From contig NZ_CP034463.1 in assembly GCF_003955715.1 (NCBI RefSeq), positions 4,030,001 to 4,094,000 on the forward strand: 64,000 nt of DNA. The letters are read 5' to 3'. Source of the DNA: Streptomyces aquilus (GTDB lineage Bacteria; Actinomycetota; Actinomycetes; Streptomycetales; Streptomycetaceae). Positions 1 to 64,000 of this stretch are shown piece after piece. A program made the position numbers and the translations under genes. Below the pieces are notes generated by a model. That model did no database searches. It was given only the letters and a program-made list of their open reading frames with translations, and was not told where the DNA came from. Each line of letters opens with the position of its first letter. Within the stretch, counting starts at the first letter, position 1.

Positions 1-154
1 CGCCGAGCAGGACCGGGGCATCTTCGGCAAGGAAAGCAGCCGGATTGTCCTTGACCTGCATGTACGCCTTATGCAGCCAGCCGAAGCGGGGGGCGAAGGT
101 CTCATGGCGCGCGAAGCTGGAATGTGCGGCTTCCGCGAGCCTGCTGTCTGCCAT
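1..154 (-). CDS. DUF4007 (SspB-like) protein, partial
   Basis: The first 51 codons of a minus-strand gene that runs off the left edge. The start ATG at 154 has GAGAGG seven bases upstream. The visible residues include ARHETFAPRFGWLHKAY and LAEDAPVLLG, which match the N-terminal signature I know for DUF4007. As I recall, DUF4007 proteins are the SspB component of single-strand DNA phosphorothioation (SspABCD) and also occur beside PAPS-reductase-like proteins. The gene lies 45 bp downstream of the cysteine desulfurase on the same strand, so the two probably share a transcript; sspC- and sspD-like genes would be expected beyond the edge. Family assignment is fairly firm, the system assignment is inference. 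Confidence 0.8.
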   Translation of the reverse strand, partial: MADSRLAEAAHSSFARHETFAPRFGWLHKAYMQVKDNPAAFLAEDAPVLLG

Positions 155-199
155 ACGAGGGCCTCTCAATACAAGAAGAGATAAAGGGAACTGCTGGAG

Positions 200-1384
200 T
201 CAGTGAGCAAGCGCGCCGGCTGTCGCTGCCATGGCGGCGCGCACCTGGTGGACCGCACGCACCACCGCCTCGGCGGCTGCGGCGGTCTCGTCTGCGGTGG
301 TGGCGTAGCCGAGGGAGAAGCGCACAGTGCAATCTGCTTCCTCCCGGCTCAACCCCATGGCGAGCAGGACGTGGCTGGGAGTTGGGGCTCCCGAGGCGCA
401 GGCGCTTCCGTCGGATGCCGCTATGTGCGGCATGGCGGCCATGACTGCGTCGGCGGGGGCACCCGCGAAGGTGATGCTCGCCACACCGGGCAGGCGGGGG
501 GCTTGTTGCCCGTTGATGCGGCATCCGCCCACAGCCGTGGTCACCATGTGCTCGAGCTGATCACGCAGTTGGGTCACGCGGGCGACGTCATCGGCAAGGT
601 CACGGCTGACGGCTGCAGCGGCAGCTCCGGCGCCGGCGATTCCGGGCACGTTGAGGGTGCCGGCCCTCCACCCCTTCTCCTGTCCGCCACCGGTGATCAG
701 TGGCCTGAACGGCAGTGGTGTGCCGCGGCGTACGAATAGTGCGCCAACGCCTTGAGGGCCGCCGAACTTGTGGGCCGACAGGGACAGAAGGTCGACGTCC
801 ACTTCGGAGAGGTCCAGGGGCAGCCGGCCGATCATCTGTGTGGCGTCCGTGTGGACCAGTGCGCCTGCGGCATGCGCCGCCTTGACGACCGGCGTGAGGT
901 CGGTGAGAACTCCGGTTTCATTGTTGGCCGCCATCAGGGAGACGAGACCGACGTCGCCCCGGCCGAGCTCTTGCTCCAGGGCCACGGTTTCCACCAGGCC
1001 GTCCGCCCGCATCGGCAAAACGGTCAGCGATCCCGGCTCGTTTTGGGCCAGATCCCGGGCTGTCTCCAGCACCGCGGGGTGCTCTGCACCACTCGTCACG
1101 ATCCGGGCCTCGCGGCGGTGAGCCGCGCGCAGCGCGAGATTGTTCGCTTCGGTTGCCCCCGACGTGAAGATGATCTCCCCGGGCGAGCAGTTCAGCAGGT
1201 CGGCAAGGTGCCGACGAGCGGTTTCCACGCGATGGGCTGCGCCCCGGCCGGGGTGATGCACACTCGACGCGTTACCAACGGCCTGCAGGGCGTCCACAAC
1301 GGCAGCCAACGCTTCGGGCCGAATTGGCGCCGTCGCGTTGTAGTCGAGATATGCCGAAACCGGCCCATCAGACTCATCCCTCAT
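200..1384 (-). CDS. Cysteine desulfurase (SspA/DndA/IscS-like)
   Basis: A 394-residue PLP enzyme that takes sulfur from cysteine and carries it as a persulfide. Visible landmarks: SGATEANN near residues 75-82, His in EHP at 102, the PLP lysine in SAHKFGG at 206, and the sulfur-accepting cysteine in SACASGAPT at about 329. The open frame extends further upstream, but ATG at 1384 with GAGGTGG just before it is the best start. It leads into the DUF4007 gene and is divergent from a helicase/ATPase/nuclease operon. In this setting it probably supplies sulfur for DNA backbone phosphorothioation (the SspA or DndA role) rather than general Fe-S assembly. A housekeeping IscS role cannot be excluded from sequence alone. 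Confidence 0.9.
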   Translation of the reverse strand: MRDESDGPVSAYLDYNATAPIRPEALAAVVDALQAVGNASSVHHPGRGAAHRVETARRHLADLLNCSPGEIIFTSGATEANNLALRAAHRREARIVTSGAEHPAVLETARDLAQNEPGSLTVLPMRADGLVETVALEQELGRGDVGLVSLMAANNETGVLTDLTPVVKAAHAAGALVHTDATQMIGRLPLDLSEVDVDLLSLSAHKFGGPQGVGALFVRRGTPLPFRPLITGGGQEKGWRAGTLNVPGIAGAGAAAAAVSRDLADDVARVTQLRDQLEHMVTTAVGGCRINGQQAPRLPGVASITFAGAPADAVMAAMPHIAASDGSACASGAPTPSHVLLAMGLSREEADCTVRFSLGYATTADETAAAAEAVVRAVHQVRAAMAATAGALAH

Positions 1385-1845
1385 GCCCCACCTCGTCTCG
1401 CTCAGCACCGCAGACAATCTACTCCTGGTGGAACCCGGACGTGCGCACCGGGGGCACCACCAGGAGTGAGTCGCGATGGTAGCGATCGAGATCGATCAGT
1501 CCGCGAAACCGACACTCAGCTCGGAGCGCAAACTGTAACTCGAACTAATGTTCCCTATTGCTTGAGTGCCTGCAACCGATATCGGGAAAGGGCATCTGTG
1601 CAGAGGCGGCACGGGATCCTCGATAGAGCCTGCCGCACCTCGTCAGCGCCTCTGAGCTGCGAATATCAATCGCTGAGACCCGAGTGTCAGTGCTTGGGTT
1701 TATGGTGATCAGGCACTGTAACCCTGGGGCGACTCAGAGTTGCGGGCAGCTCTGCATGCACAGAACTGAGGCGGGGGATCCGCAAGTTGACGGTCATTCA
1801 GACATCGAGGGGAAATCTCCCCTGTTCCGCAGGGGTGGTGAATCG
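1385..1845. promoter_or_regulatory. Divergent intergenic region of the defence locus
   Basis: 461 bp with no convincing gene. It must hold the promoters for the leftward cysteine desulfurase operon and the rightward helicase operon. It contains a long hairpin at 1421-1467 (listed separately), a shorter inverted repeat CGATC-GA-GATCG at 1483-1494, and a stretch around 1540-1565 with lower GC than its surroundings. A TTGACG at about 1792 could be a -35 element for the rightward operon. No promoter is certain. Confidence 0.5.
1421..1467. promoter_or_regulatory. Long inverted repeat between divergent defence operons
   Basis: ACTCCTGGTGG at 1421-1431 is the exact reverse complement of CCACCAGGAGT at 1457-1467. 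Inside it CCCGG (1434-1438) faces CCGGG (1448-1452), leaving a 9-nt loop. It lies 37 bp upstream of the cysteine desulfurase start, so it would be either in that gene's 5' leader or an operator. It is too far from any gene end to be an ordinary terminator. Confidence 0.75.
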
Positions 1846-3474
1846 ATGACAGCGTGGTCGCCCGGCCTGTCCTTCCAAGCCGTGCTGGACAGCGCTCCCA
1901 TGCCGTACATCCGCGAGCAGCTCGGCAAGCACATGTGCGCTCTGCTCGACCTCATCGACGGCGGAAGCGCCGGCGATGAGCGGCTCCGAGCAGTCGCCGC
2001 CGTGGCGGTGGACGCCGAGAAGCTCGTCTCCGATCAGACGGACCGCGAGGAGCTGCTGCGGCTCCTGCCCGCCGACAAGCAGACAGAGCTTGCCCAACGT
2101 CTTGGAGCGGACGGCGCGGGCACCGATGCCCTTCTCTACCTGAACGGTCTGAAGTGGGCGAGTGAGCAACAGCGGGAGTTGCTGGAGTTCTTCGGCTTCA
2201 GCGTCGACAGGGCACCTGCGCTGCCCCCGCTCTTTCGGCAAGACGCCGAACCCGAGTACGGGCTGTTCCCCCACCAACGGCGCGCAGCCGCACGCGTGAA
2301 GGAGTTGCTGTACGACGGACCGCGGCGGGTTGTCCTTCACCTGCCGACAGGCGTGGGCAAGACCCGCACCGGAATGAACCTGATCGCCGACCATCTGCGG
2401 CAGCACGAGCCCACCCTCGTGGTCTGGCTGGCGCGTGGGCAGGAACTGCTGGAACAGGCGGCTGCGGAGTTCGAGCGCGCGTGGTCCAAGCTCGGCGACC
2501 GTCCGATCACGGTCGTCCGGATGTGGGGCGAGGCGCCCACCGATGTGCAGGCGCTGACAGACGGCCTTGTCATCCTGGGGCTGGAGAAGGCCGTCTCCGC
2601 GGACAAGAGCGATCCGGAGCTTCTCCGCAAACTCGCATCGCGCAGCACCCTCACAGTCTTCGACGAGGCTCATCAGATCATCGCGCCGACCTACCAACGA
2701 GTGGTGGACGCCCTCACCATCCGCCCCGATGCCAGCTTGCTGGGCCTGACGGCCACCCCCGGCCGTACCTGGGCGGACGTCACTCAAGATGAGCGACTGT
2801 CGGACTTCTTCGCCCGCCAGAAGGTCATGCTGCAGATCGACGGATACAGCAACCCGGTAACCGCCCTCATCGAACAGGGCTACCTGGCCAAGCCCATCAT
2901 GAAGACCGTCGCCTCCGAAGCCGGTCTCCATCTGTCCGCGCGCGATCAGCAACTGCTCGCGAAGTCCTTCGACATCCCGTCGGACATCATCGCGTCGCTG
3001 GCCAGCGACGAGCAGTGGAACCTCAAGGTCGTCCAGACCGTGCTGGAGCTACTAGAACGCCAGCACCGCAGGATCCTGGTATTCGCGGCCTCCGTTGACC
3101 ACTGCCGCCTGATCGCCGCCGTCCTGTCGGCGCTCGGCCTCGATGCCGACTTCGTCACCGGCGAGTCCTCTCCCCGGCACCGGAACGATGCCATCAGACG
3201 CTTCAAGGGCGCCGGCCGACGCCCCATGATTCTTTGCAACTTCGGGGTTTTGACCACAGGCTTCGATGCCCCGGCGGCCAGTGCTGCCATCATCGCCCGA
3301 CCGACCAAGTCGCTGGTCCTGTACAGCCAGATGGTCGGCCGGGTCATCCGCGGCCCCAAGGCCGGCGGAACCGCCACCTGCGAGATCGTCACCGTCGTCG
3401 ACCCGGAGCTGCCCGGGTTCGGAGACGTGGCCGAGGCATTCACCAACTGGGAAGACGTATGGGAGACCGCGTGA
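1846..3474 (+). CDS. SF2 DEAH-type helicase of PT-linked defence operon
   Basis: A 542-residue superfamily 2 helicase. An N-terminal region of about 135 residues has no motif I recognise. Then come Walker A PTGVGKT (167-173), the DEAH box (273-276), motif III TATPGRT (302-308), and a second RecA-like half ending in TTGFDAP and QMVGRVIRG. ATG at 1846 is preceded by GGTGGTGA; the open frame runs back to 1684, but those extra codons do not look like a helicase. The stop overlaps the next start (GTGA), so this gene, the GHKL ATPase and the HKD nuclease are translationally coupled. Helicase, MORC-like ATPase and HKD nuclease is a known prokaryotic conflict-system association. It probably acts on invading DNA; that is inference. 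Confidence 0.88.
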   Translation: MTAWSPGLSFQAVLDSAPMPYIREQLGKHMCALLDLIDGGSAGDERLRAVAAVAVDAEKLVSDQTDREELLRLLPADKQTELAQRLGADGAGTDALLYLNGLKWASEQQRELLEFFGFSVDRAPALPPLFRQDAEPEYGLFPHQRRAAARVKELLYDGPRRVVLHLPTGVGKTRTGMNLIADHLRQHEPTLVVWLARGQELLEQAAAEFERAWSKLGDRPITVVRMWGEAPTDVQALTDGLVILGLEKAVSADKSDPELLRKLASRSTLTVFDEAHQIIAPTYQRVVDALTIRPDASLLGLTATPGRTWADVTQDERLSDFFARQKVMLQIDGYSNPVTALIEQGYLAKPIMKTVASEAGLHLSARDQQLLAKSFDIPSDIIASLASDEQWNLKVVQTVLELLERQHRRILVFAASVDHCRLIAAVLSALGLDADFVTGESSPRHRNDAIRRFKGAGRRPMILCNFGVLTTGFDAPAASAAIIARPTKSLVLYSQMVGRVIRGPKAGGTATCEIVTVVDPELPGFGDVAEAFTNWEDVWETA

Positions 3475-5351
3475 CCGGCGAGGGAAGCAAATACCGGATC
3501 GTCAGCCCTTCGCTGACCGTCAAGGCCATGCGCGACAGCGGCTACAAGAACACCGCCTACGCGCTCGCCGAGCTGATCGACAACAGCATCGACGCGGAAG
3601 CCACACTGGTTCAGGTCTTCGCCTGTGAGAGCCCGGTGCAGGGCGCCACCCAGACGAGGCACCGGGTGGACACCATAGCTGTCCTTGACAACGGCAAGGG
3701 TATGGACGCCGAACGCCTGCGGCGCGCCCTGAAGTACGGCGACGGCCTCGGGGGCGACCGCAACCGCATCGGGCGATTCGGCATGGGGCTGCCCAACTCC
3801 AGCATGTCCCAGTGCACCAAGGTTGAGGTCTGGTCCTGGACCAACGGGTCCCCGAACGCCATGTACACCTACCTCGATCTTGAGGAGATCAACGGCGGAC
3901 TCGACGACGTCCCCCCTCCCGTACACCGCCCCGTGCCGGAGTACTGGAGCGACCTCAGCGAGGCACCGCTGGGCACCACCGGCACCCTCGTGGTCTGGTC
4001 GGACCTTGACCGGGTCAAATGGCACGGCGCCGGCGCCACCCTGCGCAACACTGCCGAGCTGATCGGCCGGGTGTACCGGCACTACCTCCACGACGGCAGG
4101 GTGGAGATCAAGATGGCGCCGGTCCGCGAAGGAAAGGTCCTCGAAGGAGACAACGGGGCGTACTTCGCCGAGCCCAACGACCCCCTGTACCTCATGGACT
4201 CAACGGGGACGCCGCCCCCGTTCGGGAACAAGCCCATGTTCGAGCCCTTCGACATGGGCAACGAGAAGGAACCCGGGGTCGCCTACTTCCCGATCACGGT
4301 CGACGGGACGAAGCACAACGTGAAGGTGCGGGCATCCATCGCCCGGCCCGAGGCCCGCCGCGCCGACGTCGAAGGTCACCCGTGGCCCGACAACGCGAAC
4401 CCCAACCGCGACGCCGGTTTCCACCCGTGGGGTCAGCATGCTCGACGGAACATCGGGATTTCCCTGGTCCGGCAGGGGCGCGAACTCGACCTCGATTCCA
4501 AGTGGGCCATCGGGTACGACCCCGTCGAGCGCTGGTGGGGCATCGAGGTGGAATTCCCCCCGGAGCTCGACGACATCTTCGGCGTCACGAACAACAAGCA
4601 GACCGCCACGGTCTTCTCGTCTCTCGCCCACTTCGACTGGACGGCCGAGGCCGAGGGGGACGAGACTCCCAAGGCGTTCAAGGACCGCATCGCCGAATTC
4701 GGCGACCCGCGCCTGCCCCTGATCGATCTCGCGCTCTACCTGGAGAAGAACCTCCTGCCCGCAATGCGGCGGAAACTGAAGCAGCGCAGGCTGGGCCGGG
4801 GGGGCAAGAAGCGCCACGACGACGTCGTCACGTCCAAGGCCACGGACGCGGTGAAGCGCCGGCAGGAGGACGGTCACACGGGAACGACCGACCGCCTGGC
4901 AGAGGAGGCCACCGAGAACGACAAGCGCCAGGAGCAGTTCGCGGCGCTCACCGAGCGGCATCACCTCGACGAGGACACCGCCCAGTCCATGGTCGACGAG
5001 GCACTGGAGAAAGACTGGCGTGTCCGCTGGATTTCCAGCCCGCAGGACTCCACGGCGTTCTTCAACATCGACCTCATGGCCGGCATGCTCCAGGTGATCT
5101 TCAACACCGAACACCCGCTGCACAGCGAGCTGATGACCGTCCTTGAAGACGTGCCCGAAGACGCGAGCGAGGCCGAACTCCGCCAACGTCTCGCCCGCGC
5201 CTCCGACACCTTCAAACTCCTCGTATTCTCCTGGGCCCGTATGGAGGACGAGATCCCCAACAAGCGGGACCGCGCCAGGATCTCGGACGCCCGGCGTGAC
5301 TGGGGCCGCTACGCCCGCGACTTCATCGAAGACGGGAGCGATGACGAGTGA
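3471..5351 (+). CDS. MORC/MutL-like GHKL ATPase
   Basis: A 626-residue protein with the GHKL ATP-binding fold. Seen: N-box ELIDNSID (34-41), DNGKGM (73-78), and GRFGMGLPNSS (101-111), followed by an S5-type region with GTLVVWSDLD. The C-terminal third is highly charged and may form a coiled coil. The GTG at 3471 overlaps the helicase stop by 4 bp and has GGGAGA five bases upstream; an in-frame ATG at 3459 is the alternative start. Bacterial MORC-like GHKL proteins next to SF2 helicases and HKD nucleases were described as parts of restriction-like systems (the Iyer/Aravind comparative analysis, from memory). It is probably an ATP-driven DNA clamp that loads or gates the neighbouring nuclease. 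Confidence 0.87.
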   Translation: MTGEGSKYRIVSPSLTVKAMRDSGYKNTAYALAELIDNSIDAEATLVQVFACESPVQGATQTRHRVDTIAVLDNGKGMDAERLRRALKYGDGLGGDRNRIGRFGMGLPNSSMSQCTKVEVWSWTNGSPNAMYTYLDLEEINGGLDDVPPPVHRPVPEYWSDLSEAPLGTTGTLVVWSDLDRVKWHGAGATLRNTAELIGRVYRHYLHDGRVEIKMAPVREGKVLEGDNGAYFAEPNDPLYLMDSTGTPPPFGNKPMFEPFDMGNEKEPGVAYFPITVDGTKHNVKVRASIARPEARRADVEGHPWPDNANPNRDAGFHPWGQHARRNIGISLVRQGRELDLDSKWAIGYDPVERWWGIEVEFPPELDDIFGVTNNKQTATVFSSLAHFDWTAEAEGDETPKAFKDRIAEFGDPRLPLIDLALYLEKNLLPAMRRKLKQRRLGRGGKKRHDDVVTSKATDAVKRRQEDGHTGTTDRLAEEATENDKRQEQFAALTERHHLDEDTAQSMVDEALEKDWRVRWISSPQDSTAFFNIDLMAGMLQVIFNTEHPLHSELMTVLEDVPEDASEAELRQRLARASDTFKLLVFSWARMEDEIPNKRDRARISDARRDWGRYARDFIEDGSDDE

Positions 5352-6244
5352 CGCAGCCGGACCACGTCTGGCAGCAGATAGCCGACCTGATGAAGGGCGC
5401 CACCACGCGAGTGATCCTCGTGGCGCCCTTCATCAAAAGGGCCGTCTTCGAGGAGACCCTCGCCTCGGTGCCGACCTCGGTGGAGACGATCGAATGCGTC
5501 ACGCGCTGGACTCCGGCGGAAGTAGCCGCTGGAGTCTCCGATCCCGAGATCATCGAGGCGGCGGAGCGGGACGAACGCGTACAGATCACTCTCTGCCCGT
5601 CGCTGCATGCCAAGATCTACGTCGCCGACGACCGATGCCTGGTCGGATCCGCGAACCTGACCGGCAAGGCCACCGGCCGAGTCCCCAACGCCAACGTGGA
5701 GCTCTTGCTGGATGTACCCCTCACGCATCCCGAAGTGCAGCGCGTACTCAGCTTGATCGAGTCCCGCTCGACAGCTGCCACACCCTTGGTGGCCGCCCTT
5801 GTCCGGAAGCAGGCAGAACTTCTGAAGGAGGAACGCATCCCGCCTCCGGCCGAGGGCGAACCCGCCCCCCTTTGGTACCCGGAAACGAGACGCCCGGAGA
5901 ACGTGTTCGCGCTCTACAACGGGCGAACACGATTCACCTCCCCGGTCGAGGCCGGCATCATCCAGGACCTTGCCATGCTCGATGTCCCGGCAGGTTTGGC
6001 GGAGCACGACTTCAACACGGCGGTCGAGGCTCGGCTGCACGCCATCCCAGAACTCCACAAGCTGCTCGTCGGCGAGCGCCTCAGCAACATCGAGCTCCAG
6101 GAGGCCATCGTGGAACGGACAGGAGACCCGGAAGACCAGGCGCGGAGGACGACGGAGACCCTCGCGGCCTGGCTGCAGCACTTCGGCCGCTATTACACCG
6201 AGGTGGGCTCGTGGGAGCTGCGGCCAGGACGGGAGCACACCTAA
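5348..6244 (+). CDS. HKD (phospholipase D-family) nuclease
   Basis: A 298-residue protein with one HKD motif: His87, Lys89 and Asp94 in LHAKIYVADD, followed by GSANLTGKA (100-108). With a single motif the enzyme would be expected to form its active site as a dimer, as in Nuc and BfiI. Residues 10-30 (KGATTRVILVAPFIK) form the usual opening strand of PLD-like nucleases. The C-terminal half has no motif I know. GTG at 5348 overlaps the ATPase stop by 4 bp. It is the likely effector that cleaves DNA in the helicase/ATPase/nuclease cassette. Confidence 0.87.
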   Translation: MTQPDHVWQQIADLMKGATTRVILVAPFIKRAVFEETLASVPTSVETIECVTRWTPAEVAAGVSDPEIIEAAERDERVQITLCPSLHAKIYVADDRCLVGSANLTGKATGRVPNANVELLLDVPLTHPEVQRVLSLIESRSTAATPLVAALVRKQAELLKEERIPPPAEGEPAPLWYPETRRPENVFALYNGRTRFTSPVEAGIIQDLAMLDVPAGLAEHDFNTAVEARLHAIPELHKLLVGERLSNIELQEAIVERTGDPEDQARRTTETLAAWLQHFGRYYTEVGSWELRPGREHT

Positions 6245-6330
6245 GATCTGCGTGCACGGCGTAGAGCGGCGGAGCAACTCCCCCGCTCATCGCCACCCCA
6301 CGGAGACGAAGGTGATGGGAAGGCCCCCTC

Positions 6331-6978
6331 ATGGCACAGGTGCGGGTCCCGTTCCTGCTGGGCCATGCCGAAATCGCCTCCCTCTATCAAGTGGAGCGCC
6401 AGACATCGCAGAAATGGCGGACGGAGGGCGCCCTCGCCGCACCTGACCTGGTCGCGTCCGGCAACCCGTACTGGCTGCTGGCGACGGTAATGCGGCTCAA
6501 CGGCGCCGGCGACCGCCACGTGGCGCAAGACCAGCTGACCTCCTACAAGACCGGCATCCCCCGCGGCTACGAGGTCCAGGACAAGCAGGACTTGCCCGTC
6601 ATCCTCGGCATCCAGGAGGTCGCCCGCATCCTCGCGAGGGACGCGCAGGCGATCTCCCGATGGCGTAACCGGCGACAGATCGCCGAAGCCGACCTGACCC
6701 TCTCCGGCTCCCCTCTCTGGCTCCTGGAGACCATCCTGGACGATGCGCAACAGCGGCAGCGCACCATCCTCCCGGCCGAGGTCGAGCTGCTACGCACAGG
6801 TCACCGCGCCCCGCAGAAACCACGTGGCCGCAGACAAAGAGCGCCCCTCACCCAGCCGCCACACAAGGCCCCGCCCGCAGCGCGAACGTTCACCGGTGCC
6901 GACCAGGCGGCAGCGGTCGAGTTCCTGGCAGCAGTCCTGGCAGAGGGACACTCTGTGGTCATCGAGCCGCGACCTTAG
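6331..6978 (+). CDS. Protein with two tandem MerR/excisionase-like HTH repeats
   Basis: 215 residues with an internal duplication: residues 10-50 (LGHAEIASLYQ, SQKWR, SGNPYWLL) and 91-132 (LGIQEVARI, ISRWR, SGSPLWLL) are the same small helix-turn-helix module, of the kind found in MerR-type regulators and phage excisionases. A basic, Pro-rich linker follows (150-180) and a short C-terminal segment. ATG at 6331 has GGGAAGG nearby. It lies 86 bp after the nuclease, co-directional, so it may be the last gene of the defence operon or a separate regulator. One protein carrying two modules could span both halves of an inverted repeat such as the one at 7050-7100. The exact role is unknown. Confidence 0.65.
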   Translation: MAQVRVPFLLGHAEIASLYQVERQTSQKWRTEGALAAPDLVASGNPYWLLATVMRLNGAGDRHVAQDQLTSYKTGIPRGYEVQDKQDLPVILGIQEVARILARDAQAISRWRNRRQIAEADLTLSGSPLWLLETILDDAQQRQRTILPAEVELLRTGHRAPQKPRGRRQRAPLTQPPHKAPPAARTFTGADQAAAVEFLAAVLAEGHSVVIEPRP

Positions 6979-7049
6979 CCGGCCTTCCCGTCCTGACTGG
7001 GACGGAACCCAGGACGCGATATCGCCTCTAGGCAGTGTTCGCCGACAGC

Positions 7050-7100
7050 TGTGAGAGAAACACTTGATACCCCGCCCGCCAATCCATACTGTCTCTCACA
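7050..7100 (+). promoter_or_regulatory. Promoter flanked by perfect 9-bp inverted repeat
   Basis: TGTGAGAGA (7050-7058) and TCTCTCACA (7092-7100) are exact reverse complements with a 33-bp spacer. Between them lie TTGATA (7064-7069) and CATACT (7085-7090), with a 15-bp spacer; TACTGT three bases later is an alternative -10. Transcription would start close to the ATG at 7100, suggesting a leaderless mRNA. The repeat encloses the whole promoter, as expected for an operator. Confidence 0.55.
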
Positions 7101-8005
7101 TGCCGATCTTGTCACGCACCCCCGGAGCCCACCACGACAACCCGACGGAAACGGGCCCACGGGCCGTTCTCGACCTCGCCGCTCACCAGTCAAGTGAATG
7201 CCCGCTGAGGGTCATCTCCTACGGAGGCGGAGTCCAGTCGACCGCGCTGCTGGTGCTGGCCGCCCAGCGCGAGATCGACTTCCCCACCTTCCTCTTCGCC
7301 AATGTCGGGGACGACAGCGAGCACCCGGCGACCCTCACGTACGTTCGCGAGATCGCCATCCCTTATGCCGAGCGTGCGGGCCTGGACATCCACGAGCTCA
7401 AGCGACGCCGCCGTGACGGGGCCACGGAAACTCTCATGCAGCGGCTGAACCGGCCAGATACCCGGTCGATCCCCATCCCGGTCCGTATGGCCAACGGCGC
7501 CCCTGGCCGCCGCAACTGCACCGCAGACTTCAAGATCAAGGTGGTCGGGCGGTGGCTTCGAGAGCATGGCGCCACCGCGAAGGCACCGGCGGCGGTCGGC
7601 ATCGGCATTTCGCTCGACGAAATCCATCGCGCCAACCGTCGGCGGAGGGAAGCCCACGAGGTCATCGAGTACCCCCTCCTCGACCTCGGGCTGCGCCGAG
7701 ACGACTGCGAGCGCATCATCACCGAGGCCGGCCTGCCAGTACCGCCCAAGAGCTCCTGCTTCTTCTGCCCCTTCCGAACCGTCGACGCCTGGCGTCACCA
7801 GCGCAGGCACGAGCCCGAGCTGTTCGCTCGGTCGGTCCGGCTCGAGGAGACGATCAACCGCCGACGGGCCGCGCTCGGCCGGGATGACGTTTATCTCACG
7901 AGGTACGGCGTCCCGCTCACACAGGCCATCCCCGATGAGCGCCCGGGGGAAGGCGACGTCGATGAGGATGAGGGAGCGTGCGACTCCGGCTGGTGCATGA
8001 CCTGA
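7100..8005 (+). CDS. PAPS reductase-family (PP-loop) protein
   Basis: A 301-residue protein of the adenylyl-activating PP-loop ATPase superfamily, the family of PAPS reductase and of DndC/SspD. Seen: the PP-loop SYGGGVQST (40-48), RRNCTADFKIK around Cys140, and a CFFCPF pair at Cys220/Cys223 that could bind metal or sulfur. The C-terminal tail is acidic and ends in CDSGWCMT. ATG at 7100 is chosen over an upstream TTG (7064) because the TTG lies in a putative -35 box; there is no Shine-Dalgarno, consistent with leaderless translation. Its position in a phosphorothioation locus suggests a sulfur-transfer role, but this family is also found alone in Streptomyces. It may not be SspD itself, which would be expected left of the window. 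Confidence 0.8.
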   Translation: MPILSRTPGAHHDNPTETGPRAVLDLAAHQSSECPLRVISYGGGVQSTALLVLAAQREIDFPTFLFANVGDDSEHPATLTYVREIAIPYAERAGLDIHELKRRRRDGATETLMQRLNRPDTRSIPIPVRMANGAPGRRNCTADFKIKVVGRWLREHGATAKAPAAVGIGISLDEIHRANRRRREAHEVIEYPLLDLGLRRDDCERIITEAGLPVPPKSSCFFCPFRTVDAWRHQRRHEPELFARSVRLEETINRRRAALGRDDVYLTRYGVPLTQAIPDERPGEGDVDEDEGACDSGWCMT

Positions 8006-8023
8006 TACGTACCGAGCAAGCCA

Positions 8024-8067
8024 CGATGGGTGGGGCCCGAAGCCATGGCGTCGGGCCCCACCCATCG
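8024..8067. terminator. 17-bp perfect hairpin, bidirectional terminator
   Basis: Positions 8024-8040 (from CGATGGGTGG) pair exactly with 8051-8067 around a 10-nt loop, followed by TTT on the plus strand. It lies between the convergent PAPS-reductase-like gene and the minus-strand gene ending at 8120. Confidence 0.85.
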
Positions 8068-8119
8068 TTTGCCCCTGGGATGCCGACGTGGCCGCCACAC
8101 GGCACTGCAGATGCCGGAA

Positions 8120-8971
8120 TCAGAGCTCAGGCGGCTCGCCGGGCTGGAGGTGGAGGACGGCGAGGTATTCGCCGTAGGGCATTTCTTCGTCCACCCATCG
8201 GCTGCCGCCTGCGGAGTCGGGAATCCACATGCCGTCGAGAAGGTACTTGTCGTCGAAGACGGCGACACGGTCTTCTTTCACCGCTGCCGCCATCAGCAGC
8301 TGCATCCCCAACAGCAGCACCGTGGAGGCTTCCTTGACCGTGCAGACCTCGGCGTGCCCCGTGGGGAAGACCTTCCCGTCCGCGTCACTGCCCGGCTCGG
8401 GGATGGGCGCATGGCCCCGGACCGCCATCTCGTGCAGGGCAATCGCCCGAGTCACCGCTGCCGCCACCGACGTGCCAGCGCCCGGCACGCCGTCCGGGGC
8501 ATGCGTCCGCAGATGATTGGCGACCGCATGCGAGTGCACAGGCCACGTATCAGGGTGTTGTTGCAGCCGCTGCTCAGCGGCCTCGACGGCGAGGCCAGGC
8601 TCCGTGGTGTCCGGGTGCAGCAGCCGGACGAATCCTTCGAGTGCTGCGCGCAGGTAGCCGAGACGGACCTGGTGCTGCTGCCACTCCTCCATCATCTCGG
8701 TCCAGACGGCGTCGAAGTCGAGGCCCGCTGAGCACATGCCGCCGTCGTCGTAGGACATGTCGAACGTCACCGTGCGCAGGCCCTGGGCGAGACGCAGCCA
8801 CTTGTAGGCCGTGTCCCAGCCGTTCTGCGCCCCGGGGACTCCTGTGACGGCGGAGGCATGCTCCACCCAGTCGGTGAGTTCACGGACATGGTCCTCGGGC
8901 TCGGACAGCGCGAGGGTGGACAGCGTTCGGTATGAGGGCAGGCAGGAGCCCTCCAGCCGGGTGGTGGTCAT
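8120..8971 (-). CDS. Uncharacterised protein beside PT methyltransferase
   Basis: 283 residues, not recognised. The protein is rich in acidic residues, Trp and Met, with no signal peptide and no obvious membrane segment. Visible stretches include YKWLRLAQGLRTVTFDMSYD near residues 60-80, a helical middle part with VTRAIALHEMAVRG, and a Trp-rich acidic tail. The ATG at 8971 starts MTTTRLEG and lacks a clear Shine-Dalgarno; the frame stays open much further upstream over the neighbouring gene, but that part reads as an out-of-frame shadow. It lies 59 bp downstream of the methyltransferase on the same strand, so they are probably co-transcribed. A role in the same defence locus is guesswork. Confidence 0.6.
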   Translation of the reverse strand: MTTTRLEGSCLPSYRTLSTLALSEPEDHVRELTDWVEHASAVTGVPGAQNGWDTAYKWLRLAQGLRTVTFDMSYDDGGMCSAGLDFDAVWTEMMEEWQQHQVRLGYLRAALEGFVRLLHPDTTEPGLAVEAAEQRLQQHPDTWPVHSHAVANHLRTHAPDGVPGAGTSVAAAVTRAIALHEMAVRGHAPIPEPGSDADGKVFPTGHAEVCTVKEASTVLLLGMQLLMAAAVKEDRVAVFDDKYLLDGMWIPDSAGGSRWVDEEMPYGEYLAVLHLQPGEPPEL

Positions 8972-9030
8972 GGGTGGAGCGTGGCACACGGCACTGACAA
9001 TCACTGCGGTGCCGAGAGCCGGAGCGAGGC

Positions 9031-10473
9031 TCAGGTGCTGGTGGTGCGCCGTACGAGCCTGTGGCCTCGCAACTCCCGCTCGCAGCGGACGAGTTCGCGC
9101 TCCCATCCCTCTTCCGTGCCGATCAGGTGCGGGCTCTCGTAAAGACCGGCGCGAACTTCGGCGTCGGTGAGCCGCCGGTACTTGGGTGCGTCGGGATCGT
9201 CCTCGGCAAGGAACTCGTGCTTGCGGTGCAGCAGGGGACGGTTGGTGGAGTCCGCGTACGAGGTGAAGGAGGACTTGAGGGTCTTCAGGTCGACGGCGTA
9301 CGAGGCCGCGATTCGCGGGTGGGGATCCGTGTCGAACTCGGGGTAGTCGAGCCAGCTGACGCCGCGGCCCTGGTGGCGGAGCTTGACGACGGACCACTCG
9401 CCAGGACGGCCGGCGGCAATGCTCGCGCACTGCTCGTACAGGCGCAGCACGGCCGGGATCCGGTGGAGTGCGCGGCGGTGCACGTACAGGGCGGTCGCGG
9501 TGAACTTGCCGGCGATCGATCCGTTCATCGCCCGGCGGACGTAGGCGTCGTCGCGCAGTTTGAACAGCAGCCGATCCGCTCGGTGGCACGCCTCGGTGTA
9601 CGACGGGAAGAAGGCACGGATGTCCAGTTGAACCGGCAGGGGCAGACTGCTGACCGGGCCTCGGCCGTGAAACAGCTCCAGCGCGAGGAACTGCAGTGTG
9701 TCGAGGGCCCCGCGCTCGGCGCTTCGTTCTACTTTCGCGGGGTCGGCCTCCTGTTCGGCAAGGCGCTTGAGTTCAGCGGGGCGCAGGTGGCCAAGGAGGC
9801 TGATGATGGGCTGTGGCATTTCCTCCAGCTGAGGCATCCTGCCGCGCTGTTCGAAATGAGCGACGACTGAGCTGATCGCCGAGGCGGTGTCCTCGGACGC
9901 CAGCCACCCCCCGTCAGGAGCCACCTGGCGGGCGAGATAACTCAGGCGGGCCGCATCGTCCTTGAACGCGTAAATGATGCCAGGCGCCGCCGACACGCAG
10001 CGGACGCCGGTGGCCTCCTCGACGTAGTCGCGCAGCTCGCCAGCGGCGTAGAGGCGCTGGAAGGTGCGGCGCTGCGTGAGAATGCCGTCGCCGTACTCCG
10101 CGCCTTTGATCTGGTTGCGCTCCCACCTCAACCGCGCGGACACGACCAGCACCGATTTGGCGAGGTCCCAGGCTCGTAGGAGCGTCTCGCGTCGTTCGGC
10201 GGGATTCTCAATGACGTTCAGGACGTAGGTGAGAAGGACCACTTCGGCCGGCTCACGCCGCCCGTCCGGGAAGTGGACCGGGTCCCACCCTGCGGCATCG
10301 AGGCCGAGGTGCTGCAGTGCCCTAACATCGCCGCCACGTCCACACCCGTAGTCCAGTACTCCCGTGTCGGGTTCCAGCTGGAGGTCACCGACGGCGCGAC
10401 GAGCCGGCAGCGAGAGGCCGACTCGGCCGATCGCGGTCTGATGCCTCTGGCTGCTCCAAAGCTGCTGTGTCAT
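9031..10473 (-). CDS. DNA phosphorothioation-associated putative methyltransferase
   Basis: 480 residues. The N-terminal half is a class I methyltransferase with the SAM-binding motif DYGCGRGGD (41-49). The C-terminal half (SLPLPVQLDIRAFFPSYTEA, then VVKLRHQGRGVSWLDYP) matches what I remember of TIGR04096, a family defined by co-occurrence with dnd genes. ATG at 10473 has GGGGA just upstream and gives the usual 'TxIGRxxLSLPARRA' opening; the frame is open back to 10533. Its substrate is unknown. It is an independent sign that this region is a phosphorothioation locus. Confidence 0.85.
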   Translation of the reverse strand: MTQQLWSSQRHQTAIGRVGLSLPARRAVGDLQLEPDTGVLDYGCGRGGDVRALQHLGLDAAGWDPVHFPDGRREPAEVVLLTYVLNVIENPAERRETLLRAWDLAKSVLVVSARLRWERNQIKGAEYGDGILTQRRTFQRLYAAGELRDYVEEATGVRCVSAAPGIIYAFKDDAARLSYLARQVAPDGGWLASEDTASAISSVVAHFEQRGRMPQLEEMPQPIISLLGHLRPAELKRLAEQEADPAKVERSAERGALDTLQFLALELFHGRGPVSSLPLPVQLDIRAFFPSYTEACHRADRLLFKLRDDAYVRRAMNGSIAGKFTATALYVHRRALHRIPAVLRLYEQCASIAAGRPGEWSVVKLRHQGRGVSWLDYPEFDTDPHPRIAASYAVDLKTLKSSFTSYADSTNRPLLHRKHEFLAEDDPDAPKYRRLTDAEVRAGLYESPHLIGTEEGWERELVRCERELRGHRLVRRTTST

Positions 10474-10731
10474 CGGCGTCCCCTGATTCCACGGACAGGC
10501 CAGCATGCGACAGCACCGAACCTTAACTGACACCCGATCCAGCGACCCGGCTTACGCGGAGTCGCACCTCCCAGCTGACCTCGGGTGACGCCGCTCTCAT
10601 CACGATTGCGGGCGTGGCGGGTCGTCCACGTGACGAGGCCGAAGGGCCTGCCCGGGTTACGCCTGAAGCCGGCAGGAGGGCGCGACGGCCGCGCAGGTGG
10701 CCCGGATCTCCGAAGAGGTGTGCCGCTCGCT

Positions 10732-11211
10732 TCAGCGCAGGGTGATGGGGCGCTTGGGCACGCCGTTGGCGAGTAGCCCGGCAACCAGGCCGAGGAGGCC
10801 GTCGGGATAGATCGTCTCTGGCGTCTCCCGCAGTTCTTGCAGCGTCCACCAGCGGTGGGCCTGAATGTTGTCGGGCTGAGTGGCTCGGGCAGGGTCGGCA
10901 TCCGCGGGCTCAAGGTGGGCGAGAAAGTACCGCTCAACCTGTCGGACTGCCCGCCCGCCGACGGTTTGCTCCTGGCTGCGCTGGGCCAACTGCGTGCCTA
11001 GCGCGACGTTCTTTTCATCGACGCCGAGTTCTTCGCGCAGTTCGCGGAGCGCGGCAGCAGCGTGGTCCTCCCCTGCCTCCAGGGCGCCGCCGGGGGTGGC
11101 CCAGTAGCTTCCGCCCTCGTCGTGGTGGTGCAGCAGCAGGACCCGCTGGGCATCGTCGAGGGCGACGACGCGGGCGGCTTCCCGCAAGGGTGGGCTGATC
11201 ATGCCGCCCAT
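10732..11211 (-). CDS. NUDIX hydrolase
   Basis: About 159 residues. The NUDIX box is complete: GGALEAGED followed by LRELREELGV, giving the Gx5Ex7REUxEExGU pattern that binds the metal. It presumably hydrolyses a nucleoside diphosphate derivative; the substrate cannot be read from the sequence. The start is either ATG 11211 or ATG 11202 (MISPPLREAARVV); both lack a well-spaced Shine-Dalgarno. The upstream 200 bp is the divergent intergenic region shared with the phosphotransferase-like gene at 11412. A second NUDIX gene lies 1 kb away, but the two are not close copies. Confidence 0.85.
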   Translation of the reverse strand: MGGMISPPLREAARVVALDDAQRVLLLHHHDEGGSYWATPGGALEAGEDHAAAALRELREELGVDEKNVALGTQLAQRSQEQTVGGRAVRQVERYFLAHLEPADADPARATQPDNIQAHRWWTLQELRETPETIYPDGLLGLVAGLLANGVPKRPITLR

Positions 11212-11411
11212 TGTGGCGTTCAGGCCCTCTCTCGACGAGACGGTCCCCCACTCACACGGTGTTCTGAACTCTTGCCGGGAAGGGCGCGAGTGCGTGGGCA
11301 GGTGCGTGCAGCCCGGCCGCACGGAGGACGTCAACACCTGGCGCAGCCGGACAGAGCGAGATGCCCGAATATCTCGGGATCCAACCCCGTGTGGTTGTTA
11401 CGGTCCCGTAC

Positions 11412-12296
11412 ATGACGCTGCCTGTGACTCGTGCTGTTGATCTGCGCAGGGAATCGCTCGATGGAGTGCTGGACCGTGTGGAGCGGTCGCTGCAGGTGCG
11501 TCTCGATCGGGAGACAGTGGTGTGCAAGCGCCGTACCGTCGGGGCTCGGACGGACCGCGACAGTTGGGTGCGCGTCGAGCGGCGGGGGTTCGACCGGATC
11601 GGGGCACAGGGGTGGAATGGCCCTGAATCCGCTGCTGTCCTGAGCGGGGTCGTCATGCCCTCGTGGTACGCAGGGTTCTCGTGGCGCGAGCCGGGTGAAC
11701 CGGTGATGTGGCGGGCGGACGAGATGGAACTGGTCAACGCCGCGCCTGTCGGGCAAGCCGCTCCTGTGATCGAAGATCCTCGTCTCCCGGATGCGTGGTG
11801 GTCCGCGCTGAACGCTTCCCTAGACGCGCTCGCTACCCAGTCCGCACCCCGTGTCGCCACGCCGGACACCGAAACCATCACGCAGGAGCTGGTGACAAGA
11901 ACTCTTGGGGAGGTCTTTCCCGAGGTGACCGACACCATGGTGGAGGAGTGGCGGCCGGCCCATGCCGACCTGACGTGGGCGAACGTGACCGGCCCGGAGT
12001 TCTGCATGATCGACTGGGAGGACTGGGGCATGGCGCCACGCGGACTGGACGCGGCAACGCTATGGGGCTGTTCCCTCGCCCTCCCGGCCCTGGCGGAGCG
12101 TGTGTGGAGCGAGCGTCGGCCGGACTTGGAGAGCAGGTCCGGCCTGCTGATGGCTCTGTTCTTCTGCGCGAAGGTCGCAGGGCCGCACGCGCATCCCGAG
12201 GATCCTCGGCTGGAGCCGGCCAGGAAGGAAGCTGCGCGACTCATTGCTGAGCTTGGCGAGGTCGGGCAACGCCCCCACGGCAGCCGCCCGCACTGA
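11412..12296 (+). CDS. Aminoglycoside phosphotransferase-like protein
   Basis: 294 residues from ATG 11412 (MTLPVTRAV); an in-frame ATG at 11361 is the alternative. The C-terminal half carries the kinase-like signature: HADLTWANV (catalytic loop with Asp and Asn) and CMIDWEDWG (metal-binding Asp). The N-terminal lobe is poorly conserved. Such proteins in Streptomyces phosphorylate small molecules or have no known substrate; antibiotic resistance should not be assumed. It converges on a NUDIX gene with only 3 bp between stops. No Shine-Dalgarno precedes either start. Confidence 0.75.
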   Translation: MTLPVTRAVDLRRESLDGVLDRVERSLQVRLDRETVVCKRRTVGARTDRDSWVRVERRGFDRIGAQGWNGPESAAVLSGVVMPSWYAGFSWREPGEPVMWRADEMELVNAAPVGQAAPVIEDPRLPDAWWSALNASLDALATQSAPRVATPDTETITQELVTRTLGEVFPEVTDTMVEEWRPAHADLTWANVTGPEFCMIDWEDWGMAPRGLDAATLWGCSLALPALAERVWSERRPDLESRSGLLMALFFCAKVAGPHAHPEDPRLEPARKEAARLIAELGEVGQRPHGSRPH

Positions 12297-12299
12297 CCG

Positions 12300-12755
12300 T
12301 CATCCGGCCTCTGGCCAACCGTCGAACGAAAGGATCGGGCCCCCGTCCAGGTACCGCTGCACGGCGACCAGGGTCGTGTGCGTGAAGGGCTGCGGAAGGT
12401 CGTCCGGAGGCACCCAGGCGATGGTGTCGTGCTTGTGCGGTTCCGCATTGTGGGGAGTTCCGCTCCACCGGTCGGTATGGAAGATCAGGGCCATGAACAT
12501 CCCCGGGACCTCCGCTCCCCAGGAGCCATGGACCACGTGGACGAGACGCAGGTCCGCCTCGGCAACCACGACGCCTGTCTCCTCCTTCAGTTCCCGTACC
12601 GCAGTCGCGGTGATCGGTTCCCGGGGCTCGCCCTTGCCGCTGGGAACATCCCACTCGCCAGGCGCGAAATCCAAATGGTGGCCCCGCCGCAGGATGAGGA
12701 GTCTGCCGCTGTCAGGATCCGTGACGAGAACAGCAGCGATGAGCCGCGTCGTCAT
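12300..12755 (-). CDS. NUDIX hydrolase (ADP-ribose/8-oxo-dGTP type)
   Basis: 151 residues from ATG 12755 (MTTRLIAAVLV, preceded by GGAAGAG). A TTG at 12800 with GGAGGAAGG eight bases upstream is a serious alternative and would add 15 residues. The NUDIX box reads GKGEPREPI then VRELKEETGV and is complete. The protein contains FAPGEWDVPSG just before it, like other nucleotide-pool NUDIX enzymes. It faces the phosphotransferase-like gene tail to tail. Confidence 0.82.
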   Translation of the reverse strand: MTTRLIAAVLVTDPDSGRLLILRRGHHLDFAPGEWDVPSGKGEPREPITATAVRELKEETGVVVAEADLRLVHVVHGSWGAEVPGMFMALIFHTDRWSGTPHNAEPHKHDTIAWVPPDDLPQPFTHTTLVAVQRYLDGGPILSFDGWPEAG

Positions 12756-13100
12756 CGGTTCGCTCTTCCACCGGGCCGCCGGCGGATCGGACTCAGTCAA
12801 ATCGCCTTCCTCCAAACGATCTCAAAGCGTGGGAGCGATGCCCAACGCAGGAGACCGGTCAGTCTGCCGCAGAAGCCGTACGGTTCGCCTCGGCGTTTCG
12901 CGGCACGAACGCCCGCTGGTCGCCTTTCTCCACGCAACGCGCCGCTGACGGCAGGCGCCGAACAAACGCGCTCAGCATGAGCGTCAACCGTGACTGACCA
13001 ACCCTCGGAACGTCGGCCACTGACGTGGCCGAGAAGGCCCTCTTGGCCACCTGTCGGACCGCTTCCACACTGACCGGAAGATCACGAACGAGGGGGCGCG
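12756..13100. other. Intergenic region upstream of Mrr-like gene
   Basis: 345 bp between the divergent NUDIX and Mrr-like genes. It holds the Shine-Dalgarno and alternative TTG start of the NUDIX gene, and a 20-bp palindrome TCGGCCAC-TGAC-GTGGCCGA at 13013-13032, about 70 bp before the Mrr-like start, which may be an operator. A 92-codon minus-strand reading frame here was considered and rejected. Confidence 0.4.
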
Positions 13101-13808
13101 ATGGCTGCAAAAAGGAGACGCCGCAGTAAGGCCACACGACACCGCGAAGCCAAGCAGCGCATCAGTTTCGCGACGGCCGTCGTGGCAGCGGTCCTGTTCG
13201 TGCTGTGGCAGTCCCCCTGGCTCCTGATCAGCATCCTGTGCGCCACCGCGCTCGCCGGCCTGGGATGGATGCTGTGGAAGGCACACCTGCGGGAGCAGAC
13301 GGGGGACCGCGCCTGGCGCGAGCAGAACCGGCGCATGGAACTCGAACGCTCCATGGCCACCATCGACGCCATGAGCTGGCAGGACTTCGAGCACTACGTC
13401 GCCGAACTGTGCCGCCGCGACGGCTGCACCAACGTCACCGTCACCGGAGGATCGGGCGATCTCGGAGCAGACGTCGTTGGCACACTTCCCGATGGCCGGC
13501 ACCTGGTGGCCCAGGTCAAGCACTACGCACCCCACCGGTACATCCCCAGCGGGGACATGCAGAAGTTCGTCGGCACCGCGAAACTCGAGCACAAAGCGGA
13601 TGTGGCGCTGTTCGTCGCCACCTGCCCGTTCGGGAAAGCCGCCCGAGACCTCGCTGTGCGGCACGACATCATCGCCATCAGCCGCGACCTGTTCGGCGCC
13701 TGGAACAGCGGCGCACCCCTGGAATCCCTGCTCCCACTTAACGGGGCCGGCGACGGGCCGCGCCGGAAGCCGAACACCAGCCGCGAGCCGGAGGCGGGCA
13801 CCGCATAG
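13101..13808 (+). CDS. Membrane-anchored Mrr-like restriction endonuclease
   Basis: 235 residues. A very basic N-terminus (MAAKRRRRSK) leads into two membrane segments (about 23-36 and 40-54), then a soluble Mrr-cat domain: MSWQDFEHYVAELCRRDG (from 91), TGGSGDLGADVVG and HLVAQVKHY. The D...QxK pattern is the PD-(D/E)XK active site of the type IV restriction/Mrr family. ATG 13101 has GAGGGGG upstream. Members with N-terminal membrane helices are common in actinobacteria and not well understood. Its closeness to the phosphorothioation genes fits a defence-rich region, but no operon link is visible. Confidence 0.85.
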   Translation: MAAKRRRRSKATRHREAKQRISFATAVVAAVLFVLWQSPWLLISILCATALAGLGWMLWKAHLREQTGDRAWREQNRRMELERSMATIDAMSWQDFEHYVAELCRRDGCTNVTVTGGSGDLGADVVGTLPDGRHLVAQVKHYAPHRYIPSGDMQKFVGTAKLEHKADVALFVATCPFGKAARDLAVRHDIIAISRDLFGAWNSGAPLESLLPLNGAGDGPRRKPNTSREPEAGTA

Positions 13809-13877
13809 AACCGCCCGGGTGGCGGTGTATACCTGACTACCCCACGACCCGGGCACCTCACTCTTGCGTGAACGCGC

Positions 13878-15200
13878 CTACGGGGTCAGGCGGTTCGGGC
13901 CGCGGAACAAGAACGTGGCCTCACGGATCGAGTCCAGGCCGAGCATCACCATCAGCACGCGGCCCAGCCCCATGCCCAGACCGCCATGCGGTGGGCAGCC
14001 GTAGCGGAAGGCGTTCAGATACTCCTGCAGCGGCTCGGTGCTCATGCCCTTCCCAGCGGCCTGCTTGACCAGCACGTCGTAGCGGTGCTCGCGTTGCGCA
14101 CCGGTGGTGATCTCCAGCCCCTTCCACAGAAGGTCGAAGCTCAGCGTGAGGTCCGGCCGGTCCGCGGAGCGCATGTGGTAGAAGGGCCGGATGCTCGTCG
14201 GGTAGTGCGTGATGAACACGAACTCGTGGCCGGTCTGCTCCTTGATGTGCGCCGCAACGCCACGCTCACCCTCGGGGTCAAGGTCCTCCTTCCTCCCCTC
14301 CAGGTCCCAGCCCTTGGCGCGCAAGACCTCCTGAGCCTCGGCCATGGTGATGCGTGGGAACGGCACCTGAGGTGCGGTCACCTCGACCCCGAACACCTCG
14401 CGGATCGCTTCACCGTGTTGCTCGGCGACTTTGGCCAGGCCGTGCGCGAGCAGGCGCTCCTCGAAGCGCATAACGTCCTCGACGTCTGTGATCCATGCCA
14501 GCTCCACGTCCACGCCGGTGAACTCCGTCGCGTGCCGGGACGTGAACGACGGCTCCGCGCGGAACACAGGGCCGATCTCGAAGACCTTGTCAATGCCGGC
14601 GGCGATCGCCATCTGCTTGAAGAACTGCGGCGACTGCGCCAGGTAGGCGGAGCGGCCGAAGTAGCCGAGCTCGAATACCTCAGCGCCTGACTCGGAGGCC
14701 GTGTCCATGAGTTTGGGGGTGTGCATCTCTGTGCAGCCCTGGCTGTAGGCGTACTCGCGCATGCCCTGCTCGAAGGTGGTCTGCGTCGCGAACAGCAGCT
14801 GTGCCTCGGGGCGGATCCGTACGTCGAGGAACCGCCAGTCCAGACGGTGCTCGAGGCCGGTCTGCTCGTCGATCGGGAGCGGCGTCTCAGCCCGGTTCAG
14901 CACCTCAACACTTTCGGGGATGAGCTCCAGGCCGCCGAGCTTCACGATCGCGTTGTCGACCACCCGCCCAGTGATGCGGACCGCGGACTCGGCAGTCAGA
15001 TTTTCCAGGGCAGCCTCGGTTTCGTCGCCCTCACCGCCACGCCGATGGGTGACCTGCACCATGCCGGTGTGGTCGCGTACGACTACGAATTGCATCCTGG
15101 CCTGCAGCCGGAGCGTGTTCACCCATCCGGAGACAGAAACGGTCTCACCTACGTGTTGCCGCAGCTCAGAGACCAATACACGGCTAGTCGTGTGGATCAT
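13878..15200 (-). CDS. aspS: Aspartyl-tRNA synthetase, archaeal-type (second copy)
   Basis: 440 residues, a class IIb synthetase charging tRNA-Asp (perhaps also tRNA-Asn). It has the N-terminal OB-fold (VSGWVNTLRLQARMQFVVVRD), motif 2 around FRAEPSFTSRHATEFTG, and motif 3 GLGMGLGRVLM near the end. It lacks the GAD insertion of the about 590-residue bacterial AspRS and so belongs to the short archaeal/eukaryotic type. Streptomyces normally have the bacterial enzyme too, so this is probably an accessory copy, perhaps a resistant enzyme. ATG 15200 is fixed by GGAGGG five bases upstream and by the T-box leader; the longer frame to 15305 would be translated from riboswitch sequence. The neighbouring serS remnant hints at other synthetase genes once here. 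Confidence 0.9.
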   Translation of the reverse strand: MIHTTSRVLVSELRQHVGETVSVSGWVNTLRLQARMQFVVVRDHTGMVQVTHRRGGEGDETEAALENLTAESAVRITGRVVDNAIVKLGGLELIPESVEVLNRAETPLPIDEQTGLEHRLDWRFLDVRIRPEAQLLFATQTTFEQGMREYAYSQGCTEMHTPKLMDTASESGAEVFELGYFGRSAYLAQSPQFFKQMAIAAGIDKVFEIGPVFRAEPSFTSRHATEFTGVDVELAWITDVEDVMRFEERLLAHGLAKVAEQHGEAIREVFGVEVTAPQVPFPRITMAEAQEVLRAKGWDLEGRKEDLDPEGERGVAAHIKEQTGHEFVFITHYPTSIRPFYHMRSADRPDLTLSFDLLWKGLEITTGAQREHRYDVLVKQAAGKGMSTEPLQEYLNAFRYGCPPHGGLGMGLGRVLMVMLGLDSIREATFLFRGPNRLTP

Positions 15201-15463
15201 CGCAGCCCTCCAAGGGGCGTCGTCATGATCCCTTGGGAGCGTGGGCGAGAAGGGTACTCGCGGTGCCACCACGCCTTTGCCACCACCAGACAGAGGCGGC
15301 CTCATTCATGCCCGATGACGGGGGCCAGCCGGCGGGGCATTAGGCCACAGGGGCCGTTCCTCCCCGCGCTCAGGAGGGTCTTCACCAAAGGGCGCGAGAC
15401 CGCCTTCACAGCTATGGGCAGCTCTCTCTGCTCGCGTGATCCCGCGGCTACTCGTCTCCTTCG
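15201..15463 (-). promoter_or_regulatory. T-box riboswitch, Asp (GAC) specifier, translational type
   Basis: Reading leftward: GGAGACGAGTAG (about 15459-15448), the AG-rich bulge AGAGAGAGC (15429-15421), then GGTGAA-GAC-CCTCCTGAGC, where actinobacterial ileS leaders as I remember them have the Ile codon ATC; here it is GAC (15380-15378). The T-box GTGGTGGCACCGCG lies at about 15272-15258; its TGGC would pair with a GCCA tRNA end, fitting the G73 discriminator of tRNA-Asp. Downstream, CTCCCAAGGG (15239-15230) can pair with CCCTTGGAG (15216-15208), hiding the Shine-Dalgarno. Uncharged tRNA-Asp should therefore release translation of the synthetase. Confidence 0.85.
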
Positions 15464-15647
15464 ACGCGTTGCATCCAGGATAGAAGGGCGTCAAATGCGG
15501 CTGCAACAAGTAATCAGATGGGTGCTGCTCTTCCAGAGTGACCAAGGCCATCACGCGGTGAAGTCGTATCCGTCCTGGCGGCGGGCGTGGCTCCGGTGCC
15601 TACAAAAAGGCCGTACCCGGGTCAGGTTACGGCAGTAAGTTGTGCTG

Positions 15648-16286
15648 ATGACCGAATCCCCGCCGCCCGGCGGCGCTGTGCTCGATGTGGACGAACTGGA
15701 GGCCCGCTGGGCGGACGCCTGGCGTCCGGAACAAGTCGCGGAGCGGTTGGACGGGGTCGGTGCGCCCTGGTGCGTCGCGGCCGGGTGGGCGCTGGATCTG
15801 TTCCGCGGGCAGGAGTCGCGGCCGCACGGCGATCTGGAGATCGCGGTGCCCGCGGCGGGGTTCCCGGAGATTCGGCACCGCTTCCCCGAGTACGTGTTTG
15901 ACGCGGTGGGTTCGGGGCGGGTCTGGCCGAGCGCGGGAACTGAGGAGCTGGCGGCCACGCACCAGACCTGGCTGCGGGATCCGGCGAGCGGTCAGTTCCT
16001 GTTTGACGTCTTCCGTGAGCCGCACGAGGGCGGGGCATGGATCTGCCGACGGGACGAGAGGCTGCGGCTGCCATACGACGCGATCATTGAGCGAACGGTT
16101 GACGGGATCCCGTACCTGGTACCGGAGTTGGTGCTGCTGTTTAAAGCGAAGGCGGCACGACCCAAGGATCAGGCAGACTTCGACGGGGTGCTGCCGCTGC
16201 TGGGCCGGGCGCGGCGGGATGTCCTTAGTAGGTGGCTGGAGCTCGTCCACCCCGGACATCCGTGGCTGGCGGAGCTGACGAGGTGA
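15648..16286 (+). CDS. Aminoglycoside nucleotidyltransferase-like protein
   Basis: 212 residues with the minimal nucleotidyltransferase pattern: AAGWALDLFRGQES (about 43-56) followed by RPHGDLEIAVP, where the Asp/Glu pair would bind metal. This resembles LinB/ANT(2'')-type and related 'nucleotidyltransferase domain' proteins that are widespread in Streptomyces. A later VPELVLLFKAKA helix is typical of the same family. ATG 15648 has no Shine-Dalgarno, and a GTG at 15642 is possible. The gene is divergent from the T-box/AspRS unit. The acceptor substrate is unknown. Confidence 0.75.
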   Translation: MTESPPPGGAVLDVDELEARWADAWRPEQVAERLDGVGAPWCVAAGWALDLFRGQESRPHGDLEIAVPAAGFPEIRHRFPEYVFDAVGSGRVWPSAGTEELAATHQTWLRDPASGQFLFDVFREPHEGGAWICRRDERLRLPYDAIIERTVDGIPYLVPELVLLFKAKAARPKDQADFDGVLPLLGRARRDVLSRWLELVHPGHPWLAELTR

Positions 16287-16431
16287 GTGGCGCAGGTCGC
16301 GCCAGAGGATGGCCAAGGACCATGCAGCCGGCGAGGACTGGCTGGCCGAGCACGTCCTGATCGTGCTTGCCGCTCCTCGTCCCCGCTCACGGCCGCCGGA
16401 GTGGTCAGCGTGCTGCGACCGGAGGATCAGG

Positions 16432-16610
16432 ACGTTGTGCATGACCCACTTGCGCAACATCCCGAGCACCACGACGGTGCCGTCAGGCTGCTGATGTTGT
16501 TCGAGGATCGCCGGTAGGAATCTGCTGATCGCAAGGCCGGAGGCGTTCAGCGTGTGGACGATCCGGCTACACGCTGTGACTCTTCGTAGGAACGACGAGG
16601 TGCCCCGTGA
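16432..16610 (-). pseudogene. Seryl-tRNA synthetase C-terminal remnant
   Basis: Reading the minus strand from 16610, the frame gives RIVHTLNASGLAISRFL then AILEQHQQPDGTVVV and LRKWV. This is the C-terminal motif 3 region of SerRS (typical: HTLNGSGLAVGR...ENHQQADGSVxVPExLRPYM). An in-frame TGA at 16613-16611 precedes it, no catalytic domain is found upstream, and the natural SerRS stop is missing. The rest of 16287-16806 shows nothing else I can support. It is a decayed fragment, perhaps of a free-standing SerRS paralogue. Confidence 0.65.
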
Positions 16611-16806
16611 TCAGCCCCGCGAGCGGCTGCCCACCGCTCCTCCGTCCACAACGTCGGTCTCGCCTGCGCCCTGACATGGATCCAGTTTTTCGAAGTCAGT
16701 GATCAATGTAGGGCGCCAAGACGTGACCGTGGTCGGGTACACCCTCTGGCTCGACCGCAACGGGTGCGCTGGAAGCGGCCGAGGGTGTCCTGGGACCATG
16801 GGCTTC

Positions 16807-17541
16807 ATGACTGAGATTCCGTTGTCGGGCGGACGTATTACACCCGGCGTGGTCAGGGTTGGCAACACGGTCCGCCGTCCCGCCTCAGCAGCATCTGGGT
16901 TCGTCGCGGAGCTGCTCGACCACCTACAGCAGCGCGGCTTCAATGGCGCGCCGCGTCGCTTCGGGCGCGATGCTGCTGGACGGGACGTCTTCAGCTACCT
17001 GCCAGGCTGGGTGCCAGCGCGCTTTCAGTGCTGGGGCGACGCTCAGGTCGCCGCCGCCGGTGCGCTGCTTCGCGCCTTCCACGATGCCACCCGTGGCTGC
17101 CGCCTGGCCGGTCCGCACTCCGTGGTCTGCCATCACGACGTGGGACCGAACAACACCGTCTTCGTCGACGCGGTACCGGTGGCCTTCATCGACTTCGACA
17201 CCGCCGCACCGGGCGACCCGCTTGAAGACCTCGGCTACATGTGCTGGACATGGTGCGTCTCGTCCAAAACCGCAGGCCCAACCGCACGCGCCCAAGCGGC
17301 ACAAGTCCGCGTCCTCGCAGATGCCTACGGAGCGGACGCCGCTTCACGCTCACATCTGGTAGACGCCATGCTCGACCGCCAAGCCCGCAACGCCCAGTGG
17401 TGGAGCAGCCGACTACAGGGGCTGTCCGCAGAAACCGCCGAGCACGATGTGGTCAGCAACCGGATCCTCTGGTCGGAGCAGGAGCACGCCTACACAATGG
17501 CCCACCGCGAAGTATTCTCCGCCGCCCTCCAGCGACTTTGA
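16807..17541 (+). CDS. Phosphotransferase (APH-like) protein
   Basis: 244 residues from ATG 16807 (MTEIPLSGG); ATG 16798 is nearly as likely and neither has a good Shine-Dalgarno. The kinase-like core is clear: VVCHHDVGPNNTVF (catalytic loop) and VAFIDFDTAAPG (metal-binding Asp). A hydrophobic LGYMCWTWC segment follows. The family covers aminoglycoside, homoserine and choline kinases and many uncharacterised Streptomyces proteins. It is only distantly like the phosphotransferase-like gene at 11412, so the two are not a recent duplication. Confidence 0.8.
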   Translation: MTEIPLSGGRITPGVVRVGNTVRRPASAASGFVAELLDHLQQRGFNGAPRRFGRDAAGRDVFSYLPGWVPARFQCWGDAQVAAAGALLRAFHDATRGCRLAGPHSVVCHHDVGPNNTVFVDAVPVAFIDFDTAAPGDPLEDLGYMCWTWCVSSKTAGPTARAQAAQVRVLADAYGADAASRSHLVDAMLDRQARNAQWWSSRLQGLSAETAEHDVVSNRILWSEQEHAYTMAHREVFSAALQRL

Positions 17542-17667
17542 GGGCGAAAGCTTCATCAGCGGCACGACCTGCAGTGTCAGCGCATACCGACCGACCCCCG
17601 CTACAGGTCGGAGATTCATGCCGTGAATCGCGCCTTACTGGCGTGCCAGATTCAGGCGCGCAATATA

Positions 17668-17706
17668 GCGGCGGAGTCCCGGTTACCGAAACCGGGACTC
17701 CGCCGC
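17668..17706. terminator. 17-bp perfect hairpin between convergent genes
   Basis: Positions 17668-17684 (GCGGCGGAGTCCCGGTT) pair exactly with 17690-17706 around a 5-nt loop. It sits between the phosphotransferase gene and the minus-strand gene ending at 17815, so it can serve both. There is no strong T-run on either side, which is common in Streptomyces. Confidence 0.8.
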
Positions 17707-17814
17707 ACCATTGGTAGTCCACCGCCATTCCCTGACCACCGCCGTGGAAGGACAGCACACGACGACAACTGACCACCGAAAACTCGCCCTGCAATCCTCC
17801 CGGCTGTGAAGCTT

Positions 17815-18708
17815 CTACGCCGCGGTGTAGCTGAGGCGGAACAGGTCCTGGGCGTGCTCCAGGTCCCGGTCCGTGCGCAGTTGCACCTCCAGGTCGCCGG
17901 TTCCGTGGTGCCCGAGCCCCGTCACGTCCCGGGTGAACCCGGGGACGAGGTCGACCTTCTTGGGGTCGGCCTTGAGGTAGACGAGCAGCTTGGTCTTCTG
18001 CGGCGGGCAGACGCAGGCGAAGTTCCGCAGCCGCTGGTACGCCCGGTAGGTCCGGTTCTCGACCTTGGTGATGTCGTCACCGAGCCCGAGCAGTACCTCG
18101 TCGACCGCAGCGGCCAACTCCGTTATCGCCCCGTGTTCCCGACGGCCGCGCAGCGCCTCCACCCCGTGGCGACGCCGGCCTGCTGTGGAGACGGCAGTCT
18201 GGCCGGTGACGGAGGCGACCGTCTCAAGGCCGATGTGCTCGTTGCCGAAGAACCGGTAACGGACCAGGTCGATCGAGCGGCGGTGCTCGCGCACGGCATG
18301 AACGTCGTAGCGAGTGAAGTCGCCGGCCACGCAGATCAGCCTCGGTGCGCTCCACAGCACCTGGGCCGCGACCGCAGCCCCGAGCCTGTCGCGGACCAGG
18401 TGCCGGAACGCGTCCTTGTGGTCCATCAGCCACGCCATGTAGAAGAGACCCTGATGGATCACGCCTGCGTCGGTACCGCGCTTGTATTCCACGATCGCGG
18501 GCGCGTTGTTCTCGTCGATGCCCAGCGAATCGATGCGTCCGCCGTGGACGGGACCGGTGCCGTACTCGCTCGCCAGGAACCGCACCCCGAGCATGGTCTC
18601 CATGTGCGCCTCAATGAGGTCCTGCACATCCGCCTCGACCTCAGCAAGACGCGGCGCAACCTCGGTCACGCCGCTGTTTGTCGTGTGGAACAGCTTCAGG
18701 CCCGACAC
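17815..18708 (-). CDS. PD-(D/E)XK nuclease-like protein with DUF5655-type C-terminus
   Basis: 297 residues starting at GTG 18708, which has GAGGAGGGGAAG directly upstream. The N-terminal part contains GRIDSLGIDENNAPAIVEYKRG, the D...ExK core of a NucS/DUF91-like PD-(D/E)XK fold (about residues 57-78). The C-terminal quarter (KTKLLVYLKADPKKVDLVPG) fits DUF5655. No membrane segment. DNA cleavage is plausible from the fold but unproven. It stands alone between a terminator hairpin and the tRNA-Arg region. Confidence 0.75.
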   Translation of the reverse strand: MSGLKLFHTTNSGVTEVAPRLAEVEADVQDLIEAHMETMLGVRFLASEYGTGPVHGGRIDSLGIDENNAPAIVEYKRGTDAGVIHQGLFYMAWLMDHKDAFRHLVRDRLGAAVAAQVLWSAPRLICVAGDFTRYDVHAVREHRRSIDLVRYRFFGNEHIGLETVASVTGQTAVSTAGRRRHGVEALRGRREHGAITELAAAVDEVLLGLGDDITKVENRTYRAYQRLRNFACVCPPQKTKLLVYLKADPKKVDLVPGFTRDVTGLGHHGTGDLEVQLRTDRDLEHAQDLFRLSYTAA

Positions 18709-18917
18709 CTTCCCCTCCTCGGCTCGGAGATCACCAACGCCGGCAGGTGCAGGATTGTTTCCGCGGGAGGCTTCGGTGCCGTGAAGAAAGTGTGAGACCC
18801 TACGTTCGGTCTGGCTGGGGAGCGCTTGCGTCCCCTGGTCACCAGGGATCTACGATTCCCCCATGCGTCCCCCGCGACCCGGGGGACAGCGCTAGGAAGC
18901 TGCGTTCTCGCAGGTCA

Positions 18918-18990
18918 GCCCCCGTAGCTCAGTGGATAGAGCAGGTGCCTTCTAAGCGCTTGGCCGCAGGTTCGAGTCCTGCCGGGGGCG
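18918..18990 (+). tRNA. tRNA-Arg (anticodon TCT)
   Basis: A complete cloverleaf can be drawn: acceptor GCCCCCG (18918-18924) with CGGGGGC (18983-18989) and discriminator G18990; D-arm GCTCAGTGGATAGAGC; anticodon loop CTTCTAA with TCT at 18951-18953; T-arm GCAGG-TTCGAGT-CCTGC. CCA is not encoded. A CCCTGGT-C-ACCAGGG palindrome (18833-18847) and TACGAT (about 18851) lie in the likely promoter. The gene marks the change from accessory to core-like sequence. Confidence 0.96.
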
Positions 18991-19012
18991 CCCTTTTCTC
19001 GCCGCGTGGTGT

Positions 19013-19585
19013 TCAGGCCACCCGCCGGTAAATCCCCTCGCTCCGCCGCAGATGCTGCAAGTCCACCAGGTAGCGCCGGAGCGTCACATGGTCGGTGTCG
19101 CCGTCCTCGCACCAGGCCCGGAGTTTCTCGTTGACCGTCCGTTCCGGGTACTCGACGCCCGGTTCGAAGGTTTGCTCGGCGATGTGTTGCAGTACCCGCT
19201 TCTTACGGGTCCACTGCGCCGGCAGGCGTACGAGTCGGCCGTCCCGTACGAAGGTCCGCAGGAGCTGGTCGGTGTTCTCGTCCCCCGACCCCGGGTTCCC
19301 GGCGGCCTGCGTCGCCTCCTCCCGGTCCGCGCGCGCGGACTGGCGGAACAGGTCGTAGGCGACGACCAGCCGGGAATCGCCCCCGGCCTCGTCGCCGTCC
19401 GTCGCCTTCACCACCCTCACCGCCCCCTGCTCGCGCAGCTTCAGCAGGGCCAGGGCCGTTTCCTTCGCGGGCACTCCCGCCGCCCGGGCGATCTCCGCCG
19501 GGGTACCGGCCCCCAGCGCGACCGCGGCGAAGACCCGCACCCGGTTCTCGTCGGTGAACAGCCGGATGAGTCGGTCAGTAGCCAT
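19013..19585 (-). CDS. DUF2087 protein with ArsR-like HTH
   Basis: 190 residues. The N-terminal 65 residues look like a winged helix (RVRVFAAVALGAGTPAEIAR, then ALLKLREQGAV). The C-terminal about 80 residues match DUF2087: FVRDGRLVRLPAQWTRKK, then YPERTVNEKLRAW and HVTLRRYLVD. It is probably a small transcriptional regulator, but no ligand or target is known. The tRNA-Arg 3' end lies only 23 bp from its stop codon and faces it. Confidence 0.85.
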   Translation of the reverse strand: MATDRLIRLFTDENRVRVFAAVALGAGTPAEIARAAGVPAKETALALLKLREQGAVRVVKATDGDEAGGDSRLVVAYDLFRQSARADREEATQAAGNPGSGDENTDQLLRTFVRDGRLVRLPAQWTRKKRVLQHIAEQTFEPGVEYPERTVNEKLRAWCEDGDTDHVTLRRYLVDLQHLRRSEGIYRRVA

Positions 19586-19770
19586 GCCCGGAGGCTAGTG
19601 GAGGGCCCACACCCCGGCTAAGCGATTTTCCGCCCCCTCCAGGCGACCCCCTGTTCAAAAAGGGTGATCCGCACATGATCGCCGTTACCAGCGGTGAGCG
19701 GCGGCGTTGAACGGGAAGTGCGGTGGCGCGTCCTGCTGCCGCACGGTCATCAATCCAAAAGGAGAACGTG

Positions 19771-20052
19771 ATGTCTCGCATCGCGAAGGCTGCCGGAGTC
19801 GCCCTCGGCGCCGGTGCCATGGCGCTCGGCGGCGCCGGTCTGGCCATGGCGGACGCGGGCGCCCACGGCGAGGCCGTCGGCTCGCCGGGCGTCCTGTCGG
19901 GCAACCTCGTCCAGGTCCCGATCCACGTGCCGGTCAACGTGTGCGGCAACACCGTGAACGTGATCGGCCTGCTGAACCCGGCGTTCGGCAACACCTGCGC
20001 CAACATCAGCGACGGTCACGACGACAAGGGCGGCTACGGCTACGGCGACTGA
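19771..20052 (+). CDS. chpG: Short chaplin (ChpG-like)
   Basis: 93 residues: signal peptide (1 to about 28, ending AMADA), then one chaplin domain GSPGVLSGNLVQVPIHVPVN with the conserved cysteine pair (VCGNT ... GNTCAN), and a Gly/Tyr/Asp-rich tail GHDDKGGYGYGD not typical of the shortest chaplins. Chaplins are secreted, self-assemble as amyloid at air-water interfaces and coat aerial hyphae. ATG 19771 has AAAGGAG upstream. The symbol rests on its place beside melC as in S. coelicolor (from memory). Confidence 0.9.
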   Translation: MSRIAKAAGVALGAGAMALGGAGLAMADAGAHGEAVGSPGVLSGNLVQVPIHVPVNVCGNTVNVIGLLNPAFGNTCANISDGHDDKGGYGYGD

Positions 20053-20067
20053 CGTCCCGTCCGTACC

Positions 20068-20102
20068 GAAGAGCCCCGGCACTCCGAGCGCCGGGGCTCT
20101 TC
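20068..20102 (+). terminator. Terminator of chaplin gene
   Basis: GAAGAGCCCCGGC (20068-20080) pairs exactly with GCCGGGGCTCTTC (20090-20102) around a 9-nt loop, 16 bp after the chaplin stop. Confidence 0.85.
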
Positions 20103-20210
20103 CCATGTCCCGCGAACCTGCTCCGCGAAGCCCCCCGAAGCTGTCCAGCGAAACCGGCCCGCGGAACCGCCCCGCGAGACCCCGCCCCGAGACCCCGCCC
20201 CGAGAAGACG

Positions 20211-21077
20211 TCACGCGTACCGATAGATCCTGCCGACGTCCTCCAGCGAGTCCGGCGTCACGTCCCACGGCGGCAGCTTCTCGTGCCGCGCCACGATCCG
20301 CCGGTACTGCGCACTGCCCGGCTCCGCCGGCTTCGCGGGCAGGTAGCGGGCGCCGGGATGCCGGCGCTGCCAACGGGACCATTGCAGGTCGACGAAGGCG
20401 TGGTGCATCCAGAACACGGGGTCGTTGACCGACGCACCGCCGACCATCACACCGCCGACCCAGCGGTGCACCCGGTTGTGATTGCGCCAGGCGGCGGAAC
20501 CCCGCCCGCTCCCCCACCCCTCCAGCCGGTTGCGGAACCCCTTCGCCGCCGTCGAGTCCCACGGCGAGACGTCGTAGACCGGGTCGGCCAGCGCCGACTC
20601 CAGCTCGGCCTTGGTGGGCAGTTCGATCGGGTCGCGGGCGCGGCCGAGGTCCCGGGTGAGGAACTCCCCGTCCGTGACCCCCTCCTTGATGGTCCAGTTG
20701 CCCGTCGCGTAGGCGAACGGCCCGGTCGTCACCTGCCGGTCCGAGCGCCGTCCGGTGCCGCCGAGCAGATCCGCGGTCCAGGGCCCGGCACCGGCCTTGC
20801 GGTCCTTGGTCCAGTCCCAGTACGGCACCGTCACCGACGCGTCGACCCGGCGCAGCGCCCGCTCCAGGTCCAGCAGGAACCGGCGGTGCCAGGGCAGGAA
20901 CGACGGCGCCATGTGGGCCGTACGCAGGCCGCCCTCGCCGTCGGTGACGTAGAAGTCGATGTGCATCCGTACGAACTCGTCGTACTCGCCACGCCGTTTG
21001 ATCTCCAGCATCGCCTTCACGAAGCGCCGCTTCTCCGCGCTCGTGAGCGTGCTCGCGTCCTTACGGACGTACGCCAT
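20211..21077 (-). CDS. melC2: Tyrosinase MelC2
   Basis: 288 residues, a type 3 copper enzyme that oxidises tyrosine to dopaquinone for melanin. CuA histidines: His39 (FVRMHIDFY), His55 (TAHMAPSF), His64 (PWHRRF). CuB: His200 and His204 (NHNRVHRWVGG) and His226 (WMHHAFVD). No signal peptide of its own; it is carried out as a complex with MelC1. ATG 21077 overlaps the end of melC1 by 17 bp, so the pair is translationally coupled. Length is close to the usual 273-residue MelC2, with short extra loops. Confidence 0.96.
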   Translation of the reverse strand: MAYVRKDASTLTSAEKRRFVKAMLEIKRRGEYDEFVRMHIDFYVTDGEGGLRTAHMAPSFLPWHRRFLLDLERALRRVDASVTVPYWDWTKDRKAGAGPWTADLLGGTGRRSDRQVTTGPFAYATGNWTIKEGVTDGEFLTRDLGRARDPIELPTKAELESALADPVYDVSPWDSTAAKGFRNRLEGWGSGRGSAAWRNHNRVHRWVGGVMVGGASVNDPVFWMHHAFVDLQWSRWQRRHPGARYLPAKPAEPGSAQYRRIVARHEKLPPWDVTPDSLEDVGRIYRYA

Positions 21078-21669
21078 GACGTGCCCCCATGTCACCCATG
21101 TCACCCATCTCGCCCATGCCCATGTCACCCGTCTCGCTCATGGTTGCCGTGTGGCCCATGCGGGTCTCGCGCAGTTGCTGGCCCGGCCCCAGCTCGTCGA
21201 CGGCGGCGCGGGCCGCTTCGAGAGGGGTCTCGTACGACCGGTAGTGGTCGACCATGCTCAGCCAGGTGCCGTCGGCGCGGCGCATCAGCTCCAGCTGGCG
21301 GCCGTCGACGGTGACGTGCCACTGATCGGCGTCGGAGGCGCGGCCCGTGGTGGTCTTGATGCCGCGGATGTGGCGGCCGCGGTAGGTCTCGTCGAAGGCG
21401 ACCTCGCCGGGGTTGTCGGCGCCGCGCGGTGGCCGGGAGGCGGCGACGAGCGGCGCGAGCGCCAGTGCCCCGGCCGCGGTGAACAGCCCACGCAGGACGT
21501 CCCGTCGACCGCCCCCGCCCCGTACGACGTCCGGCACCCGGCCGGGTCTGGCCTGCCCGTTCGGGCCGGGCTCCGCCCCGACCGCCACGGCACCGGCCAC
21601 GGCACCCGCCACGCCGCCTGCCACTCCGCCCGCTACTCGGCCCGTCACTCCACCGACACTGACGACCAT
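21061..21669 (-). CDS. melC1: Tyrosinase copper chaperone MelC1
   Basis: 202 residues. ATG 21669 has GGAGGAG well placed upstream. An unusual 50-residue leader with VAGG/VAGA repeats precedes a twin-arginine signal (GRRDVLRGLF then a hydrophobic stretch), then the MelC1 domain (AFDETYRGRHIRG, MRRADGTWLSMVDHYRSYETP). The protein delivers copper to MelC2 and exports it through Tat. It ends in a Met-rich repeat tail (MGMGEMGDMGDMGARH) from a run of CATGTCACC-type DNA repeats; with His and Asp nearby it may bind extra copper. MelC1 proteins are usually about 130-150 residues, so both extensions are odd. Confidence 0.93.
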   Translation of the reverse strand: MVVSVGGVTGRVAGGVAGGVAGAVAGAVAVGAEPGPNGQARPGRVPDVVRGGGGRRDVLRGLFTAAGALALAPLVAASRPPRGADNPGEVAFDETYRGRHIRGIKTTTGRASDADQWHVTVDGRQLELMRRADGTWLSMVDHYRSYETPLEAARAAVDELGPGQQLRETRMGHTATMSETGDMGMGEMGDMGDMGARHGVRP

Positions 21670-21715
21670 CCTGTGCTCCTCCTGGTTCGATCGATCCGTA
21701 GCGGTAACCGAGAAG

Positions 21716-21764
21716 GAGCCCGCACGGTCACCGTCCGGTGGTCCGGACGGAGCCGTACGGGCTC
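21716..21764 (-). terminator. Hairpin between secreted-protein gene and melC1
   Basis: GAGCCCGCACGG (21716-21727) pairs with CCGTACGGGCTC (21753-21764), one mismatch, with an inner GTCCGG/CCGGAC stem. It lies downstream of the gene ending at 21812 and upstream of melC1, so it could end the first transcript. Confidence 0.5.
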
Positions 21765-21811
21765 CCGAAGCGAGCGCGGGCCCGCGGGGCGGGCGCGGGC
21801 GCGGGTCGTGG

Positions 21812-22336
21812 CTAGAGGCCCGGCCCGGCGACCAGGTTCGCGGCCGGCACGGTCTGCAGGACCGGCGTGAGCACGCCCACCTGGGGCAGCTTCGGCTCGG
21901 GGAGGCCGAAGTTGTCGGCGTTCGGCGCGGTCAGCGGGGCGTCGACGGACAGGCCGGGGGCCAGCGTGCGCAGGTCGGAGGCGGGGGCGGCGACGCCGAC
22001 GTGGTCGAAGTCGTCGCCGAGGATGTGCGGCAGGGGCGCGTGCACACCGGCGCCGGGCAGCCCGCCGGAGACCGGCAGCTGCGGGATGACCCGCTCGGGC
22101 AGGAGCCGTCCCTCGACGTACCGCGGGCCCTCGGGGGCGCCGGGCATCGGCAGCGGGATCTCGCCGCCGAGCTTGGGCAGCTCCACGTTGAGGGACTTCT
22201 CGACGCCGTCCAGCGGCACCGGGACGGGGACCGTGTCCACCGCTGCGGCGGGGGTCGCGGTGGCGCCCACCGCGGCAGCGACGCCCGTGATGACGGCGGC
22301 AAGGGTTCGGCGGGTGGTCGGCTTCATCTCAGGCAC
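21812..22336 (-). CDS. Pro-rich secreted protein, unknown
   Basis: 174 residues (GTG 22336 with AAAGGG four bases upstream; ATG 22327 is the alternative). A signal peptide is plain: KPTTRRTLAAVITG, a hydrophobic core and a cleavage region near PAAAVDT. The mature part is Pro/Leu/Val-rich with many short segments (VPVPVPLDGVEK, PLPMPGAPEG, LPHILGDDF) and no cysteine or catalytic motif. I do not recognise the family. Its setting among chaplins and melC suggests an extracellular or surface role. Confidence 0.75.
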   Translation of the reverse strand: MPEMKPTTRRTLAAVITGVAAAVGATATPAAAVDTVPVPVPLDGVEKSLNVELPKLGGEIPLPMPGAPEGPRYVEGRLLPERVIPQLPVSGGLPGAGVHAPLPHILGDDFDHVGVAAPASDLRTLAPGLSVDAPLTAPNADNFGLPEPKLPQVGVLTPVLQTVPAANLVAGPGL

Positions 22337-22574
22337 GGTCCCTTTCAGGGTTCAGCGGTCTCAACGTCCGTACCGCGTAACGATCCTGATCCGGTCACCA
22401 GCGCAAGATTCCCCCGGCTGCCGCAGTAGTACGACGGCTCCATAGGCTGAATATCGGCAGGGCGTAAGTCGGATCGCCTGCAAAGCCCACCGGCGACGGG
22501 GGCCGACGCCCGCTGGCGGACGGGCCGACGCCCCCGGCGAAGACGACCGGCCCGGCACCGGCTCGGGCACCCGA

Positions 22575-22606
22575 GGGGCCGAGGCCGGTCGCGCCGCCTC
22601 GGCCCC
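22575..22606 (-). terminator. Terminator downstream of DUF5949 gene
   Basis: GGGGCCGAGGC (22575-22585) pairs exactly with GCCTCGGCCCC (22596-22606). It follows the stop at 22633 on the minus strand. The rest of 22337-22632 shows no gene. Confidence 0.7.
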
Positions 22607-22632
22607 CTCAGCCCCGCACCTTCTCGGCCTTC

Positions 22633-23130
22633 TCAGCCCCGCAGGCTCCGCGCCGGCAGCACGATGTGCGCCGCGGCGTTCAGCGTCTCGTCCGCGCCGG
22701 CGAACGCGGCCAGCGCCTCCGGCTCGACGGGCTTGCCCGGCTCCGCCTCGGGCCAGGGGCGGGTGGTGAACACGAAGTAGGCGAAGCCGCGTTCGGCGAC
22801 GGCCTCCAGCCACTCCGGCGGCGGGGTGCACTGCGCGTTGAAGCCGGGCATGTTGACGACCGCCGTGCCGGACTCGACGAGCAGGCTGACCGGCAGGGTC
22901 GGCCGGGCGTTGCCGTCGACGAGGTCGCCGCCGACGGGCAGGCCGTTGTTCTCCAGCAGCGCTTCGACGGCGGCCGTGGCGGCCTCCGGTCCGGCCGCGG
23001 CGTCCCCGAGGGTGTAGGCGAGGAGGTAGGGCATGTCGCCGTCGGGGGCCTCGCCGCTCCAGGCCATGACGACGAGCGTGCCGAGGTCGGCGGCGTTGAA
23101 GGGGCGGGTTTCGCTTGAGGTTGAGGTCAC
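22633..23130 (-). CDS. DUF5949 family protein
   Basis: 165 residues, probably cytoplasmic (no signal peptide or membrane segment). The N-terminal part (FNAADLGTLVVMAWSGEAP and MPYLLAYTLGD) fits the Streptomyces DUF5949 family as I remember it. No catalytic motif. Function unknown; it has its own promoter region and terminator and does not appear to share an operon with its secreted neighbours. Confidence 0.65.
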   Translation of the reverse strand: MTSTSSETRPFNAADLGTLVVMAWSGEAPDGDMPYLLAYTLGDAAAGPEAATAAVEALLENNGLPVGGDLVDGNARPTLPVSLLVESGTAVVNMPGFNAQCTPPPEWLEAVAERGFAYFVFTTRPWPEAEPGKPVEPEALAAFAGADETLNAAAHIVLPARSLRG

Positions 23131-23267
23131 CGCGCGACCTTATCGACGGGTCCGAATGGGTCCCTGTCCGTTCTCACCCGACCGGGCGACATCCCGCACA
23201 CGGTCCACACGATCGAGGGACGCCTTCTCGAACACGCCGCGAAAAACACACCGCGGAATGCTTTCCG

Positions 23268-23312
23268 AAAACAAAGGGCCGATTCCGTACGACACGGAAT
23301 CGACCCTTGTGC
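23268..23312 (-). terminator. Intrinsic terminator with U-tract
   Basis: CGATTCCGT (about 23280-23288) pairs with ACGGAATCG (23294-23302), extended by GGG/CCC and ACAA/TTGT. On the minus strand it is followed by TTTGTTTTC. It ends the small secreted-protein gene whose stop is at 23330. Confidence 0.85.
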
Positions 23313-23329
23313 AGCAGGCGCGGAATACC

Positions 23330-23617
23330 TCAGCCACCCAGCGGCAGACCGCCGAGCAGGCCGCTGGAGTTCAGCGTGCCGGTCGCGCCCTTGACGGTGT
23401 TGAGCACGGAGTCCTTGTTCTCGGTGTCGAGCGCGTTCGACTGGTGCTGGAGCGGCATCACGTCGGCGGGGGCGAGCCGACCGCTGGTGAGCTGGTTCAC
23501 GGCACCGGTGAGGCTGGTGGGCGTGACGTCGGCGGCGCTGTAGGCGAACGCGGGCGCGGCAGCGCCGGCGAGGGCCACGGAACCGGCAACTACAGCGGCA
23601 GCCTTCAGGGACTTCAT
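23330..23617 (-). CDS. Small secreted protein
   Basis: 95 residues. ATG 23617 has GAAAGGA upstream. Signal peptide MKSLKAAAVVAGSVALAGAA with cleavage near AFAYS; the mature about 70 residues are polar (VNQLTSGRLAPADVMPLQHQ) and end in GLLGGLPLGG. No cysteine. It is neither a chaplin nor a rodlin. Position in the chaplin/melC cluster suggests a spore- or hypha-surface function, but I do not recognise the family. Confidence 0.8.
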   Translation of the reverse strand: MKSLKAAAVVAGSVALAGAAAPAFAYSAADVTPTSLTGAVNQLTSGRLAPADVMPLQHQSNALDTENKDSVLNTVKGATGTLNSSGLLGGLPLGG

Positions 23618-23738
23618 CGTGTTCCTTTCAAAGAGAATTCTGACGCCGTGCCTAACGATTCTCCTGCGGCCCGGAAACCCTGTTCGCAGAAATTTTCTGC
23701 AACCCGAAAGACCCAAGAGAAAACAATAGGAAAACAAA

Positions 23739-23778
23739 ACGGCCGTTGTGCGGGTCGGTGGACCCGCACAACGGCCGT
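23739..23778 (-). terminator. 18-bp perfect-stem intrinsic terminator
   Basis: Positions 23739-23756 pair exactly with 23761-23778 around GGTG. On the minus strand it is followed by TTTTGTTTTCC, a good U-tract, right after the stop at 23787. Confidence 0.92.
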
Positions 23779-23786
23779 GACGGCGA

Positions 23787-24524
23787 TCAGGAGGTGGGCA
23801 GCAGCCCGCCGACCGCGCCGGTCGCGGCACCGGTGTCCACCGGGAGCGGTGCCGGCAGCGGCAGCGGGAGGCCGCCGGCCAGCAGGAGTGCGAGAACGGC
23901 GTTGAGGAGCTTGCTCACCACCGCGGTCGCGGCCGGGACCACCTTGGTGGGGTCGCCGCCGGTGGCGGCCGCGAGCAGGTCGCTGACCGCCTGCTGCAAG
24001 GCGGCGAGCGCGTCGCCGACGGCGTCCGCGGACGGCGCCTTGGAGTCGTCGCCGCTCTTGGTCACGGGCAGCGGGAGCAGCCCGGTGACCGGGGCGGCCG
24101 CGGCCGGGGTGGTCGGCGTGGTGGTGGCCGGCGGGGTGGTGGGAGCCGCGGTGGGCGCCGGGGTCGTCGGCGTCACCGGGGTCTCCGGGACCGGGACCGG
24201 GGCCGCCGCGGTGATCTTGGCGATGGCCGCCTTCACCGCGTCCAGGAGCTGGGTGGCCTGCTCGGGCGAGACCTGGCCGTCGTCGGCCTTGAGCACGGTG
24301 TTGAGCACGTCGGTGACCGGGGCGAGCAGGGACCCGAGGTTGCCCAGGGTCTGGACCTGGGCGAGGAGCGCGTCCGCGCCGGGGAGGGGTGCCGTGGCCG
24401 CCGACTCGACGCGCTCGCGCTTCGACTCGTGGTCGGCCGCCACCGCGGCGGGCGCGGTGATCGCGAACAGCAGGGCGGCGGTGACGGCGGTGGAGGCGAG
24501 ACGTAGTGCGGGCAGAGCACGCAT
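23787..24524 (-). CDS. Secreted Pro/Thr-rich protein with helical repeats
   Basis: 245 residues from ATG 24524 (GAAAGGG upstream). Signal peptide to about residue 30 (AVAADHESK). Then a helical region (LLAQVQTLGNLGSLLAPV), a Pro/Thr-rich linker (PVTPTTPAPTAAPTTPP) near residues 115-140, a second helical region (ALAALQQAVSDLLAAATGG) and a hydrophobic Leu/Pro-rich end. The linker is typical of cell-wall-spanning exported proteins, but no sortase signal is present. Function unknown. Confidence 0.75.
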   Translation of the reverse strand: MRALPALRLASTAVTAALLFAITAPAAVAADHESKRERVESAATAPLPGADALLAQVQTLGNLGSLLAPVTDVLNTVLKADDGQVSPEQATQLLDAVKAAIAKITAAAPVPVPETPVTPTTPAPTAAPTTPPATTTPTTPAAAAPVTGLLPLPVTKSGDDSKAPSADAVGDALAALQQAVSDLLAAATGGDPTKVVPAATAVVSKLLNAVLALLLAGGLPLPLPAPLPVDTGAATGAVGGLLPTS

Positions 24525-24702
24525 GGAGATTCCCTTTCGGTGGGGCGGATCTTGAGCCCACCGTGAAAGCGCTCGCCACACCCCGCAACCGAGGGATTGC
24601 GGGGCGTGACCGTCCGGCGCGCGTGTCGTCCCTGGTGAGACGCCCTGTCAAGCCCCGCTCGCCATGTCGGTGCACCGGCCCCCCATTTGGGGCAACGCAA
24701 AA

Positions 24703-24743
24703 CCGGCCGCCCTCCTGAGGGGGAACCACAGGAGGACGGCCGG
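24703..24743 (-). terminator. Terminator of chaplin gene (24764)
   Basis: CCGGCCGCCCTCCT (24703-24716) pairs with AGGAGGACGGCCGG (24730-24743), one mismatch. It follows the chaplin stop on the minus strand. Confidence 0.75.
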
Positions 24744-24763
24744 CGAAGGGGTCCGAGCGGACG

Positions 24764-25003
24764 TCAGTCGTTGACGCACTCGTTGCCGAAGGCGGGGTTC
24801 AGCAGGCCGATCACGTTCACGGTGTTACCGCAGACGTTGACCGGAACGTGGACCGGAACCTGGACGACGTTGCCCGACAGGACGCCCGGGGAGTGGGCGG
24901 CCGCGCCCTGCGCGCCGGCGTCGGCGGCGGCGATGCCGGCGCCGCCGGCGACGGCCGCGACAGCAGCGGAGGTAAGGACCAGGCCCTTCGCGATACGCGA
25001 CAT
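24764..25003 (-). CDS. chpF: Short chaplin (ChpF-like)
   Basis: 79 residues: signal peptide (MSRIAKGLVLTSAAVAAVAGG, cleavage near AAADA) and one chaplin domain with HSPGVLSGNVVQVPVHVPVN and the cysteine pair VCGNT / GNECVND. This is the size of the secreted short chaplins that form amyloid fibrils on hyphae and spores. AAGGAGC lies upstream of ATG 25003. The symbol is from its position relative to melC in S. coelicolor. The 290 bp upstream is shared with the divergent DUF3344 gene. Confidence 0.92.
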   Translation of the reverse strand: MSRIAKGLVLTSAAVAAVAGGAGIAAADAGAQGAAAHSPGVLSGNVVQVPVHVPVNVCGNTVNVIGLLNPAFGNECVND

Positions 25004-25293
25004 GGAGAGGTGCTCCTTGGGTTGACACAAACACGCGGGCGGATGCCCGGCGCTGTGTCAACGCGCGGCACGCGCGGGGGTTGTGCCGCCAATGGGGTGA
25101 TCTCCGGACGGGCCCGACTTCACCATTCCGACACACTTGTCTGCTTTCTCCGGATTAATACGCATAGCGGCTAGAGTTGCGGACCTCCCGACGCACCCTT
25201 ATAGCCAGCAAATCGCACTCATCTGACGCCCTGGCATCACGACCCGGGCGTGCCCCCCGTGCCCCGCAACCTCCCGGAAGGGCCACCCCGGTC

Positions 25294-26376
25294 ATGCGCC
25301 AATCCCTGCGTCCGCTGCTGCGCCGAGCGACGGTGGGAGCCCTCGTCCTCGTCTCCGTCTGGGCACCGGGCGGCGCCCTCGCGGCGGCCCCGCCCTCCCC
25401 GGAGGCCGCACGCCTGCCGTTCACCGAGCGGTACCGCGCGCTCCAGCACGGCGGGATCGTCCGCGCGGCCAACGCCGCCATCAGCTGCCGGGCGACCGCG
25501 GCCCAGCCCTCGTGCCCGGCGGTCCGCGAGGGCGGCACGGCGGTCAACGGCGACCTCGACATGTTCTACGTCGACGTCGACACCGACCCGAACACCTACA
25601 ACTCCTCCCGCGCCGAGGTCCGCCTGCCCGAGGGCGCCCGGGCCACGTACGCGCGCCTGTACTGGGGCGGCAACCTGCGCGTCGGCGAGCAGAAGCCGCC
25701 CGCGGACAACGGGCGGGTGCTGATCGCCGAGCCCGGCGGCCAGTACAAGGAGGTCCTCGCCGACACCCTGGTCGGCCACCGGGTGGCCCAGGGCGCGGAC
25801 GCCTACCAGGCCTCGGCGGACGTCACACGGCTGGTGCGGGAGAGCGGTTCGGGGCTCTACACGGTGGCGCAGCTCAACGTGGCCATGGGGAAGTCGAAGG
25901 CCGGCGCCTGGGGCGGCTGGACGCTGGTGGTGGCGTACGAGAAGGCGGCGGAGCCGCTGCGGCATCTGGCCTTCTGGGACGGCTTCGACACGCTGACGTC
26001 CGGTCAGGACATCGCGCCGGGCGGTCTGCGCTTCCCCGAGGGTGCCTCCGGCCGGGTGGGGCTCGTCGCCTACGACGGCGACCGCGGCCGAACGGGCGAC
26101 CGTCTCACCCTCTCGGCCGATCGCCGGGCCCCCGTCGTGCTGGCCGACTCCGCCAACCCCGGTGCCGACGTGCTGAATTCGACGATCAGCGAGCCCGGCG
26201 AGCGGCCGGCGACGCGCGTCCCGTCGTACCCGAACACCCTCGGCTACGACTCCGATGTGTTCGATCTCGGGACGGCTCTGCGTCCGGGTGGTGACCAGCT
26301 GGCCTTCCGGCTCGTTTCCCAGCGGGACGCGGCGTGGGCCGGCGCGCTCTTCGTCGCCGTCGACGCCCGCAGTTGA
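25294..26376 (+). CDS. Secreted DUF3344 protein
   Basis: 360 residues from ATG 25294. Signal peptide to about residue 31 (cleavage near ALAAAPP). The mature protein carries GTAVNGDLDMFYVDVDTDP, typical of DUF3344, then ATYARLYWGGNL, ADVTRLVRESGSGLYTVAQL, WGGWTLVVAYEKA and a C-terminal FDLGTALRPGGDQLAF. It probably forms an extracellular beta-rich domain of unknown ligand. The next gene, a glycosyltransferase, starts 52 bp later on the same strand. Confidence 0.82.
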   Translation: MRQSLRPLLRRATVGALVLVSVWAPGGALAAAPPSPEAARLPFTERYRALQHGGIVRAANAAISCRATAAQPSCPAVREGGTAVNGDLDMFYVDVDTDPNTYNSSRAEVRLPEGARATYARLYWGGNLRVGEQKPPADNGRVLIAEPGGQYKEVLADTLVGHRVAQGADAYQASADVTRLVRESGSGLYTVAQLNVAMGKSKAGAWGGWTLVVAYEKAAEPLRHLAFWDGFDTLTSGQDIAPGGLRFPEGASGRVGLVAYDGDRGRTGDRLTLSADRRAPVVLADSANPGADVLNSTISEPGERPATRVPSYPNTLGYDSDVFDLGTALRPGGDQLAFRLVSQRDAAWAGALFVAVDARS

Positions 26377-26427
26377 GGCGCGTTCCCGCCCGTCCCGAGT
26401 GCCATCCGTGAGCGAGGAAACCGCGCA

Positions 26428-27597
26428 ATGCACCAGTCAGCAACCGACCCTCGGCCACGGGTCCTGCACCTTACGCAGCCCGTGGAAGGCGGGGTCGCCC
26501 GGGTCGTGACGGACCTGGTGAGGGCCCAGCTCACGGCCGGTTTCCAGGTCGCGGTGGCCTGTCCGGACGGGGACTTCGCGCAGGGGCTGCGGGCGCTGGG
26601 CGCCGACGTACGGCAGTGGGCCGCGACGCGGTCCCCGGGGCCGTCGCTGCCGGGTGAGGTACGGCGGCTCGCACAGGTGGTCGAAGAGGTACGGCCCGAA
26701 CTGGTGCACGCGCACAGCGCCAAGGCCGGTCTCGCCGGCCGGATCGCGGTGCGCGGGCGGATCCCGACCGTGTTCCAGCCGCACGCCTGGTCGTTCGAGG
26801 CGGTCGGCGGGACCACCGCGGCGCTCGCCCTGAAGTGGGAGCGGTGGGGGGCGCGTTGGGCCTCCCGGGTGGTGTGTGTGAGCGAGGCGGAGCGCGCGAC
26901 CGGCGTGCGCGCCGGGATCGCCGCCCCCTGGAGCATCGTCCCCAACGGGATCGACCCCGCCCGCTTCCACCCGGCCGCCGTGGGCACCGTACGCGCCTCT
27001 CTCCTGCCCGATGTCGATCCCGCCGCCCCGCTCGTCGTCTGTGTGGGGCGGCTGTGCCGGCAGAAGGGGCAGGACGTGCTGCTGCGGGCGTGGGAGGCGG
27101 TGCTGGAGCGGGTGCCGCGGGCGCGGCTCGCGCTCGTCGGCGACGGGCCCGACCGCGATCGACTGCGGGCCCTGGCACCGGATTCGGTGCTGTTCGCAGG
27201 GGCCGTCGCCGACTCCGCGCCTTGGTACCAGGCCGCCGATCTGGTCGTCCTGCCCTCGCGCTGGGAGGGCATGGCGCTCGCCCCGCTGGAGGCGATGGCC
27301 TGCGGGCGGCCGGTGGTGCTGACGGACGTGGACGGCGCCCGGGAGAGCCTGCCGCCGGGTCTCGTACCGCACTGTCTCGTTCCGCCGGAGCAGCCCGCGC
27401 CGCTCGCCGGGGCCGTCGCCGAGCTGCTGCTCGACCCGTTGCTGTGCGAGGCGCTCGGCCATCAGGGACGCCGGCACGTCCTGTCCACGCACGACGTGCG
27501 GCACACCACCGAGGCGGTGGCGGACCTGTACCGCGAGCTGCTCGGTACGACAGGTCGCGTCATGCCCTCCGAGTACAGGGAGTCGATCCACTCGTGA
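26428..27597 (+). CDS. GT4-family glycosyltransferase
   Basis: 389 residues with the GT-B fold: N-terminal domain starting PRVLHLTQPVEGGVARV, linker SIVPNGIDPARFHP, C-terminal donor-binding domain LVVCVGRLCRQKGQDVLLRA and LVVLPSRWEGMALAPLEAMA (the E-x7-E retaining motif). It transfers a sugar to a growing polysaccharide or lipid-linked acceptor in the cytoplasm. ATG 26428 has GAGGAAA upstream. Its stop overlaps the next start by 4 bp: first gene of the polysaccharide operon. Confidence 0.92.
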   Translation: MHQSATDPRPRVLHLTQPVEGGVARVVTDLVRAQLTAGFQVAVACPDGDFAQGLRALGADVRQWAATRSPGPSLPGEVRRLAQVVEEVRPELVHAHSAKAGLAGRIAVRGRIPTVFQPHAWSFEAVGGTTAALALKWERWGARWASRVVCVSEAERATGVRAGIAAPWSIVPNGIDPARFHPAAVGTVRASLLPDVDPAAPLVVCVGRLCRQKGQDVLLRAWEAVLERVPRARLALVGDGPDRDRLRALAPDSVLFAGAVADSAPWYQAADLVVLPSRWEGMALAPLEAMACGRPVVLTDVDGARESLPPGLVPHCLVPPEQPAPLAGAVAELLLDPLLCEALGHQGRRHVLSTHDVRHTTEAVADLYRELLGTTGRVMPSEYRESIHS

Positions 27598-29018
27598 CCG
27601 CGGAAAGCACGCTCCCCTCGCCCGGCGGGCAACCGCACGACCCCGGCTTCTCGCCCGTCGCGGTCCTCGCGTCGCGCGGCGTCACCGGCGGGTTCCGGTT
27701 CCCGCACCGCCGCCCGCAGCCCCGGCCCGCCTCGCCCGTGCCGCTGCTCGCCGCGGACCTGGCCGCCGCCCTGTTCGGCGCCCTCGCCCTCACCGGCACC
27801 GCGCACCAGCCGCTGCTCGCGGCCCTGCTGGTCGCCGCGTCGATGCTGCTGCGCCCGCAGCTGCCGCGCACGATGCCGGGCGTCCTCGACGAACTGCCCG
27901 CCGTGTGCGGCCGGATCGCGGTCGGCTGGCTGGCGGTCGGCGCGCTGGTCGCCGCCCACACCCCGCGGTACGCCCTGTCCTTCACCACCCTCGCCGCCGG
28001 TTTCCTGCTCCAGTCGGCGGCGGCCTGCGCGGCCCGCGGCATCGTGCACTGGCGGCGCCGCACGGCCCTGCGCGACCGGCCGCGCGCGGCCCTCGTCATC
28101 GGCCCCGCCGCGACCGCGCAGCGCGTGGCCGGCGGGCTGCTGCGCCACCCGCGCTGCGGGGTGCGGCCGGTGGGCGTGGTCGCCGAGCAGCCCGACGGCA
28201 GCGACGGCCTGCCCGTGCTGACCACCGGCGAGGAGGTCGAGCGGGCGCTCATCCAGAACGGCGTCCGGGACGTCCTGGTCGTGCACCCCTCGGTACGGAC
28301 CCAGCAGGGGCCGCTGCTGCGGGCGCTCGCCGAGTCGGGCTGCGCGGTGTGGGAGGTCGACGCGGACTCCCCCTCGTACGCCTCCCGCGACCAGCTCGCC
28401 GGATACGCCTGCCGGCGTCTCGACATGGGCGGACGGCGACCCGGCAGCGTCGGCAAGCGACTCCTCGACGTGGTGGTCTCCGGGACGCTGTTGCTGCTGG
28501 TCAGCCCGTTGCTGCTGGTGTGCGCGGTGGTGCTGCGGCTCACCGACGGCCCCGGTGTGGTCTTCCGGCAGGAGCGCATCGGCAAGGACGGGCGCCCCTT
28601 CACGCTGCTGAAGTTCCGCACCCACCGCCCGGTCGACGAGCACGAGTCGGCGACCCGCTGGAGCGTGGCCGACGAACGCCAGATGTCGTGGTTCTGCCGC
28701 TTCCTCAGACGCACCTCCCTCGACGAGCTGCTCCAGCTGTGGAACGTCTTCTGGGGCGACATGAGCCTGGTCGGGCCGCGCCCCGAACGCCCGTACTTCG
28801 TCGGCAAGTTCAGCCAGATGTACCCCGGCTACGCGGCCCGCCACCGGATGCGCACCGGCATCACCGGGCTCGCCCAGATCCACGGGCTGCGCGGCGACAC
28901 CTCCATCGAGGACCGGGCCCGCTTCGACAACGCGTACATCGACAACTGGTCGCTGTGGCAGGACATCTGCATCCTCGCCCGCACCGCCGCCGCGCTCGTC
29001 CGCCCGACGGGGAGCTGA
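27594..29018 (+). CDS. Polyprenyl-phosphate sugar-1-phosphate transferase (priming)
   Basis: 474 residues from GTG 27594. The N-terminal half has about four membrane segments and a CoA-binding-like region (AALVIGPAATAQRV). The C-terminal bacterial sugar transferase domain has a membrane segment (LLDVVVSGTLLLLVSPLLL), then GPGVVFRQERIGKDGRPFTL, LKFRTHR, RRTSLDELLQLWNVFWGD and MSLVGPRPE. This is the WbaP/exopolysaccharide priming type that puts the first sugar phosphate on undecaprenyl phosphate. It overlaps the preceding gene by 4 bp. Confidence 0.93.
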   Translation: MTAESTLPSPGGQPHDPGFSPVAVLASRGVTGGFRFPHRRPQPRPASPVPLLAADLAAALFGALALTGTAHQPLLAALLVAASMLLRPQLPRTMPGVLDELPAVCGRIAVGWLAVGALVAAHTPRYALSFTTLAAGFLLQSAAACAARGIVHWRRRTALRDRPRAALVIGPAATAQRVAGGLLRHPRCGVRPVGVVAEQPDGSDGLPVLTTGEEVERALIQNGVRDVLVVHPSVRTQQGPLLRALAESGCAVWEVDADSPSYASRDQLAGYACRRLDMGGRRPGSVGKRLLDVVVSGTLLLLVSPLLLVCAVVLRLTDGPGVVFRQERIGKDGRPFTLLKFRTHRPVDEHESATRWSVADERQMSWFCRFLRRTSLDELLQLWNVFWGDMSLVGPRPERPYFVGKFSQMYPGYAARHRMRTGITGLAQIHGLRGDTSIEDRARFDNAYIDNWSLWQDICILARTAAALVRPTGS

Positions 29019-29020
29019 CC

Positions 29021-30355
29021 ATGAGGCTGCCTCGGGTAGTGCCGGTGCTCCCGGCCGTCATGGTGATCGCCCTGCTGGGGCTGCCGATCGGGCCGGGCGG
29101 CGAGGGCGGCGCGGGTCCGGCCGACGCGGTCTCCGCGCTGATGGTGCTGTACTGCGGGATCCGTCTGGTACGGGACCGGCGGCGCCCCCTGTCCCGTACC
29201 GCCGCCGTGATCCTGGGCCTGCCGGTGGTCGGGCTGGCGATCGCCGCGACGGGCGCCGCGAGTCCGGGTGCCGGGATCACCGGCATGGGCCGCTACCTCC
29301 AGATCTTCGTCCTCGTCCCCGCGGCCGTCCTGCTCCTGATCCGGCACCGCGGTGACTTCCGCGTCCTCGCCTGGTCCTTCGTCGGGCTGGCGCTGTGGCA
29401 GGGCGCGATCGGCGTGCGCCAGTTCCTGACCGGGACCGGTGCCTCGTACCAGGGCCAGGAGATCCGCGCCGTCGGCACCTTCGGGGCGCAGGACGTGATG
29501 GGGATGGCGACCGTCGTCTGCTTCGGGCTGATCTGCGCGGTGGGGCTGGCGCTGGGCACGACCGCCGTACGGCAGCGGGCGGTCGCCGCGTGCTGTGCGC
29601 TGGCGCTGTTCGTGCCGCTGGCCCTGTCGTTCAGCCGCGGGGCGTGGATCGCGACCGCGGTGACCTGCTCGGCGCAGCTGGTGCTGGCCGGGATGCGGCG
29701 GGCGCTGAAGGTGGGGGCCGTGGCCGCCGCGCTCGGGGTGATCCTCGTCGGCGGCTTCGGCGTCGGCTCGGCGATGCTCCAGGAACGCGTCAACAGCATC
29801 ACGCAGGTCACCGACGCACCCGACCAGTCCGTCACCGACCGGTACACGATGTGGGCGGCGGCCGTCGACATGTGGCGCGAACAGCCGCTGACCGGCGTCG
29901 GGTTGAAGGGCTTCCCCGAACACCGGGACGCCCACGCCTCGCTCGCGCTGTCCGCGGGCAGCGACACGGAGGGCGCGGGCGCGGCCTTCCGCAAGCAGCC
30001 GCTGCTGTCCCCGCACAACATGTACCTCCTGATCCTCGCGGAGCAGGGCCTGATCGGGCTGCTCGCCCTCGCGGGGGGCTGGTCGGCACTGCTCGTGTGT
30101 GGGTTGCGGGGGCTGGCGCGGGTGCGTCGCGCCGGGGGCGGTAACGGGCTCGACTGCGGGCTCGTCGCCTGTGGGCTGCTGGTCTGGCAGTTGACCGACT
30201 TCGTGTACGCCGACATCGGCGGGCCCTCGACCGTGCTGACGGCCGTGTGCTTCGGGCTGGCGGCGTGGTGGGGGCTGGCCGGGAACGACTCCGGGAAGCC
30301 CGTGCGGACGGCGGCGCCCGCGCCGGTGCGTCCCGAGGAGGCAGCCGCACTATGA
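29021..30355 (+). CDS. O-antigen ligase/polymerase-like membrane protein
   Basis: 444 residues with about ten membrane segments. The large loop contains AAVDMWREQPLTGVGLKGFP and SPHNMYLLILAEQGLIGL, the Wzy/O-antigen ligase pattern with the conserved H-N-x-Y-L. It would polymerise or attach repeat units outside the membrane. It starts 2 bp after the priming transferase and overlaps the flippase by 4 bp (ATGA). Confidence 0.87.
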   Translation: MRLPRVVPVLPAVMVIALLGLPIGPGGEGGAGPADAVSALMVLYCGIRLVRDRRRPLSRTAAVILGLPVVGLAIAATGAASPGAGITGMGRYLQIFVLVPAAVLLLIRHRGDFRVLAWSFVGLALWQGAIGVRQFLTGTGASYQGQEIRAVGTFGAQDVMGMATVVCFGLICAVGLALGTTAVRQRAVAACCALALFVPLALSFSRGAWIATAVTCSAQLVLAGMRRALKVGAVAAALGVILVGGFGVGSAMLQERVNSITQVTDAPDQSVTDRYTMWAAAVDMWREQPLTGVGLKGFPEHRDAHASLALSAGSDTEGAGAAFRKQPLLSPHNMYLLILAEQGLIGLLALAGGWSALLVCGLRGLARVRRAGGGNGLDCGLVACGLLVWQLTDFVYADIGGPSTVLTAVCFGLAAWWGLAGNDSGKPVRTAAPAPVRPEEAAAL

Positions 30356-32256
30356 GGGTGACGCCTTCCCGGCCACCTCGGGGCGACGAGGACGCGGAGG
30401 CCGACGCCGGCGCCGAGGCCGGTCCCCGTACCGAGGCCGATGCCCTTGGCTCCGCCGGTTCCGGTGGCTCCGCCGGTTCCCGTGGCGCCGCCGGTTCCCG
30501 TGGCTCCGCCGGTTCCCGTACCGCCGCCGGTTCCCGTACCGCCGCCGGTTCCCGTACCGCCGCCGGTTCCCGTACCGCCGCCGGTTCCGGTGGCGCCGCC
30601 CGTACCGATGTCGACGCCCCCGCCGGCGACGCCGTGGCGCTCCCCGCCGCCCGCACCGCCGTACCGCCGCCCCCCGGCGCCACCGACGTAGCCCCCGCCT
30701 CCCGTCGCTTTCTCGCCAAGGCCACCCTCGTCACCGCCGTCCTCACCGCCGCCGGTGCCGTGCTCGGGCTTGCCCGGGATCAGGCGTTGGCGCGGCTGTT
30801 CGGGGCCGGGAGCGAGACGGACGCCTTCCTCGTCGCGTGGACCATCCCGGAGTTCGCGTCCACCCTGCTCATCGAGGACGGCCTGGCCTTCGCGCTGGTC
30901 CCGGCGTTCAGCCTGGCGCTGGCCCGGCGGGCCCAGGGCGCTCCCGGCGACCCCGTGCGGGCCCTGGTCGGCAGTACGCTGCCCCGGCTCTGTCTCGCCT
31001 TCGTCGCCGTGTCCGCGCTCATCGCCGGCACCGCCCCCTATCTCGTCGAGGCCCTCGCGCCCGGCCTGCCCGACCCGGCGCTCGCCGTCGACTGCACCCG
31101 CCTCACCGCGGTCTGCGTGCTCGGCTTCGGGCTCGCCGGGTACTTCAGCGCGGCCCTGCGCGCGCACCGCAGGTTCCTCGCGCCGGCTGCGATCTACGTG
31201 GCGTACAACACCGGCATCATCACGGCGATGTTCGTCCTGGGCGGGCAGTGGGGCGTGCGGTCCGCGGCGGTCGGGGTGGCCGTCGGCGGCGCGCTGATGG
31301 TCGTCGTACAACTGCCGTCGTTCATCCGGGAGTTGCGGCGCAAGGCGCCCGCCGTCGAGGAGGCGGCCGAGGACTCCGAGCGTGCCGTCACCGGCGCGCT
31401 CGTCGCCACCGTCCTGCTCTTCGCGCTGTGCCGGCAGTCGCAGACCCTCATCGAGCGGTTCCTCGCCTCCACGCTCGACGCCGGGGCCATCTCGCACCTG
31501 AACTACGCGCAGAAGGTCGCCCAGATCCCGATGACGCTGTCGATGATGCTGTGCACGGTCACCTTCCCGGTGGTCGCGCGGGCGCTCGCCGACGGTGATG
31601 TCGAGCGGGCCCGCAACCGGGTGGAGCGGGACCTGGCGCTGGCCACCTGCGTGCTGCTGCTCGGTGCGTCCGTGGTCATCGCCTGCGCCCCGCAGATCGT
31701 CGAACTCCTCTTCCAGCGGGGCGCGTTCACCCCCCGGGACACCGCCGCGACCGCGGACGTCATGCGGGTGTACGCCCTGGGGCTGCTCGGTCAGACCCTG
31801 ACCGGCGTGCTCGTACGGTCGTACTTCTCCGCCGCCCGCCCCAGCTGGTACCCGGTCGCCGCGATGGCCACCGGCATCGTCGCCACGTCCTGGATCGGCG
31901 CCTGGACGGTGGGCCCGTGGGGGGTGCTGGGCATCGCCGCCGCCAACGCCTCCGGCATCACCGTGACGGCCGTGGTGCTGCTCGCCGGGATGGGGCCGCG
32001 CAGTGTGCCGATCCGGGTCCGGCGCGTGCTGGGCGAGCTGAGCAAGCCGGTGCGGGCGGCGGTGATCGCGACCGTGGCCGGGACGTTCGTCGCCGAGCAG
32101 GTGCCGGCGGCCGTGCCCGGGCTCGCCGCAGCCGGCACGACCGCGGTCGCCGTGTTCCTCCTGCTCGCCTGGGCGCTGGACGCCCAGGGCGTCGTACCCG
32201 CACTCCGATCCGTACGCACCCTCACGCGGAGGCTCACACATGGCCGCACCCGTTGA
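30352..32256 (+). CDS. MurJ/MviN-family lipid flippase
   Basis: 634 residues. The C-terminal about 520 residues form an MVF-family transporter with about 14 membrane segments (RDQALARLFGAGSETDAFLV; ISHLNYAQKVAQIPMTL; LFQRGAFTPRDTAATADV). The first about 115 residues are a hydrophilic, low-complexity Gly/Ser/Ala/Arg domain made largely from an 18-bp tandem repeat. In this operon it more likely flips the polysaccharide lipid intermediate than lipid II. ATG 30352 overlaps the upstream stop, so translation really begins before the repeat; a second start at a methionine after the repeat is not obvious. Confidence 0.9.
   Translation: MRVTPSRPPRGDEDAEADAGAEAGPRTEADALGSAGSGGSAGSRGAAGSRGSAGSRTAAGSRTAAGSRTAAGSRTAAGSGGAARTDVDAPAGDAVALPAARTAVPPPPGATDVAPASRRFLAKATLVTAVLTAAGAVLGLARDQALARLFGAGSETDAFLVAWTIPEFASTLLIEDGLAFALVPAFSLALARRAQGAPGDPVRALVGSTLPRLCLAFVAVSALIAGTAPYLVEALAPGLPDPALAVDCTRLTAVCVLGFGLAGYFSAALRAHRRFLAPAAIYVAYNTGIITAMFVLGGQWGVRSAAVGVAVGGALMVVVQLPSFIRELRRKAPAVEEAAEDSERAVTGALVATVLLFALCRQSQTLIERFLASTLDAGAISHLNYAQKVAQIPMTLSMMLCTVTFPVVARALADGDVERARNRVERDLALATCVLLLGASVVIACAPQIVELLFQRGAFTPRDTAATADVMRVYALGLLGQTLTGVLVRSYFSAARPSWYPVAAMATGIVATSWIGAWTVGPWGVLGIAAANASGITVTAVVLLAGMGPRSVPIRVRRVLGELSKPVRAAVIATVAGTFVAEQVPAAVPGLAAAGTTAVAVFLLLAWALDAQGVVPALRSVRTLTRRLTHGRTR
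30451..30594 (+). repeat. 18-bp minisatellite, 8 copies, coding
   Basis: Eight in-frame copies of an 18-bp unit close to GCCGCCGGTTCCCGTACC, coding SAGSGG, SAGSRG, AAGSRG, SAGSRT, AAGSRT (x3) and AAGSGG. Copies five to seven are identical, which suggests recent expansion. It lies in the N-terminal cytoplasmic part of the flippase. Confidence 0.95.
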
Positions 32257-32980
32257 CCGCGCCGCTCCCGCCGGAGCACGCACCGCTCCCTGGATCGCGA
32301 TGTACCACTCGGTCGGCGACTGCTCCGACGACCCGTACCGCATCACGGTCACCCCGGACCGTCTCGACCTCCAGCTGACCTGGCTCGCCCGGCGCGGCCT
32401 GCGGGGCGTCTCGGTGGCCGAACTGCTGGCGGCGCCCGACCGCACGAGCCTCGTCGCGCTCACCTTCGACGACGGGTACGCCGACTTCGTCACCGGCGCC
32501 CTGCCCGTCCTGCGGCGGCACGGCTTCGGCGCCACGGTCTTCGTGCTGCCCGGCCGGCTCGGCGGCGACAACGCCTGGGACCCGCTGGGCCCGCGCAAGC
32601 CGCTGCTCACCGCCGACGGCATCCGCGAGGCGGTGCGGGCCGGCGTCGAGATCGGCTCGCACGGTCTCACCCACGTCGACCTCACCCGGGCCGACGACCT
32701 CCGGCTGAAGTCCGAGGTCGTGGAGAGCCGGGCCGCGCTGGAGGAGATCACCGGCACGGCGGTCGGCGGCTTCTGCTACCCCTACGGCACCCTCGACGAG
32801 CGCGCCGTCGACGCCGTACGGGAGGCCGGGTACCGGTACGCCTGCGCCATCGACCCCGGCCCGGTCGACAGCCCGCTGGCGCTCCCCCGCGTCCACATCG
32901 GGCAGAACGACACCGCCGTACGCCTCTTCCTCAAGCACCGGCTGCACCGACTGCGGCGCCGCCCCGTCGAGGGGGTCTGA
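32240..32980 (+). CDS. Polysaccharide deacetylase (CE4)
   Basis: 246 residues, NodB-type. Motif 1 is LTFDDGYADF (the second Asp is the metal ligand), motif 2 GSHGLTHVDLT with the His pair, later GGFCYPYGTLDE. No signal peptide is apparent, so it either acts inside the cell or lacks a recognisable export signal. It removes acyl groups from a sugar chain, probably N-acetyl. It overlaps the flippase gene by 17 bp and is followed after 1 bp by a glycosyltransferase. Confidence 0.9.
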   Translation: MAAPVDRAAPAGARTAPWIAMYHSVGDCSDDPYRITVTPDRLDLQLTWLARRGLRGVSVAELLAAPDRTSLVALTFDDGYADFVTGALPVLRRHGFGATVFVLPGRLGGDNAWDPLGPRKPLLTADGIREAVRAGVEIGSHGLTHVDLTRADDLRLKSEVVESRAALEEITGTAVGGFCYPYGTLDERAVDAVREAGYRYACAIDPGPVDSPLALPRVHIGQNDTAVRLFLKHRLHRLRRRPVEGV

Positions 32981-32981
32981 G

Positions 32982-34127
32982 GTGAAGGCACTGCACGTCA
33001 TCACCGGCCTCGGCATCGGCGGTGCCGAGCAGCAACTGCGGCTGCTGCTGCGGCACTTGCCGGTCGACTGCGACGTCGTGACGCTCACCAACCCGGGCGC
33101 GGTCGCCGACGGCCTGGTCGCCGACGGGGTGCGGGTGACGCACCTCGGCATGGCCGGCAACCGTGACCTGGCCGCGCTGCCCCGGCTGGTGCGGCTGATC
33201 CGCTCCGGCGGCTACGACCTCGTCCACACGCACCTGTACCGGGCCTGTGTCTACGGCCGGCTCGCCGCCCGGCTCGCCGGGGTCCGCGCGGTCGTCGCCA
33301 CCGAACACTCCCTGGGCGACTCCCAGATGGAGGGCCGCCGCCTCACCGCCGGCGTCCGCGGCCTCTACCTGGCCAGCGAGCGCCTCGGCCGCGCCACGGT
33401 CGCCGTCTCCCCCACGGTCGCCCGGCGGCTGCGGAACTGGGGCGTGCCCGCCCCCCGCATCGAGGTCGTCCCCAACGGCATCGACCTGACCCGGTTCCGC
33501 TTCGACCCCCTCCAGCGCCTCCACACCCGGCGCCGCCTCGGCCTGCCCGAGGAGGCGTACGTCATCGGCGGCATCGGACGCCTCACCGCGGGCAAGCGGT
33601 TCGGCACCCTCATCCACGCCCTCGCCCGACTCCCGGAGAACTGCTGGCTGTTGCTGGTCGGCGGCGGCCCGGACGAGAGCGTCCTGCGGCGCACCGCCCA
33701 CGAGGCCGGCGTCGCCGACCGGGTCCTGTTCACCGGCGAACGGCCCTACGTCCCCGACGGCTCCCCCGGCCCCGACCTGCCGTCCCTCACCTGGGCGATG
33801 GACGTCCTCGCCTCGCCCTCGCCGGAGGAGGCGTTCGGCCTCGCGGTCGTCGAGGCGCTCGCGTCCGGGCTGCCGGTGCTCTACAGCTCCTGCCCGGCGA
33901 TCGAGGACCTGCCCGCCGAGGCGGCCGCCCTCGCCCGCCAAGTCCACGGCGGCACCGACGAGTTCGCCCGCGCGCTCGCCGCGGCCCGCGCCGAGGGGCC
34001 GCGTCCGCGCACCGCCCCCGAAGCCGCCCACCACTACTGCATCACCCGCAGCGCCGCCCAGCTGATGGACGTCTACGCGGCCGCATCCTCGTCGTCCCCG
34101 TCACCCCAGGGAGTCAGTTCCTCATGA
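32982..34127 (+). CDS. GT4-family glycosyltransferase
   Basis: 381 residues, GTG start 1 bp after the deacetylase. N-terminal ALHVITGLGIGGAEQQLRLL, acceptor-domain YDLVHTHLYRACVYGRLAAR, linker IEVVPNGIDLTRF, donor-domain IGGIGRLTAGKRFGTLIHAL and the E-x7-E motif SPEEAFGLAVVEALASG. A retaining glycosyltransferase of the same broad family as the gene at 26428 but clearly different, so it probably adds another sugar of the same repeat unit. It overlaps the next gene by 4 bp. Confidence 0.92.
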   Translation: MKALHVITGLGIGGAEQQLRLLLRHLPVDCDVVTLTNPGAVADGLVADGVRVTHLGMAGNRDLAALPRLVRLIRSGGYDLVHTHLYRACVYGRLAARLAGVRAVVATEHSLGDSQMEGRRLTAGVRGLYLASERLGRATVAVSPTVARRLRNWGVPAPRIEVVPNGIDLTRFRFDPLQRLHTRRRLGLPEEAYVIGGIGRLTAGKRFGTLIHALARLPENCWLLLVGGGPDESVLRRTAHEAGVADRVLFTGERPYVPDGSPGPDLPSLTWAMDVLASPSPEEAFGLAVVEALASGLPVLYSSCPAIEDLPAEAAALARQVHGGTDEFARALAAARAEGPRPRTAPEAAHHYCITRSAAQLMDVYAAASSSSPSPQGVSSS

Positions 34128-34780
34128 CCGAGAACCCCACCGGACCGCGCCGCCCGGCGGTCCTCACCCGCGCCAAGACGCTCCCCGCCTGGTCCCTGCT
34201 CGCGGCCGGCGCCGTCGCGGGCGGCCTGCTCGGCGGCGTGTACGGCCTCGCGAAGACGCCCGCCTACACGGCGACCAGCTATGTCATCGCCGTCCCGAAC
34301 GAGAAGTCCGACCCGGCCTCCGCGCTCGGCTTCGCCCAGGCCTACGGCCGGGTCGCCACCCAGCTCGCGGTGCTCGGGGACGCGCAGGTATGGGCGGGCG
34401 TGCCCGTGAAGACGCTGAAGTCCAGTGTGCAGACGGCGACGTCGCCGGACGCGCCGATGGTGGCGATCACGGCGACCTCCGCCCGCCCGGACCTCGCCGC
34501 CGACATGGCCAACGCGGTGGCCCGCGCTTTGACCCGGCACGCCGACAACACCGAGTCGGCCACCCACGTCGAGCTCCAGCAGTTCGCCCGCGCCACCAAG
34601 CCCACCGAGCCCTCCTCGGCCTCCCCCGCGCTGACCGGCCTGGTCGGGGCGAGCGCGGGCGGCCTCCTGGGCGGCCTGGTCCTGCTGGTGCGGCCACGCC
34701 GGAACACCGAGGAGCCCGGCGGACGCCCGGCCTCCGTGCCCGGCCCGGCCGTCGCCGCCGACGCCCACGGCCAGCTGTGA
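34124..34780 (+). CDS. Wzz/chain-length-determinant-like membrane protein
   Basis: 218 residues. Two membrane segments (about 23-43 and 173-193) flank a mainly extracellular domain beginning AKTPAYTATSYVIAV. This is the Wzz topology, shorter than the usual 300 or more residues and without a tyrosine-kinase tail. It probably sets chain length or helps assembly of the polysaccharide. It overlaps neighbours by 4 bp on both sides. Confidence 0.8.
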   Translation: MTENPTGPRRPAVLTRAKTLPAWSLLAAGAVAGGLLGGVYGLAKTPAYTATSYVIAVPNEKSDPASALGFAQAYGRVATQLAVLGDAQVWAGVPVKTLKSSVQTATSPDAPMVAITATSARPDLAADMANAVARALTRHADNTESATHVELQQFARATKPTEPSSASPALTGLVGASAGGLLGGLVLLVRPRRNTEEPGGRPASVPGPAVAADAHGQL

Positions 34781-35868
34781 CGTACACGACGGAACTCGTC
34801 ACCGACGACACCGTCTTCGCCGCCCTCGCCCCCGACTGGACCCGCCTGTACCGCCGCTGCTCCGCCGCGACCCCGTTCCAGAGCCACGCCTGGCTGCACT
34901 CCTGGTGGCTCTCCTACGGCCGTCGCGGCCGGCTGCGCGTGCTCGTCGTACGCGACCCCGACGGCCTGGTGGCCGCCGCGCCCCTGATGCGCGTCCACCG
35001 CCCGGTGCCGTCGCTCGTGCCGCTGGGCGGGGCGATCTCCGACTACGGGGACGTCCTGCTGGACGACGAGCGGGGCGAGGAGGCGGTGGCCGCGCTGGCC
35101 GGAGGGCTGGCGGCGGCGGCCCGGACCGCGCTGGTCGACCTGCGCGAGGTGCGCCCGGGCGGCGCGGCCGAGCGGCTCTACGACCACTGGCCGGGCCCAC
35201 GGCACCGGGTCGACGACTCACTGTGCCTGGAGCTGCCCGCCGTACCCATGGGCGAACTCATCGCCCGGCTGCCGTCCGCGAAGGCCCAGCAGCGGGTGCG
35301 CGCCAAGCTGCGCAAGCTGACCTCGCTGGGCGTCGAACGGCACGTCGTCGAGCCGGACGAGGTCGACAAGGCACTGCGCCGGCTGCTGGAACTGCACCAG
35401 CTCCAGTGGCAGGGCCGGAAGGTGACGAGCGAGCACCTGCGGCCCCGGTTCCGGGACCATCTGGTGCGCTCGGTCGGGCCGATGGTGGCGGAGGGCGACG
35501 CGGTCGTCACCGAGTTCCGGCTGGACGACGACGTGGTGGCCGTCGACCTGACCCTGCTGTCGCGGCGGCTGGCGGGCGGCTATCTGTACGGCGCCCATCC
35601 GTGCCTGCGCGAGCGCAAGGCGGACGTGGCGGTGATGCTGCTGGACGCGTGCACCGGGCATGCCCGCGGCACGCTGAGCCTGCTGCGCGGCAACGAGCCG
35701 TACAAGCACCACTGGAAGCCCGAACCGGCCGTCAACCAGCGGCTGCTGCTGGCCCGCCGGCGCACCGCCCCGCTGCTGGCGGCCGCGCTGTGCGACGTCG
35801 CGGCCCGCCGGCACGGCAAGGAGGTGCTGCGCCGGTGGCGGGAACGCGGCGGTGGCGGCGGATCGTGA
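34777..35868 (+). CDS. GNAT/FemAB-like acyltransferase (BcsL/CelD type)
   Basis: 363 residues from GTG 34777, which overlaps the upstream stop by 4 bp. The N-terminal part has ATPFQSHAWLHSWWLSYG, typical of CelD/BcsL-like 'GNAT family' proteins in exopolysaccharide operons. The C-terminal domain has TEFRLDDDVVAVDLTLL and LSLLRGNEPYKHHWKPE, matching Acetyltransf_6. It probably adds an acyl or aminoacyl group to the polysaccharide precursor. It is the last gene of the operon; a hairpin overlaps its end. Confidence 0.85.
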   Translation: MTYTTELVTDDTVFAALAPDWTRLYRRCSAATPFQSHAWLHSWWLSYGRRGRLRVLVVRDPDGLVAAAPLMRVHRPVPSLVPLGGAISDYGDVLLDDERGEEAVAALAGGLAAAARTALVDLREVRPGGAAERLYDHWPGPRHRVDDSLCLELPAVPMGELIARLPSAKAQQRVRAKLRKLTSLGVERHVVEPDEVDKALRRLLELHQLQWQGRKVTSEHLRPRFRDHLVRSVGPMVAEGDAVVTEFRLDDDVVAVDLTLLSRRLAGGYLYGAHPCLRERKADVAVMLLDACTGHARGTLSLLRGNEPYKHHWKPEPAVNQRLLLARRRTAPLLAAALCDVAARRHGKEVLRRWRERGGGGGS

Positions 35869-35885
35869 ACGACCCGCCGCCACCG
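35850..35885. terminator. Bidirectional hairpin overlapping the operon end
   Basis: CGGTGGCGGCGG (35850-35861) pairs exactly with CCGCCGCCACCG (35874-35885). It spans the stop of the GNAT gene and the gap before the convergent GH26-like gene. Confidence 0.75.
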
Positions 35886-35898
35886 GGACCGCTGTCCG

Positions 35899-37155
35899 TC
35901 ACCGGCTGCGCGACCACCAGTCGAAGCGCATGCACAGCTTCCCGCCGATCCAGTACTCGACCCACTCGCCCAGGTCCATCGGCGAACAGTTGGGCGGGGT
36001 GGTCGGGGTGGGATCGGGAGTGGGGTCGGGGGTCGGCTCGGGCGTCGGGTCGACCGGCGTCGTCGGCTCCCCGGGAGTGCGGCCGAAGAGGATCGAGCGG
36101 TAGACGTCGGACGCCTTCGGGTTGTCCTCGCACTGCCAGACGCCGTGCGGGCAGTAGTCGGTCAGCGTGTTGTACAGCGGCTTGTGCTCGTCCATCCACG
36201 CGAGCATGCGCCGCATGTATTCGGCGTTGTCACCGTTGCGGAAGAGTCCCCATTCAGGATAGGAAATTGCCTTGCCGTGGGATTTGGCGAAATCCACGTG
36301 CTCCTGAAGTCCGTAAGGCTCTTTCACCTGCTGGTCGAACGAGAGACCTTCCGGCTGGTCGTACGAGTCCATGCCGATGATGTCGACCGTGGCGTCGCCC
36401 GGATAACACTGCGTCCAGGCAATCGCGTCCCGGCCCCGGCTGGGCGTGAAATCGAAGCGGAATTTCTGGCCCGGCACCGAACGCATGGTGGTGACGATCC
36501 TGTTCCAGTACGTCTTCCAGGCCTCCGGGTCCGGCCCGCAGCGATGGGTGTACGTGATGCCGTTCATCTCCCAGCCGAGCACGATCACCGTGTCCGGCAC
36601 GTTCAGCTCGACCAGCCGCTCGGCGAGGCGGCGGAAGTGATGGTCGAACTGTCCCGCCGCGCCCCGGCGCAGCAGCAGCCGCACCTCGGCGTCGGAGACG
36701 TGGTCCTCGTTGCGCTCCAGCATGGGGACGTTGAGGACGAACATCCGGTCGTTCTTCTCGTTGCGCCAGTCCGCCCACACGTCGAGGAAGCCGGGGGCGC
36801 CCTCGATGTTGCTCCAGCGGTCGCCGGGCAGATAGGTGTGGCCGACGCGCAGTTCGGTGCCGCCCAGCCAGCGGCTGAGCTCGGCCATCCGGGCCACTCC
36901 GCGCGGGCCGTAGTCGAGGTAGGCGCCGAAGGCGGGCACCTCGGGGGCCGGCTTGGTCTCGGGTTCGACGACGGGGTCGGCGGGCGGGGACGACTCCGCC
37001 GGGGCCGCGGGGACCGCGGGCGTGGGAGCGGGCGGATCGGCGGCCCCCACCCCCGCGGCGAATCCGGGCCCCACGGCCAGGGCGGCGGACGCGGCGGTCG
37101 CCACCGCGATGAACGCCAGCCGACCGGTCCGGGCCCTTCGCTGCTGTGAGTCCAT
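35899..37155 (-). CDS. Secreted GH26-like glycoside hydrolase
   Basis: 418 residues from ATG 37155 (GAAAGGAG upstream). Signal peptide to about residue 39, a Pro-rich linker (to about 75), then a TIM-barrel domain starting FGAYLDYGP. Glu196 in LGWEMNGI is the likely acid/base and Glu301 in ISYPEWGLF the nucleophile, the GH26 arrangement. A PTPEPTPDPTPDPTPTTPP linker leads to a short C-terminal domain with two cysteines (NCSPMDLGEW ... GKLCMRFDWW). It probably cuts or trims an extracellular polysaccharide, perhaps the one made by the convergent operon. Parts of the catalytic domain have noticeably lower GC than neighbours. Confidence 0.87.
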   Translation of the reverse strand: MDSQQRRARTGRLAFIAVATAASAALAVGPGFAAGVGAADPPAPTPAVPAAPAESSPPADPVVEPETKPAPEVPAFGAYLDYGPRGVARMAELSRWLGGTELRVGHTYLPGDRWSNIEGAPGFLDVWADWRNEKNDRMFVLNVPMLERNEDHVSDAEVRLLLRRGAAGQFDHHFRRLAERLVELNVPDTVIVLGWEMNGITYTHRCGPDPEAWKTYWNRIVTTMRSVPGQKFRFDFTPSRGRDAIAWTQCYPGDATVDIIGMDSYDQPEGLSFDQQVKEPYGLQEHVDFAKSHGKAISYPEWGLFRNGDNAEYMRRMLAWMDEHKPLYNTLTDYCPHGVWQCEDNPKASDVYRSILFGRTPGEPTTPVDPTPEPTPDPTPDPTPTTPPNCSPMDLGEWVEYWIGGKLCMRFDWWSRSR

Positions 37156-37305
37156 GCCTGCTCCTTTCTCACTCTCGCGCTCTGGGGACAGGTGAAACGC
37201 GTTACCTGACACTCAGTCATATGAATATGAACGACGCCACCGTGCTTACGGCTTTCGGGTGGCCCACTCGCCCGCACGGGTGAAACGACCGAAGGAATTG
37301 AATCC

Positions 37306-38580
37306 GTGTCGCTGTTCGACACCCGCGTCCCCGCCGTTCTGCTGCGGATCGACCGGAATCCCTTTCACCACGGAACGCTGGGAGCCGTGCGCTCGCTCGG
37401 CCGGGCCGGAGTGGAGGTGCATGTGATCGCGGATTCCACCGGAAGCCCGGTGTCCCGGTCGCGTTTTGTACGGCAGATGCATCCGCCGCCGCCACCGGGC
37501 GCGCCCGCCGCCGACATCGCCGTCGCCCTGCGCCGGATCGCCGCCCGGGTCGCGCGCCCGGCGGTACTGATCCCGATGGACGACGCGAGCGCGGTCGCGG
37601 TGAGCCGGCTGCGGGCGGAGCTGGCGCCCTCCTATCTGCTGCCGGCGACGCCGGGTCCGCTGGCCGAGCGGGTCGCCGACAAGGCGGAACTGGCCGCGCT
37701 GTGCGCGTCCGTGGACGTGCCGCACCCGCTGACGCTGATCCCGGACAGCCCCGCCGACGCCGCTGCCGCCGCCTGGCATCTCGGGCTGCCGGTGGTGGCC
37801 AAGTGGAGCCGCCCCTGGCTGCTGCCGACCGGCAGCGGCCTGCGCAGCACGGTCCTGCTGCGCTCCGCGCAGGAGGCCGGCGAGCTGTACCGGCGGTCCG
37901 CGGAGGCGGGCAGCCGGCTGCTGCTCCAGGCGTTCCTTCCGCCGGAGCCGGACGGCGACCGCTTCTGCCACGGGTACGCCGACCGCTCGGGCACCGTCCG
38001 GGGCGGTGGCGCCGGCGTGAAGCTCCAGTCCTGGCCGCGCGGCGCCGGGTTGACGGCGGTGGGCCGGTGGACGCCGGACCCGGCCGTACAGACGCTCGCC
38101 CAGCGCCTCACCGCCGAACTGGGCTACCGCGGCATCTTCGACCTCGACTTCCGCCGCGGCCCCGACGGCCACCCGCACCTCCTCGACTTCAACCCGCGCC
38201 CGGGCGCCCAGTTCCGGCTGTTCTGCGACACCGCCGAGCTGGACGTCGTACGCGCCCTGCACCTGGACCTGACCCACCGTCCGCTGCCGGACGGGGTGCC
38301 GCGGTCCGGGCGGGAGTTCGTGGTGGAGAACTACGCCCCGCTGACCGCCCTGCGCCGGGCGCCCGACGGCCGGGAGCCGGCCTGGTACGCCGCGGACGAC
38401 CGGCGGCCGGGACTGGCGATGTGGGGGTGGTGGGCCCGGCACGTGTCCCGGCGGGTCCTGGAGCGGTTGCGCGGGCTGTACGCGCCGCCCGGTGAACGGG
38501 CGGGCGCGCGGGTGGTGCGCCAGGGATCCGCGCCGGACCTGACCGGCCTGACGGACGACGAGAAAGCGAGCAGCCGCTGA
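37306..38580 (+). CDS. ATP-grasp carboxylate-amine ligase-like protein
   Basis: 424 residues from GTG 37306 (GAAGGA upstream). The first about 100 residues are a Rossmann-like preATP-grasp domain (PAVLLRIDRNPFHHGTLGAV); the middle has LGLPVVAKWSRPW; the metal-binding end reads GIFDLDFRRGPDGHPHLLDF then NPRPGAQFRL, as in ATP-grasp enzymes. It joins a carboxylate to an amine or similar nucleophile; substrates are unknown. Its stop overlaps the start of the flavoprotein gene (TGATG), so the two act together. The 150-bp upstream region is shared with the GH26-like gene and contains two GGTGAAACG motifs. Confidence 0.83.
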   Translation: MSLFDTRVPAVLLRIDRNPFHHGTLGAVRSLGRAGVEVHVIADSTGSPVSRSRFVRQMHPPPPPGAPAADIAVALRRIAARVARPAVLIPMDDASAVAVSRLRAELAPSYLLPATPGPLAERVADKAELAALCASVDVPHPLTLIPDSPADAAAAAWHLGLPVVAKWSRPWLLPTGSGLRSTVLLRSAQEAGELYRRSAEAGSRLLLQAFLPPEPDGDRFCHGYADRSGTVRGGGAGVKLQSWPRGAGLTAVGRWTPDPAVQTLAQRLTAELGYRGIFDLDFRRGPDGHPHLLDFNPRPGAQFRLFCDTAELDVVRALHLDLTHRPLPDGVPRSGREFVVENYAPLTALRRAPDGREPAWYAADDRRPGLAMWGWWARHVSRRVLERLRGLYAPPGERAGARVVRQGSAPDLTGLTDDEKASSR

Positions 38581-39833
38581 TGTACGACCTGCTGGTGGTG
38601 GGCGCGGGCCCGTACGGTCTGTCGATCGCGTCCCACGCCGCGGCCGCCGGACTGCGGGTGGCCGTCTTCGGACGGCCCATGTCGTCCTGGCGCGATCACA
38701 TGCCCCGCGGGATGTTCCTGAAGTCGGAGCCGTGGGCGTCCCACCTCTCCGACCCCGAGCACCGCCGGCGCCTCGACGTCTACTGCGCCGAGCAGGGTCT
38801 GACGGCCCGGCACGGCGAGCCGATCCCGGTGGAGGTGTTCGCCGAGTACGGCCTGTGGTTCGCCCGCACCGCCGTTCCCGGGGTGGACGAGCGGATGGTG
38901 ACCCGGGTGGTCCGGTGCGCGGGCGGCTTCGAGGCGGTGACGGACGACGGGGAGGTGGTGTCCGCCCGTACGGTCGCCCTCGCGGTCGGCGTCATGCCGT
39001 TCGTCGAGATCCCCGCCTCCCTCACCGGCCTCGACGCCTCCCTCGTGACGCACAGCAGCCACCACGGCGACCTCGACCGCTTCCTCGGACGGGACGTCAC
39101 CGTGGTCGGCGGCGGTCAGGCGGCGCTGGAGACGGCGGCGCTGCTCGCCGAACAGGGCACGCGGGTACGGGTGCTGGCCCGCGTCGGCGAGCTGCGCTGG
39201 AACGACGTGCCGCCGCCCTGGGAGCGCCCGTGGTGGCGGTCGGCCCGCTCCCCGCTCAGCGGCCTGGGCTGCGGCTGGCGGAACTGGTTCTACGCCGAGC
39301 GGCCCGGCCTCTTCCGCCGCCTCCCGGAGCCGACCCGGACGAGGATCGCGGCGACGGCGCTGGGCCCGGCGGGCGCGTGGTGGGTGCGGGGCCGGTTCGA
39401 ACCGGCGGTGGAGGTGCGCCTGGGCCACGAGGTGGCGGCGGCGCGGGCGGTGCCGGGCGGACTGCGCCTGGACCTGACGGACGGCACGGGCTCCGCGCAC
39501 ATCCTGGAGACCGAACATGTCATCGCCGCCACGGGTTTCAAGGCGACCACCGACCGCCTCACCCTTCTCTCCGCCGACCTGCGCACCACCCTGGCCACGG
39601 CCGCCGACGGCTCCCCCGAGGTCACCCGGGACTTCGAGTCCCCCTCCCACCCGGGCCTGTTCCTGGCCGGCCTGACAACGGCCTCCGCCTTCGGCCCGGC
39701 CATGCGCTTCGTGTACGGCGCGACCTACACGGCGGACGCACTCGTACGAGGGGTACGGCGCCGTCTGCGAGCGGGCCCGGCCCTGATCCCGGCACCGGGC
39801 AGGCGCGGGACGCCGGAGACGGCACGGCGGTGA
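38580..39833 (+). CDS. FAD/NAD(P)-binding oxidoreductase (flavin monooxygenase-like)
   Basis: 417 residues. Two Rossmann motifs: LLVVGAGPYGLSIASHAA (4-21) for FAD and VTVVGGGQAALETAALLAE (about 176-194) for NAD(P). Near the end, VIAATGFK matches the ATG motif of flavin-containing monooxygenases, and GLFLAGLTTASAFGP precedes the C-terminus. No signal peptide. Coupled to the ATP-grasp gene; together they look like a small tailoring pathway, possibly for a modified amino acid or a siderophore-like compound. Confidence 0.85.
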   Translation: MYDLLVVGAGPYGLSIASHAAAAGLRVAVFGRPMSSWRDHMPRGMFLKSEPWASHLSDPEHRRRLDVYCAEQGLTARHGEPIPVEVFAEYGLWFARTAVPGVDERMVTRVVRCAGGFEAVTDDGEVVSARTVALAVGVMPFVEIPASLTGLDASLVTHSSHHGDLDRFLGRDVTVVGGGQAALETAALLAEQGTRVRVLARVGELRWNDVPPPWERPWWRSARSPLSGLGCGWRNWFYAERPGLFRRLPEPTRTRIAATALGPAGAWWVRGRFEPAVEVRLGHEVAAARAVPGGLRLDLTDGTGSAHILETEHVIAATGFKATTDRLTLLSADLRTTLATAADGSPEVTRDFESPSHPGLFLAGLTTASAFGPAMRFVYGATYTADALVRGVRRRLRAGPALIPAPGRRGTPETARR

Positions 39834-39840
39834 AGGGGCG

Positions 39841-39869
39841 CGGGTGCCGGACACGGGGTCCGGCACCCG
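39841..39869. terminator. Bidirectional terminator, perfect 12-bp stem
   Basis: CGGGTGCCGGAC (39841-39852) pairs exactly with GTCCGGCACCCG (39858-39869) around a 5-nt loop, between the convergent flavoprotein and long-chaplin genes. Confidence 0.85.
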
Positions 39870-39874
39870 GCGCG

Positions 39875-40618
39875 TCAGCGGTGGGACGCGTTCCTGCCCC
39901 GGCGGTACAGGACGGCCCCGGCCGCGATCAGGGCGACGCTGGCACCGGACGCGGCGAGCAGGGCCTCGCTGCTGCTGCCGGTGTCGGGGAGGTGGGGCGG
40001 CGGACTTTGGTGCCCGGGGGACGAGGGCTGGCCACCGCCCGTGGGGGGCGTCTGCGTCGGGCTGGTCGACGGCTGGCCACCACCGGTCGACGGGGTCTGC
40101 GTCGGCGTGGGCGTCGGCTGCTCACCACCCGTGGGCGGTGTGTGCGTCGGCGTGGGCGTCGGCGTCGGCGTCGGGTGACCACCACCGTTCGGCGGCGTCG
40201 GCGTCGGATGGCCACCGCCGTTCGGCGGCGTGGGGGTGGGATGCCCACCACCGTTCGGCGGCGTGGGAGTGGGCGTGTCCTCCCCGCCGTACGGCGGGGG
40301 CGTGTGCCCGGAACCGTAGCCGGAGTCGCCGCCGCCGTACGGTTCCCCGTACGAACCGCCCTTGGACGAACCCGAGTCGTTGGCACAGGAGTTGCCGAAC
40401 GCGGGGTTCAACAGGGCGATGACGTCGACCGAGTTGCCGCAGGCGTTGACCGGTGCGTCGACCGGGACCTGGACGTTGTTGCCGGACAGGACTCCGGGCG
40501 AACCCTTGGTCGCCCCGCTCGCGTCCGAGTCGGCGTGGACGGGGCTGCTGCCGCACAGGGACAGAATGCTTGTCGCGGCGGCCGCCGCGACCATTCCCCT
40601 ACTCAGGGTCTGTCGCAA
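39875..40618 (-). CDS. Sortase-anchored long chaplin
   Basis: 247 residues if begun at TTG 40618 (MRQTLSRGMVAAAAATS; AGGAAG upstream). Signal peptide, then one chaplin domain (GSPGVLSGNNVQVPVDAPVN; ACGNS / GNSCAND), a Gly/Tyr-rich stretch, a long spacer built from PTPTPPNGGGH and similar repeats (about residues 100-190), and a sortase signal: LPDTG, a hydrophobic helix and a basic tail (YRRGRNASHR). Long chaplins ChpA-C of S. coelicolor carry two chaplin domains as I recall; this one has one, with the spacer taking the other's place. It would be covalently fixed to peptidoglycan and seed the surface film. By position it corresponds to chpA. Confidence 0.9.
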   Translation of the reverse strand: MRQTLSRGMVAAAAATSILSLCGSSPVHADSDASGATKGSPGVLSGNNVQVPVDAPVNACGNSVDVIALLNPAFGNSCANDSGSSKGGSYGEPYGGGDSGYGSGHTPPPYGGEDTPTPTPPNGGGHPTPTPPNGGGHPTPTPPNGGGHPTPTPTPTPTHTPPTGGEQPTPTPTQTPSTGGGQPSTSPTQTPPTGGGQPSSPGHQSPPPHLPDTGSSSEALLAASGASVALIAAGAVLYRRGRNASHR

Positions 40619-40651
40619 TCTCGTTGTCTTCCTGCTTGAAGAAGTGGGAAA

Positions 40652-40691
40652 AGCCGGCCTTGGAAGGCACAGAAGCTGTCCAAGGCCGGCT
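40652..40691 (-). terminator. Terminator of short chaplin gene
   Basis: AGCCGGCCTTGGA (40652-40664) pairs exactly with TCCAAGGCCGGCT (40679-40691), just after the minus-strand stop at 40726. Confidence 0.85.
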
Positions 40692-40725
40692 GTCACATAG
40701 CCGGAGCGGCCGATGCGCTACGACG

Positions 40726-40953
40726 TCAGTCGTTGACGCAGGTGTTGCCGAACGCGGGGTTCAGCAGGGCGATGATGTCGATCGTGTTGCCGCACACGTT
40801 GACCGGCACGTGGATCGGGACCTGGACCACGTTGCCCGAGAGAACGCCCGGCGAACCGATGGCGGCACCCTCGGCGCCCGCGTCGGCGAATGCGGGGGCG
40901 GCCATACCCAGGGCCATGATCGCGCCCGCGACGACAGCAGCGGTCTTCTTCAT
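40726..40953 (-). CDS. chpD: Short chaplin (ChpD-like)
   Basis: 75 residues: signal peptide MKKTAAVVAGAIMALGMAAP ending at AFADA, then a single chaplin domain GSPGVLSGNVVQVPIHVPVN with cysteines VCGNT and GNTCVND at the very end. ATG 40953 has AGGGATAG upstream. It lies between the sortase-anchored chaplin and the rodlin pair, the chpA-chpD-rdlA-rdlB order of S. coelicolor (from memory), hence the symbol. Secreted, amyloid-forming, lowers surface tension for aerial growth. Confidence 0.94.
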   Translation of the reverse strand: MKKTAAVVAGAIMALGMAAPAFADAGAEGAAIGSPGVLSGNVVQVPIHVPVNVCGNTIDIIALLNPAFGNTCVND

Positions 40954-41201
40954 GAGCTATCCCTTCTCTGCGGTCATGCCCCAATGACGTGACCTGCAGG
41001 CTGTAAACGAGGGATAGACATCCAGGGAAACTACGGAACGTGTGGCGCCTGGTAATTCACCCGAACGCCTTCACAGAATTGACACCGGCCCCCCATAAGA
41101 GGAGAAACGCTTCGCCTGAGTGGCGGAAAAAGGCCCGGGCAGCCCGCGGGGAATTCAGGCGGCCCGAGCCGTTCAGATCCGAGCTCTTGCGAGCGGAGGG
41201 A

Positions 41202-41603
41202 TCAGTGGTTGCCCATGCCGTTGCCCGCCAGGACGGAGATGTCGTCCAGGATGTGCGACACCGGCTCGTCACCCTTGGCCTGGGTGGAGTTGTCGGCGCA
41301 CTGCTGGTTCTGCGCGGCCGACAGGACCGGGATGTCCTGGGCGACACCGACGGCGGCGATGAGACCCACGATGGCCTGGGCGTTGCCCTTCACCGGCACG
41401 CCGAGGCAGAGCTTGTTGGCGGTGCCCTGGACCAGCGTGGCCTGGGGGCTCATGTTGCCCTTGGTGATCGAGTTGCCGAACTTCGAGTGGGCCTCGTTGC
41501 CGCTGGCCGAGGTGGTGCCGTCGTTCCCGATGGCCATGGCCGGGGAGGCCGCACCGACGACGGAGGCGGCGACCGCCGCAGCGGCCATTGCCTTCTTCAG
41601 CAT
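41202..41603 (-). CDS. rdlA: Rodlin
   Basis: 133 residues, the usual rodlin length. Signal peptide ([20 protein letters not shown], cleavage near AMAIG), mature start [20 protein letters not shown], then two cysteines ([10 protein letters not shown] and [10 protein letters not shown]) and [13 protein letters not shown]. Rodlins help arrange chaplin fibrils into the paired rods of the rodlet layer. It is divergent from the next rodlin across a 262-bp shared promoter region. The sequence differs from the other two mainly in residues 45-85. Confidence 0.95.
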
Positions 41604-41865
41604 TTGGGTTTCCTTTCCTGGCGTGCATCACCACGACGCATGCTCCTGCTTCCGCATCAACCCCCTGCACGGGGAATGGTTGCGAGGCTTCACCCGATCG
41701 GGCCGCGTACGCACGGCGAATTCACGGAAAGGTCCGACCGCCCCGATATCGGGTTCCGCCCGCCTCCTTTGTGGGCCATCGGAGTGAATGCCAGGAACCA
41801 AGCGGGTCCCGGGCAGTTGACCAGAGCGCTCCGGTGGACGGGGTTTCTTCAGAAGGGACTAGCAA

Positions 41866-42264
41866 GTGATCAAGAAGGTTCTGGCTTCCGCCGCGGTCGC
41901 CGCTTCCGTCGTCGGTGTCGCCTCCCCCGCCATGGCCATCGGGAACGACGGCACCACCTCCGCCAGCGGCAACGGTGCGCACCAGTCGTTCGGCAACTCG
42001 GCCACGTACGGCAACATGAGCCCGCAGATGGCGCTCATCCAGGGCTCGTTCAACAAGCCCTGCATCGGCCTGCCGGCCAAGGCGAACCTCCAGGGCATCG
42101 TCGGCCTCGCCGCCGTCGGCGTTCTGCAGGACGTGCCGATCCTGTCGGCCCCGCAGAACCAGCAGTGTGTCGAGAACTCCACGCAGGCCAAGGGCGACGA
42201 GCCGCTGTCGCACATCCTGGACGACATCTCCGTCCTGGCGGGCAACGGCACGGGCAACCACTGA
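41866..42264 (+). CDS. rdlB: Rodlin
   Basis: 132 residues from GTG 41866 (AAGGGAC upstream). Same layout as its divergent partner: signal peptide, [20 protein letters not shown], cysteines in NKPCIGLPAK and NQQCVENSTQ, and a [15 protein letters not shown] end. It is closer to the third rodlin at 43529 than to the divergent one, especially around PCxGLPAK and GVLQDVPILSAPQ. A terminator follows at 42321. Confidence 0.95.
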   Translation: MIKKVLASAAVAASVVGVASPAMAIGNDGTTSASGNGAHQSFGNSATYGNMSPQMALIQGSFNKPCIGLPAKANLQGIVGLAAVGVLQDVPILSAPQNQQCVENSTQAKGDEPLSHILDDISVLAGNGTGNH

Positions 42265-42320
42265 GCCGTCCCCAGGGGCTCCGTCCTCTGAGCCTTGGGG
42301 CTGCAATCTGAGCCCCCGTC

Positions 42321-42350
42321 AGCGGGCCGCCGGTTTCCCGGCGGCCCGCT
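42321..42350 (+). terminator. Rodlin terminator
   Basis: AGCGGGCCGCCGG (42321-42333) pairs exactly with CCGGCGGCCCGCT (42338-42350), followed by GTTTTAG. It also stands just before the LCP gene, so that gene needs its own start signals. Confidence 0.87.
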
Positions 42351-42367
42351 GTTTTAGCGTGCGTCGC

Positions 42368-43393
42368 GTGACGACGAAGAGAACCCTTTCTTCCCTGGCC
42401 ATCCCCGTACTCGTCCTCGCCGCCGGCTCGTCCCTGCTCGGCGGTGCCGCCTTCCCCGAACGGCAGGCTCCCCGCCCCCTCAACATCGTGCTGATGGGCA
42501 CGGACGGCCGGGACACCATCACCGCCGCCGAGAAGCGCGAGTTCCACGCCGGCGGCATCGCCTGCAACTGCACCGACGTACTGATGCTGGTGCACGTCTC
42601 CGCGCACCGTGACCGGGTCAGCGTGGTGAGCATGCCGCGTGACTCCTACGCGGACATCCCGCCGTACCGCGACTCCGACAGCGGCAAGGAGCACAAACCG
42701 CATCCCTCGAAGATCAACGGCGCGTACGCCGAGGGCGGTCCCGCGCTCACCGTGAACACGGTCGAGTCGATGTCCGGGGTGCGGATCGACCGGTACATCC
42801 AGGTGGACTTCCGGCGTTTCATCGACGCCGTGAACGCGGTCGACGGGGTGGAGGTGTGCACCTCGCGGACGTTGCGGGACTCGGCCACGAAGCTGCACCT
42901 CAAGCCCGGCACGCACCGTCTGAAGGGCGGGCCGGCGTTGCAGTACGTGCGCTCCCGGCACGTCGACCGCAGTGCCGACCTCGGGCGGATCCAGCGCCAG
43001 CAGCGGTTCCTGGTGAACGCCCTGCGCGGGCTGAAGGCGAAGAAGGCGCTGACCGACCCGGTGGGCATGGCGCGGGTGGTGGACACGCTGCTCGGGTCCG
43101 GGAAGGTGGAGCAGGGCTTCGCGGCGGGTGAGCTGGTGCAGCTGGCGGCGGCGCTGGACAAGGTGCCCGCGCGGGCCATCGAGTTCACGACCGTGCCGAT
43201 CGCCGGGTTCAACCCGACCCGGCCGGACGTCGGCTCGACGCTGGCCTGGGACCGCAAGCGCGCGGACGCGATGTTCGCCAAGCTGCGCGCCGACCGGCCG
43301 CTGCTGAAGGCCGACGCCGACCCCAAGCCCAAGGACCCGCCCGGGCTGATGGGTTACGCCCCGGTGCGGGGCAGCCGGTTCACCTGCGGGTGA
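42368..43393 (+). CDS. LCP (LytR-CpsA-Psr) family protein
   Basis: 341 residues from GTG 42368; GTG 42359 is in frame too, and no Shine-Dalgarno is visible, so translation may be leaderless. An N-terminal membrane anchor/signal (PVLVLAAGSSLLGGAA) precedes the LCP domain: NIVLMGTDGRD, DVLMLVHV, VVSMPRDSYADIP, a later RSRHVDRSADLGRIQRQQRF with the conserved Arg/Asp residues. LCP enzymes move glycopolymers from undecaprenyl lipid to peptidoglycan. It lies between rodlins and near the polysaccharide operon, so it may attach that polymer. Confidence 0.93.
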   Translation: MTTKRTLSSLAIPVLVLAAGSSLLGGAAFPERQAPRPLNIVLMGTDGRDTITAAEKREFHAGGIACNCTDVLMLVHVSAHRDRVSVVSMPRDSYADIPPYRDSDSGKEHKPHPSKINGAYAEGGPALTVNTVESMSGVRIDRYIQVDFRRFIDAVNAVDGVEVCTSRTLRDSATKLHLKPGTHRLKGGPALQYVRSRHVDRSADLGRIQRQQRFLVNALRGLKAKKALTDPVGMARVVDTLLGSGKVEQGFAAGELVQLAAALDKVPARAIEFTTVPIAGFNPTRPDVGSTLAWDRKRADAMFAKLRADRPLLKADADPKPKDPPGLMGYAPVRGSRFTCG

Positions 43394-43528
43394 GCGCGTG
43401 GCGGGGGCGCCCGGACGGCCCGGACACGCGCTGGGCCAATCGGGGCAAAGAGCGCAACCCCGGCCGGGGTGCGCCCGTTGACGATCACGCAGCTCCTCAC
43501 CGGAGTCCGCTTCTCGAAGGGAATGAAC

Positions 43529-43924
43529 ATGAAGAAGCTGTGGGCAACCGCGGCTATCGCCGCCACCGTTGTCGGCGCCGGCTCCCCCGCCATGGCCATC
43601 GGTGACGACGGCACCACGTCCGCCAGCGGCAACGGCGCCTCGCAGGAGTTCGGCAACTCGGCGACCTTCGGCGACATGAGCCCGCAGCTCTCGCTGGTCC
43701 AGGGTTCGCTGAACAAGCCCTGTGTCGGCCTGCCGGCGAAGCTGAACCTCCAGGGTCTCGTCGGCGTCGCCGCCGTCGGTGTGCTCCAGGACGTTCCGAT
43801 CCTGTCGGCGCCGCAGAACCAGCAGTGTGTCGAGAACTCCACCCAGGCCAAGGGTGACGAGCCGCTGTCGCACATCCTGGACGACATCTCGGCCCTCTCC
43901 GGCAACGGCCAGGGCAACGGCTGA
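43529..43924 (+). CDS. Third rodlin
   Basis: 131 residues from ATG 43529 (GAAGGG seven bases upstream; ATG 43523 is too close to it). Signal peptide MKKLWATAAIAATVVGAGS, mature [20 protein letters not shown], cysteines in NKPCVGLPAK and NQQCVENSTQ, end HILDDISALSGNGQ. Very similar to the rodlin at 41866, so probably a duplication separated from it by the LCP gene. S. coelicolor has only two rodlins as I recall. Confidence 0.94.
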   Translation: MKKLWATAAIAATVVGAGSPAMAIGDDGTTSASGNGASQEFGNSATFGDMSPQLSLVQGSLNKPCVGLPAKLNLQGLVGVAAVGVLQDVPILSAPQNQQCVENSTQAKGDEPLSHILDDISALSGNGQGNG

Positions 43925-43941
43925 TCCTCGGATCTCCCGCC

Positions 43942-43976
43942 ACGGCGGGTCACCGGTTCCTCCGGTGGCCCGCCGT
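43942..43976. terminator. Bidirectional terminator
   Basis: ACGGCGGGTCACCGG (43942-43956) pairs with CCGGTGGCCCGCCGT (43962-43976) with one G-T position, between the convergent third rodlin and the acyl-CoA synthetase. Confidence 0.8.
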
Positions 43977-43991
43977 TCGGCTGTGCGGGGG

Positions 43992-45917
43992 CTATGTCTC
44001 CTTGCGGTAGAGCGCCTCGATCTCCTCGGCGTAGGCCGCGAGGACCGCGTGCCGCTTGACCTTCAGGGACGGTGTGAGCAGGCCGTTGTCCTCGGTGAAC
44101 TCGCCCTCGACCAGGGTGAAGGCGCGGATCGACTCGGCGCGCGAGACGGCCTCGTTGGCGTGGTCCACGGCCTTCTGGACGGCCGCGCGCAGGGCGGGGT
44201 CGCGGACGAGTTCGGACAGCGGGGTGTCGGCGGGGCGTTTGCGGACGGCCAGCCAGTGGGCGACCGCCTCGGGGTCGAGGGTGATCAGGGCGGCGACGAA
44301 GGGGCGGTTGTCGCCGACGACGAGGCACTGGCCGACCGGTGACCGGCTGCGCAGCCGGTCCTCCAGGACGGCCGGGGAGACGTTCTTGCCGCCGGAGGTG
44401 ACGAGGATGTCCTTCTTGCGGCCGGTGATGGTGAGATAGCCGTCCGCGTCGAGGGAGCCGAGGTCGCCGGTGGCGAACCAGTCGTCCTGGAGCACGGCGT
44501 CGGTGGCGGCCGGGTTGTTCCAGTACGCGCCGAAGACGATGCCGCCTTTGATCAGCACCTCGCCGTCGTCGGCGATGCGTACCGCGGTGCCGGGGACCGG
44601 GATGCCGACCGTGCCGGGGCGGGGGCGCAGGGGCGGGACGATCGTGGCGGCCGCGCTCGTCTCGGTCAGGCCGTAGCCCTCGTAGACGATGATCCCGGCG
44701 GCGTAGAAGAACAGGTTGAGGTCGCGGTCGAGCGGGGAGCCGCCGCTGATGGCGTAGCGCATGCGGCCGCCGAGTTCCTTGCGGACCCGGCGGTAGACCA
44801 GCAGGTCGTACAGGGCCCAGGCGGCGTAGAGGCCGGGGCCCGGGCCCTTGCCGTGGCCGAGGAACTTCTCCAGGTAGCGCCGGCCGAAGCGGACGGCGAC
44901 GCGGTCGGCGCGGTCGAAGGAGGCGGCGCGGCCCATCTTCTCGGCGGTGGCGCGGCCGGTGTCGTGGATCTTCTCGAAGAGGTACGGGACGCCGACGACG
45001 AAGGTGGGGCGGAACTCCTTGAGGGCGGGCCGGAGTTCGTCGGGCTTGATGCTCGGGCAGTGGCCGATCTCGATACGGGCCATCAGACAGGCGATCTGGA
45101 GGGTGCGGCCGAGGATGTGGGCCAGCGGGAGGAAGAGCAGGGTGGAGGCGATCTGGCGGGTGACCTCCTTGAAGATGGGGTGCAGCAGCTCGACGGTGTT
45201 GGCGGCCTCGGCGTACAGGTTGGCGTGGGTGAGGACGCAGCCCTTGGGTTTTCCGGTGGTGCCGGAGGTGTAGCAGATCGTCGCCACGGTGTCGGGGGTC
45301 AGGCTCGTGCGGCGCTTGGTGACCTCCTCGTCGGGGAGGTCGCGGCCGAGTTCCTCGAGTTCGGCCAGGCCCTGGGCCTCCAACCGCCAGATACGTGGCG
45401 GGCCTTGGTGGCGGGCGGTGCCGGTCGTCACCGTGTCGGCGTTCTCCGCGGTCTCCGTGATGACGTGGCGGGCGCCCGAGTCGCGGACGATCCACTCCAC
45501 CTGCTCCGCCGAGGAGGTGGCGTAGATCGGGACGCTCTGGCCGCCCGCCGCCCAGATCGCGAAGTCCAGGACCGTCCATTCGTAGCGGGTGCGGGACATC
45601 ACCGCGACCCGGCCGCCCGGTTCGAGGCCCGCCGCGATCAACCCCCTGGCCACGGCCGTGACTTCGTGGGCGAACGCGGCGGCCGTGACGGGCTGCCAGG
45701 TGGCGCCCTGCTTGCGGCGCAGGACCACCGCGTCGGGGGCCTCGGCCGCGTTGGTGAACGGGATGTCGGCGGTGCTGCCGGTCGGGGCGGGCGGCGCGAG
45801 GGGGGCGGTGCGGGCCTCGCGGACCACTCCCCGGTCGTCCCTGACGATCTCGACCTCGGTGCGGTTCGCCAGGTCGGTGCGCTGTTTCGCCCGCTTCAGA
45901 TCCTTGCGTACGCCCAT
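43992..45917 (-). CDS. Long-chain fatty acid-CoA ligase (AMP-binding)
   Basis: 641 residues, ANL-family adenylate-forming enzyme. ATP loop YTSGTTGKPKG; later EGYGLTETSAA and DDWFATGDLGSLDADGYLTITGRKKD written in parts as the A8 hinge (ITGRKKD). The C-terminal lysine region is SLKVKR. It activates fatty acids to acyl-CoA for degradation or lipid synthesis. The length matches FadD15-like actinobacterial enzymes. Single-gene unit with a terminator hairpin after its stop. Confidence 0.95.
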   Translation of the reverse strand: MGVRKDLKRAKQRTDLANRTEVEIVRDDRGVVREARTAPLAPPAPTGSTADIPFTNAAEAPDAVVLRRKQGATWQPVTAAAFAHEVTAVARGLIAAGLEPGGRVAVMSRTRYEWTVLDFAIWAAGGQSVPIYATSSAEQVEWIVRDSGARHVITETAENADTVTTGTARHQGPPRIWRLEAQGLAELEELGRDLPDEEVTKRRTSLTPDTVATICYTSGTTGKPKGCVLTHANLYAEAANTVELLHPIFKEVTRQIASTLLFLPLAHILGRTLQIACLMARIEIGHCPSIKPDELRPALKEFRPTFVVGVPYLFEKIHDTGRATAEKMGRAASFDRADRVAVRFGRRYLEKFLGHGKGPGPGLYAAWALYDLLVYRRVRKELGGRMRYAISGGSPLDRDLNLFFYAAGIIVYEGYGLTETSAAATIVPPLRPRPGTVGIPVPGTAVRIADDGEVLIKGGIVFGAYWNNPAATDAVLQDDWFATGDLGSLDADGYLTITGRKKDILVTSGGKNVSPAVLEDRLRSRSPVGQCLVVGDNRPFVAALITLDPEAVAHWLAVRKRPADTPLSELVRDPALRAAVQKAVDHANEAVSRAESIRAFTLVEGEFTEDNGLLTPSLKVKRHAVLAAYAEEIEALYRKET

Positions 45918-46010
45918 GACGGCTCCCCGGTCGGCGCTGACTGGGACGTCAACTTACTCACGCGTAAGGAAAGGTCAATGGGGCCGGCAGCACCTGGACT
46001 GATGTGCGAG

Positions 46011-47531
46011 TCAGTCGCGGAGGCGCTGGGCCTCGCCGATCGCGTCGGCCAGGTGTGACACGTCCTCGTCCTCCGTGGAGCGCGCCAAGTGCCTGGCCTG
46101 TTCGCTCAGTTCGGACAGGGAGGGGCAGCCCGGCAGGGAGGTGCGGTCGCCGTCGGTGGAGCGGAGGGTGTCGGCGAAGTAGGCGGCCAGGGTGGTGACT
46201 TGGAAGCGGGTGCTGGCCCGCTGGACCGAGGTGTCCAGGGCGTCGGTCTCCAACTGACCGGACTCCTCGTGGGGATCGCGGGTCTCGGGGTCGAGCCAGC
46301 GGACGCTCGCCGTGGCGAGGTGGCCGTCGGCGCCCTCCTTGGTGCGGACCGCGTAGAGGGCGGTGACGGTGTGGCCGGGGCCGACCTCGCCGCCGTCGAC
46401 GCTGTCGTCGCGGAAGTCGTCGTCGGCGACCCTGCGGTCGTCGTAGCCGATCAGGCGGAACTCCTGGACCGTCTCCGGGTCGAAGGCGACCTGGGCCTTG
46501 GCGTCGCGGGCGGTCAGGTCGATGTTCCGCGGGAGCTGCTCGACGAAGACCTTGCGGGCGCCCTCCTCGTCGGAGACGTACGCGGTGTGGCCGTCGCCCT
46601 TGTCGGCGAGCTCCTCCATCAGCTCGTCGCCGTAGTCGCTGCCGACGCCGACGCCGAAGAGGGTGATGCCGTGTTCGCGGCGTTCGCTCGCGATGCGTTC
46701 GAGGATGGTCTCGGAGTCGGTGTCGCCGGTGTTGGCGAGGGCGTCGGAGATCAGGACGACGCGGTTGGTGGCGCCGTCGCGCAGGCCGTCCTCGGCGGTC
46801 TCGTAACCGGTCTCGACGCCCGCGCCGAGGTTGGTCGAGTCGGTGGGCTCCAGGCTGTCGATCGCGTCGTGGACGTCGTCGCGGTGGCCGTCGAGACGGG
46901 TCATCGGCAGGACCCGCTCGGCCTCGTCACTGAAGGTGACGATCGCGACGGAGTCGTCGTCGCGGAGCTGGTCCGTCATCGTGTCGAGGGAGTCCTTGGC
47001 CAGGTCCAAGCGGCCCGGTTCGCCCATCGAGCCGGAGATGTCGATGACGAACGTGAGCGCGGCGGGCGGGCGGTCGTCGGCGTCTCCGGCGCCGCGGGTG
47101 GCGAGGCCGACGCGGACCAGGGACCAGTCGTCCTCGGTGGTGCGGGCGCCGTCGACGGTGACCGTGAAGCCGTTGCCGTCGGGGCGGTCGTAGTCCTGGC
47201 GGAAGCTGTTGACGAACTCCTCCGGCCGGACCGTCGACGGGTCGGGCAGCCGGCCGTCGGCGAGGGTGCGGCGGGCGTAGCCGTAGGAGGCGGTGTCGAC
47301 GTCGAGGGCGAAGGTGGAGAGGTAGTCGGGTGAGGGGGCCGCCTCGCGGGAGTCGTCCGGGCTGCTTTGCTGCTCGCCCCCGGGTGCGGGGGCGTGTCCC
47401 CTGCGCGAGCTGTCCGAGGCCTTGTTGCTGCCGCCGTCGCCCGCCCCGCTGCAACCCGTCAGCAGCAGGCCGCTCGCGGCGGTCACCGCGAGCAACGCCC
47501 CGCGCAGGCGTCGTATTCGATACCGCTTCAT
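46011..47531 (-). CDS. VWA-domain lipoprotein
   Basis: 506 residues. Lipobox LLLTGC with Cys27, then a disordered Ser/Asp/Gly-rich linker. A von Willebrand N-terminal-type region (YLSTFALDVDTASYGYARR) leads to the VWA domain with the MIDAS motif DISGS (LTFVIDISGSMGEPG), then TNLGAGVETGY and NRVVLISDALANTGD. The C-terminal region fits DUF3520. Such proteins (YfbK-like) sit on the outer face of the membrane and bind partners through a metal ion; function unknown here. Confidence 0.9.
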   Translation of the reverse strand: MKRYRIRRLRGALLAVTAASGLLLTGCSGAGDGGSNKASDSSRRGHAPAPGGEQQSSPDDSREAAPSPDYLSTFALDVDTASYGYARRTLADGRLPDPSTVRPEEFVNSFRQDYDRPDGNGFTVTVDGARTTEDDWSLVRVGLATRGAGDADDRPPAALTFVIDISGSMGEPGRLDLAKDSLDTMTDQLRDDDSVAIVTFSDEAERVLPMTRLDGHRDDVHDAIDSLEPTDSTNLGAGVETGYETAEDGLRDGATNRVVLISDALANTGDTDSETILERIASERREHGITLFGVGVGSDYGDELMEELADKGDGHTAYVSDEEGARKVFVEQLPRNIDLTARDAKAQVAFDPETVQEFRLIGYDDRRVADDDFRDDSVDGGEVGPGHTVTALYAVRTKEGADGHLATASVRWLDPETRDPHEESGQLETDALDTSVQRASTRFQVTTLAAYFADTLRSTDGDRTSLPGCPSLSELSEQARHLARSTEDEDVSHLADAIGEAQRLRD

Positions 47532-47678
47532 CTTCCGTGCCCCCTTGGTCCGTTGACGTCGACTTCTGTGACTGTGACGGGCCAGGGGGCCGGAACGTGC
47601 GCTACGGAGCGTTGCGGAAGGGTCTCGAAGAGGGCACGGAGCAGGGCCGTTGAGACCGGTATGCGATCTTCCGTTGAC

Positions 47679-48551
47679 CTAGGAGACCACGTCCTTGCGG
47701 GCGAAACCGCGGAAGGCCAGCGCGAACAGCACGAGGGCGTACGTTACCGAGACCGCGGCGCCCTGGATCATGCCGGACCACTCCATGCTGGGCTGAACGG
47801 CGTCCGCCCACGCGAACTGCCAGTGCGCGGGCAGGAAGTCACGCCAGTCGCCGAGGGCGGTCACCGCGTCCAGGACGTTGCCGACGATCGTCAGGCCCAC
47901 CGCGCCGCCGACCGCGCCGAGCGGGGCGTCGGTGCGGGTGGAGAGCCAGAACGCCAGTCCCGCGGTGACCAGTTGGGACACGAAGATGAACGCGACGACG
48001 ATCACGAGCCGTCCGGCGGCGGTGCCGGGCGAGAGAGAACCGCCCGTCGGGATCTCCAGCGGGCCCCAGCCGTACGCGGCCGTGCCCACGGCCAGCGCCA
48101 CGACCGGCAGCAGGATCATCGCGGCCAGGCTCAGGCCGAGGCCGACCATCAGCTTGGACCACAGGAGGCGGGCCCTGGGCACGGGCGCGGCCAGCAGATA
48201 GCGCAGGGAGGACCAGCCGGCCTCCGACGCGACCGTGTCGCCGCAGAACAGGGCGACCGGGATGACCAGCAGGAAGCCCGCGGACACGAACAGGTTGACG
48301 GCGGCGAAGTTGGCGCCGGACGCGGTCGCCGTGTCCATCAGGGAGACGGTGTTGTTGCGGCCGCCGGGCTCGCCGCCGATCGCGAACGCGATCAGCAGGA
48401 CGAAGGGGAGCGCGGCGAGGATGCCGAACATCACCATCGTGCGGCGGCGTTTGAGCTGGCGGACCAGCTCTACGCGGAGGGGGAGGGTGTGGCGGGGCTG
48501 GTAGCCGGAGGCGGTTTCGGTGAGCGTGCGCGTGCTTGTGCTTGTGCTCAT
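47679..48551 (-). CDS. ABC transporter permease
   Basis: 290 residues from ATG 48551, overlapping the ATPase stop by 4 bp. About six membrane segments (MVMFGILAALPFVLLIAFAI; FVSAGFLLVIPVALFCGD; LSLAAMILLPVVALAVG), an ABC-2-type permease. It works with the fused hydrolase/ATPase encoded just upstream. An N-terminal Ser/Thr run (MSTSTSTRTLTE) is low complexity. Confidence 0.9.
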   Translation of the reverse strand: MSTSTSTRTLTETASGYQPRHTLPLRVELVRQLKRRRTMVMFGILAALPFVLLIAFAIGGEPGGRNNTVSLMDTATASGANFAAVNLFVSAGFLLVIPVALFCGDTVASEAGWSSLRYLLAAPVPRARLLWSKLMVGLGLSLAAMILLPVVALAVGTAAYGWGPLEIPTGGSLSPGTAAGRLVIVVAFIFVSQLVTAGLAFWLSTRTDAPLGAVGGAVGLTIVGNVLDAVTALGDWRDFLPAHWQFAWADAVQPSMEWSGMIQGAAVSVTYALVLFALAFRGFARKDVVS

Positions 48552-51244
48552 GCTGAGCCTCCGATCAGGGTGAGGAAGGCGTCCTCCAGGCGGCGGTGGG
48601 GGCCCAGTGAGGCGACCGGTACTTCTAGGCGGACCAGGTCTACGAGAAGGGCAGCAGCGGTGGTGCGTTCGGCTGCGGGTTCGTTGGGGCTGGTCGCGCA
48701 GTTCCCCGCGCCCCTGAGGGGCGTCACCGCCAGGCGAATCAAAAGGGCGCCGTCTGTTCTTGTCGCCGTCTCGACCTGCGGTAGCGCCGCCACCTTTTCC
48801 AGCAGCGGGTCCGTGATGTCTGCCGCCAAGCCCACCAGCAGCGTGTCGCCCGCGCCGATGATCTCGGACACCGGGCCCGCCTGGACCAGTCGGCCGCGGT
48901 CCATCACCACCAGGTGGGTGCAGGTCTGTTCGACCTCTGCCAGGAGGTGACTGGAGACGATGACCGTGCGTCCGGCGGCCGCGTAGCGGATCATCACCTC
49001 GCGCATCTCGCGGATCTGTGGCGGATCCAGGCCGTTGGTCGGCTCGTCGAGGATCAGGAGGTCCGGGAGGCCGAGCATGGCCTGGGCGATGGCGAGGCGC
49101 TGGCGCATGCCCTGCGAGTAGGTGCGGACCGCGCGGGCCAGCGCGTCGCCGAGGCCGGCGATCTCCAACGCCTCGTCCAGGTGGGCGTCCTCGGGTGGGC
49201 GGCCGGTCGCCGCCCAGTACAGCTCCAGGTTCTCCCGGCCGGACAGGTGCGGCAGGAAGCCCGCGCCCTCGACGAAGGCGCCGACCCGGGAGAGGACCGG
49301 GGCGCCCGGGCGGATGGCGTGGCCGAAGACGCGGATCTCGCCGCCGTCCGGCTTGATCAGGCCCATCAGCATGCGCAGCGATGTGGTCTTGCCGGCGCCG
49401 TTCGGGCCGAGGAGGCCCAGGACCTGGCCCTTCTCGACGCGGAAGGTGAGGTCGCGGACGCTGTAGCGGTCGCTGCCCGGGTACTTCTTGCTCAAGTCCG
49501 TGATCTGGAGCGGCACTTCGGCCAGCTCCGGGTCCGGGGCGGGCATCGCGGTGCGGCGCCGGGCCGTCAGCAGCAGGGCGAGGGCGACGATCGCGCCCGC
49601 GAGCGGCAGCCACCACACCCAGGAGGGCAGCGGGGCGGCGGCGGTCTCCACGCCGGGGGCGGTCGGGACCGTCAGGTCGCCCTTCAGGGAGACCGTGTAC
49701 GTCGCCGGGGCCGCCGGGGAGGCGTAGCCGAGGTCCGTGGAGGCGAGGACCAGGCGGAGCCGGTGGCCGTTCTCGATCTTGTGGTCGATCGCCGGGAGGG
49801 TGACGGTCACGTCCTTGCCGGACTTGGCGCCCTCGACGCGCAGGGGGGTCACCAGCTGGGAGGGCAGTACCTGTCGGGTGCCGCCGGGGCCGACGTCGTA
49901 CAGCTTGGCGAAGAGCACGGCGTCGTCGGACGTGGACTTCACATGGACCGTGGCCGTCGGGGCGCCGGTGATGCGGAGGTCGTCGGTGACCGGCGCGGAC
50001 TCGAACTGGGCGTACTGGCCCGGGAAGTCCAGGGAGACGCCGACGCCGAGGGAGGAGAGCTGGGCGAGGCCGCCCGCGCTCCCGAGGCCGGGGAGGGCGG
50101 AGACGCCGGGCGGGTTGGCGCCGGCCGGGTTGGTGACCCGCTGTTCCTCGCGGCCGGTCAGGGCGAAGGCGCGGTCGCCGCTGTTCAGGCCTGGGTAGGT
50201 GTCGGAGGTCGCGCCCCTGAGCTGGGCGGCGCCGTCGGTGGAGTCGACGCCTCCGGTGCGGGTGACGCGGAAGGCGGGGCCGGTGTCGACGCCGGTGTCC
50301 TTCTTGAGGTAGCGGTCGAACCAGGACTCGACGCGGGCCTGGACGCGGCTCGTCTCCATGTCGCCGCCGTCATGGCCGCCGGCGATCCAGTCGACGTCGA
50401 CGGGGGCGCCGTTGGCCTTGATCGCCTTCGCGGCGGCGTCGGCCTGGTCGAGCGTGAAGAGGGAGTCGGTCTGGCCCTGGAAGAGCAGGGTGGGGACCTT
50501 GATCCTGTCGCCGACCGCGGAGGGGGAGCGTTCGGTGAGCATCTGTTCGGCGGCGGCGTCCGGGGTTCCGGACTCCGCGACCCGGTCGTACATCGCGCAG
50601 ATCTTCGGTTCGAACTTGTCGCAGCCGCCGCCCGTGTTCACGAAGATGCCGGCCCAGAGCTTCTTGAAGACGCCGTTCGGGAACAGGGCGTCCGAGAGGT
50701 TCCAGTAGGTGATCGCGGGGGCGATGGCGTCGACGCGGGCGTCGTGGCCCGCGGTGAGGAGGGCGATGGCTCCGCCGTAGGAGGCGCCCGCCATGCCGAC
50801 GCGGGGGTCGCCCTTCTTGTCGAGCTGGACCTGGGGCTGCCGTGCCAGCCAGTCGATGAGCTTCGAGACGTCGGCGACCTCGGCGTCGGGGTCGTTGAGG
50901 CCCACCTTGCCCGTGGACCTGCCGAAGCCTCTCGCCGACCAGGTGAGGACCGCGTAGCCGTCCCGGGCGAGGGCCTCGGCCTGTGGGCGCACGTCGTCCT
51001 TGGAGCCGCCGAAGCCGTGGCCCAGCAGGACGGCCGGGCGGCGCCCGGAGCCCCCCGAGACGAAGTACGAGGTGTCTATGCGGACGCCGTTCACCGCCAT
51101 GACCTGGTCGGTGGCGCGCACCGGGGACGGGTCGTCGTCGGCGACCGCCGTCCAGGTACCGGCCCCCGCGAGTACGACGACGGCGGCCCCGGCGGCCAGC
51201 AGTCGCCGGGGCCGCCGCAGCAGCCCTCGCAGTCGAAGATCCAT
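48548..51244 (-). CDS. S15-type alpha/beta hydrolase fused to ABC ATPase
   Basis: 898 residues in one frame. Residues 1 to about 540: N-terminal membrane/signal segment, then an X-Pro dipeptidyl-peptidase (S15)-like hydrolase (LLGHGFGGSKDD; nucleophile in GMAGASYGGAIAL; GGHDGGDMETS) and its C-terminal jelly-roll. A membrane segment (WVWWLPLAGAIVALALLL) at about 550-570. Then an ABC ATPase: GPNGAGKTTS, signature YSQGMRQRL, LLILDEPTNGLDP. Topology would place the hydrolase outside and the ATPase inside. Near the end RGAGNCATSPNEPAAER comes from a Streptomyces intergenic-type repeat inserted in frame. Export and processing of a peptide is a possible role. Confidence 0.92.
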   Translation of the reverse strand: MDLRLRGLLRRPRRLLAAGAAVVVLAGAGTWTAVADDDPSPVRATDQVMAVNGVRIDTSYFVSGGSGRRPAVLLGHGFGGSKDDVRPQAEALARDGYAVLTWSARGFGRSTGKVGLNDPDAEVADVSKLIDWLARQPQVQLDKKGDPRVGMAGASYGGAIALLTAGHDARVDAIAPAITYWNLSDALFPNGVFKKLWAGIFVNTGGGCDKFEPKICAMYDRVAESGTPDAAAEQMLTERSPSAVGDRIKVPTLLFQGQTDSLFTLDQADAAAKAIKANGAPVDVDWIAGGHDGGDMETSRVQARVESWFDRYLKKDTGVDTGPAFRVTRTGGVDSTDGAAQLRGATSDTYPGLNSGDRAFALTGREEQRVTNPAGANPPGVSALPGLGSAGGLAQLSSLGVGVSLDFPGQYAQFESAPVTDDLRITGAPTATVHVKSTSDDAVLFAKLYDVGPGGTRQVLPSQLVTPLRVEGAKSGKDVTVTLPAIDHKIENGHRLRLVLASTDLGYASPAAPATYTVSLKGDLTVPTAPGVETAAAPLPSWVWWLPLAGAIVALALLLTARRRTAMPAPDPELAEVPLQITDLSKKYPGSDRYSVRDLTFRVEKGQVLGLLGPNGAGKTTSLRMLMGLIKPDGGEIRVFGHAIRPGAPVLSRVGAFVEGAGFLPHLSGRENLELYWAATGRPPEDAHLDEALEIAGLGDALARAVRTYSQGMRQRLAIAQAMLGLPDLLILDEPTNGLDPPQIREMREVMIRYAAAGRTVIVSSHLLAEVEQTCTHLVVMDRGRLVQAGPVSEIIGAGDTLLVGLAADITDPLLEKVAALPQVETATRTDGALLIRLAVTPLRGAGNCATSPNEPAAERTTAAALLVDLVRLEVPVASLGPHRRLEDAFLTLIGGSA
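48672..48723. repeat. Streptomyces repeat inserted in coding sequence
   Basis: TGCGGGTTCGTTGGGGCTGG followed by TCGCGCAGTTCCCCGCGCCC and CTGAGGGGC. The same element occurs at 62609-62657 between genes. From memory this sequence family is scattered through many Streptomyces genomes, mostly between genes. Here it lies inside the ABC ATPase and adds about 17 residues without breaking the frame. Confidence 0.85.
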
Positions 51245-51468
51245 GCTTCAACGGTACGGGCTGAAGCTGTCGGGGAGTTGTCGACCACAGGCCGAACCGT
51301 CCGACCTCCCAGGGGTGTACACGGGTCCTCGCGCATACCGCGCCCGAAGTACGAGGAACAGTGTTCGAGGTGCCACCCGATGCATTGAAAAGCCGGGAAA
51401 GTCAGCGTGTCCGTGGCAAGCGCCGGATTCGCTTGAGGGTCCGCCCCTTTGCGAATGGAGACGCCCTC

Positions 51469-52842
51469 GTGCGTATCACCGACATCCAGCGCTGCGACAT
51501 CCGGCCCGGACGGCTCGTCGAGTGGACGCTCAGTCCGGCGACCGTGGCCGCGGCACGGGGGCTGCCGGAGGACACCCGGCCACCGGCGTACATCCAGGAG
51601 TCGCACATCAGGACCGCCCGCACGGTCCGCGAGGACGGTCTCTTCGTCCCGACCTGGCTCGGCGCCGCCTTCGACATCCCGGGGCCGGTCGACCTCGGCG
51701 CGCTGGAGGAGGCCCTGCGCGCGTGGACGCTGCGGCACGAGACGCTGCGCAGCGGGTTCCGGCCGGACGGGGACGCGCTGCGGCGGTTCACGCTGGACGC
51801 CGGGGACGTGTCCCTGCACCGGGAGGACGCCGGGGAGTTCACGGACGCGACCGCTCTGGTACGGCACCTCCAGGACCGCTTCGACGTCACCGCGGACGCG
51901 CTGCGCTGGCCGAACCTCATGTACGCGGCGGTCCTCCGGGAGGACTCGGCGAGTGTGTACATGGCGTTCGACCACAGCAACGTCGACGCGTACTCGATCT
52001 ATCGGATCCCGTCGGAGATCCACGAGTTGTACGCGGGCCGTGGCACGGCCGACGAGGCGCCGGTGAGCAGTTACATCGACTTCTGCCGGATCGAGCGGGC
52101 CGACGCGGACCGCATCGACGAGGACCACGAGGCCGTGGCGCGCTGGCGGGAGTTCATCCGGCGGTGCGACGGGACGCTGCCGACGTTCCCCCTGGACCTC
52201 GGGGTGGAGCCGGGTGGTCCGCTGCCCGAGCAGAAGATGATGTGCGAGATGCTCGTGGGTCCCGGGGAGGCGGCCGCCTTCGAGGCGTACTGCCGGCCGT
52301 ACGGCGGGAGCCTGGTCGGGGTGCTCGCCGCCACCGCGCTGATCGCCGGGGAGATCGGGGGTGCCTCCGTCTACCGGACGGTGGTGCCCTTCCACACCCG
52401 GGTGAAGTCGCAGTGGTCCGACTCGGTGGGCTGGTACGTCGGCGGGGCGCCGATCGAGGTGCCGGTGCCCGCGGACTTCCCGAGCGCGCTGCCCGCCGTC
52501 CGCGCGCAGTTGCAGGCCGCCCGGCCGCTGTCCCGGATGCCGCTGGCCCGGATGCTGCGCCTGCTGGGCACCGACTTCCGGCCCACCTCGCCCGACCTGT
52601 ACTCCATCGTGTCGTTCACCGACGCGCGCGCCCTGCCGGGGGCCGAGCGGTGGGACGCGCTGTCGGCGTACGGGCTGATCCGGGTGTCGTACGGGGACCA
52701 GGTGTGCGTGTGGCTGAACCGGCTGCCCGACGGGGTGTGGTTCGCCTGCCGGTACCCGGACACGGACGTGGCGTACAAGAACATGCGGTTGTACGTGGAG
52801 AGGCTGCGCGCGTTGATGGCGGCGGCGGGCGGCCCGGCCTAG
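51469..52842 (+). CDS. Free-standing condensation-domain protein
   Basis: 457 residues from GTG 51469 (GGAG eight bases upstream). It has the NRPS condensation/acyltransferase fold: ALRAWTLRHETLRSGFR near residue 80, then MAFDHSNVDAYSIYRIPSE, where the catalytic HHxxxDG appears as DHSNVDA (second His and Asp kept, first His replaced by Asp), and VVPFHTRVKSQWSDSVGWYV typical of the latch region. No carrier or adenylation domain is nearby. It may acylate a non-NRPS substrate, as PapA-like proteins do for polyketide lipids. It ends in the same CTAG as the convergent permease gene. Confidence 0.82.
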   Translation: MRITDIQRCDIRPGRLVEWTLSPATVAAARGLPEDTRPPAYIQESHIRTARTVREDGLFVPTWLGAAFDIPGPVDLGALEEALRAWTLRHETLRSGFRPDGDALRRFTLDAGDVSLHREDAGEFTDATALVRHLQDRFDVTADALRWPNLMYAAVLREDSASVYMAFDHSNVDAYSIYRIPSEIHELYAGRGTADEAPVSSYIDFCRIERADADRIDEDHEAVARWREFIRRCDGTLPTFPLDLGVEPGGPLPEQKMMCEMLVGPGEAAAFEAYCRPYGGSLVGVLAATALIAGEIGGASVYRTVVPFHTRVKSQWSDSVGWYVGGAPIEVPVPADFPSALPAVRAQLQAARPLSRMPLARMLRLLGTDFRPTSPDLYSIVSFTDARALPGAERWDALSAYGLIRVSYGDQVCVWLNRLPDGVWFACRYPDTDVAYKNMRLYVERLRALMAAAGGPA

Positions 52843-54242
52843 GCCTGGGCGCGTTCGTCCTCGGGGATCTCCACCAGCCAGCGGGTGTCCTTGCGCGGGC
52901 GGAGGTACAGGGCCCAGTAGAGCGTCGCCGCCGCCGTGATGCCGCCCGTCCACAGCAGGTACTGCGTCTCCTGCTCGCTGAGGATGTACGCCAGGACTGC
53001 GATCAGCAGGACCGGCATCGCGGGCCACAGGGGCATCCGCCAGGCCGCGGTGTGCCGGTGGGCGCCCCGGCGGGCCAGCAGGGCGGCCACCGCGACCAGG
53101 AGGTACATGCCGGTCACCGAGACGCCCGTCACGCCGTACAGGGTGTCCAGGTTGACGAAGCAGAGGGCGGCGCCGGGGATGCCGACGGCGAGGGTGGCGA
53201 CCCAGGGGGAGCCGAAGCGGCCGAGCTTGGAGAAGACGTTGTTGACCGGCTGGGGCCAGGCCTTGTCGCGGGCCGAGGCGAACAGGACGCGGGAGTTCTG
53301 GATGACCATGACGATGCCCGCGTTGATGATCGCGAGGGCCACGCAGAGGCTGACGAAGGTGCCGACCGCCGAGTTGGACCAGGCCGTGACCATCGCGCTG
53401 ATGTCGCCGCCGGTCAGCTCCGACAGGTCGCTCGCGCCGAGGGTGATCGCCACCACCGGGACCAGGATGATCACCGAGGAGATGGCGAGGGTGGCCAGGA
53501 CCGTGCGGGCGACGTTGCGGCGCGGGTTCTCCAGTTCCTCGGAGAGGTAGACGGCCGTCGAGAAGCCCTGGGTGACGAAGAGGGCGATCGCCAGGCCGGA
53601 GACGACCAGCATGGCCGTCACCGTGTCCGTGTGGCCGTTCGACCCCGCCACCTGCATCGACACCAGGCTGCCGGCGCCGCGCTCGGCGTGCGCGAAGCCC
53701 AGCACCGCGACGACCGCCGCCGCGATGACCTCCAGGACCAGGAAGACGCCGGTGATCCAGGCGTTGGCGCGCAGGTCGAGGAGGCCGGCGAGGGTCGCGA
53801 GGAGCATCACGCCCGCGCCTGCGAGGGACGGGTCCAGGTGGATCACCGGGGCCAGGTAGTCCGCCGTGCCCATCGCGATCACCGGCGGCACGATCATCAC
53901 GACCAGGAGCGAGAGGACGAAGACGAGCCAGCCCGCCAGGCGGCCGGCCATCGTCGAGACCATGGCGTACTCGCCGCCCGCGCTGGGGATGAGGGTGCCG
54001 AGCTCGGAGTAGCAGAACGCCACGGCGATACAGAGGAGGGAGCCGATCGCGATCGTGAGGGCGGTCGCGGTGCCGAGGGAGCCGAAGAGGTCGGGGACGA
54101 CCACGAAGAGCGTGGAGGCGGGGGTCACGCAGGAGAGCGTGAGGAGGGTGCCGCCGACGATGCCGATCGAGCGCTTGAGCTTCCGGGGGCTGTCCGAGGC
54201 CTCGGGGGCGATGGTCGCGGGCGGGCGGAGCGTGTCGGTCAT
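52839..54242 (-). CDS. APC-family amino acid permease
   Basis: 467 residues with about 12 membrane segments. The N-terminus has SIGIVGGTLLTLSCVTPAST and IPSAGGEYAMVSTMAGRLAG, the TM1 and TM2 signatures of the APC (AGT/EAT) group; the C-terminus is charged (RKDTRWLVEIPEDERAQA). It imports an amino acid or amine with protons; substrate unknown. The upstream 283 bp is shared with a divergent lipoprotein gene. Confidence 0.92.
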   Translation of the reverse strand: MTDTLRPPATIAPEASDSPRKLKRSIGIVGGTLLTLSCVTPASTLFVVVPDLFGSLGTATALTIAIGSLLCIAVAFCYSELGTLIPSAGGEYAMVSTMAGRLAGWLVFVLSLLVVMIVPPVIAMGTADYLAPVIHLDPSLAGAGVMLLATLAGLLDLRANAWITGVFLVLEVIAAAVVAVLGFAHAERGAGSLVSMQVAGSNGHTDTVTAMLVVSGLAIALFVTQGFSTAVYLSEELENPRRNVARTVLATLAISSVIILVPVVAITLGASDLSELTGGDISAMVTAWSNSAVGTFVSLCVALAIINAGIVMVIQNSRVLFASARDKAWPQPVNNVFSKLGRFGSPWVATLAVGIPGAALCFVNLDTLYGVTGVSVTGMYLLVAVAALLARRGAHRHTAAWRMPLWPAMPVLLIAVLAYILSEQETQYLLWTGGITAAATLYWALYLRPRKDTRWLVEIPEDERAQA

Positions 54243-54525
54243 ACGGCGGTTCCGATCGACTCGTGCAGCAGATTGCGCTGCATGGAATCCCGACGGAAAC
54301 CATTACGTCAATGGGTCTCCAAGTGCGGAATCCGTAGATCCAGACGGTCTTTGATCACGTATTCGGCGAATCAAGGCCGGGATTCCGTTTGCTCGCCGGG
54401 TGCGGGAACCGCAGCGAAGGGGGTGAAAAAACTGCCGACGTCCGGCATACGGACGTGTCAGTGTGTCCCGTTAGAGTCTTCGTTCACAGAACACACAGAC
54501 GTATGACACAGCTTTGGGTGGGGAC

Positions 54526-55353
54526 ATGAAGGTGAAGCACACGGCTGCCTGGGTGGGGTTCACGGCAGCCGCGCTGGTGGCCACGTCGGCCTGTGGCGCG
54601 GACTCCGTGAAGCAGGCGGCCGAGGCGGTCGACAAGACCGACGCGATCATGGCGGCGCTCGCCCGGGCCACGGACCGGACCGAGCAGCTCGGGTCGGCCG
54701 AGGTGAAGGTGTCGACCGACCTCGGGACCGGCACGCCGATCGCGATGGACGGCACGTACTCGTGGGGCGACGGCATGGCCTACGACGTGCACATGGACAC
54801 CGCCGCGGCGCAGATGCAGGCCGTGCAGGACGACCCGAAGATCCACTGCCTGCTCGTCGACGGCGTCTACTACTACGACGTCGACCCGCAGGCCTCGGGC
54901 CCGCTCAAGGGCAAGGAGTGGATGAAGGTCGACGCCTCCGCCGTGTTCGGCGAGCGGGGCGCCGCCTCGATGAACGCGGGCGGCAACCCGACGGCCTCCT
55001 TGAAGGGCCTGAAGTACGCGAGCGACGTCGAGGATCTCGGCTCGCAGACCGTCAACGGCCAGAAGGCCACCCACTACCGGGCCGTGATCGACCAGAAGCA
55101 CATGGGCAGCTTCAAGGAGGCCTACACCGGCGACGGCAGCCTGCTCAACCAGATGACCGGCGGCGCGGACACCATCACCATGGACGTCTGGCTGGGCGCC
55201 AAGGACCTGCCGGTCCGGCTGGTGCAGGGGATGGGGAAGATGAAGGTCACCATGGACTTCACCAAGTTCGGTGCCACCGCCACCGTCAAGGCTCCCCCGG
55301 CCGCCGAGACCGCCGACATGACCGAGGCGCTCAAGGAAGCCCAGGGGCAGTAG
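54526..55353 (+). CDS. Lipoprotein, LppX/LprG-like fold suspected
   Basis: 275 residues from ATG 54526 (GGGTGGGGAC upstream; a TTG at 54514 is in frame). Lipobox ATSAC with Cys23. The mature protein has no cysteine beyond the lipidated one and a lone later one (KIHCLLVDG); VNGQKATHYRAVIDQK and MDVWLGAKDLPVRLVQ are the pattern of LolA/LppX-like half-barrels seen in many actinobacterial lipoproteins. It may carry a lipid across the cell envelope; this is inference. Confidence 0.85.
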   Translation: MKVKHTAAWVGFTAAALVATSACGADSVKQAAEAVDKTDAIMAALARATDRTEQLGSAEVKVSTDLGTGTPIAMDGTYSWGDGMAYDVHMDTAAAQMQAVQDDPKIHCLLVDGVYYYDVDPQASGPLKGKEWMKVDASAVFGERGAASMNAGGNPTASLKGLKYASDVEDLGSQTVNGQKATHYRAVIDQKHMGSFKEAYTGDGSLLNQMTGGADTITMDVWLGAKDLPVRLVQGMGKMKVTMDFTKFGATATVKAPPAAETADMTEALKEAQGQ

Positions 55354-55362
55354 GACATGCCG

Positions 55363-55396
55363 GAGCCCGGGCACCTGCCTTCAGGTGCCCGGGCTC
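55363..55396. terminator. Bidirectional terminator, perfect 15-bp stem
   Basis: GAGCCCGGGCACCTG (55363-55377) pairs exactly with CAGGTGCCCGGGCTC (55382-55396) around CCTT, between the convergent lipoprotein gene and mmsA. Confidence 0.9.
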
Positions 55397-55405
55397 GGAC
55401 GTCAC

Positions 55406-56908
55406 TCAGTGGTTGCGCGGGAAGCCCAGGTCCACGCCCGAGGGGCCGTCGGCCGGGTCCGGCCAGCGGGTCGTGATGACCTTGCCGCGGGTGTAGAAGT
55501 GGGTGCCGTCGTTGCCGTAGATGTGGTGGTCGCCGAAGAGCGAGTCCTTCCAGCCGCCGAAGCTGTGGTAGCCCACGGGGACCGGGATCGGGACGTTCAC
55601 GCCGACCATGCCGGCCTCGACCTCCAGCTGGAAGCGGCGGGCGGCGCCGCCGTCCCGGGTGAAGATCGCGGTGCCGTTGCCGAACGGCGAGGCGTTGATG
55701 AGCGCGATGCCCTCGTCGTACGTGTCGACGCGCAGGACGGTCAGGACGGGGCCGAAGATCTCGTCCTGGTAGGCCTTCGCGGTGGTCGGCACCTTGTCGA
55801 GGAGCGAGATGCCGATCCAGTGGCCGTCCTCGAAGCCCTCGACCGTGTGGCCGGTGCCGTCGAGGACGACCTCGCAGCCCTCGGCCGCGGCGCCGGTGAC
55901 GTAGGACGCCACCTTGTCGCGGTGGACCTTGGTGATGAGCGGGCCCATCTCGGAGGTCGGGTCGTTGCCGGGGCCGATCTTGATCTTCTCGGCGCGCTCG
56001 CGGATCTTGTCGACCAGCTCGTCGCCGATCGAGCCCACCGCCACGACCGCGGAGATCGCCATGCAGCGCTCGCCCGCGGAGCCGTAGGCGGCGCTCACGG
56101 CCGCGTCCGCCGCCGCGTCCAGGTCGGCGTCCGGGAGGACCAGCATGTGGTTCTTGGCGCCGCCCAGGGCCTGGACGCGCTTGCCGTTCGCCGAGGCGGT
56201 GGTGTGGATGTAGCGGGCGATCGGGGTCGAGCCGACGAAGGAGACGGCCTTGACGTCCGGGTGCTCCAGGAGGCGGTCGACGGCCACCTTGTCGCCGTGG
56301 ACGACATTGAAGACGCCGTCGGGCAGACCGGCCTCGGCCAGCAGCTCGGCGATCTTGATGGAGGCCGACGGGTCCTTCTCGGACGGCTTCAGCACGAAGG
56401 TGTTGCCGGTCGCGATGGCGATCGGGAACATCCACATCGGGACCATCGCCGGGAAGTTGAACGGCGTGATGCCGGCGACGACACCGAGCGGCTGGCGGAT
56501 CGCGGCCACGTCGACGCGGCTGGCGACCTGCGTCGACAGCTCGCCCTTCAGCTGCACGTTGATGCCGCAGGCGAGGTCCACGATCTCCAGGCCGCGGGCC
56601 ACCTCACCGAGGGCGTCGGAGTGCACCTTGCCGTGCTCGGCGGTGATCAGCTCGGCGATCGCGTCGCGGTTGGCGTCCAGCAGCGCGCGGAACTTGAAGA
56701 GGATCTCCGTGCGCTTGGCCAGCGAGGACTGGCCCCAGGACACGAACGCGTCCTTGGCGGCCTGGACCGCGGAGTCGACCTCGTCGACCGACGCGAACGC
56801 GACCTTCGTGGTGACCGCGCCGGTCGCCGGGTCGGTGACCGGCCCGTAGTTGCCCGACGCGCCTTCGACGGTCTTGCCGCCGATCCAGTGGTTGACGATC
56901 TTCGTCAT
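55406..56908 (-). CDS. mmsA: Methylmalonate-semialdehyde dehydrogenase
   Basis: 500 residues from ATG 56908 (AAGGAG upstream). CoA-acylating aldehyde dehydrogenase: GVVAGITPFNFPAMVPMWMF, LGGAKNHMLVLPDADLD and the catalytic cysteine in GSAGERCMAIS. It converts malonate or methylmalonate semialdehyde to acetyl- or propionyl-CoA, the last step of inositol (IolA) and valine breakdown. It is the last gene of the inositol operon, 14 bp after iolD. Confidence 0.95.
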   Translation of the reverse strand: MTKIVNHWIGGKTVEGASGNYGPVTDPATGAVTTKVAFASVDEVDSAVQAAKDAFVSWGQSSLAKRTEILFKFRALLDANRDAIAELITAEHGKVHSDALGEVARGLEIVDLACGINVQLKGELSTQVASRVDVAAIRQPLGVVAGITPFNFPAMVPMWMFPIAIATGNTFVLKPSEKDPSASIKIAELLAEAGLPDGVFNVVHGDKVAVDRLLEHPDVKAVSFVGSTPIARYIHTTASANGKRVQALGGAKNHMLVLPDADLDAAADAAVSAAYGSAGERCMAISAVVAVGSIGDELVDKIRERAEKIKIGPGNDPTSEMGPLITKVHRDKVASYVTGAAAEGCEVVLDGTGHTVEGFEDGHWIGISLLDKVPTTAKAYQDEIFGPVLTVLRVDTYDEGIALINASPFGNGTAIFTRDGGAARRFQLEVEAGMVGVNVPIPVPVGYHSFGGWKDSLFGDHHIYGNDGTHFYTRGKVITTRWPDPADGPSGVDLGFPRNH

Positions 56909-56922
56909 GCCCAGTTGCTCCT

Positions 56923-58809
56923 TCACAGATGGCGGCGTCGGGTAGAGACGTGCCGGTCGTACAGCTCTCGTGCCTTCACCGCGGACGGTCGGGTCGCGGT
57001 CTCGGCCACAGGTACATCCCACCAGGCTTGCGCCGGAGGCGCGCCCGACACTGTGTCTGCCGTTTCGGTCTCGACGTAGACACATGTGGGAGTGTCCGCC
57101 GCGCGTGCCTGGGCGAGAGCCTCGCGCAGGTCACCCACGGTCTTCGCGCGCAGCACGCGCATGCCCAGGCTGGCCGCGTTGGCGGCCAGGTCCACCGGGA
57201 GCGGCGCCCCGGTGTAGGTACCGTCGTCCGACTGGTACCGGTACGCGGTGCCGAACCGCTCGCCGCCCACCGACTCCGACAGGCCGCCGATCGAGGCGTA
57301 CCCGTGGTTCTGGATCAGCAGCATCTTGATCGCGACGCCCTCCTGGACGGCGGTCACGATCTCGGTCGGCATCATCAGGTAGGTGCCGTCGCCGACGAGC
57401 GCCCAGACGTTGCGGTCGGGGGCGGCCATCTTCACGCCGATCGCGGCGGGGATCTCGTACCCCATGCAGGAGTAGCCGTACTCCAGGTGGTACTGGTCCC
57501 GGGACCGGGCCCGCCACAGTTTGTGCAGGTCGCCGGGGAGGGAGCCGGCGGCGTTGATGATGACGTCGCTCTCGTCGACGAGGGCGTCCAGGGCGCCGAG
57601 GACCTGGGGCTGGGTGGGGCGTACGTCTATCTCGTCGGCCTCGTAGCAGGCGTCGACGCGGTACTCCCAGCGCTGCTTGTCCTCGGTGTACTCGGTGACG
57701 TACGCCTCCGTGACCTGGTGGTCGTGCATCCTCAGGGCCGCGGTCAGCTCGGCCAGGCCGCTGCTGGCGTCCGCCACGAGCGGCTGTCCGCCGAGCTTGT
57801 GGCCGTCGACGGGGGCGATGTTGAGGTTGAGGAAGCGGACGCCGGGCGTCTCGAAGAGCGTCCCGGAGGCGGTGGTGAAGTCGGTGTAGCGGGTGCCGAC
57901 GCCGATCACCAGGTCGGCCTGGCGGGCGAGTTCGTTGGCGGTCGCGGTGCCGGTGTGGCCGACGCCGCCGACGTCCTGGGGGTGGTCCCAGCGCAGCGAG
58001 CCCTTGCCGGCCTGGGTGGAGGCGACGGGGATGCCGGTCGCCGCGGCGAACTCGGCGAGGGCCTCCTCGGCGCGGCTGTGGTGGACGCCGCCGCCGGCGA
58101 TGACCAGGGGCCTGCGGGCCGACCTGATCGCCGTGACGGCTTCGGCGAGTTCGGTCGGGTCGGCGCCCGGACGTCGTACGACCCAGGTGCGCTCGGCGAA
58201 GAACTCCTCCGGCCAGTCGTACGCCTCGGCCTGGACGTCCTGCGGGAGGGCGAGGGTGACCGCGCCCGTCTCCACCGGGTCGGTGAGGACCCGCATCGCC
58301 TGGAGGGCGGCCGGGATCAGGGCCTCGGGGCGGGTGACGCGGTCGAAGTACCTCGACACCGGGCGCAGACAGTCGTTGACGCTGAGGTCGCCCGCGTAGG
58401 GGACCTCCAGCTGCTGGAGGACCGGGTCGGCGGGGCGGGTGGCGAAGATGTCGCCGGGCAGCAGCAGGACCGGCAGGTGGTTGATCGTGGCGAGCGCGGC
58501 GCCGGTGACCAGGTTGGTGGCGCCGGGGCCGATGGAGGTCGTGACGGCGTGCGTGGACAGGCGGTTGGACTGCCTCGCGTAGCCGACCGCCGCGTGCACC
58601 ATGGACTGCTCGTTGCGGCCCTGGTGGTACGGCATGTCGTCGGCGTACTCGACTAGCGCCTGGCCGAGCCCGGCCACGTTGCCGTGGCCGAAGATGCCCC
58701 AGGTCGCGGAGATGAGCCGCTGCCGTACGCCGTCGCGTTCGGTGTACTGGGCGGCGAGGAAGCGGACGAGCGCCTGGGCGACGGTCAGCCGGGTGGTGGG
58801 CGGAGTCAT
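56923..58809 (-). CDS. iolD: Trihydroxycyclohexane-1,2-dione hydrolase
   Basis: 628 residues, ThDP-dependent enzyme that opens the inositol ring. N-terminal Pyr domain with GHGNVAGLGQALVEY and YHQGRNEQSMVHAAVG (catalytic Glu), middle FAD-like domain, C-terminal PP domain with ALVGDGTYLMMPTE and a later QNHGYASIGGLS. ATG 58809 has GAGGGG upstream and overlaps the iolB stop by 4 bp. Confidence 0.96.
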   Translation of the reverse strand: MTPPTTRLTVAQALVRFLAAQYTERDGVRQRLISATWGIFGHGNVAGLGQALVEYADDMPYHQGRNEQSMVHAAVGYARQSNRLSTHAVTTSIGPGATNLVTGAALATINHLPVLLLPGDIFATRPADPVLQQLEVPYAGDLSVNDCLRPVSRYFDRVTRPEALIPAALQAMRVLTDPVETGAVTLALPQDVQAEAYDWPEEFFAERTWVVRRPGADPTELAEAVTAIRSARRPLVIAGGGVHHSRAEEALAEFAAATGIPVASTQAGKGSLRWDHPQDVGGVGHTGTATANELARQADLVIGVGTRYTDFTTASGTLFETPGVRFLNLNIAPVDGHKLGGQPLVADASSGLAELTAALRMHDHQVTEAYVTEYTEDKQRWEYRVDACYEADEIDVRPTQPQVLGALDALVDESDVIINAAGSLPGDLHKLWRARSRDQYHLEYGYSCMGYEIPAAIGVKMAAPDRNVWALVGDGTYLMMPTEIVTAVQEGVAIKMLLIQNHGYASIGGLSESVGGERFGTAYRYQSDDGTYTGAPLPVDLAANAASLGMRVLRAKTVGDLREALAQARAADTPTCVYVETETADTVSGAPPAQAWWDVPVAETATRPSAVKARELYDRHVSTRRRHL

Positions 58810-59618
58810 CGGTACCCCTCCGTGTGGTCCGGGTGGAAGCAGATCCGCCACTCCCGCGTCTCCCCCGGGCCCGCCATGACGTTCAGGTAGTACATGGCGT
58901 GCTCGGGCTGGGCGATCGACGGGCCGTGCCATCCGTCGGGGACGAGGACGGCGTCACCGGAGCGGACCTCCGCGAGGACGTCCGATCCGCCCTCACGGGA
59001 AGGGGATACGCGCTGATAGCCGAAACCGTTCGGGCCGTCGATCTCGAAGTAGTAGATCTCCTCCAACTCCGCTTCCTCGCCCGGCCGGTGCTCGTCGTGC
59101 TTGTGGGGCGGGTACGAGGACCAGTTGCCGCCGGGGGTGATGACCTCGACGGCGATCAGCTTGTCGCAGTCGAAGGCGTCGGCGGAGGCGAAGTTGCGGA
59201 CGTGGCGCAGCCGGTTGCCGCTGCCGCGTTCCTCGGTGGGGACCTCCGGCGCGGGGCCGTAGCGGGCGGGGAGTCGTCGCTCGCACTTCGCTCCTGCCAG
59301 GGCGAAGCGGCCTCCCGCGCCGGAGGCGATCGTTGCCCGGGCGTCACGGGGCACGTACGCGAAGTCGGAGACCGACGCGAACACGCTTTCCCTGCCCAGG
59401 AGTTGGAACTCTTTTTCTTCCGTTTGTACGGTACATCCGCCTTCCAGCGGAAGCACGATCCACTCGCTGTCACCGGTGGTGAAGGTGTGCGTGCCACCAG
59501 GCTCCAGCGTGACGATCCGCAGAGCGCAGTACGTCCAGCCGGCCCGCTTCGGATCGATGTCCACTGTGTACAGGGCGTTGGTGGAGGAACCCTTGGGGAT
59601 GTGGAGATCGTTACTCAT
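58806..59618 (-). CDS. iolB: 5-deoxy-glucuronate isomerase
   Basis: 270 residues, bicupin. Metal ligands are visible in SSYPPHKHDEHRPGEEAELE (His and Glu) and the C-terminal HGPSIAQPEHAMYYLNVMAG. It converts 5-deoxy-D-glucuronate to 2-deoxy-5-keto-D-gluconate between IolD and IolC. It overlaps iolD by 4 bp and lies 7 bp after the aldolase gene. Confidence 0.96.
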   Translation of the reverse strand: MSNDLHIPKGSSTNALYTVDIDPKRAGWTYCALRIVTLEPGGTHTFTTGDSEWIVLPLEGGCTVQTEEKEFQLLGRESVFASVSDFAYVPRDARATIASGAGGRFALAGAKCERRLPARYGPAPEVPTEERGSGNRLRHVRNFASADAFDCDKLIAVEVITPGGNWSSYPPHKHDEHRPGEEAELEEIYYFEIDGPNGFGYQRVSPSREGGSDVLAEVRSGDAVLVPDGWHGPSIAQPEHAMYYLNVMAGPGETREWRICFHPDHTEGYR

Positions 59619-59625
59619 GCGGCCC

Positions 59626-60519
59626 TCACAGGAGTCCTACGGCGGTGTCCACGGCGGCGGCGACGTCCCCGTCCGCCGGGTAGAGCAGTGAGCGTCCGAC
59701 CACCAGGCCGCGCACGGTGGGGAGTTGCAGGGCACCCCGCCACTTCTCGTACGCCCCGGCCTGTTCTTCCATGGAGCCACCGACCTCGCCGCCAAGCAGC
59801 ACGGCGGGCAGCGTGGAGGTGGCCATGACCTCGGCCATGTCGTCGGGGTTCTCGCTGACCGGCACCTTCAGCCAGGTGTAGGCCGAACTGCCGCCCAGGC
59901 CCGAGGCGATGGCGATGGACTTGATGACGGCCTCGGCGGAGAGGTCGTTCTTCACCTTGCCCTCGGCCGTGCGGAAGCTGATGAACGGCTCGACGAAGAC
60001 GGGCAGTCGGCGTGCCGCCATGTCGTCGATGGCCCGCGCGGTGGACTCCAGGGTGGTCAGGGAGCCCGGGTCGTCGTAGTCGATCCGCAGGAGCAGTTTG
60101 CCCGCGTCGAAGCCGAGCCGCTCGATGTCCTCGGCGCGGTGGCCGGTGAAGCGGTCGTCGAGTTCGAAGCGGGCGCCCTGGAGGCCGCCGCGGTTCATCG
60201 AGCCCATGACGACCTTGCCGTCGAGCGCGCCGAGCAGCAGCAGGTCGTCGAGGATGTCGGCGGTCGCGAGGACGCCGTCGACGCCGGGGCGGGAGAGCGC
60301 GAGGCAGAGGCGTTCCAGCAGGTCGGCGCGGTTGGCCATGGCCCTCGGATTGCCGCCGACGCCGAGTGCGCCCCGGGCGGGGTGATCGGCGGCGACGATC
60401 ATGAGGCGGTCGGTGTCGCCGAGCAGCGGACGCCGCACACGCCGGGCGGCGGCCTCGGCGATCGCCTCGGGGTGACGGGTGCGCAGGCGGACGAGTTCGG
60501 CGATGTCGACGGTGGTCAC
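59626..60519 (-). CDS. Cgl0159-type (beta/alpha)8 aldolase, inositol operon
   Basis: 297 residues from GTG 60519, overlapping the iolC stop by 4 bp. A DeoC/LacD-like TIM barrel: RLMIVAADHPARGALGVGG near the start, GKLLLRIDYDDP with a barrel-core lysine candidate, VFVEPFISFRT and LGGEVGGSMEEQ. It replaces the usual iolJ/fba-type gene and probably splits 2-deoxy-5-keto-gluconate 6-phosphate to dihydroxyacetone phosphate and malonate semialdehyde. This step is inferred from operon position. Confidence 0.85.
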   Translation of the reverse strand: MTTVDIAELVRLRTRHPEAIAEAAARRVRRPLLGDTDRLMIVAADHPARGALGVGGNPRAMANRADLLERLCLALSRPGVDGVLATADILDDLLLLGALDGKVVMGSMNRGGLQGARFELDDRFTGHRAEDIERLGFDAGKLLLRIDYDDPGSLTTLESTARAIDDMAARRLPVFVEPFISFRTAEGKVKNDLSAEAVIKSIAIASGLGGSSAYTWLKVPVSENPDDMAEVMATSTLPAVLLGGEVGGSMEEQAGAYEKWRGALQLPTVRGLVVGRSLLYPADGDVAAAVDTAVGLL

Positions 60520-61490
60520 CGGGCGGCCTCCGCGCAGTTCGGCCGTACGGCGCCCGCGGTGATCGCCGCCTCGATCTCGGCCGGGGTCGGCATCGCGGAG
60601 CTGCACTCCAGGCGGGAGGCGACGATCGCGCCGGCCGCGTTGGCGTGCCGCATGATCTTCTCCAGGTCCCAGCCGTCGAGGAGGCCGTGTACAAGGGAGC
60701 CACCGAAGGCGTCACCGGCACCGAGCCCGTTGAGGACGTCCACCGGGAGCGGCGGGACCTCGGCGGAGGTGCCGTTGCGGTCGACCGCGAGGACGCCCTT
60801 GGGGCCCTGCTTGACGACGGCGAGCTCGACCCCCGCGTCGAGGAGCGCCTCGGCGGCGGCACGGGGCTCGCGGACGCCCGTCGCGACCTCGACCTCGTCG
60901 AGGTTGCCGACCGCGACGGTGGTGTGCTTGAGGGCCTCGGCGTAGAACGGGCGGGCCGCCTCCGGGTCGCTCCAGAACATCGGGCGCCAGTCCAGGTCGA
61001 AGACGGTGATGCCCGCCTTGGCGCGGTGGGCGAGGGCCGCGAGCGTCGCCGTACGGCTGGGCTCCTCGCTCAGGCCGGTGCCGGTGACCCAGAAGACACG
61101 GGCCTCGCGGATGGCGTCGAGGTCGAGCTCGTGGGCGTCGATCTCCAGGTCGGGGGCCTTGGGCTGCCGGTAGAAGTACAGCGGGAAGTCGTCCGGCGGG
61201 AAGATCTCGCAGAACGTGACCGGGGTCGGCAGGCCGGGGACCGGAGTGACCCAGCGGTCGTCCACGCCGAAGCCCTTCAGGGCCTCGTGGAGGTAGGTGC
61301 CGAAGGGGTCGTCGCCGGTCCGGGTGATCACCGCGGTCTGCCGTCCCAGGCGGGCCGCGGCGACCGCGACGTTCGTCGCCGAGCCGCCGAGGAACTTGCC
61401 GAAGGACGACACCTGCGGCAGCGGGACGCCCGTCTGCAGCGGATAGAGGTCCACTCCGATCCGCCCCATGGTGATCAGGTCGTACGCCAT
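60516..61490 (-). CDS. iolC: 5-dehydro-2-deoxygluconokinase
   Basis: 324 residues, PfkB family. N-terminal YDLITMGRIGVDLYPLQTG and FLGGSATNVAVAAARLG; C-terminal LNGLGAGDAFGGSLVHGLL with the catalytic Asp. It phosphorylates the IolB product. First gene of the inositol operon, transcribed from the promoter at about 61586-61557. Confidence 0.94.
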   Translation of the reverse strand: MAYDLITMGRIGVDLYPLQTGVPLPQVSSFGKFLGGSATNVAVAAARLGRQTAVITRTGDDPFGTYLHEALKGFGVDDRWVTPVPGLPTPVTFCEIFPPDDFPLYFYRQPKAPDLEIDAHELDLDAIREARVFWVTGTGLSEEPSRTATLAALAHRAKAGITVFDLDWRPMFWSDPEAARPFYAEALKHTTVAVGNLDEVEVATGVREPRAAAEALLDAGVELAVVKQGPKGVLAVDRNGTSAEVPPLPVDVLNGLGAGDAFGGSLVHGLLDGWDLEKIMRHANAAGAIVASRLECSSAMPTPAEIEAAITAGAVRPNCAEAAR

Positions 61491-61556
61491 CGAGTTCCCT
61501 TCATGCCGGTCGGACCCTCACGTCTCGCCCCGGACTTCGTATCGGCTCTCCACGGC

Positions 61557-61602
61557 TTTGTAGCCCCCGATGAGGAGCCCTGTCAATGTTTTGTCCAGAC
61601 AT
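61557..61602 (-). promoter_or_regulatory. iolC promoter and candidate operator
   Basis: On the minus strand TTGACA (61586-61581) and TACAAA (61562-61557) are 18 bp apart, a good sigma70-like promoter for iolC. Directly upstream and partly overlapping lie AATGT (61585-61589) and ACATT (61599-61603) around TGTC-CA-GACA (61592-61601), a palindrome like those bound by GntR/LacI regulators. TTGACA at 61615-61620 faces the divergent gene but has no clear -10. Confidence 0.6.
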
Positions 61603-61651
61603 TCGGACCAGCCCTTGACAGCGCTTGCTGCTCACGCGGAAGCTGACCGGC

Positions 61652-62569
61652 ATGACGTCGTTGTCACCCTCTTCCTCACTGTCCCGCATCCGGATCGGGT
61701 CGGCTCCCGACTCCTGGGGTGTGTGGTTCCCCGACGACCCTCAGCAGGTCCCCTGGCAGCGCTTCCTCGACGAGGTCGCGGATTCCGGCTACGAGTGGAT
61801 CGAGCTTGGCCCTTACGGGTACCTGCCGACCGATCCCACGGTGCTCACCGAGGAGGTGGGCCGGCGCGGGCTGAAGGTGTCGGCCGGCACGGTCTTCACC
61901 GGGCTGCACCACGGCGAGTCCGTCTGGGAGAAGACCTGGGCGCACGTCGCCGACAACGCGGTGCTGGCGCAGGCCATGGGCGCCCGGCACCTCGTCGTCA
62001 TCCCGTCCTTCTGGCGGGACGACAAGACCGGTGAGGTGCTGGAGTCGGACACGCTGACGCCCGAGCAGTGGCGGAACCTCACCTCGCTGACCGAGCGGCT
62101 CGGTCAGCGGGTGCGGGAGGAGTACGGGCTCCAGATCGTCGTCCACCCGCACGCCGACACGCACATCGACAGCGAGGAGAACGTCGTCCGGTTCCTCGAC
62201 GGGACGGACTCGTCGCTGGTGTCGCTCTGCCTCGACACGGGGCACTACGCGTACTGCGGGGGCGACAGCGTGAAGCTGATCGAGACGTACGGGTCCCGGA
62301 TCGGGTACCTGCATCTGAAGCAGGTCGATCCCGAGATCCTCGCCGATGTGCGGGCCAAGGGGACGCCGTTCGGGCCGGCCGTGGCGCAGGGTGTGATGTG
62401 TGAACCGCCGTCCGGGGTGCCGGCGTTGGGGCCCGTGCTGGAGGCTGCGCAGGCTTTGGATGTGGATCTGTTCGCGATCGTGGAGCAGGACATGTATCCG
62501 TGCGATCCGGACAAGCCGTTGCCCATTGCTCAGCGGACTCGGGCGTTTTTGAGGAGCTGCGGGGCTTAG
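61652..62569 (+). CDS. IolE/IolI-like TIM-barrel sugar isomerase/dehydratase
   Basis: 305 residues from ATG 61652 (GGAAG upstream). AP endonuclease 2-type TIM barrel: GSAPDSWGVWFPDDP at the start is characteristic of IolE and IolI; metal-site residues appear in YEWIELGPYGYLP, VHPHADTHIDSEENV, CLDTGHYAYCGGD and FAIVEQDMY. It would dehydrate or isomerise inosose, the step before IolD. It is divergent from iolC across 161 bp and probably co-regulated. Confidence 0.88.
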   Translation: MTSLSPSSSLSRIRIGSAPDSWGVWFPDDPQQVPWQRFLDEVADSGYEWIELGPYGYLPTDPTVLTEEVGRRGLKVSAGTVFTGLHHGESVWEKTWAHVADNAVLAQAMGARHLVVIPSFWRDDKTGEVLESDTLTPEQWRNLTSLTERLGQRVREEYGLQIVVHPHADTHIDSEENVVRFLDGTDSSLVSLCLDTGHYAYCGGDSVKLIETYGSRIGYLHLKQVDPEILADVRAKGTPFGPAVAQGVMCEPPSGVPALGPVLEAAQALDVDLFAIVEQDMYPCDPDKPLPIAQRTRAFLRSCGA

Positions 62570-62608
62570 TGGCGCCTAATGGGGTGCCGGGGGCTGTGGG
62601 TTGGCGAG

Positions 62609-62657
62609 TGCGGGTTGTTCGTGGCTTGTCGCGCAGTTCCCCGCGCCCCTTGGGGCG
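62609..62657. repeat. Second copy of the Streptomyces repeat
   Basis: TGCGGGTTGTTCGTGGCTTG followed by TCGCGCAGTTCCCCGCGCCC and CTTGGGGCG. It matches the element at 48672-48723 and here lies in the usual place, between two genes, ending 15 bp before the AraC-type start. Confidence 0.85.
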
Positions 62658-62672
62658 TTGCACGATGGCTCT

Positions 62673-63563
62673 GTGACAAGTGTTCGGTCGGGACATGGGC
62701 CCTGGGGGTCCTGGGAAGTTGCCCTTGCCCTGCCCCATCCCCGACTCCAACCCGGCGTCATCTCGTACCGCGGGGTGCGGCTGGGGCTCGATCGGCCTCG
62801 GCGGCGGCTTGAGGCGCCCATCGGGGCGGCCACGCTGCTGTTGGGGTTCGGGGAGTCGGTGCGGATCAGCCGGGCGGGGCGGGCGCCGGACACGTTGGTG
62901 TCGGTGTACTGCGGGCCTACGACCACTCCCGCCATCGGCGAGCACAACGGGCGGCTTTCGGGGATCGAGGTGTTACTCGCTCCCTGGGCCGCCTTCTCGT
63001 TGTTCGGGACGCCGCAGTACGAGCTCGCCAACCGGACCGTGGATCCCGACGAGTTGCCGCATGTGCTGCCCGGCAGGGTCGACGAACTCGCCGCCGCGCT
63101 CGGTGCCCTGCCGTCCTGGGAGGCCCGGTTCGGGCTGCTGGACGATGCGCTGGCACGGTGGTCACAGGGCGGTACGGCGCCGTCGGCCCGGGTGGTGCGG
63201 GCGTGGGCGGAGTTGGTGCGGACGGGTGGGGCGATCCCCGTGCCGCGGCTCGCCGAGGACGTCGGCTGGAGTGTGCGGCAGCTGGAGAGCCGGTTCCGGG
63301 AGCAGATCGGGCTGGGGCCGAAGGCGGCGGCACGGGTGCTGCGGTTGCAGCGGGCGCGGCGGCTGCTGGCCGCGGGGCGGGGGCAGGCGGAGACCGCGGC
63401 GCTGTGCGGGTTCTACGACCAGGCCCATCTCAGCGGGGAGTTCAAGGCGATGACCGGGTGCACGCCGCGGGAGTTCACGCTCGCCAGAGACGGGGCGGGC
63501 GTGGTGCCCGGCGGTGACCGGATCAGCGGTGAGGCGACGAGTCTGGTGCTCGGCGCACCCTGA
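62673..63563 (+). CDS. AraC-family transcriptional regulator
   Basis: 296 residues from GTG 62673 (the open frame extends to 62601 through the repeat, which is unlikely to be coding). The C-terminal 100 residues have two HTH motifs: VPRLAEDVGWSVRQLESRFR and LCGFYDQAHLSGEFKAMTG followed by TPREF. The N-terminal domain (RGVRLGLDRPRRRLEAPIGA) may sense a ligand. It is downstream of the inositol genes, but no link to them is shown. Confidence 0.9.
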   Translation: MTSVRSGHGPWGSWEVALALPHPRLQPGVISYRGVRLGLDRPRRRLEAPIGAATLLLGFGESVRISRAGRAPDTLVSVYCGPTTTPAIGEHNGRLSGIEVLLAPWAAFSLFGTPQYELANRTVDPDELPHVLPGRVDELAAALGALPSWEARFGLLDDALARWSQGGTAPSARVVRAWAELVRTGGAIPVPRLAEDVGWSVRQLESRFREQIGLGPKAAARVLRLQRARRLLAAGRGQAETAALCGFYDQAHLSGEFKAMTGCTPREFTLARDGAGVVPGGDRISGEATSLVLGAP

Positions 63564-63970
63564 TCGACGCCGAGTGCGGTTTTTTCCAAGACCCGCGGAG
63601 TTGGCCGAATGCAGTCTGTGGCTCCCGGCCGTTGTGCGCCCCCAGTGGCCACCGGGGAGGCGGGGGAGCTGGTGGAGCCGGGCCCGGCGCAGCGGGTCCG
63701 GCTCCACCCGTGTGGACCCTGCGGGTCCTGTCAACGCGCCGCGCCCACGCGCCCGCGCGCGCCTTTGCTGCACTCGTGTCACGAACGCCCCTCGTGTGTC
63801 ACACATGTCGCGTATACGCGGGTCTTGCGTCACACGCCGTGCACAGGGCCTGACCTGCGCTCACTCTCTGTCGTTCACGGGGCACAGGCTTTGTGACGCC
63901 AGCGCAGCGCCCGGTACCCCCGACGGCCGTTCCCGGCCGCCGCCGCGGCGCGCGCAGGGAGGTGCACCTC
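63564..63970. other. Intergenic region with direct repeats and a palindrome
   Basis: 407 bp without a supportable gene. It contains CTCGTGTCAC (63774-63783) and CTCGTGTGTCAC (63791-63802) as near direct repeats, CGCGTATACGCG (63809-63820), a perfect 12-bp palindrome, and another GTCAC at 63829. These probably belong to the promoter of the gene starting at 63971. Confidence 0.5.
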
Positions 63971-64000
63971 ATGACCGACCGAAGGCTCTGGTCGTACAAG
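63971..64000 (+). CDS. Partial gene at right edge
   Basis: Ten codons (MTDRRLWSYK) from ATG 63971, preceded by GGGAGGTG at good spacing. The rest lies outside the window. Such a start reminds me of small MerR/excisionase-like HTH proteins of Streptomyces, but ten residues cannot decide it. Confidence 0.55.
   Translation, partial: MTDRRLWSYK

Follow-up and report, generated by a model that had tools for sequence, protein, structure and literature searches.

Which restriction activity, if any, goes with a DNA phosphorothioation operon? According to a 2021 report, SspE and SspFGH are both missing from 2,211 of 2,678 sspBCD loci, and two options were considered for these, a restriction partner of unknown kind or orphan modification (PMC8092258). 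The locus analysed here, in a 64,000-nucleotide stretch of Streptomyces aquilus DNA (the window), raises this question directly, as three genes for a helicase (HEL), a MORC-like ATPase (GHKL1) and an HKD nuclease (PLD), together termed the trio, lie next to ssp genes in divergent orientation.

Modification operon

The sspABCD operon is complete, but the left edge of the window cuts it, so that most of sspB as well as sspC and sspD lie just to the left; their positions are given in coordinates of the L002 record (L002 position p corresponds to window position p-15000). All four genes are on the minus strand. The first part of sspB occupies positions 1..154, with about 50 residues inside the window and a likely ATG at 154 (by eye); the gene leaves the window and reaches L002 14042. 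SspB matches DUF4007 (1e-88), the PADLOC SspB model (6e-122) and the solved SspB structures 6juf/6lb9 (6e-173), 6LB9 being described as a Streptomyces clavuligerus protein (PMC9240713). It is followed by sspC, for an ATPase (L002 10446-14045; PADLOC SspC, E=0), and sspD, for a PAPS-type ATP pyrophosphatase (L002 9616-10449; PADLOC SspD, 4e-121). The cysteine desulfurase gene sspA spans 200..1417 as called, the real start possibly lying further in, and its product scores higher with PADLOC SspA (420 bits) than with DndA (386 bits). A preliminary description had read the two leftward genes as SspA and SspB of a phosphorothioation locus and had looked to the left for sspC and sspD; with slight changes of coordinates, these matches bear out the reading, and both further genes are found directly there. 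By its gene content, SspABCD is predicted to place sulfur on the DNA backbone, the mark of Ssp modules being single-strand phosphorothioate (5'-CpsCA).

Further left on the same strand lies a second GHKL gene, GHKL2 (L002 7485-9407; HATPase_c, 2e-6), whose membership in the locus is doubtful; it matched no PADLOC family and had no relative among the other loci profiled. Between it and the ssp genes lies an inverted repeat, perfect over 18 bp or more (by eye). Mobile-element genes flank the locus, with a Dcm-type methylase and the second GHKL gene nearby, and no tRNA that might mark an integration site was found in the 52 kb scanned.

Helicase, ATPase and nuclease genes

Across an intergenic space read from the sequence as 1418..1845, the trio runs on the plus strand. 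HEL (1846..3474) is an SF2 helicase of RadD/PbeA-like type (ResIII, 6e-21; Helicase_C, 1e-13) in which Walker A (TGVGKT), DEAH and motif VI are all present. It matches the NCBIfam RadD model at 1e-30, under the cut-off of the model, its best PADLOC model is PbeA (2e-21), and among solved structures it matches RadD (6jde, 1e-21) and SauUSI (7clg, 3e-10). Its identity to the nearest distinct Streptomyces relatives (L058-L068) is 76-83%, and the helicase motifs are found in 80 of 89 sequences; presence of HEL across loci was scored by profile.

GHKL1 (3471..5351) encodes a MORC-like ATPase with a GHKL and a probable S5 domain (HATPase_c_3, 8e-20; PADLOC MzaB, 2e-14). The protein carries the GHKL motifs, and the stretch GISLVRQGREL fits the S5-domain motif GhXhhpXXRhl at 7/8 constrained positions, with E at a hydrophobic position (by eye). 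In profile searches its best solved relatives are human MORC2, and Foldseek returns MutL, MORC4, SMCHD1 and MORC2. The structure model is of moderate confidence (pLDDT 72), and we therefore leave the C-terminal region uninterpreted. A MORC-family GHKL ATPase adjoining an SF2 helicase, the arrangement seen here, is a feature of MORC-type restriction neighbourhoods (Iyer 2008).

PLD (5348..6244; PLDc) is an HKD-superfamily nuclease with a single catalytic motif, modelled with a pLDDT of 91.6. The catalytic residues H87, K89, S101, N103 and E118 are invariant over 50 sequences, and the classical HxKx4D motif varies at its D, which some sequences lack. Its Foldseek relatives are SauUSI, R.NgoAVII, NucT and BfiI, placing restriction nucleases among the top matches.

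Stop and start codons overlap as GTGA at 3471 (HEL/GHKL1) and at 5348 (GHKL1/PLD); the GTG within the former is the GHKL1 start, and an in-frame ATG lies at 3459. The three genes form a translationally coupled operon divergent from sspABCD. The domain matches and overlaps agree with the earlier view of a coupled rightward set of SF2 helicase, MORC-like GHKL ATPase and HKD nuclease.

Linkage of the trio to ssp genes

All 12 genomes with full-length GHKL1 in a sample of 295 from the same genus carry DUF4007 nearby on the same contig; DUF4007 occurs in 19/295 (Fisher 7e-17 for the association), and the trio is present at 12/14 sspABCD loci of the sample. In 296 genomes of the actinomycete phylum, full-length GHKL1 showed ssp linkage in 3/3 cases. 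Genome G408, a seeming exception with GHKL1 and no DUF4007, has a contig that begins inside sspC. Moreover, a full-length MORC homologue stands beside ssp genes in 12/12 plasmid records, and an ssp gene is held by 75 of the 79 public genome loci with such a homologue, the remaining four being at contig ends. These 79 loci, spanning about ten phyla as read from record titles, include 74 with sspB or sspC and 63 with BCD together with the trio. In a control set of plasmid records whose MORC matches are just partial, 1/41 was among the SspC matches listed.

Defence genes do cluster, mobile-element genes are present at the flanks, and GHKL2 and a gene for a Dcm-type methylase lie close by, as would be expected if two unrelated defence systems had become chance neighbours in a defence island. 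This explanation is largely refuted, and we regard it as highly improbable: the linkage recurs in different collections (12/12, 12/12 and 75/79) and in many phyla, the partial-match control behaves differently, and the trio and the ssp genes stand in four relative arrangements in which the pair is kept together. The preliminary description had envisaged that homologues of the right-hand genes might regularly occur without phosphorothioation genes; the trio is regularly found with them. Counting against the trio as the restriction module of these systems are seven Nostoc-type loci without a PLD homologue, five of which have a called HEL ORF without Walker A, and L088, L114 and L127, where 10 kb on one side are free of ssp genes.

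The dependence is one-sided. About 54 of 66 ssp-bearing plasmids are without full-length GHKL1, as are 5/7 DUF4007 genomes of the phylum sample, so ssp does not need the trio. At L045, PbeA-PbeC occupies the trio's slot beside sspA. As judged from gene neighbourhoods, the trio is a conserved partner of Ssp, and the reverse is not true. Based on distance correlations at 34 actinomycete loci, which are tight within SspB/C/D (0.90-0.97) and within HEL/GHKL1/PLD (0.89-0.93) and looser between the blocks (0.62-0.77), we conclude that there are two modules.

These observations also bear on whether HEL-GHKL1-PLD might aid modification or repair, for example by acting where SspB has nicked the DNA, to open or process it there, with no restriction involved. 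A RadD-like helicase and a MutL-like GHKL fold are repair-like, and SspB is reported to be a nickase (PMC7188994). However, Vibrio SspABCD is reported to need no such genes for DNA modification in E. coli (PMC7188994, PMC8092258), most ssp-bearing plasmids are without the trio, and restriction is suggested both by the HKD nuclease and by the replacement with PbeA at L045. We consider such an auxiliary role improbable.

Accessory genes

Four more genes follow up to position 10473. The HTH gene (6331..6978, plus strand) encodes two helix-turn-helix-like stretches with weak matches (BldC, 4e-5, at residues 9-36; HTH_17, 2e-5, at 92-118) and is present at 22/34 actinomycete loci. PAPS2 (7064..8005, plus strand) encodes an SspD-like PAPS-reductase-family protein (PADLOC SspD, 4e-14) for which neither Pfam nor NCBIfam gave a match at 0.01. 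The two profiles drift together, and SspD and PAPS2 were told apart by motif in the locus counts. PAPS2 homologues at 59-63% identity also occur in genomes without DUF4007; PAPS2 is therefore not Ssp-specific, and its assignment as a specific second sulfurtransferase is unsupported.

On the minus strand, ORF8120 (8120..8971) is conserved, adjoins the methyltransferase gene, has no known domain in Pfam/NCBIfam searches and is present at 17/34 actinomycete loci. MT4096 (9031..10473, minus strand; 15/34 loci) is a TIGR04096 DNA-phosphorothioation-associated putative methyltransferase (516 bits, cut-off 150). Its 90-97% identity to Streptomyces relatives raised the suspicion of a core chromosomal flank gene, which was ruled out, as matches above the cut-off occurred in 2/61 and then 16/291 genomes. 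Genomes without DUF4007 held 10 copies, and all three of those examined (3/3) lie in Dnd loci, on which TIGR04096 as belonging to the trio alone was rejected as the sole reading. The extra genes had been proposed as new parts of the system. This does not hold for PAPS2; the methyltransferase is a phosphorothioation accessory common to Ssp and Dnd loci, and the HTH gene and ORF8120 are companions of a subset of actinomycete loci.

Proposed function

Gene content, intact catalytic motifs and conserved linkage of the trio as a unit with ssp genes are apparent at the sequence level. We suggest, as reasonably probable, that the locus is a two-module, phosphorothioate-based restriction-modification system in which HEL-GHKL1-PLD would be the restriction module paired with SspABCD. 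HEL, GHKL1 and PLD may form one complex, in which the SF2 helicase would translocate on or open DNA, the MORC-like ATPase would dimerise with ATP and hold the DNA as a clamp or trap, and cutting would fall to the HKD nuclease, which is probably dimeric. Most likely, DNA without phosphorothioate would be cut in an ATP-dependent manner and marked self DNA spared, by analogy with SspFGH, which is mark-protected and attacks DNA without phosphorothioate (PMC8092258). The likely targets would be phage or foreign DNA.

The same two modules could work in the opposite sense, with phosphorothioate on self DNA licensing the trio to cut unmarked DNA. Such activation by the mark is on record for SspE, which was the first Ssp effector (PMC13251355), and close linkage of trio and ssp genes is equally expected. 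On the other hand, family searches found no GTPase/DUF262-type sensor in the trio, and among published Ssp partners the multi-gene SspFGH is mark-protected (PMC8092258). We hold activation to be possible though rather unlikely; the mark presumably protects. Family, profile and structure-database searches gave no match to a known phosphorothioate-binding domain in HEL, GHKL1 or PLD.

Eukaryotic MORC ATPases are chromatin proteins, and the locus would link MORC ATPases to a DNA-backbone mark in bacteria. In our estimate, with somewhat better than even chances, the trio represents a third class of Ssp restriction partners beside SspE and SspFGH, one that spans phyla, and GHKL1 would be the first ATPase of the MORC family to be connected with such a mark. 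In this modular machine, the MORC clamp together with the SF2 motor would deliver DNA to an HKD nuclease encoded separately, phosphorothioate would decide what is cut, and some of the orphan sspBCD loci would gain the partner they lack. As a concrete and testable partner, the trio may serve part of the loci at which sspBCD has neither SspE nor SspFGH. Phosphorothioation systems would consist of exchangeable modification and restriction modules. PADLOC-DB 2.0 (2023) and NCBIfam (June 2026) gave no dedicated family for HEL, GHKL1 or PLD, so in pipelines that rely on these databases such loci probably count as sspABCD and nothing more.

Comparison with known systems

SspABCD-SspFGH likewise has a multi-gene, ATP-binding partner next to sspBCD. 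As described, however, SspFGH has a Walker A motif in the first gene, an FtsK/SpoIIIE-like C-terminus in the third and otherwise no annotated homology (PMC8092258), unlike the helicase, GHKL and HKD proteins here. The earlier, tentative suggestion that the trio is SspF, SspG and SspH is not supported by domain content, as compared with this published description.

With SspABCD-SspE, the locus shares the SspABCD modification module, including an SspB that matches solved SspB 6LB9. Phosphorothioate-sensing SspE, activated by the mark, is presented as the first Ssp effector (PMC13251355), whereas the effector here would be a three-protein helicase-MORC-HKD set. PADLOC detected no SspE (DUF262/HNH) among the ten locus proteins; SspE models do detect a relative in L133, as a positive control. 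Elsewhere in the genome there is just a partial 48-bit match, and the same model also matches in 8/14 control genomes.

In PbeABCD, one of the CxC-ABC systems, HKD and SF2 helicase are described as fused, and the accompanying proteins are a relative of DndE and an ABC ATPase of the CxC type (PMC10853773). Both systems thus place an SF2 helicase, an HKD nuclease and a DNA-handling ATPase beside phosphorothioation genes, in keeping with PbeA as best PADLOC model of HEL and with the PbeA-PbeC replacement beside sspA in L045. Here, however, HKD and helicase are separate genes, and a MORC-like GHKL stands where Pbe has the CxC ABC ATPase and DndE relative; PADLOC gave no match to PbeB, PbeC or PbeD among the ten locus proteins.

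Type 4 BREX has SspC, SspD and DUF4007 homologues in common with the locus, according to PMC12839542; PglZ and BrxL were not found among 20 proteins of the locus and flanks (for the second ten, the search covered just Pfam and NCBIfam).

SauUSI and R.NgoAVII share the nuclease fold of PLD, and SauUSI is also coupled to an SF2 helicase, but as one polypeptide (a chain of 953 aa) rather than as separate genes. SauUSI is not known to have a MORC subunit or an ssp partner.

We found no description of the trio as an Ssp partner in the open-access literature; few subscription papers were covered, and it may be described elsewhere. Iyer, Abhiman and Aravind (2008, PMC2292703) described prokaryotic MORC genes with neighbouring genes for an SF2 helicase and for a nuclease, which is of the HKD type in a few cases. 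L098 is from Nitrococcus mobilis, a species listed for Figure 2 of that paper (matched by species name). The neighbourhoods described there share the MORC-type GHKL next to an SF2 helicase and nuclease, but they are associated with DNA methylases, and the string "phosphorothio" is absent from the paper's text. Prokaryotic MORC/SF2-helicase neighbourhoods were thus known before; what is new is the trio as a conserved partner of Ssp.

A complete phosphorothioation module faces a helicase-MORC-nuclease operon

The source genome consists of one contig of 10.39 Mb. There, sspB crosses the left edge of the window and is followed in the left flank by sspC (1199 aa) and sspD (277 aa), all co-directional with sspA. 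PADLOC models matched SspA (420 bits), SspB (6e-122), SspC (E = 0) and SspD (4e-121), in agreement with the SspA and SspB roles that the preliminary description had given to a cysteine desulfurase and a DUF4007 protein. It had also named a lack of sspC and sspD left of the window as an argument against its reading; both genes are present there. With all four proteins identified, the phosphorothioation (PT) module is complete. The solved SspB structures 6juf/6lb9 matched our SspB at 6e-173. 6LB9 derives from Streptomyces clavuligerus (excerpt of PMC9240713), and this species (P0111) also encodes a GHKL1 homologue with 51% identity.

Divergently from sspABCD, three plus-strand genes (the trio) are joined by GTGA stop/start overlaps: an SF2 helicase gene (HEL, 1846-3474), a MORC-like ATPase gene (GHKL1, 3471-5351) and an HKD nuclease gene (PLD, 5348-6244). 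HEL is RadD-like, matching NCBIfam RadD at 1e-30, far below the family cut-off, and the RadD structure 6jde at 1e-21, while its best PADLOC model was PbeA; Walker A, DEAH and motif VI were all present in 80 of 89 called HEL ORFs. GHKL1 carries the GHKL ATPase motifs (three patterns tested). Human MORC2 was the best solved relative of its profile (2.5e-6), and its structure model (pLDDT 72) matched MutL, MORC4, SMCHD1 and MORC2. The top structural matches of the PLD model (pLDDT 91.6) were SauUSI, R.NgoAVII, NucT and BfiI; whole-query TM-scores were low (0.26-0.40 among the 50 matches listed) because the match is confined to the N-terminal nuclease domain. PLD residues H87, K89, S101, N103 and E118 were invariant across 50 aligned homologues, and the D of the HxKx4D motif varied.

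The trio is linked to ssp genes within the genus and across phyla

Full-length GHKL1 was found in 12 of 295 same-genus genomes (49-100% identity), and DUF4007, the SspB family, in 19, at 21 places. All 12 GHKL1 genomes have DUF4007 on the opposite strand of the same contig, at a distance of a few kb (Fisher 7e-17; n = 295). Fourteen of the 21 DUF4007 places are sspABCD loci (13 by tblastn plus our own), and the divergent slot holds HEL-GHKL1-PLD in 12 of these. One exception (L045, G025:C1:4202300-4222200) has PbeA (1.6e-178) and PbeC (1.6e-53) at 4869-9598 beside sspA, exactly in the divergent slot, and is thus a restriction-module swap, with PbeA/PbeC where 12 relatives carry the trio; the other (L038) has a DndB-family ORF nearby. 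At the remaining seven places (L047-L053), no SspC or SspD match was found within the stretches searched, and their DUF4007 proteins are 37-42% identical to our SspB.

Scanning genome contigs with an alignment of 30 GHKL1 sequences yielded 310 relatives, the best 80 of which correspond to 79 loci. These are the closest relatives only (at least 40% identity), more distant MORC families lying outside the scan, and some of their genomes are identical to those of the genus sample. By record title, we take them to come from Actinomycetota, Pseudomonadota, Cyanobacteria, Latescibacterota, Bacteroidota, Armatimonadota and Bacillota, and presumably from Acidobacteria-, Planctomycete-, Gemmatimonadota- and Chloroflexota-type organisms. 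Profiles detected an ssp gene in 75 of the 79 loci, 74 with sspB or sspC and one (L122) with sspD at the contig start. In the other four (L088, L110, L114 and L127), where none was seen, a contig end lies at most 2.3 kb from GHKL1 on at least one side; in L088, L114 and L127, the 10 kb on the remaining side were without ssp genes. The modules were divergent in 34 loci, co-directional with ssp upstream in 29, convergent in 10 and co-directional with ssp downstream in one.

HEL was found in 77 of the 79 loci and PLD in 72. The seven loci in which no PLD homologue was found are all Nostoc-type (L116, L118, L119, L124, L126, L128 and L129), and in five of them (L116, L119, L124, L126 and L128) the called HEL ORF was without Walker A. 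HEL is preceded by a DndB-family gene in L118 and by an HNH_4 ORF in L126; the latter could represent a nuclease exchange.

In unselected collections, the GHKL1 match spanned 80% or more of the protein in 12 of 72,556 plasmid records (35-46% identity; two are Trichormus variabilis records with identical scores). Eleven were also among the SspC matches listed, with 2.4-13.1 kb between SspC and GHKL1. The twelfth, a 43-kb Hymenobacter record (NZ_CP141190.1, L133), encodes DUF4007, SspC, PAPS-type, helicase, GHKL and phospholipase D proteins consecutively, then an SspE relative; sspBCD, the trio and an SspE relative thus share one plasmid record. As a control, of 41 plasmid records with shorter MORC matches just one (CP049030) was in the SspC list, a lower bound because the list held 60 of 65 SspC records; CP049030 carries a divergent helicase-GHKL-PLD set near sspABCD. 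In a sample of the actinomycete phylum, three of 296 genomes had full-length GHKL1, all three adjoining ssp genes. About 54 of 66 SspC-bearing plasmid records, and five of seven DUF4007 genomes of the phylum sample, were without full-length GHKL1, which speaks against the trio being universal with ssp. Full-length GHKL1 was not found in 50,697 phage records.

Phosphorothioation genes and trio behave as two modules

Across 34 actinomycete loci (our own and 33 others), pairwise distance correlations, uncorrected for shared ancestry, were 0.90-0.97 among SspB, SspC and SspD, 0.89-0.93 among HEL, GHKL1 and PLD, and 0.62-0.77 between the two sets. Locus L062 shares 82% identity with ours in HEL and 76% in GHKL1, as against 54% in SspC. 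To judge from these sequence comparisons, the data fit a trio that evolves as a unit, a putative restriction module that is occasionally swapped relative to the modification module.

Accessory genes vary among loci

Within at most 10 kb per side of the 34 actinomycete loci, the HTH gene was found in 22, the PAPS-reductase-like gene PAPS2 in 24, ORF8120 in 17 and the TIGR04096 methyltransferase gene in 15. Of the remaining 45 loci, only L117 was seen to carry TIGR04096. Among 291 same-genus genomes, 16 exceeded the TIGR04096 cut-off, six with and 10 without the trio; the gene also adjoins the trio in G408. In the three genomes examined of the 10 (G044, G097 and G284), it occurred together with DndA, DndC and DndD. 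In two such Dnd loci (L142, G097:C387:113000-132900; L143, G284:C1:7530000-7549900; DndA, DndC and DndD above cut-off), one flank holds TIGR04096, and the opposite flank encodes a 579-aa MzaB/MORC-like GHKL ATPase and an unknown protein of 723 aa. Dnd, the other phosphorothioation system, is thus accompanied here by a MORC-like ATPase distinct from GHKL1.

Six of 61 genomes encode PAPS2 at 59% identity or more, and three of the six have no DUF4007. Two equal-scoring PAPS-reductase-like matches (G000:C1:16425-17129 and 10376859-10377563) lie in opposite orientation near both chromosome ends, as expected for terminal inverted repeats. No relative of the second GHKL gene, left of sspD (GHKL2), turned up in the profiled loci; L034, L036 and L040 carry other, MzaB-like GHKL genes downstream of sspD. 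Further out, 7.6-13.8 kb left of the window (L002 1233-7365), are mobile-element genes. They encode a coupling protein resembling TraG/VirD4, a cytosine methylase of the Dcm type and a protein with a DnaB N-terminal domain; relatives of the Dcm and DnaB-like proteins were likewise found near the ssp loci L038 and L041. An Mrr_cat restriction-endonuclease-domain protein (3e-21) at 13101-13808 of the window, near an ORF that by eye resembles aspartyl-tRNA synthetase, is as far as seen outside the Ssp/trio system.

Comparison with known systems

SspABCD introduces single-strand phosphorothioates, SspB serving as the nickase (excerpts of PMC7188994 and PMC8092258); the mark activates SspE (excerpt of PMC13251355) and restrains SspFGH (PMC8092258). 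Sequence comparison establishes the catalytic parts of the trio and its ssp linkage. By analogy, HEL would translocate along or open DNA, GHKL1 would form an ATP-dependent DNA clamp and PLD would cut, with unmarked DNA as the probable target; we infer that the three proteins may form a complex, as well as its target and the sign of its mark dependence. No PT-reading domain was recognised in the trio proteins.

According to a 2021 survey (PMC8092258), sspBCD mostly occurs without SspE or SspFGH (2,211/2,678, printed beside 83.9%; the actual ratio is 82.6%). Neither 'MORC' nor 'GHKL' was found in the accessible portions of comparative-genomic papers from 2024 and 2026 on Dnd and BREX (PMC10853773, PMC12839542). 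Among the open-access literature and the few subscription papers covered, none was found that reports the trio as a partner of Ssp, and such a report may exist elsewhere. A 2008 paper on MORC neighbourhoods (Iyer 2008; PMC2292703) places MORC genes, in the part covered, alongside SF2 helicases and in some cases HKD domains. It lists Nitrococcus mobilis for its figure, and L098 is by name from this species.
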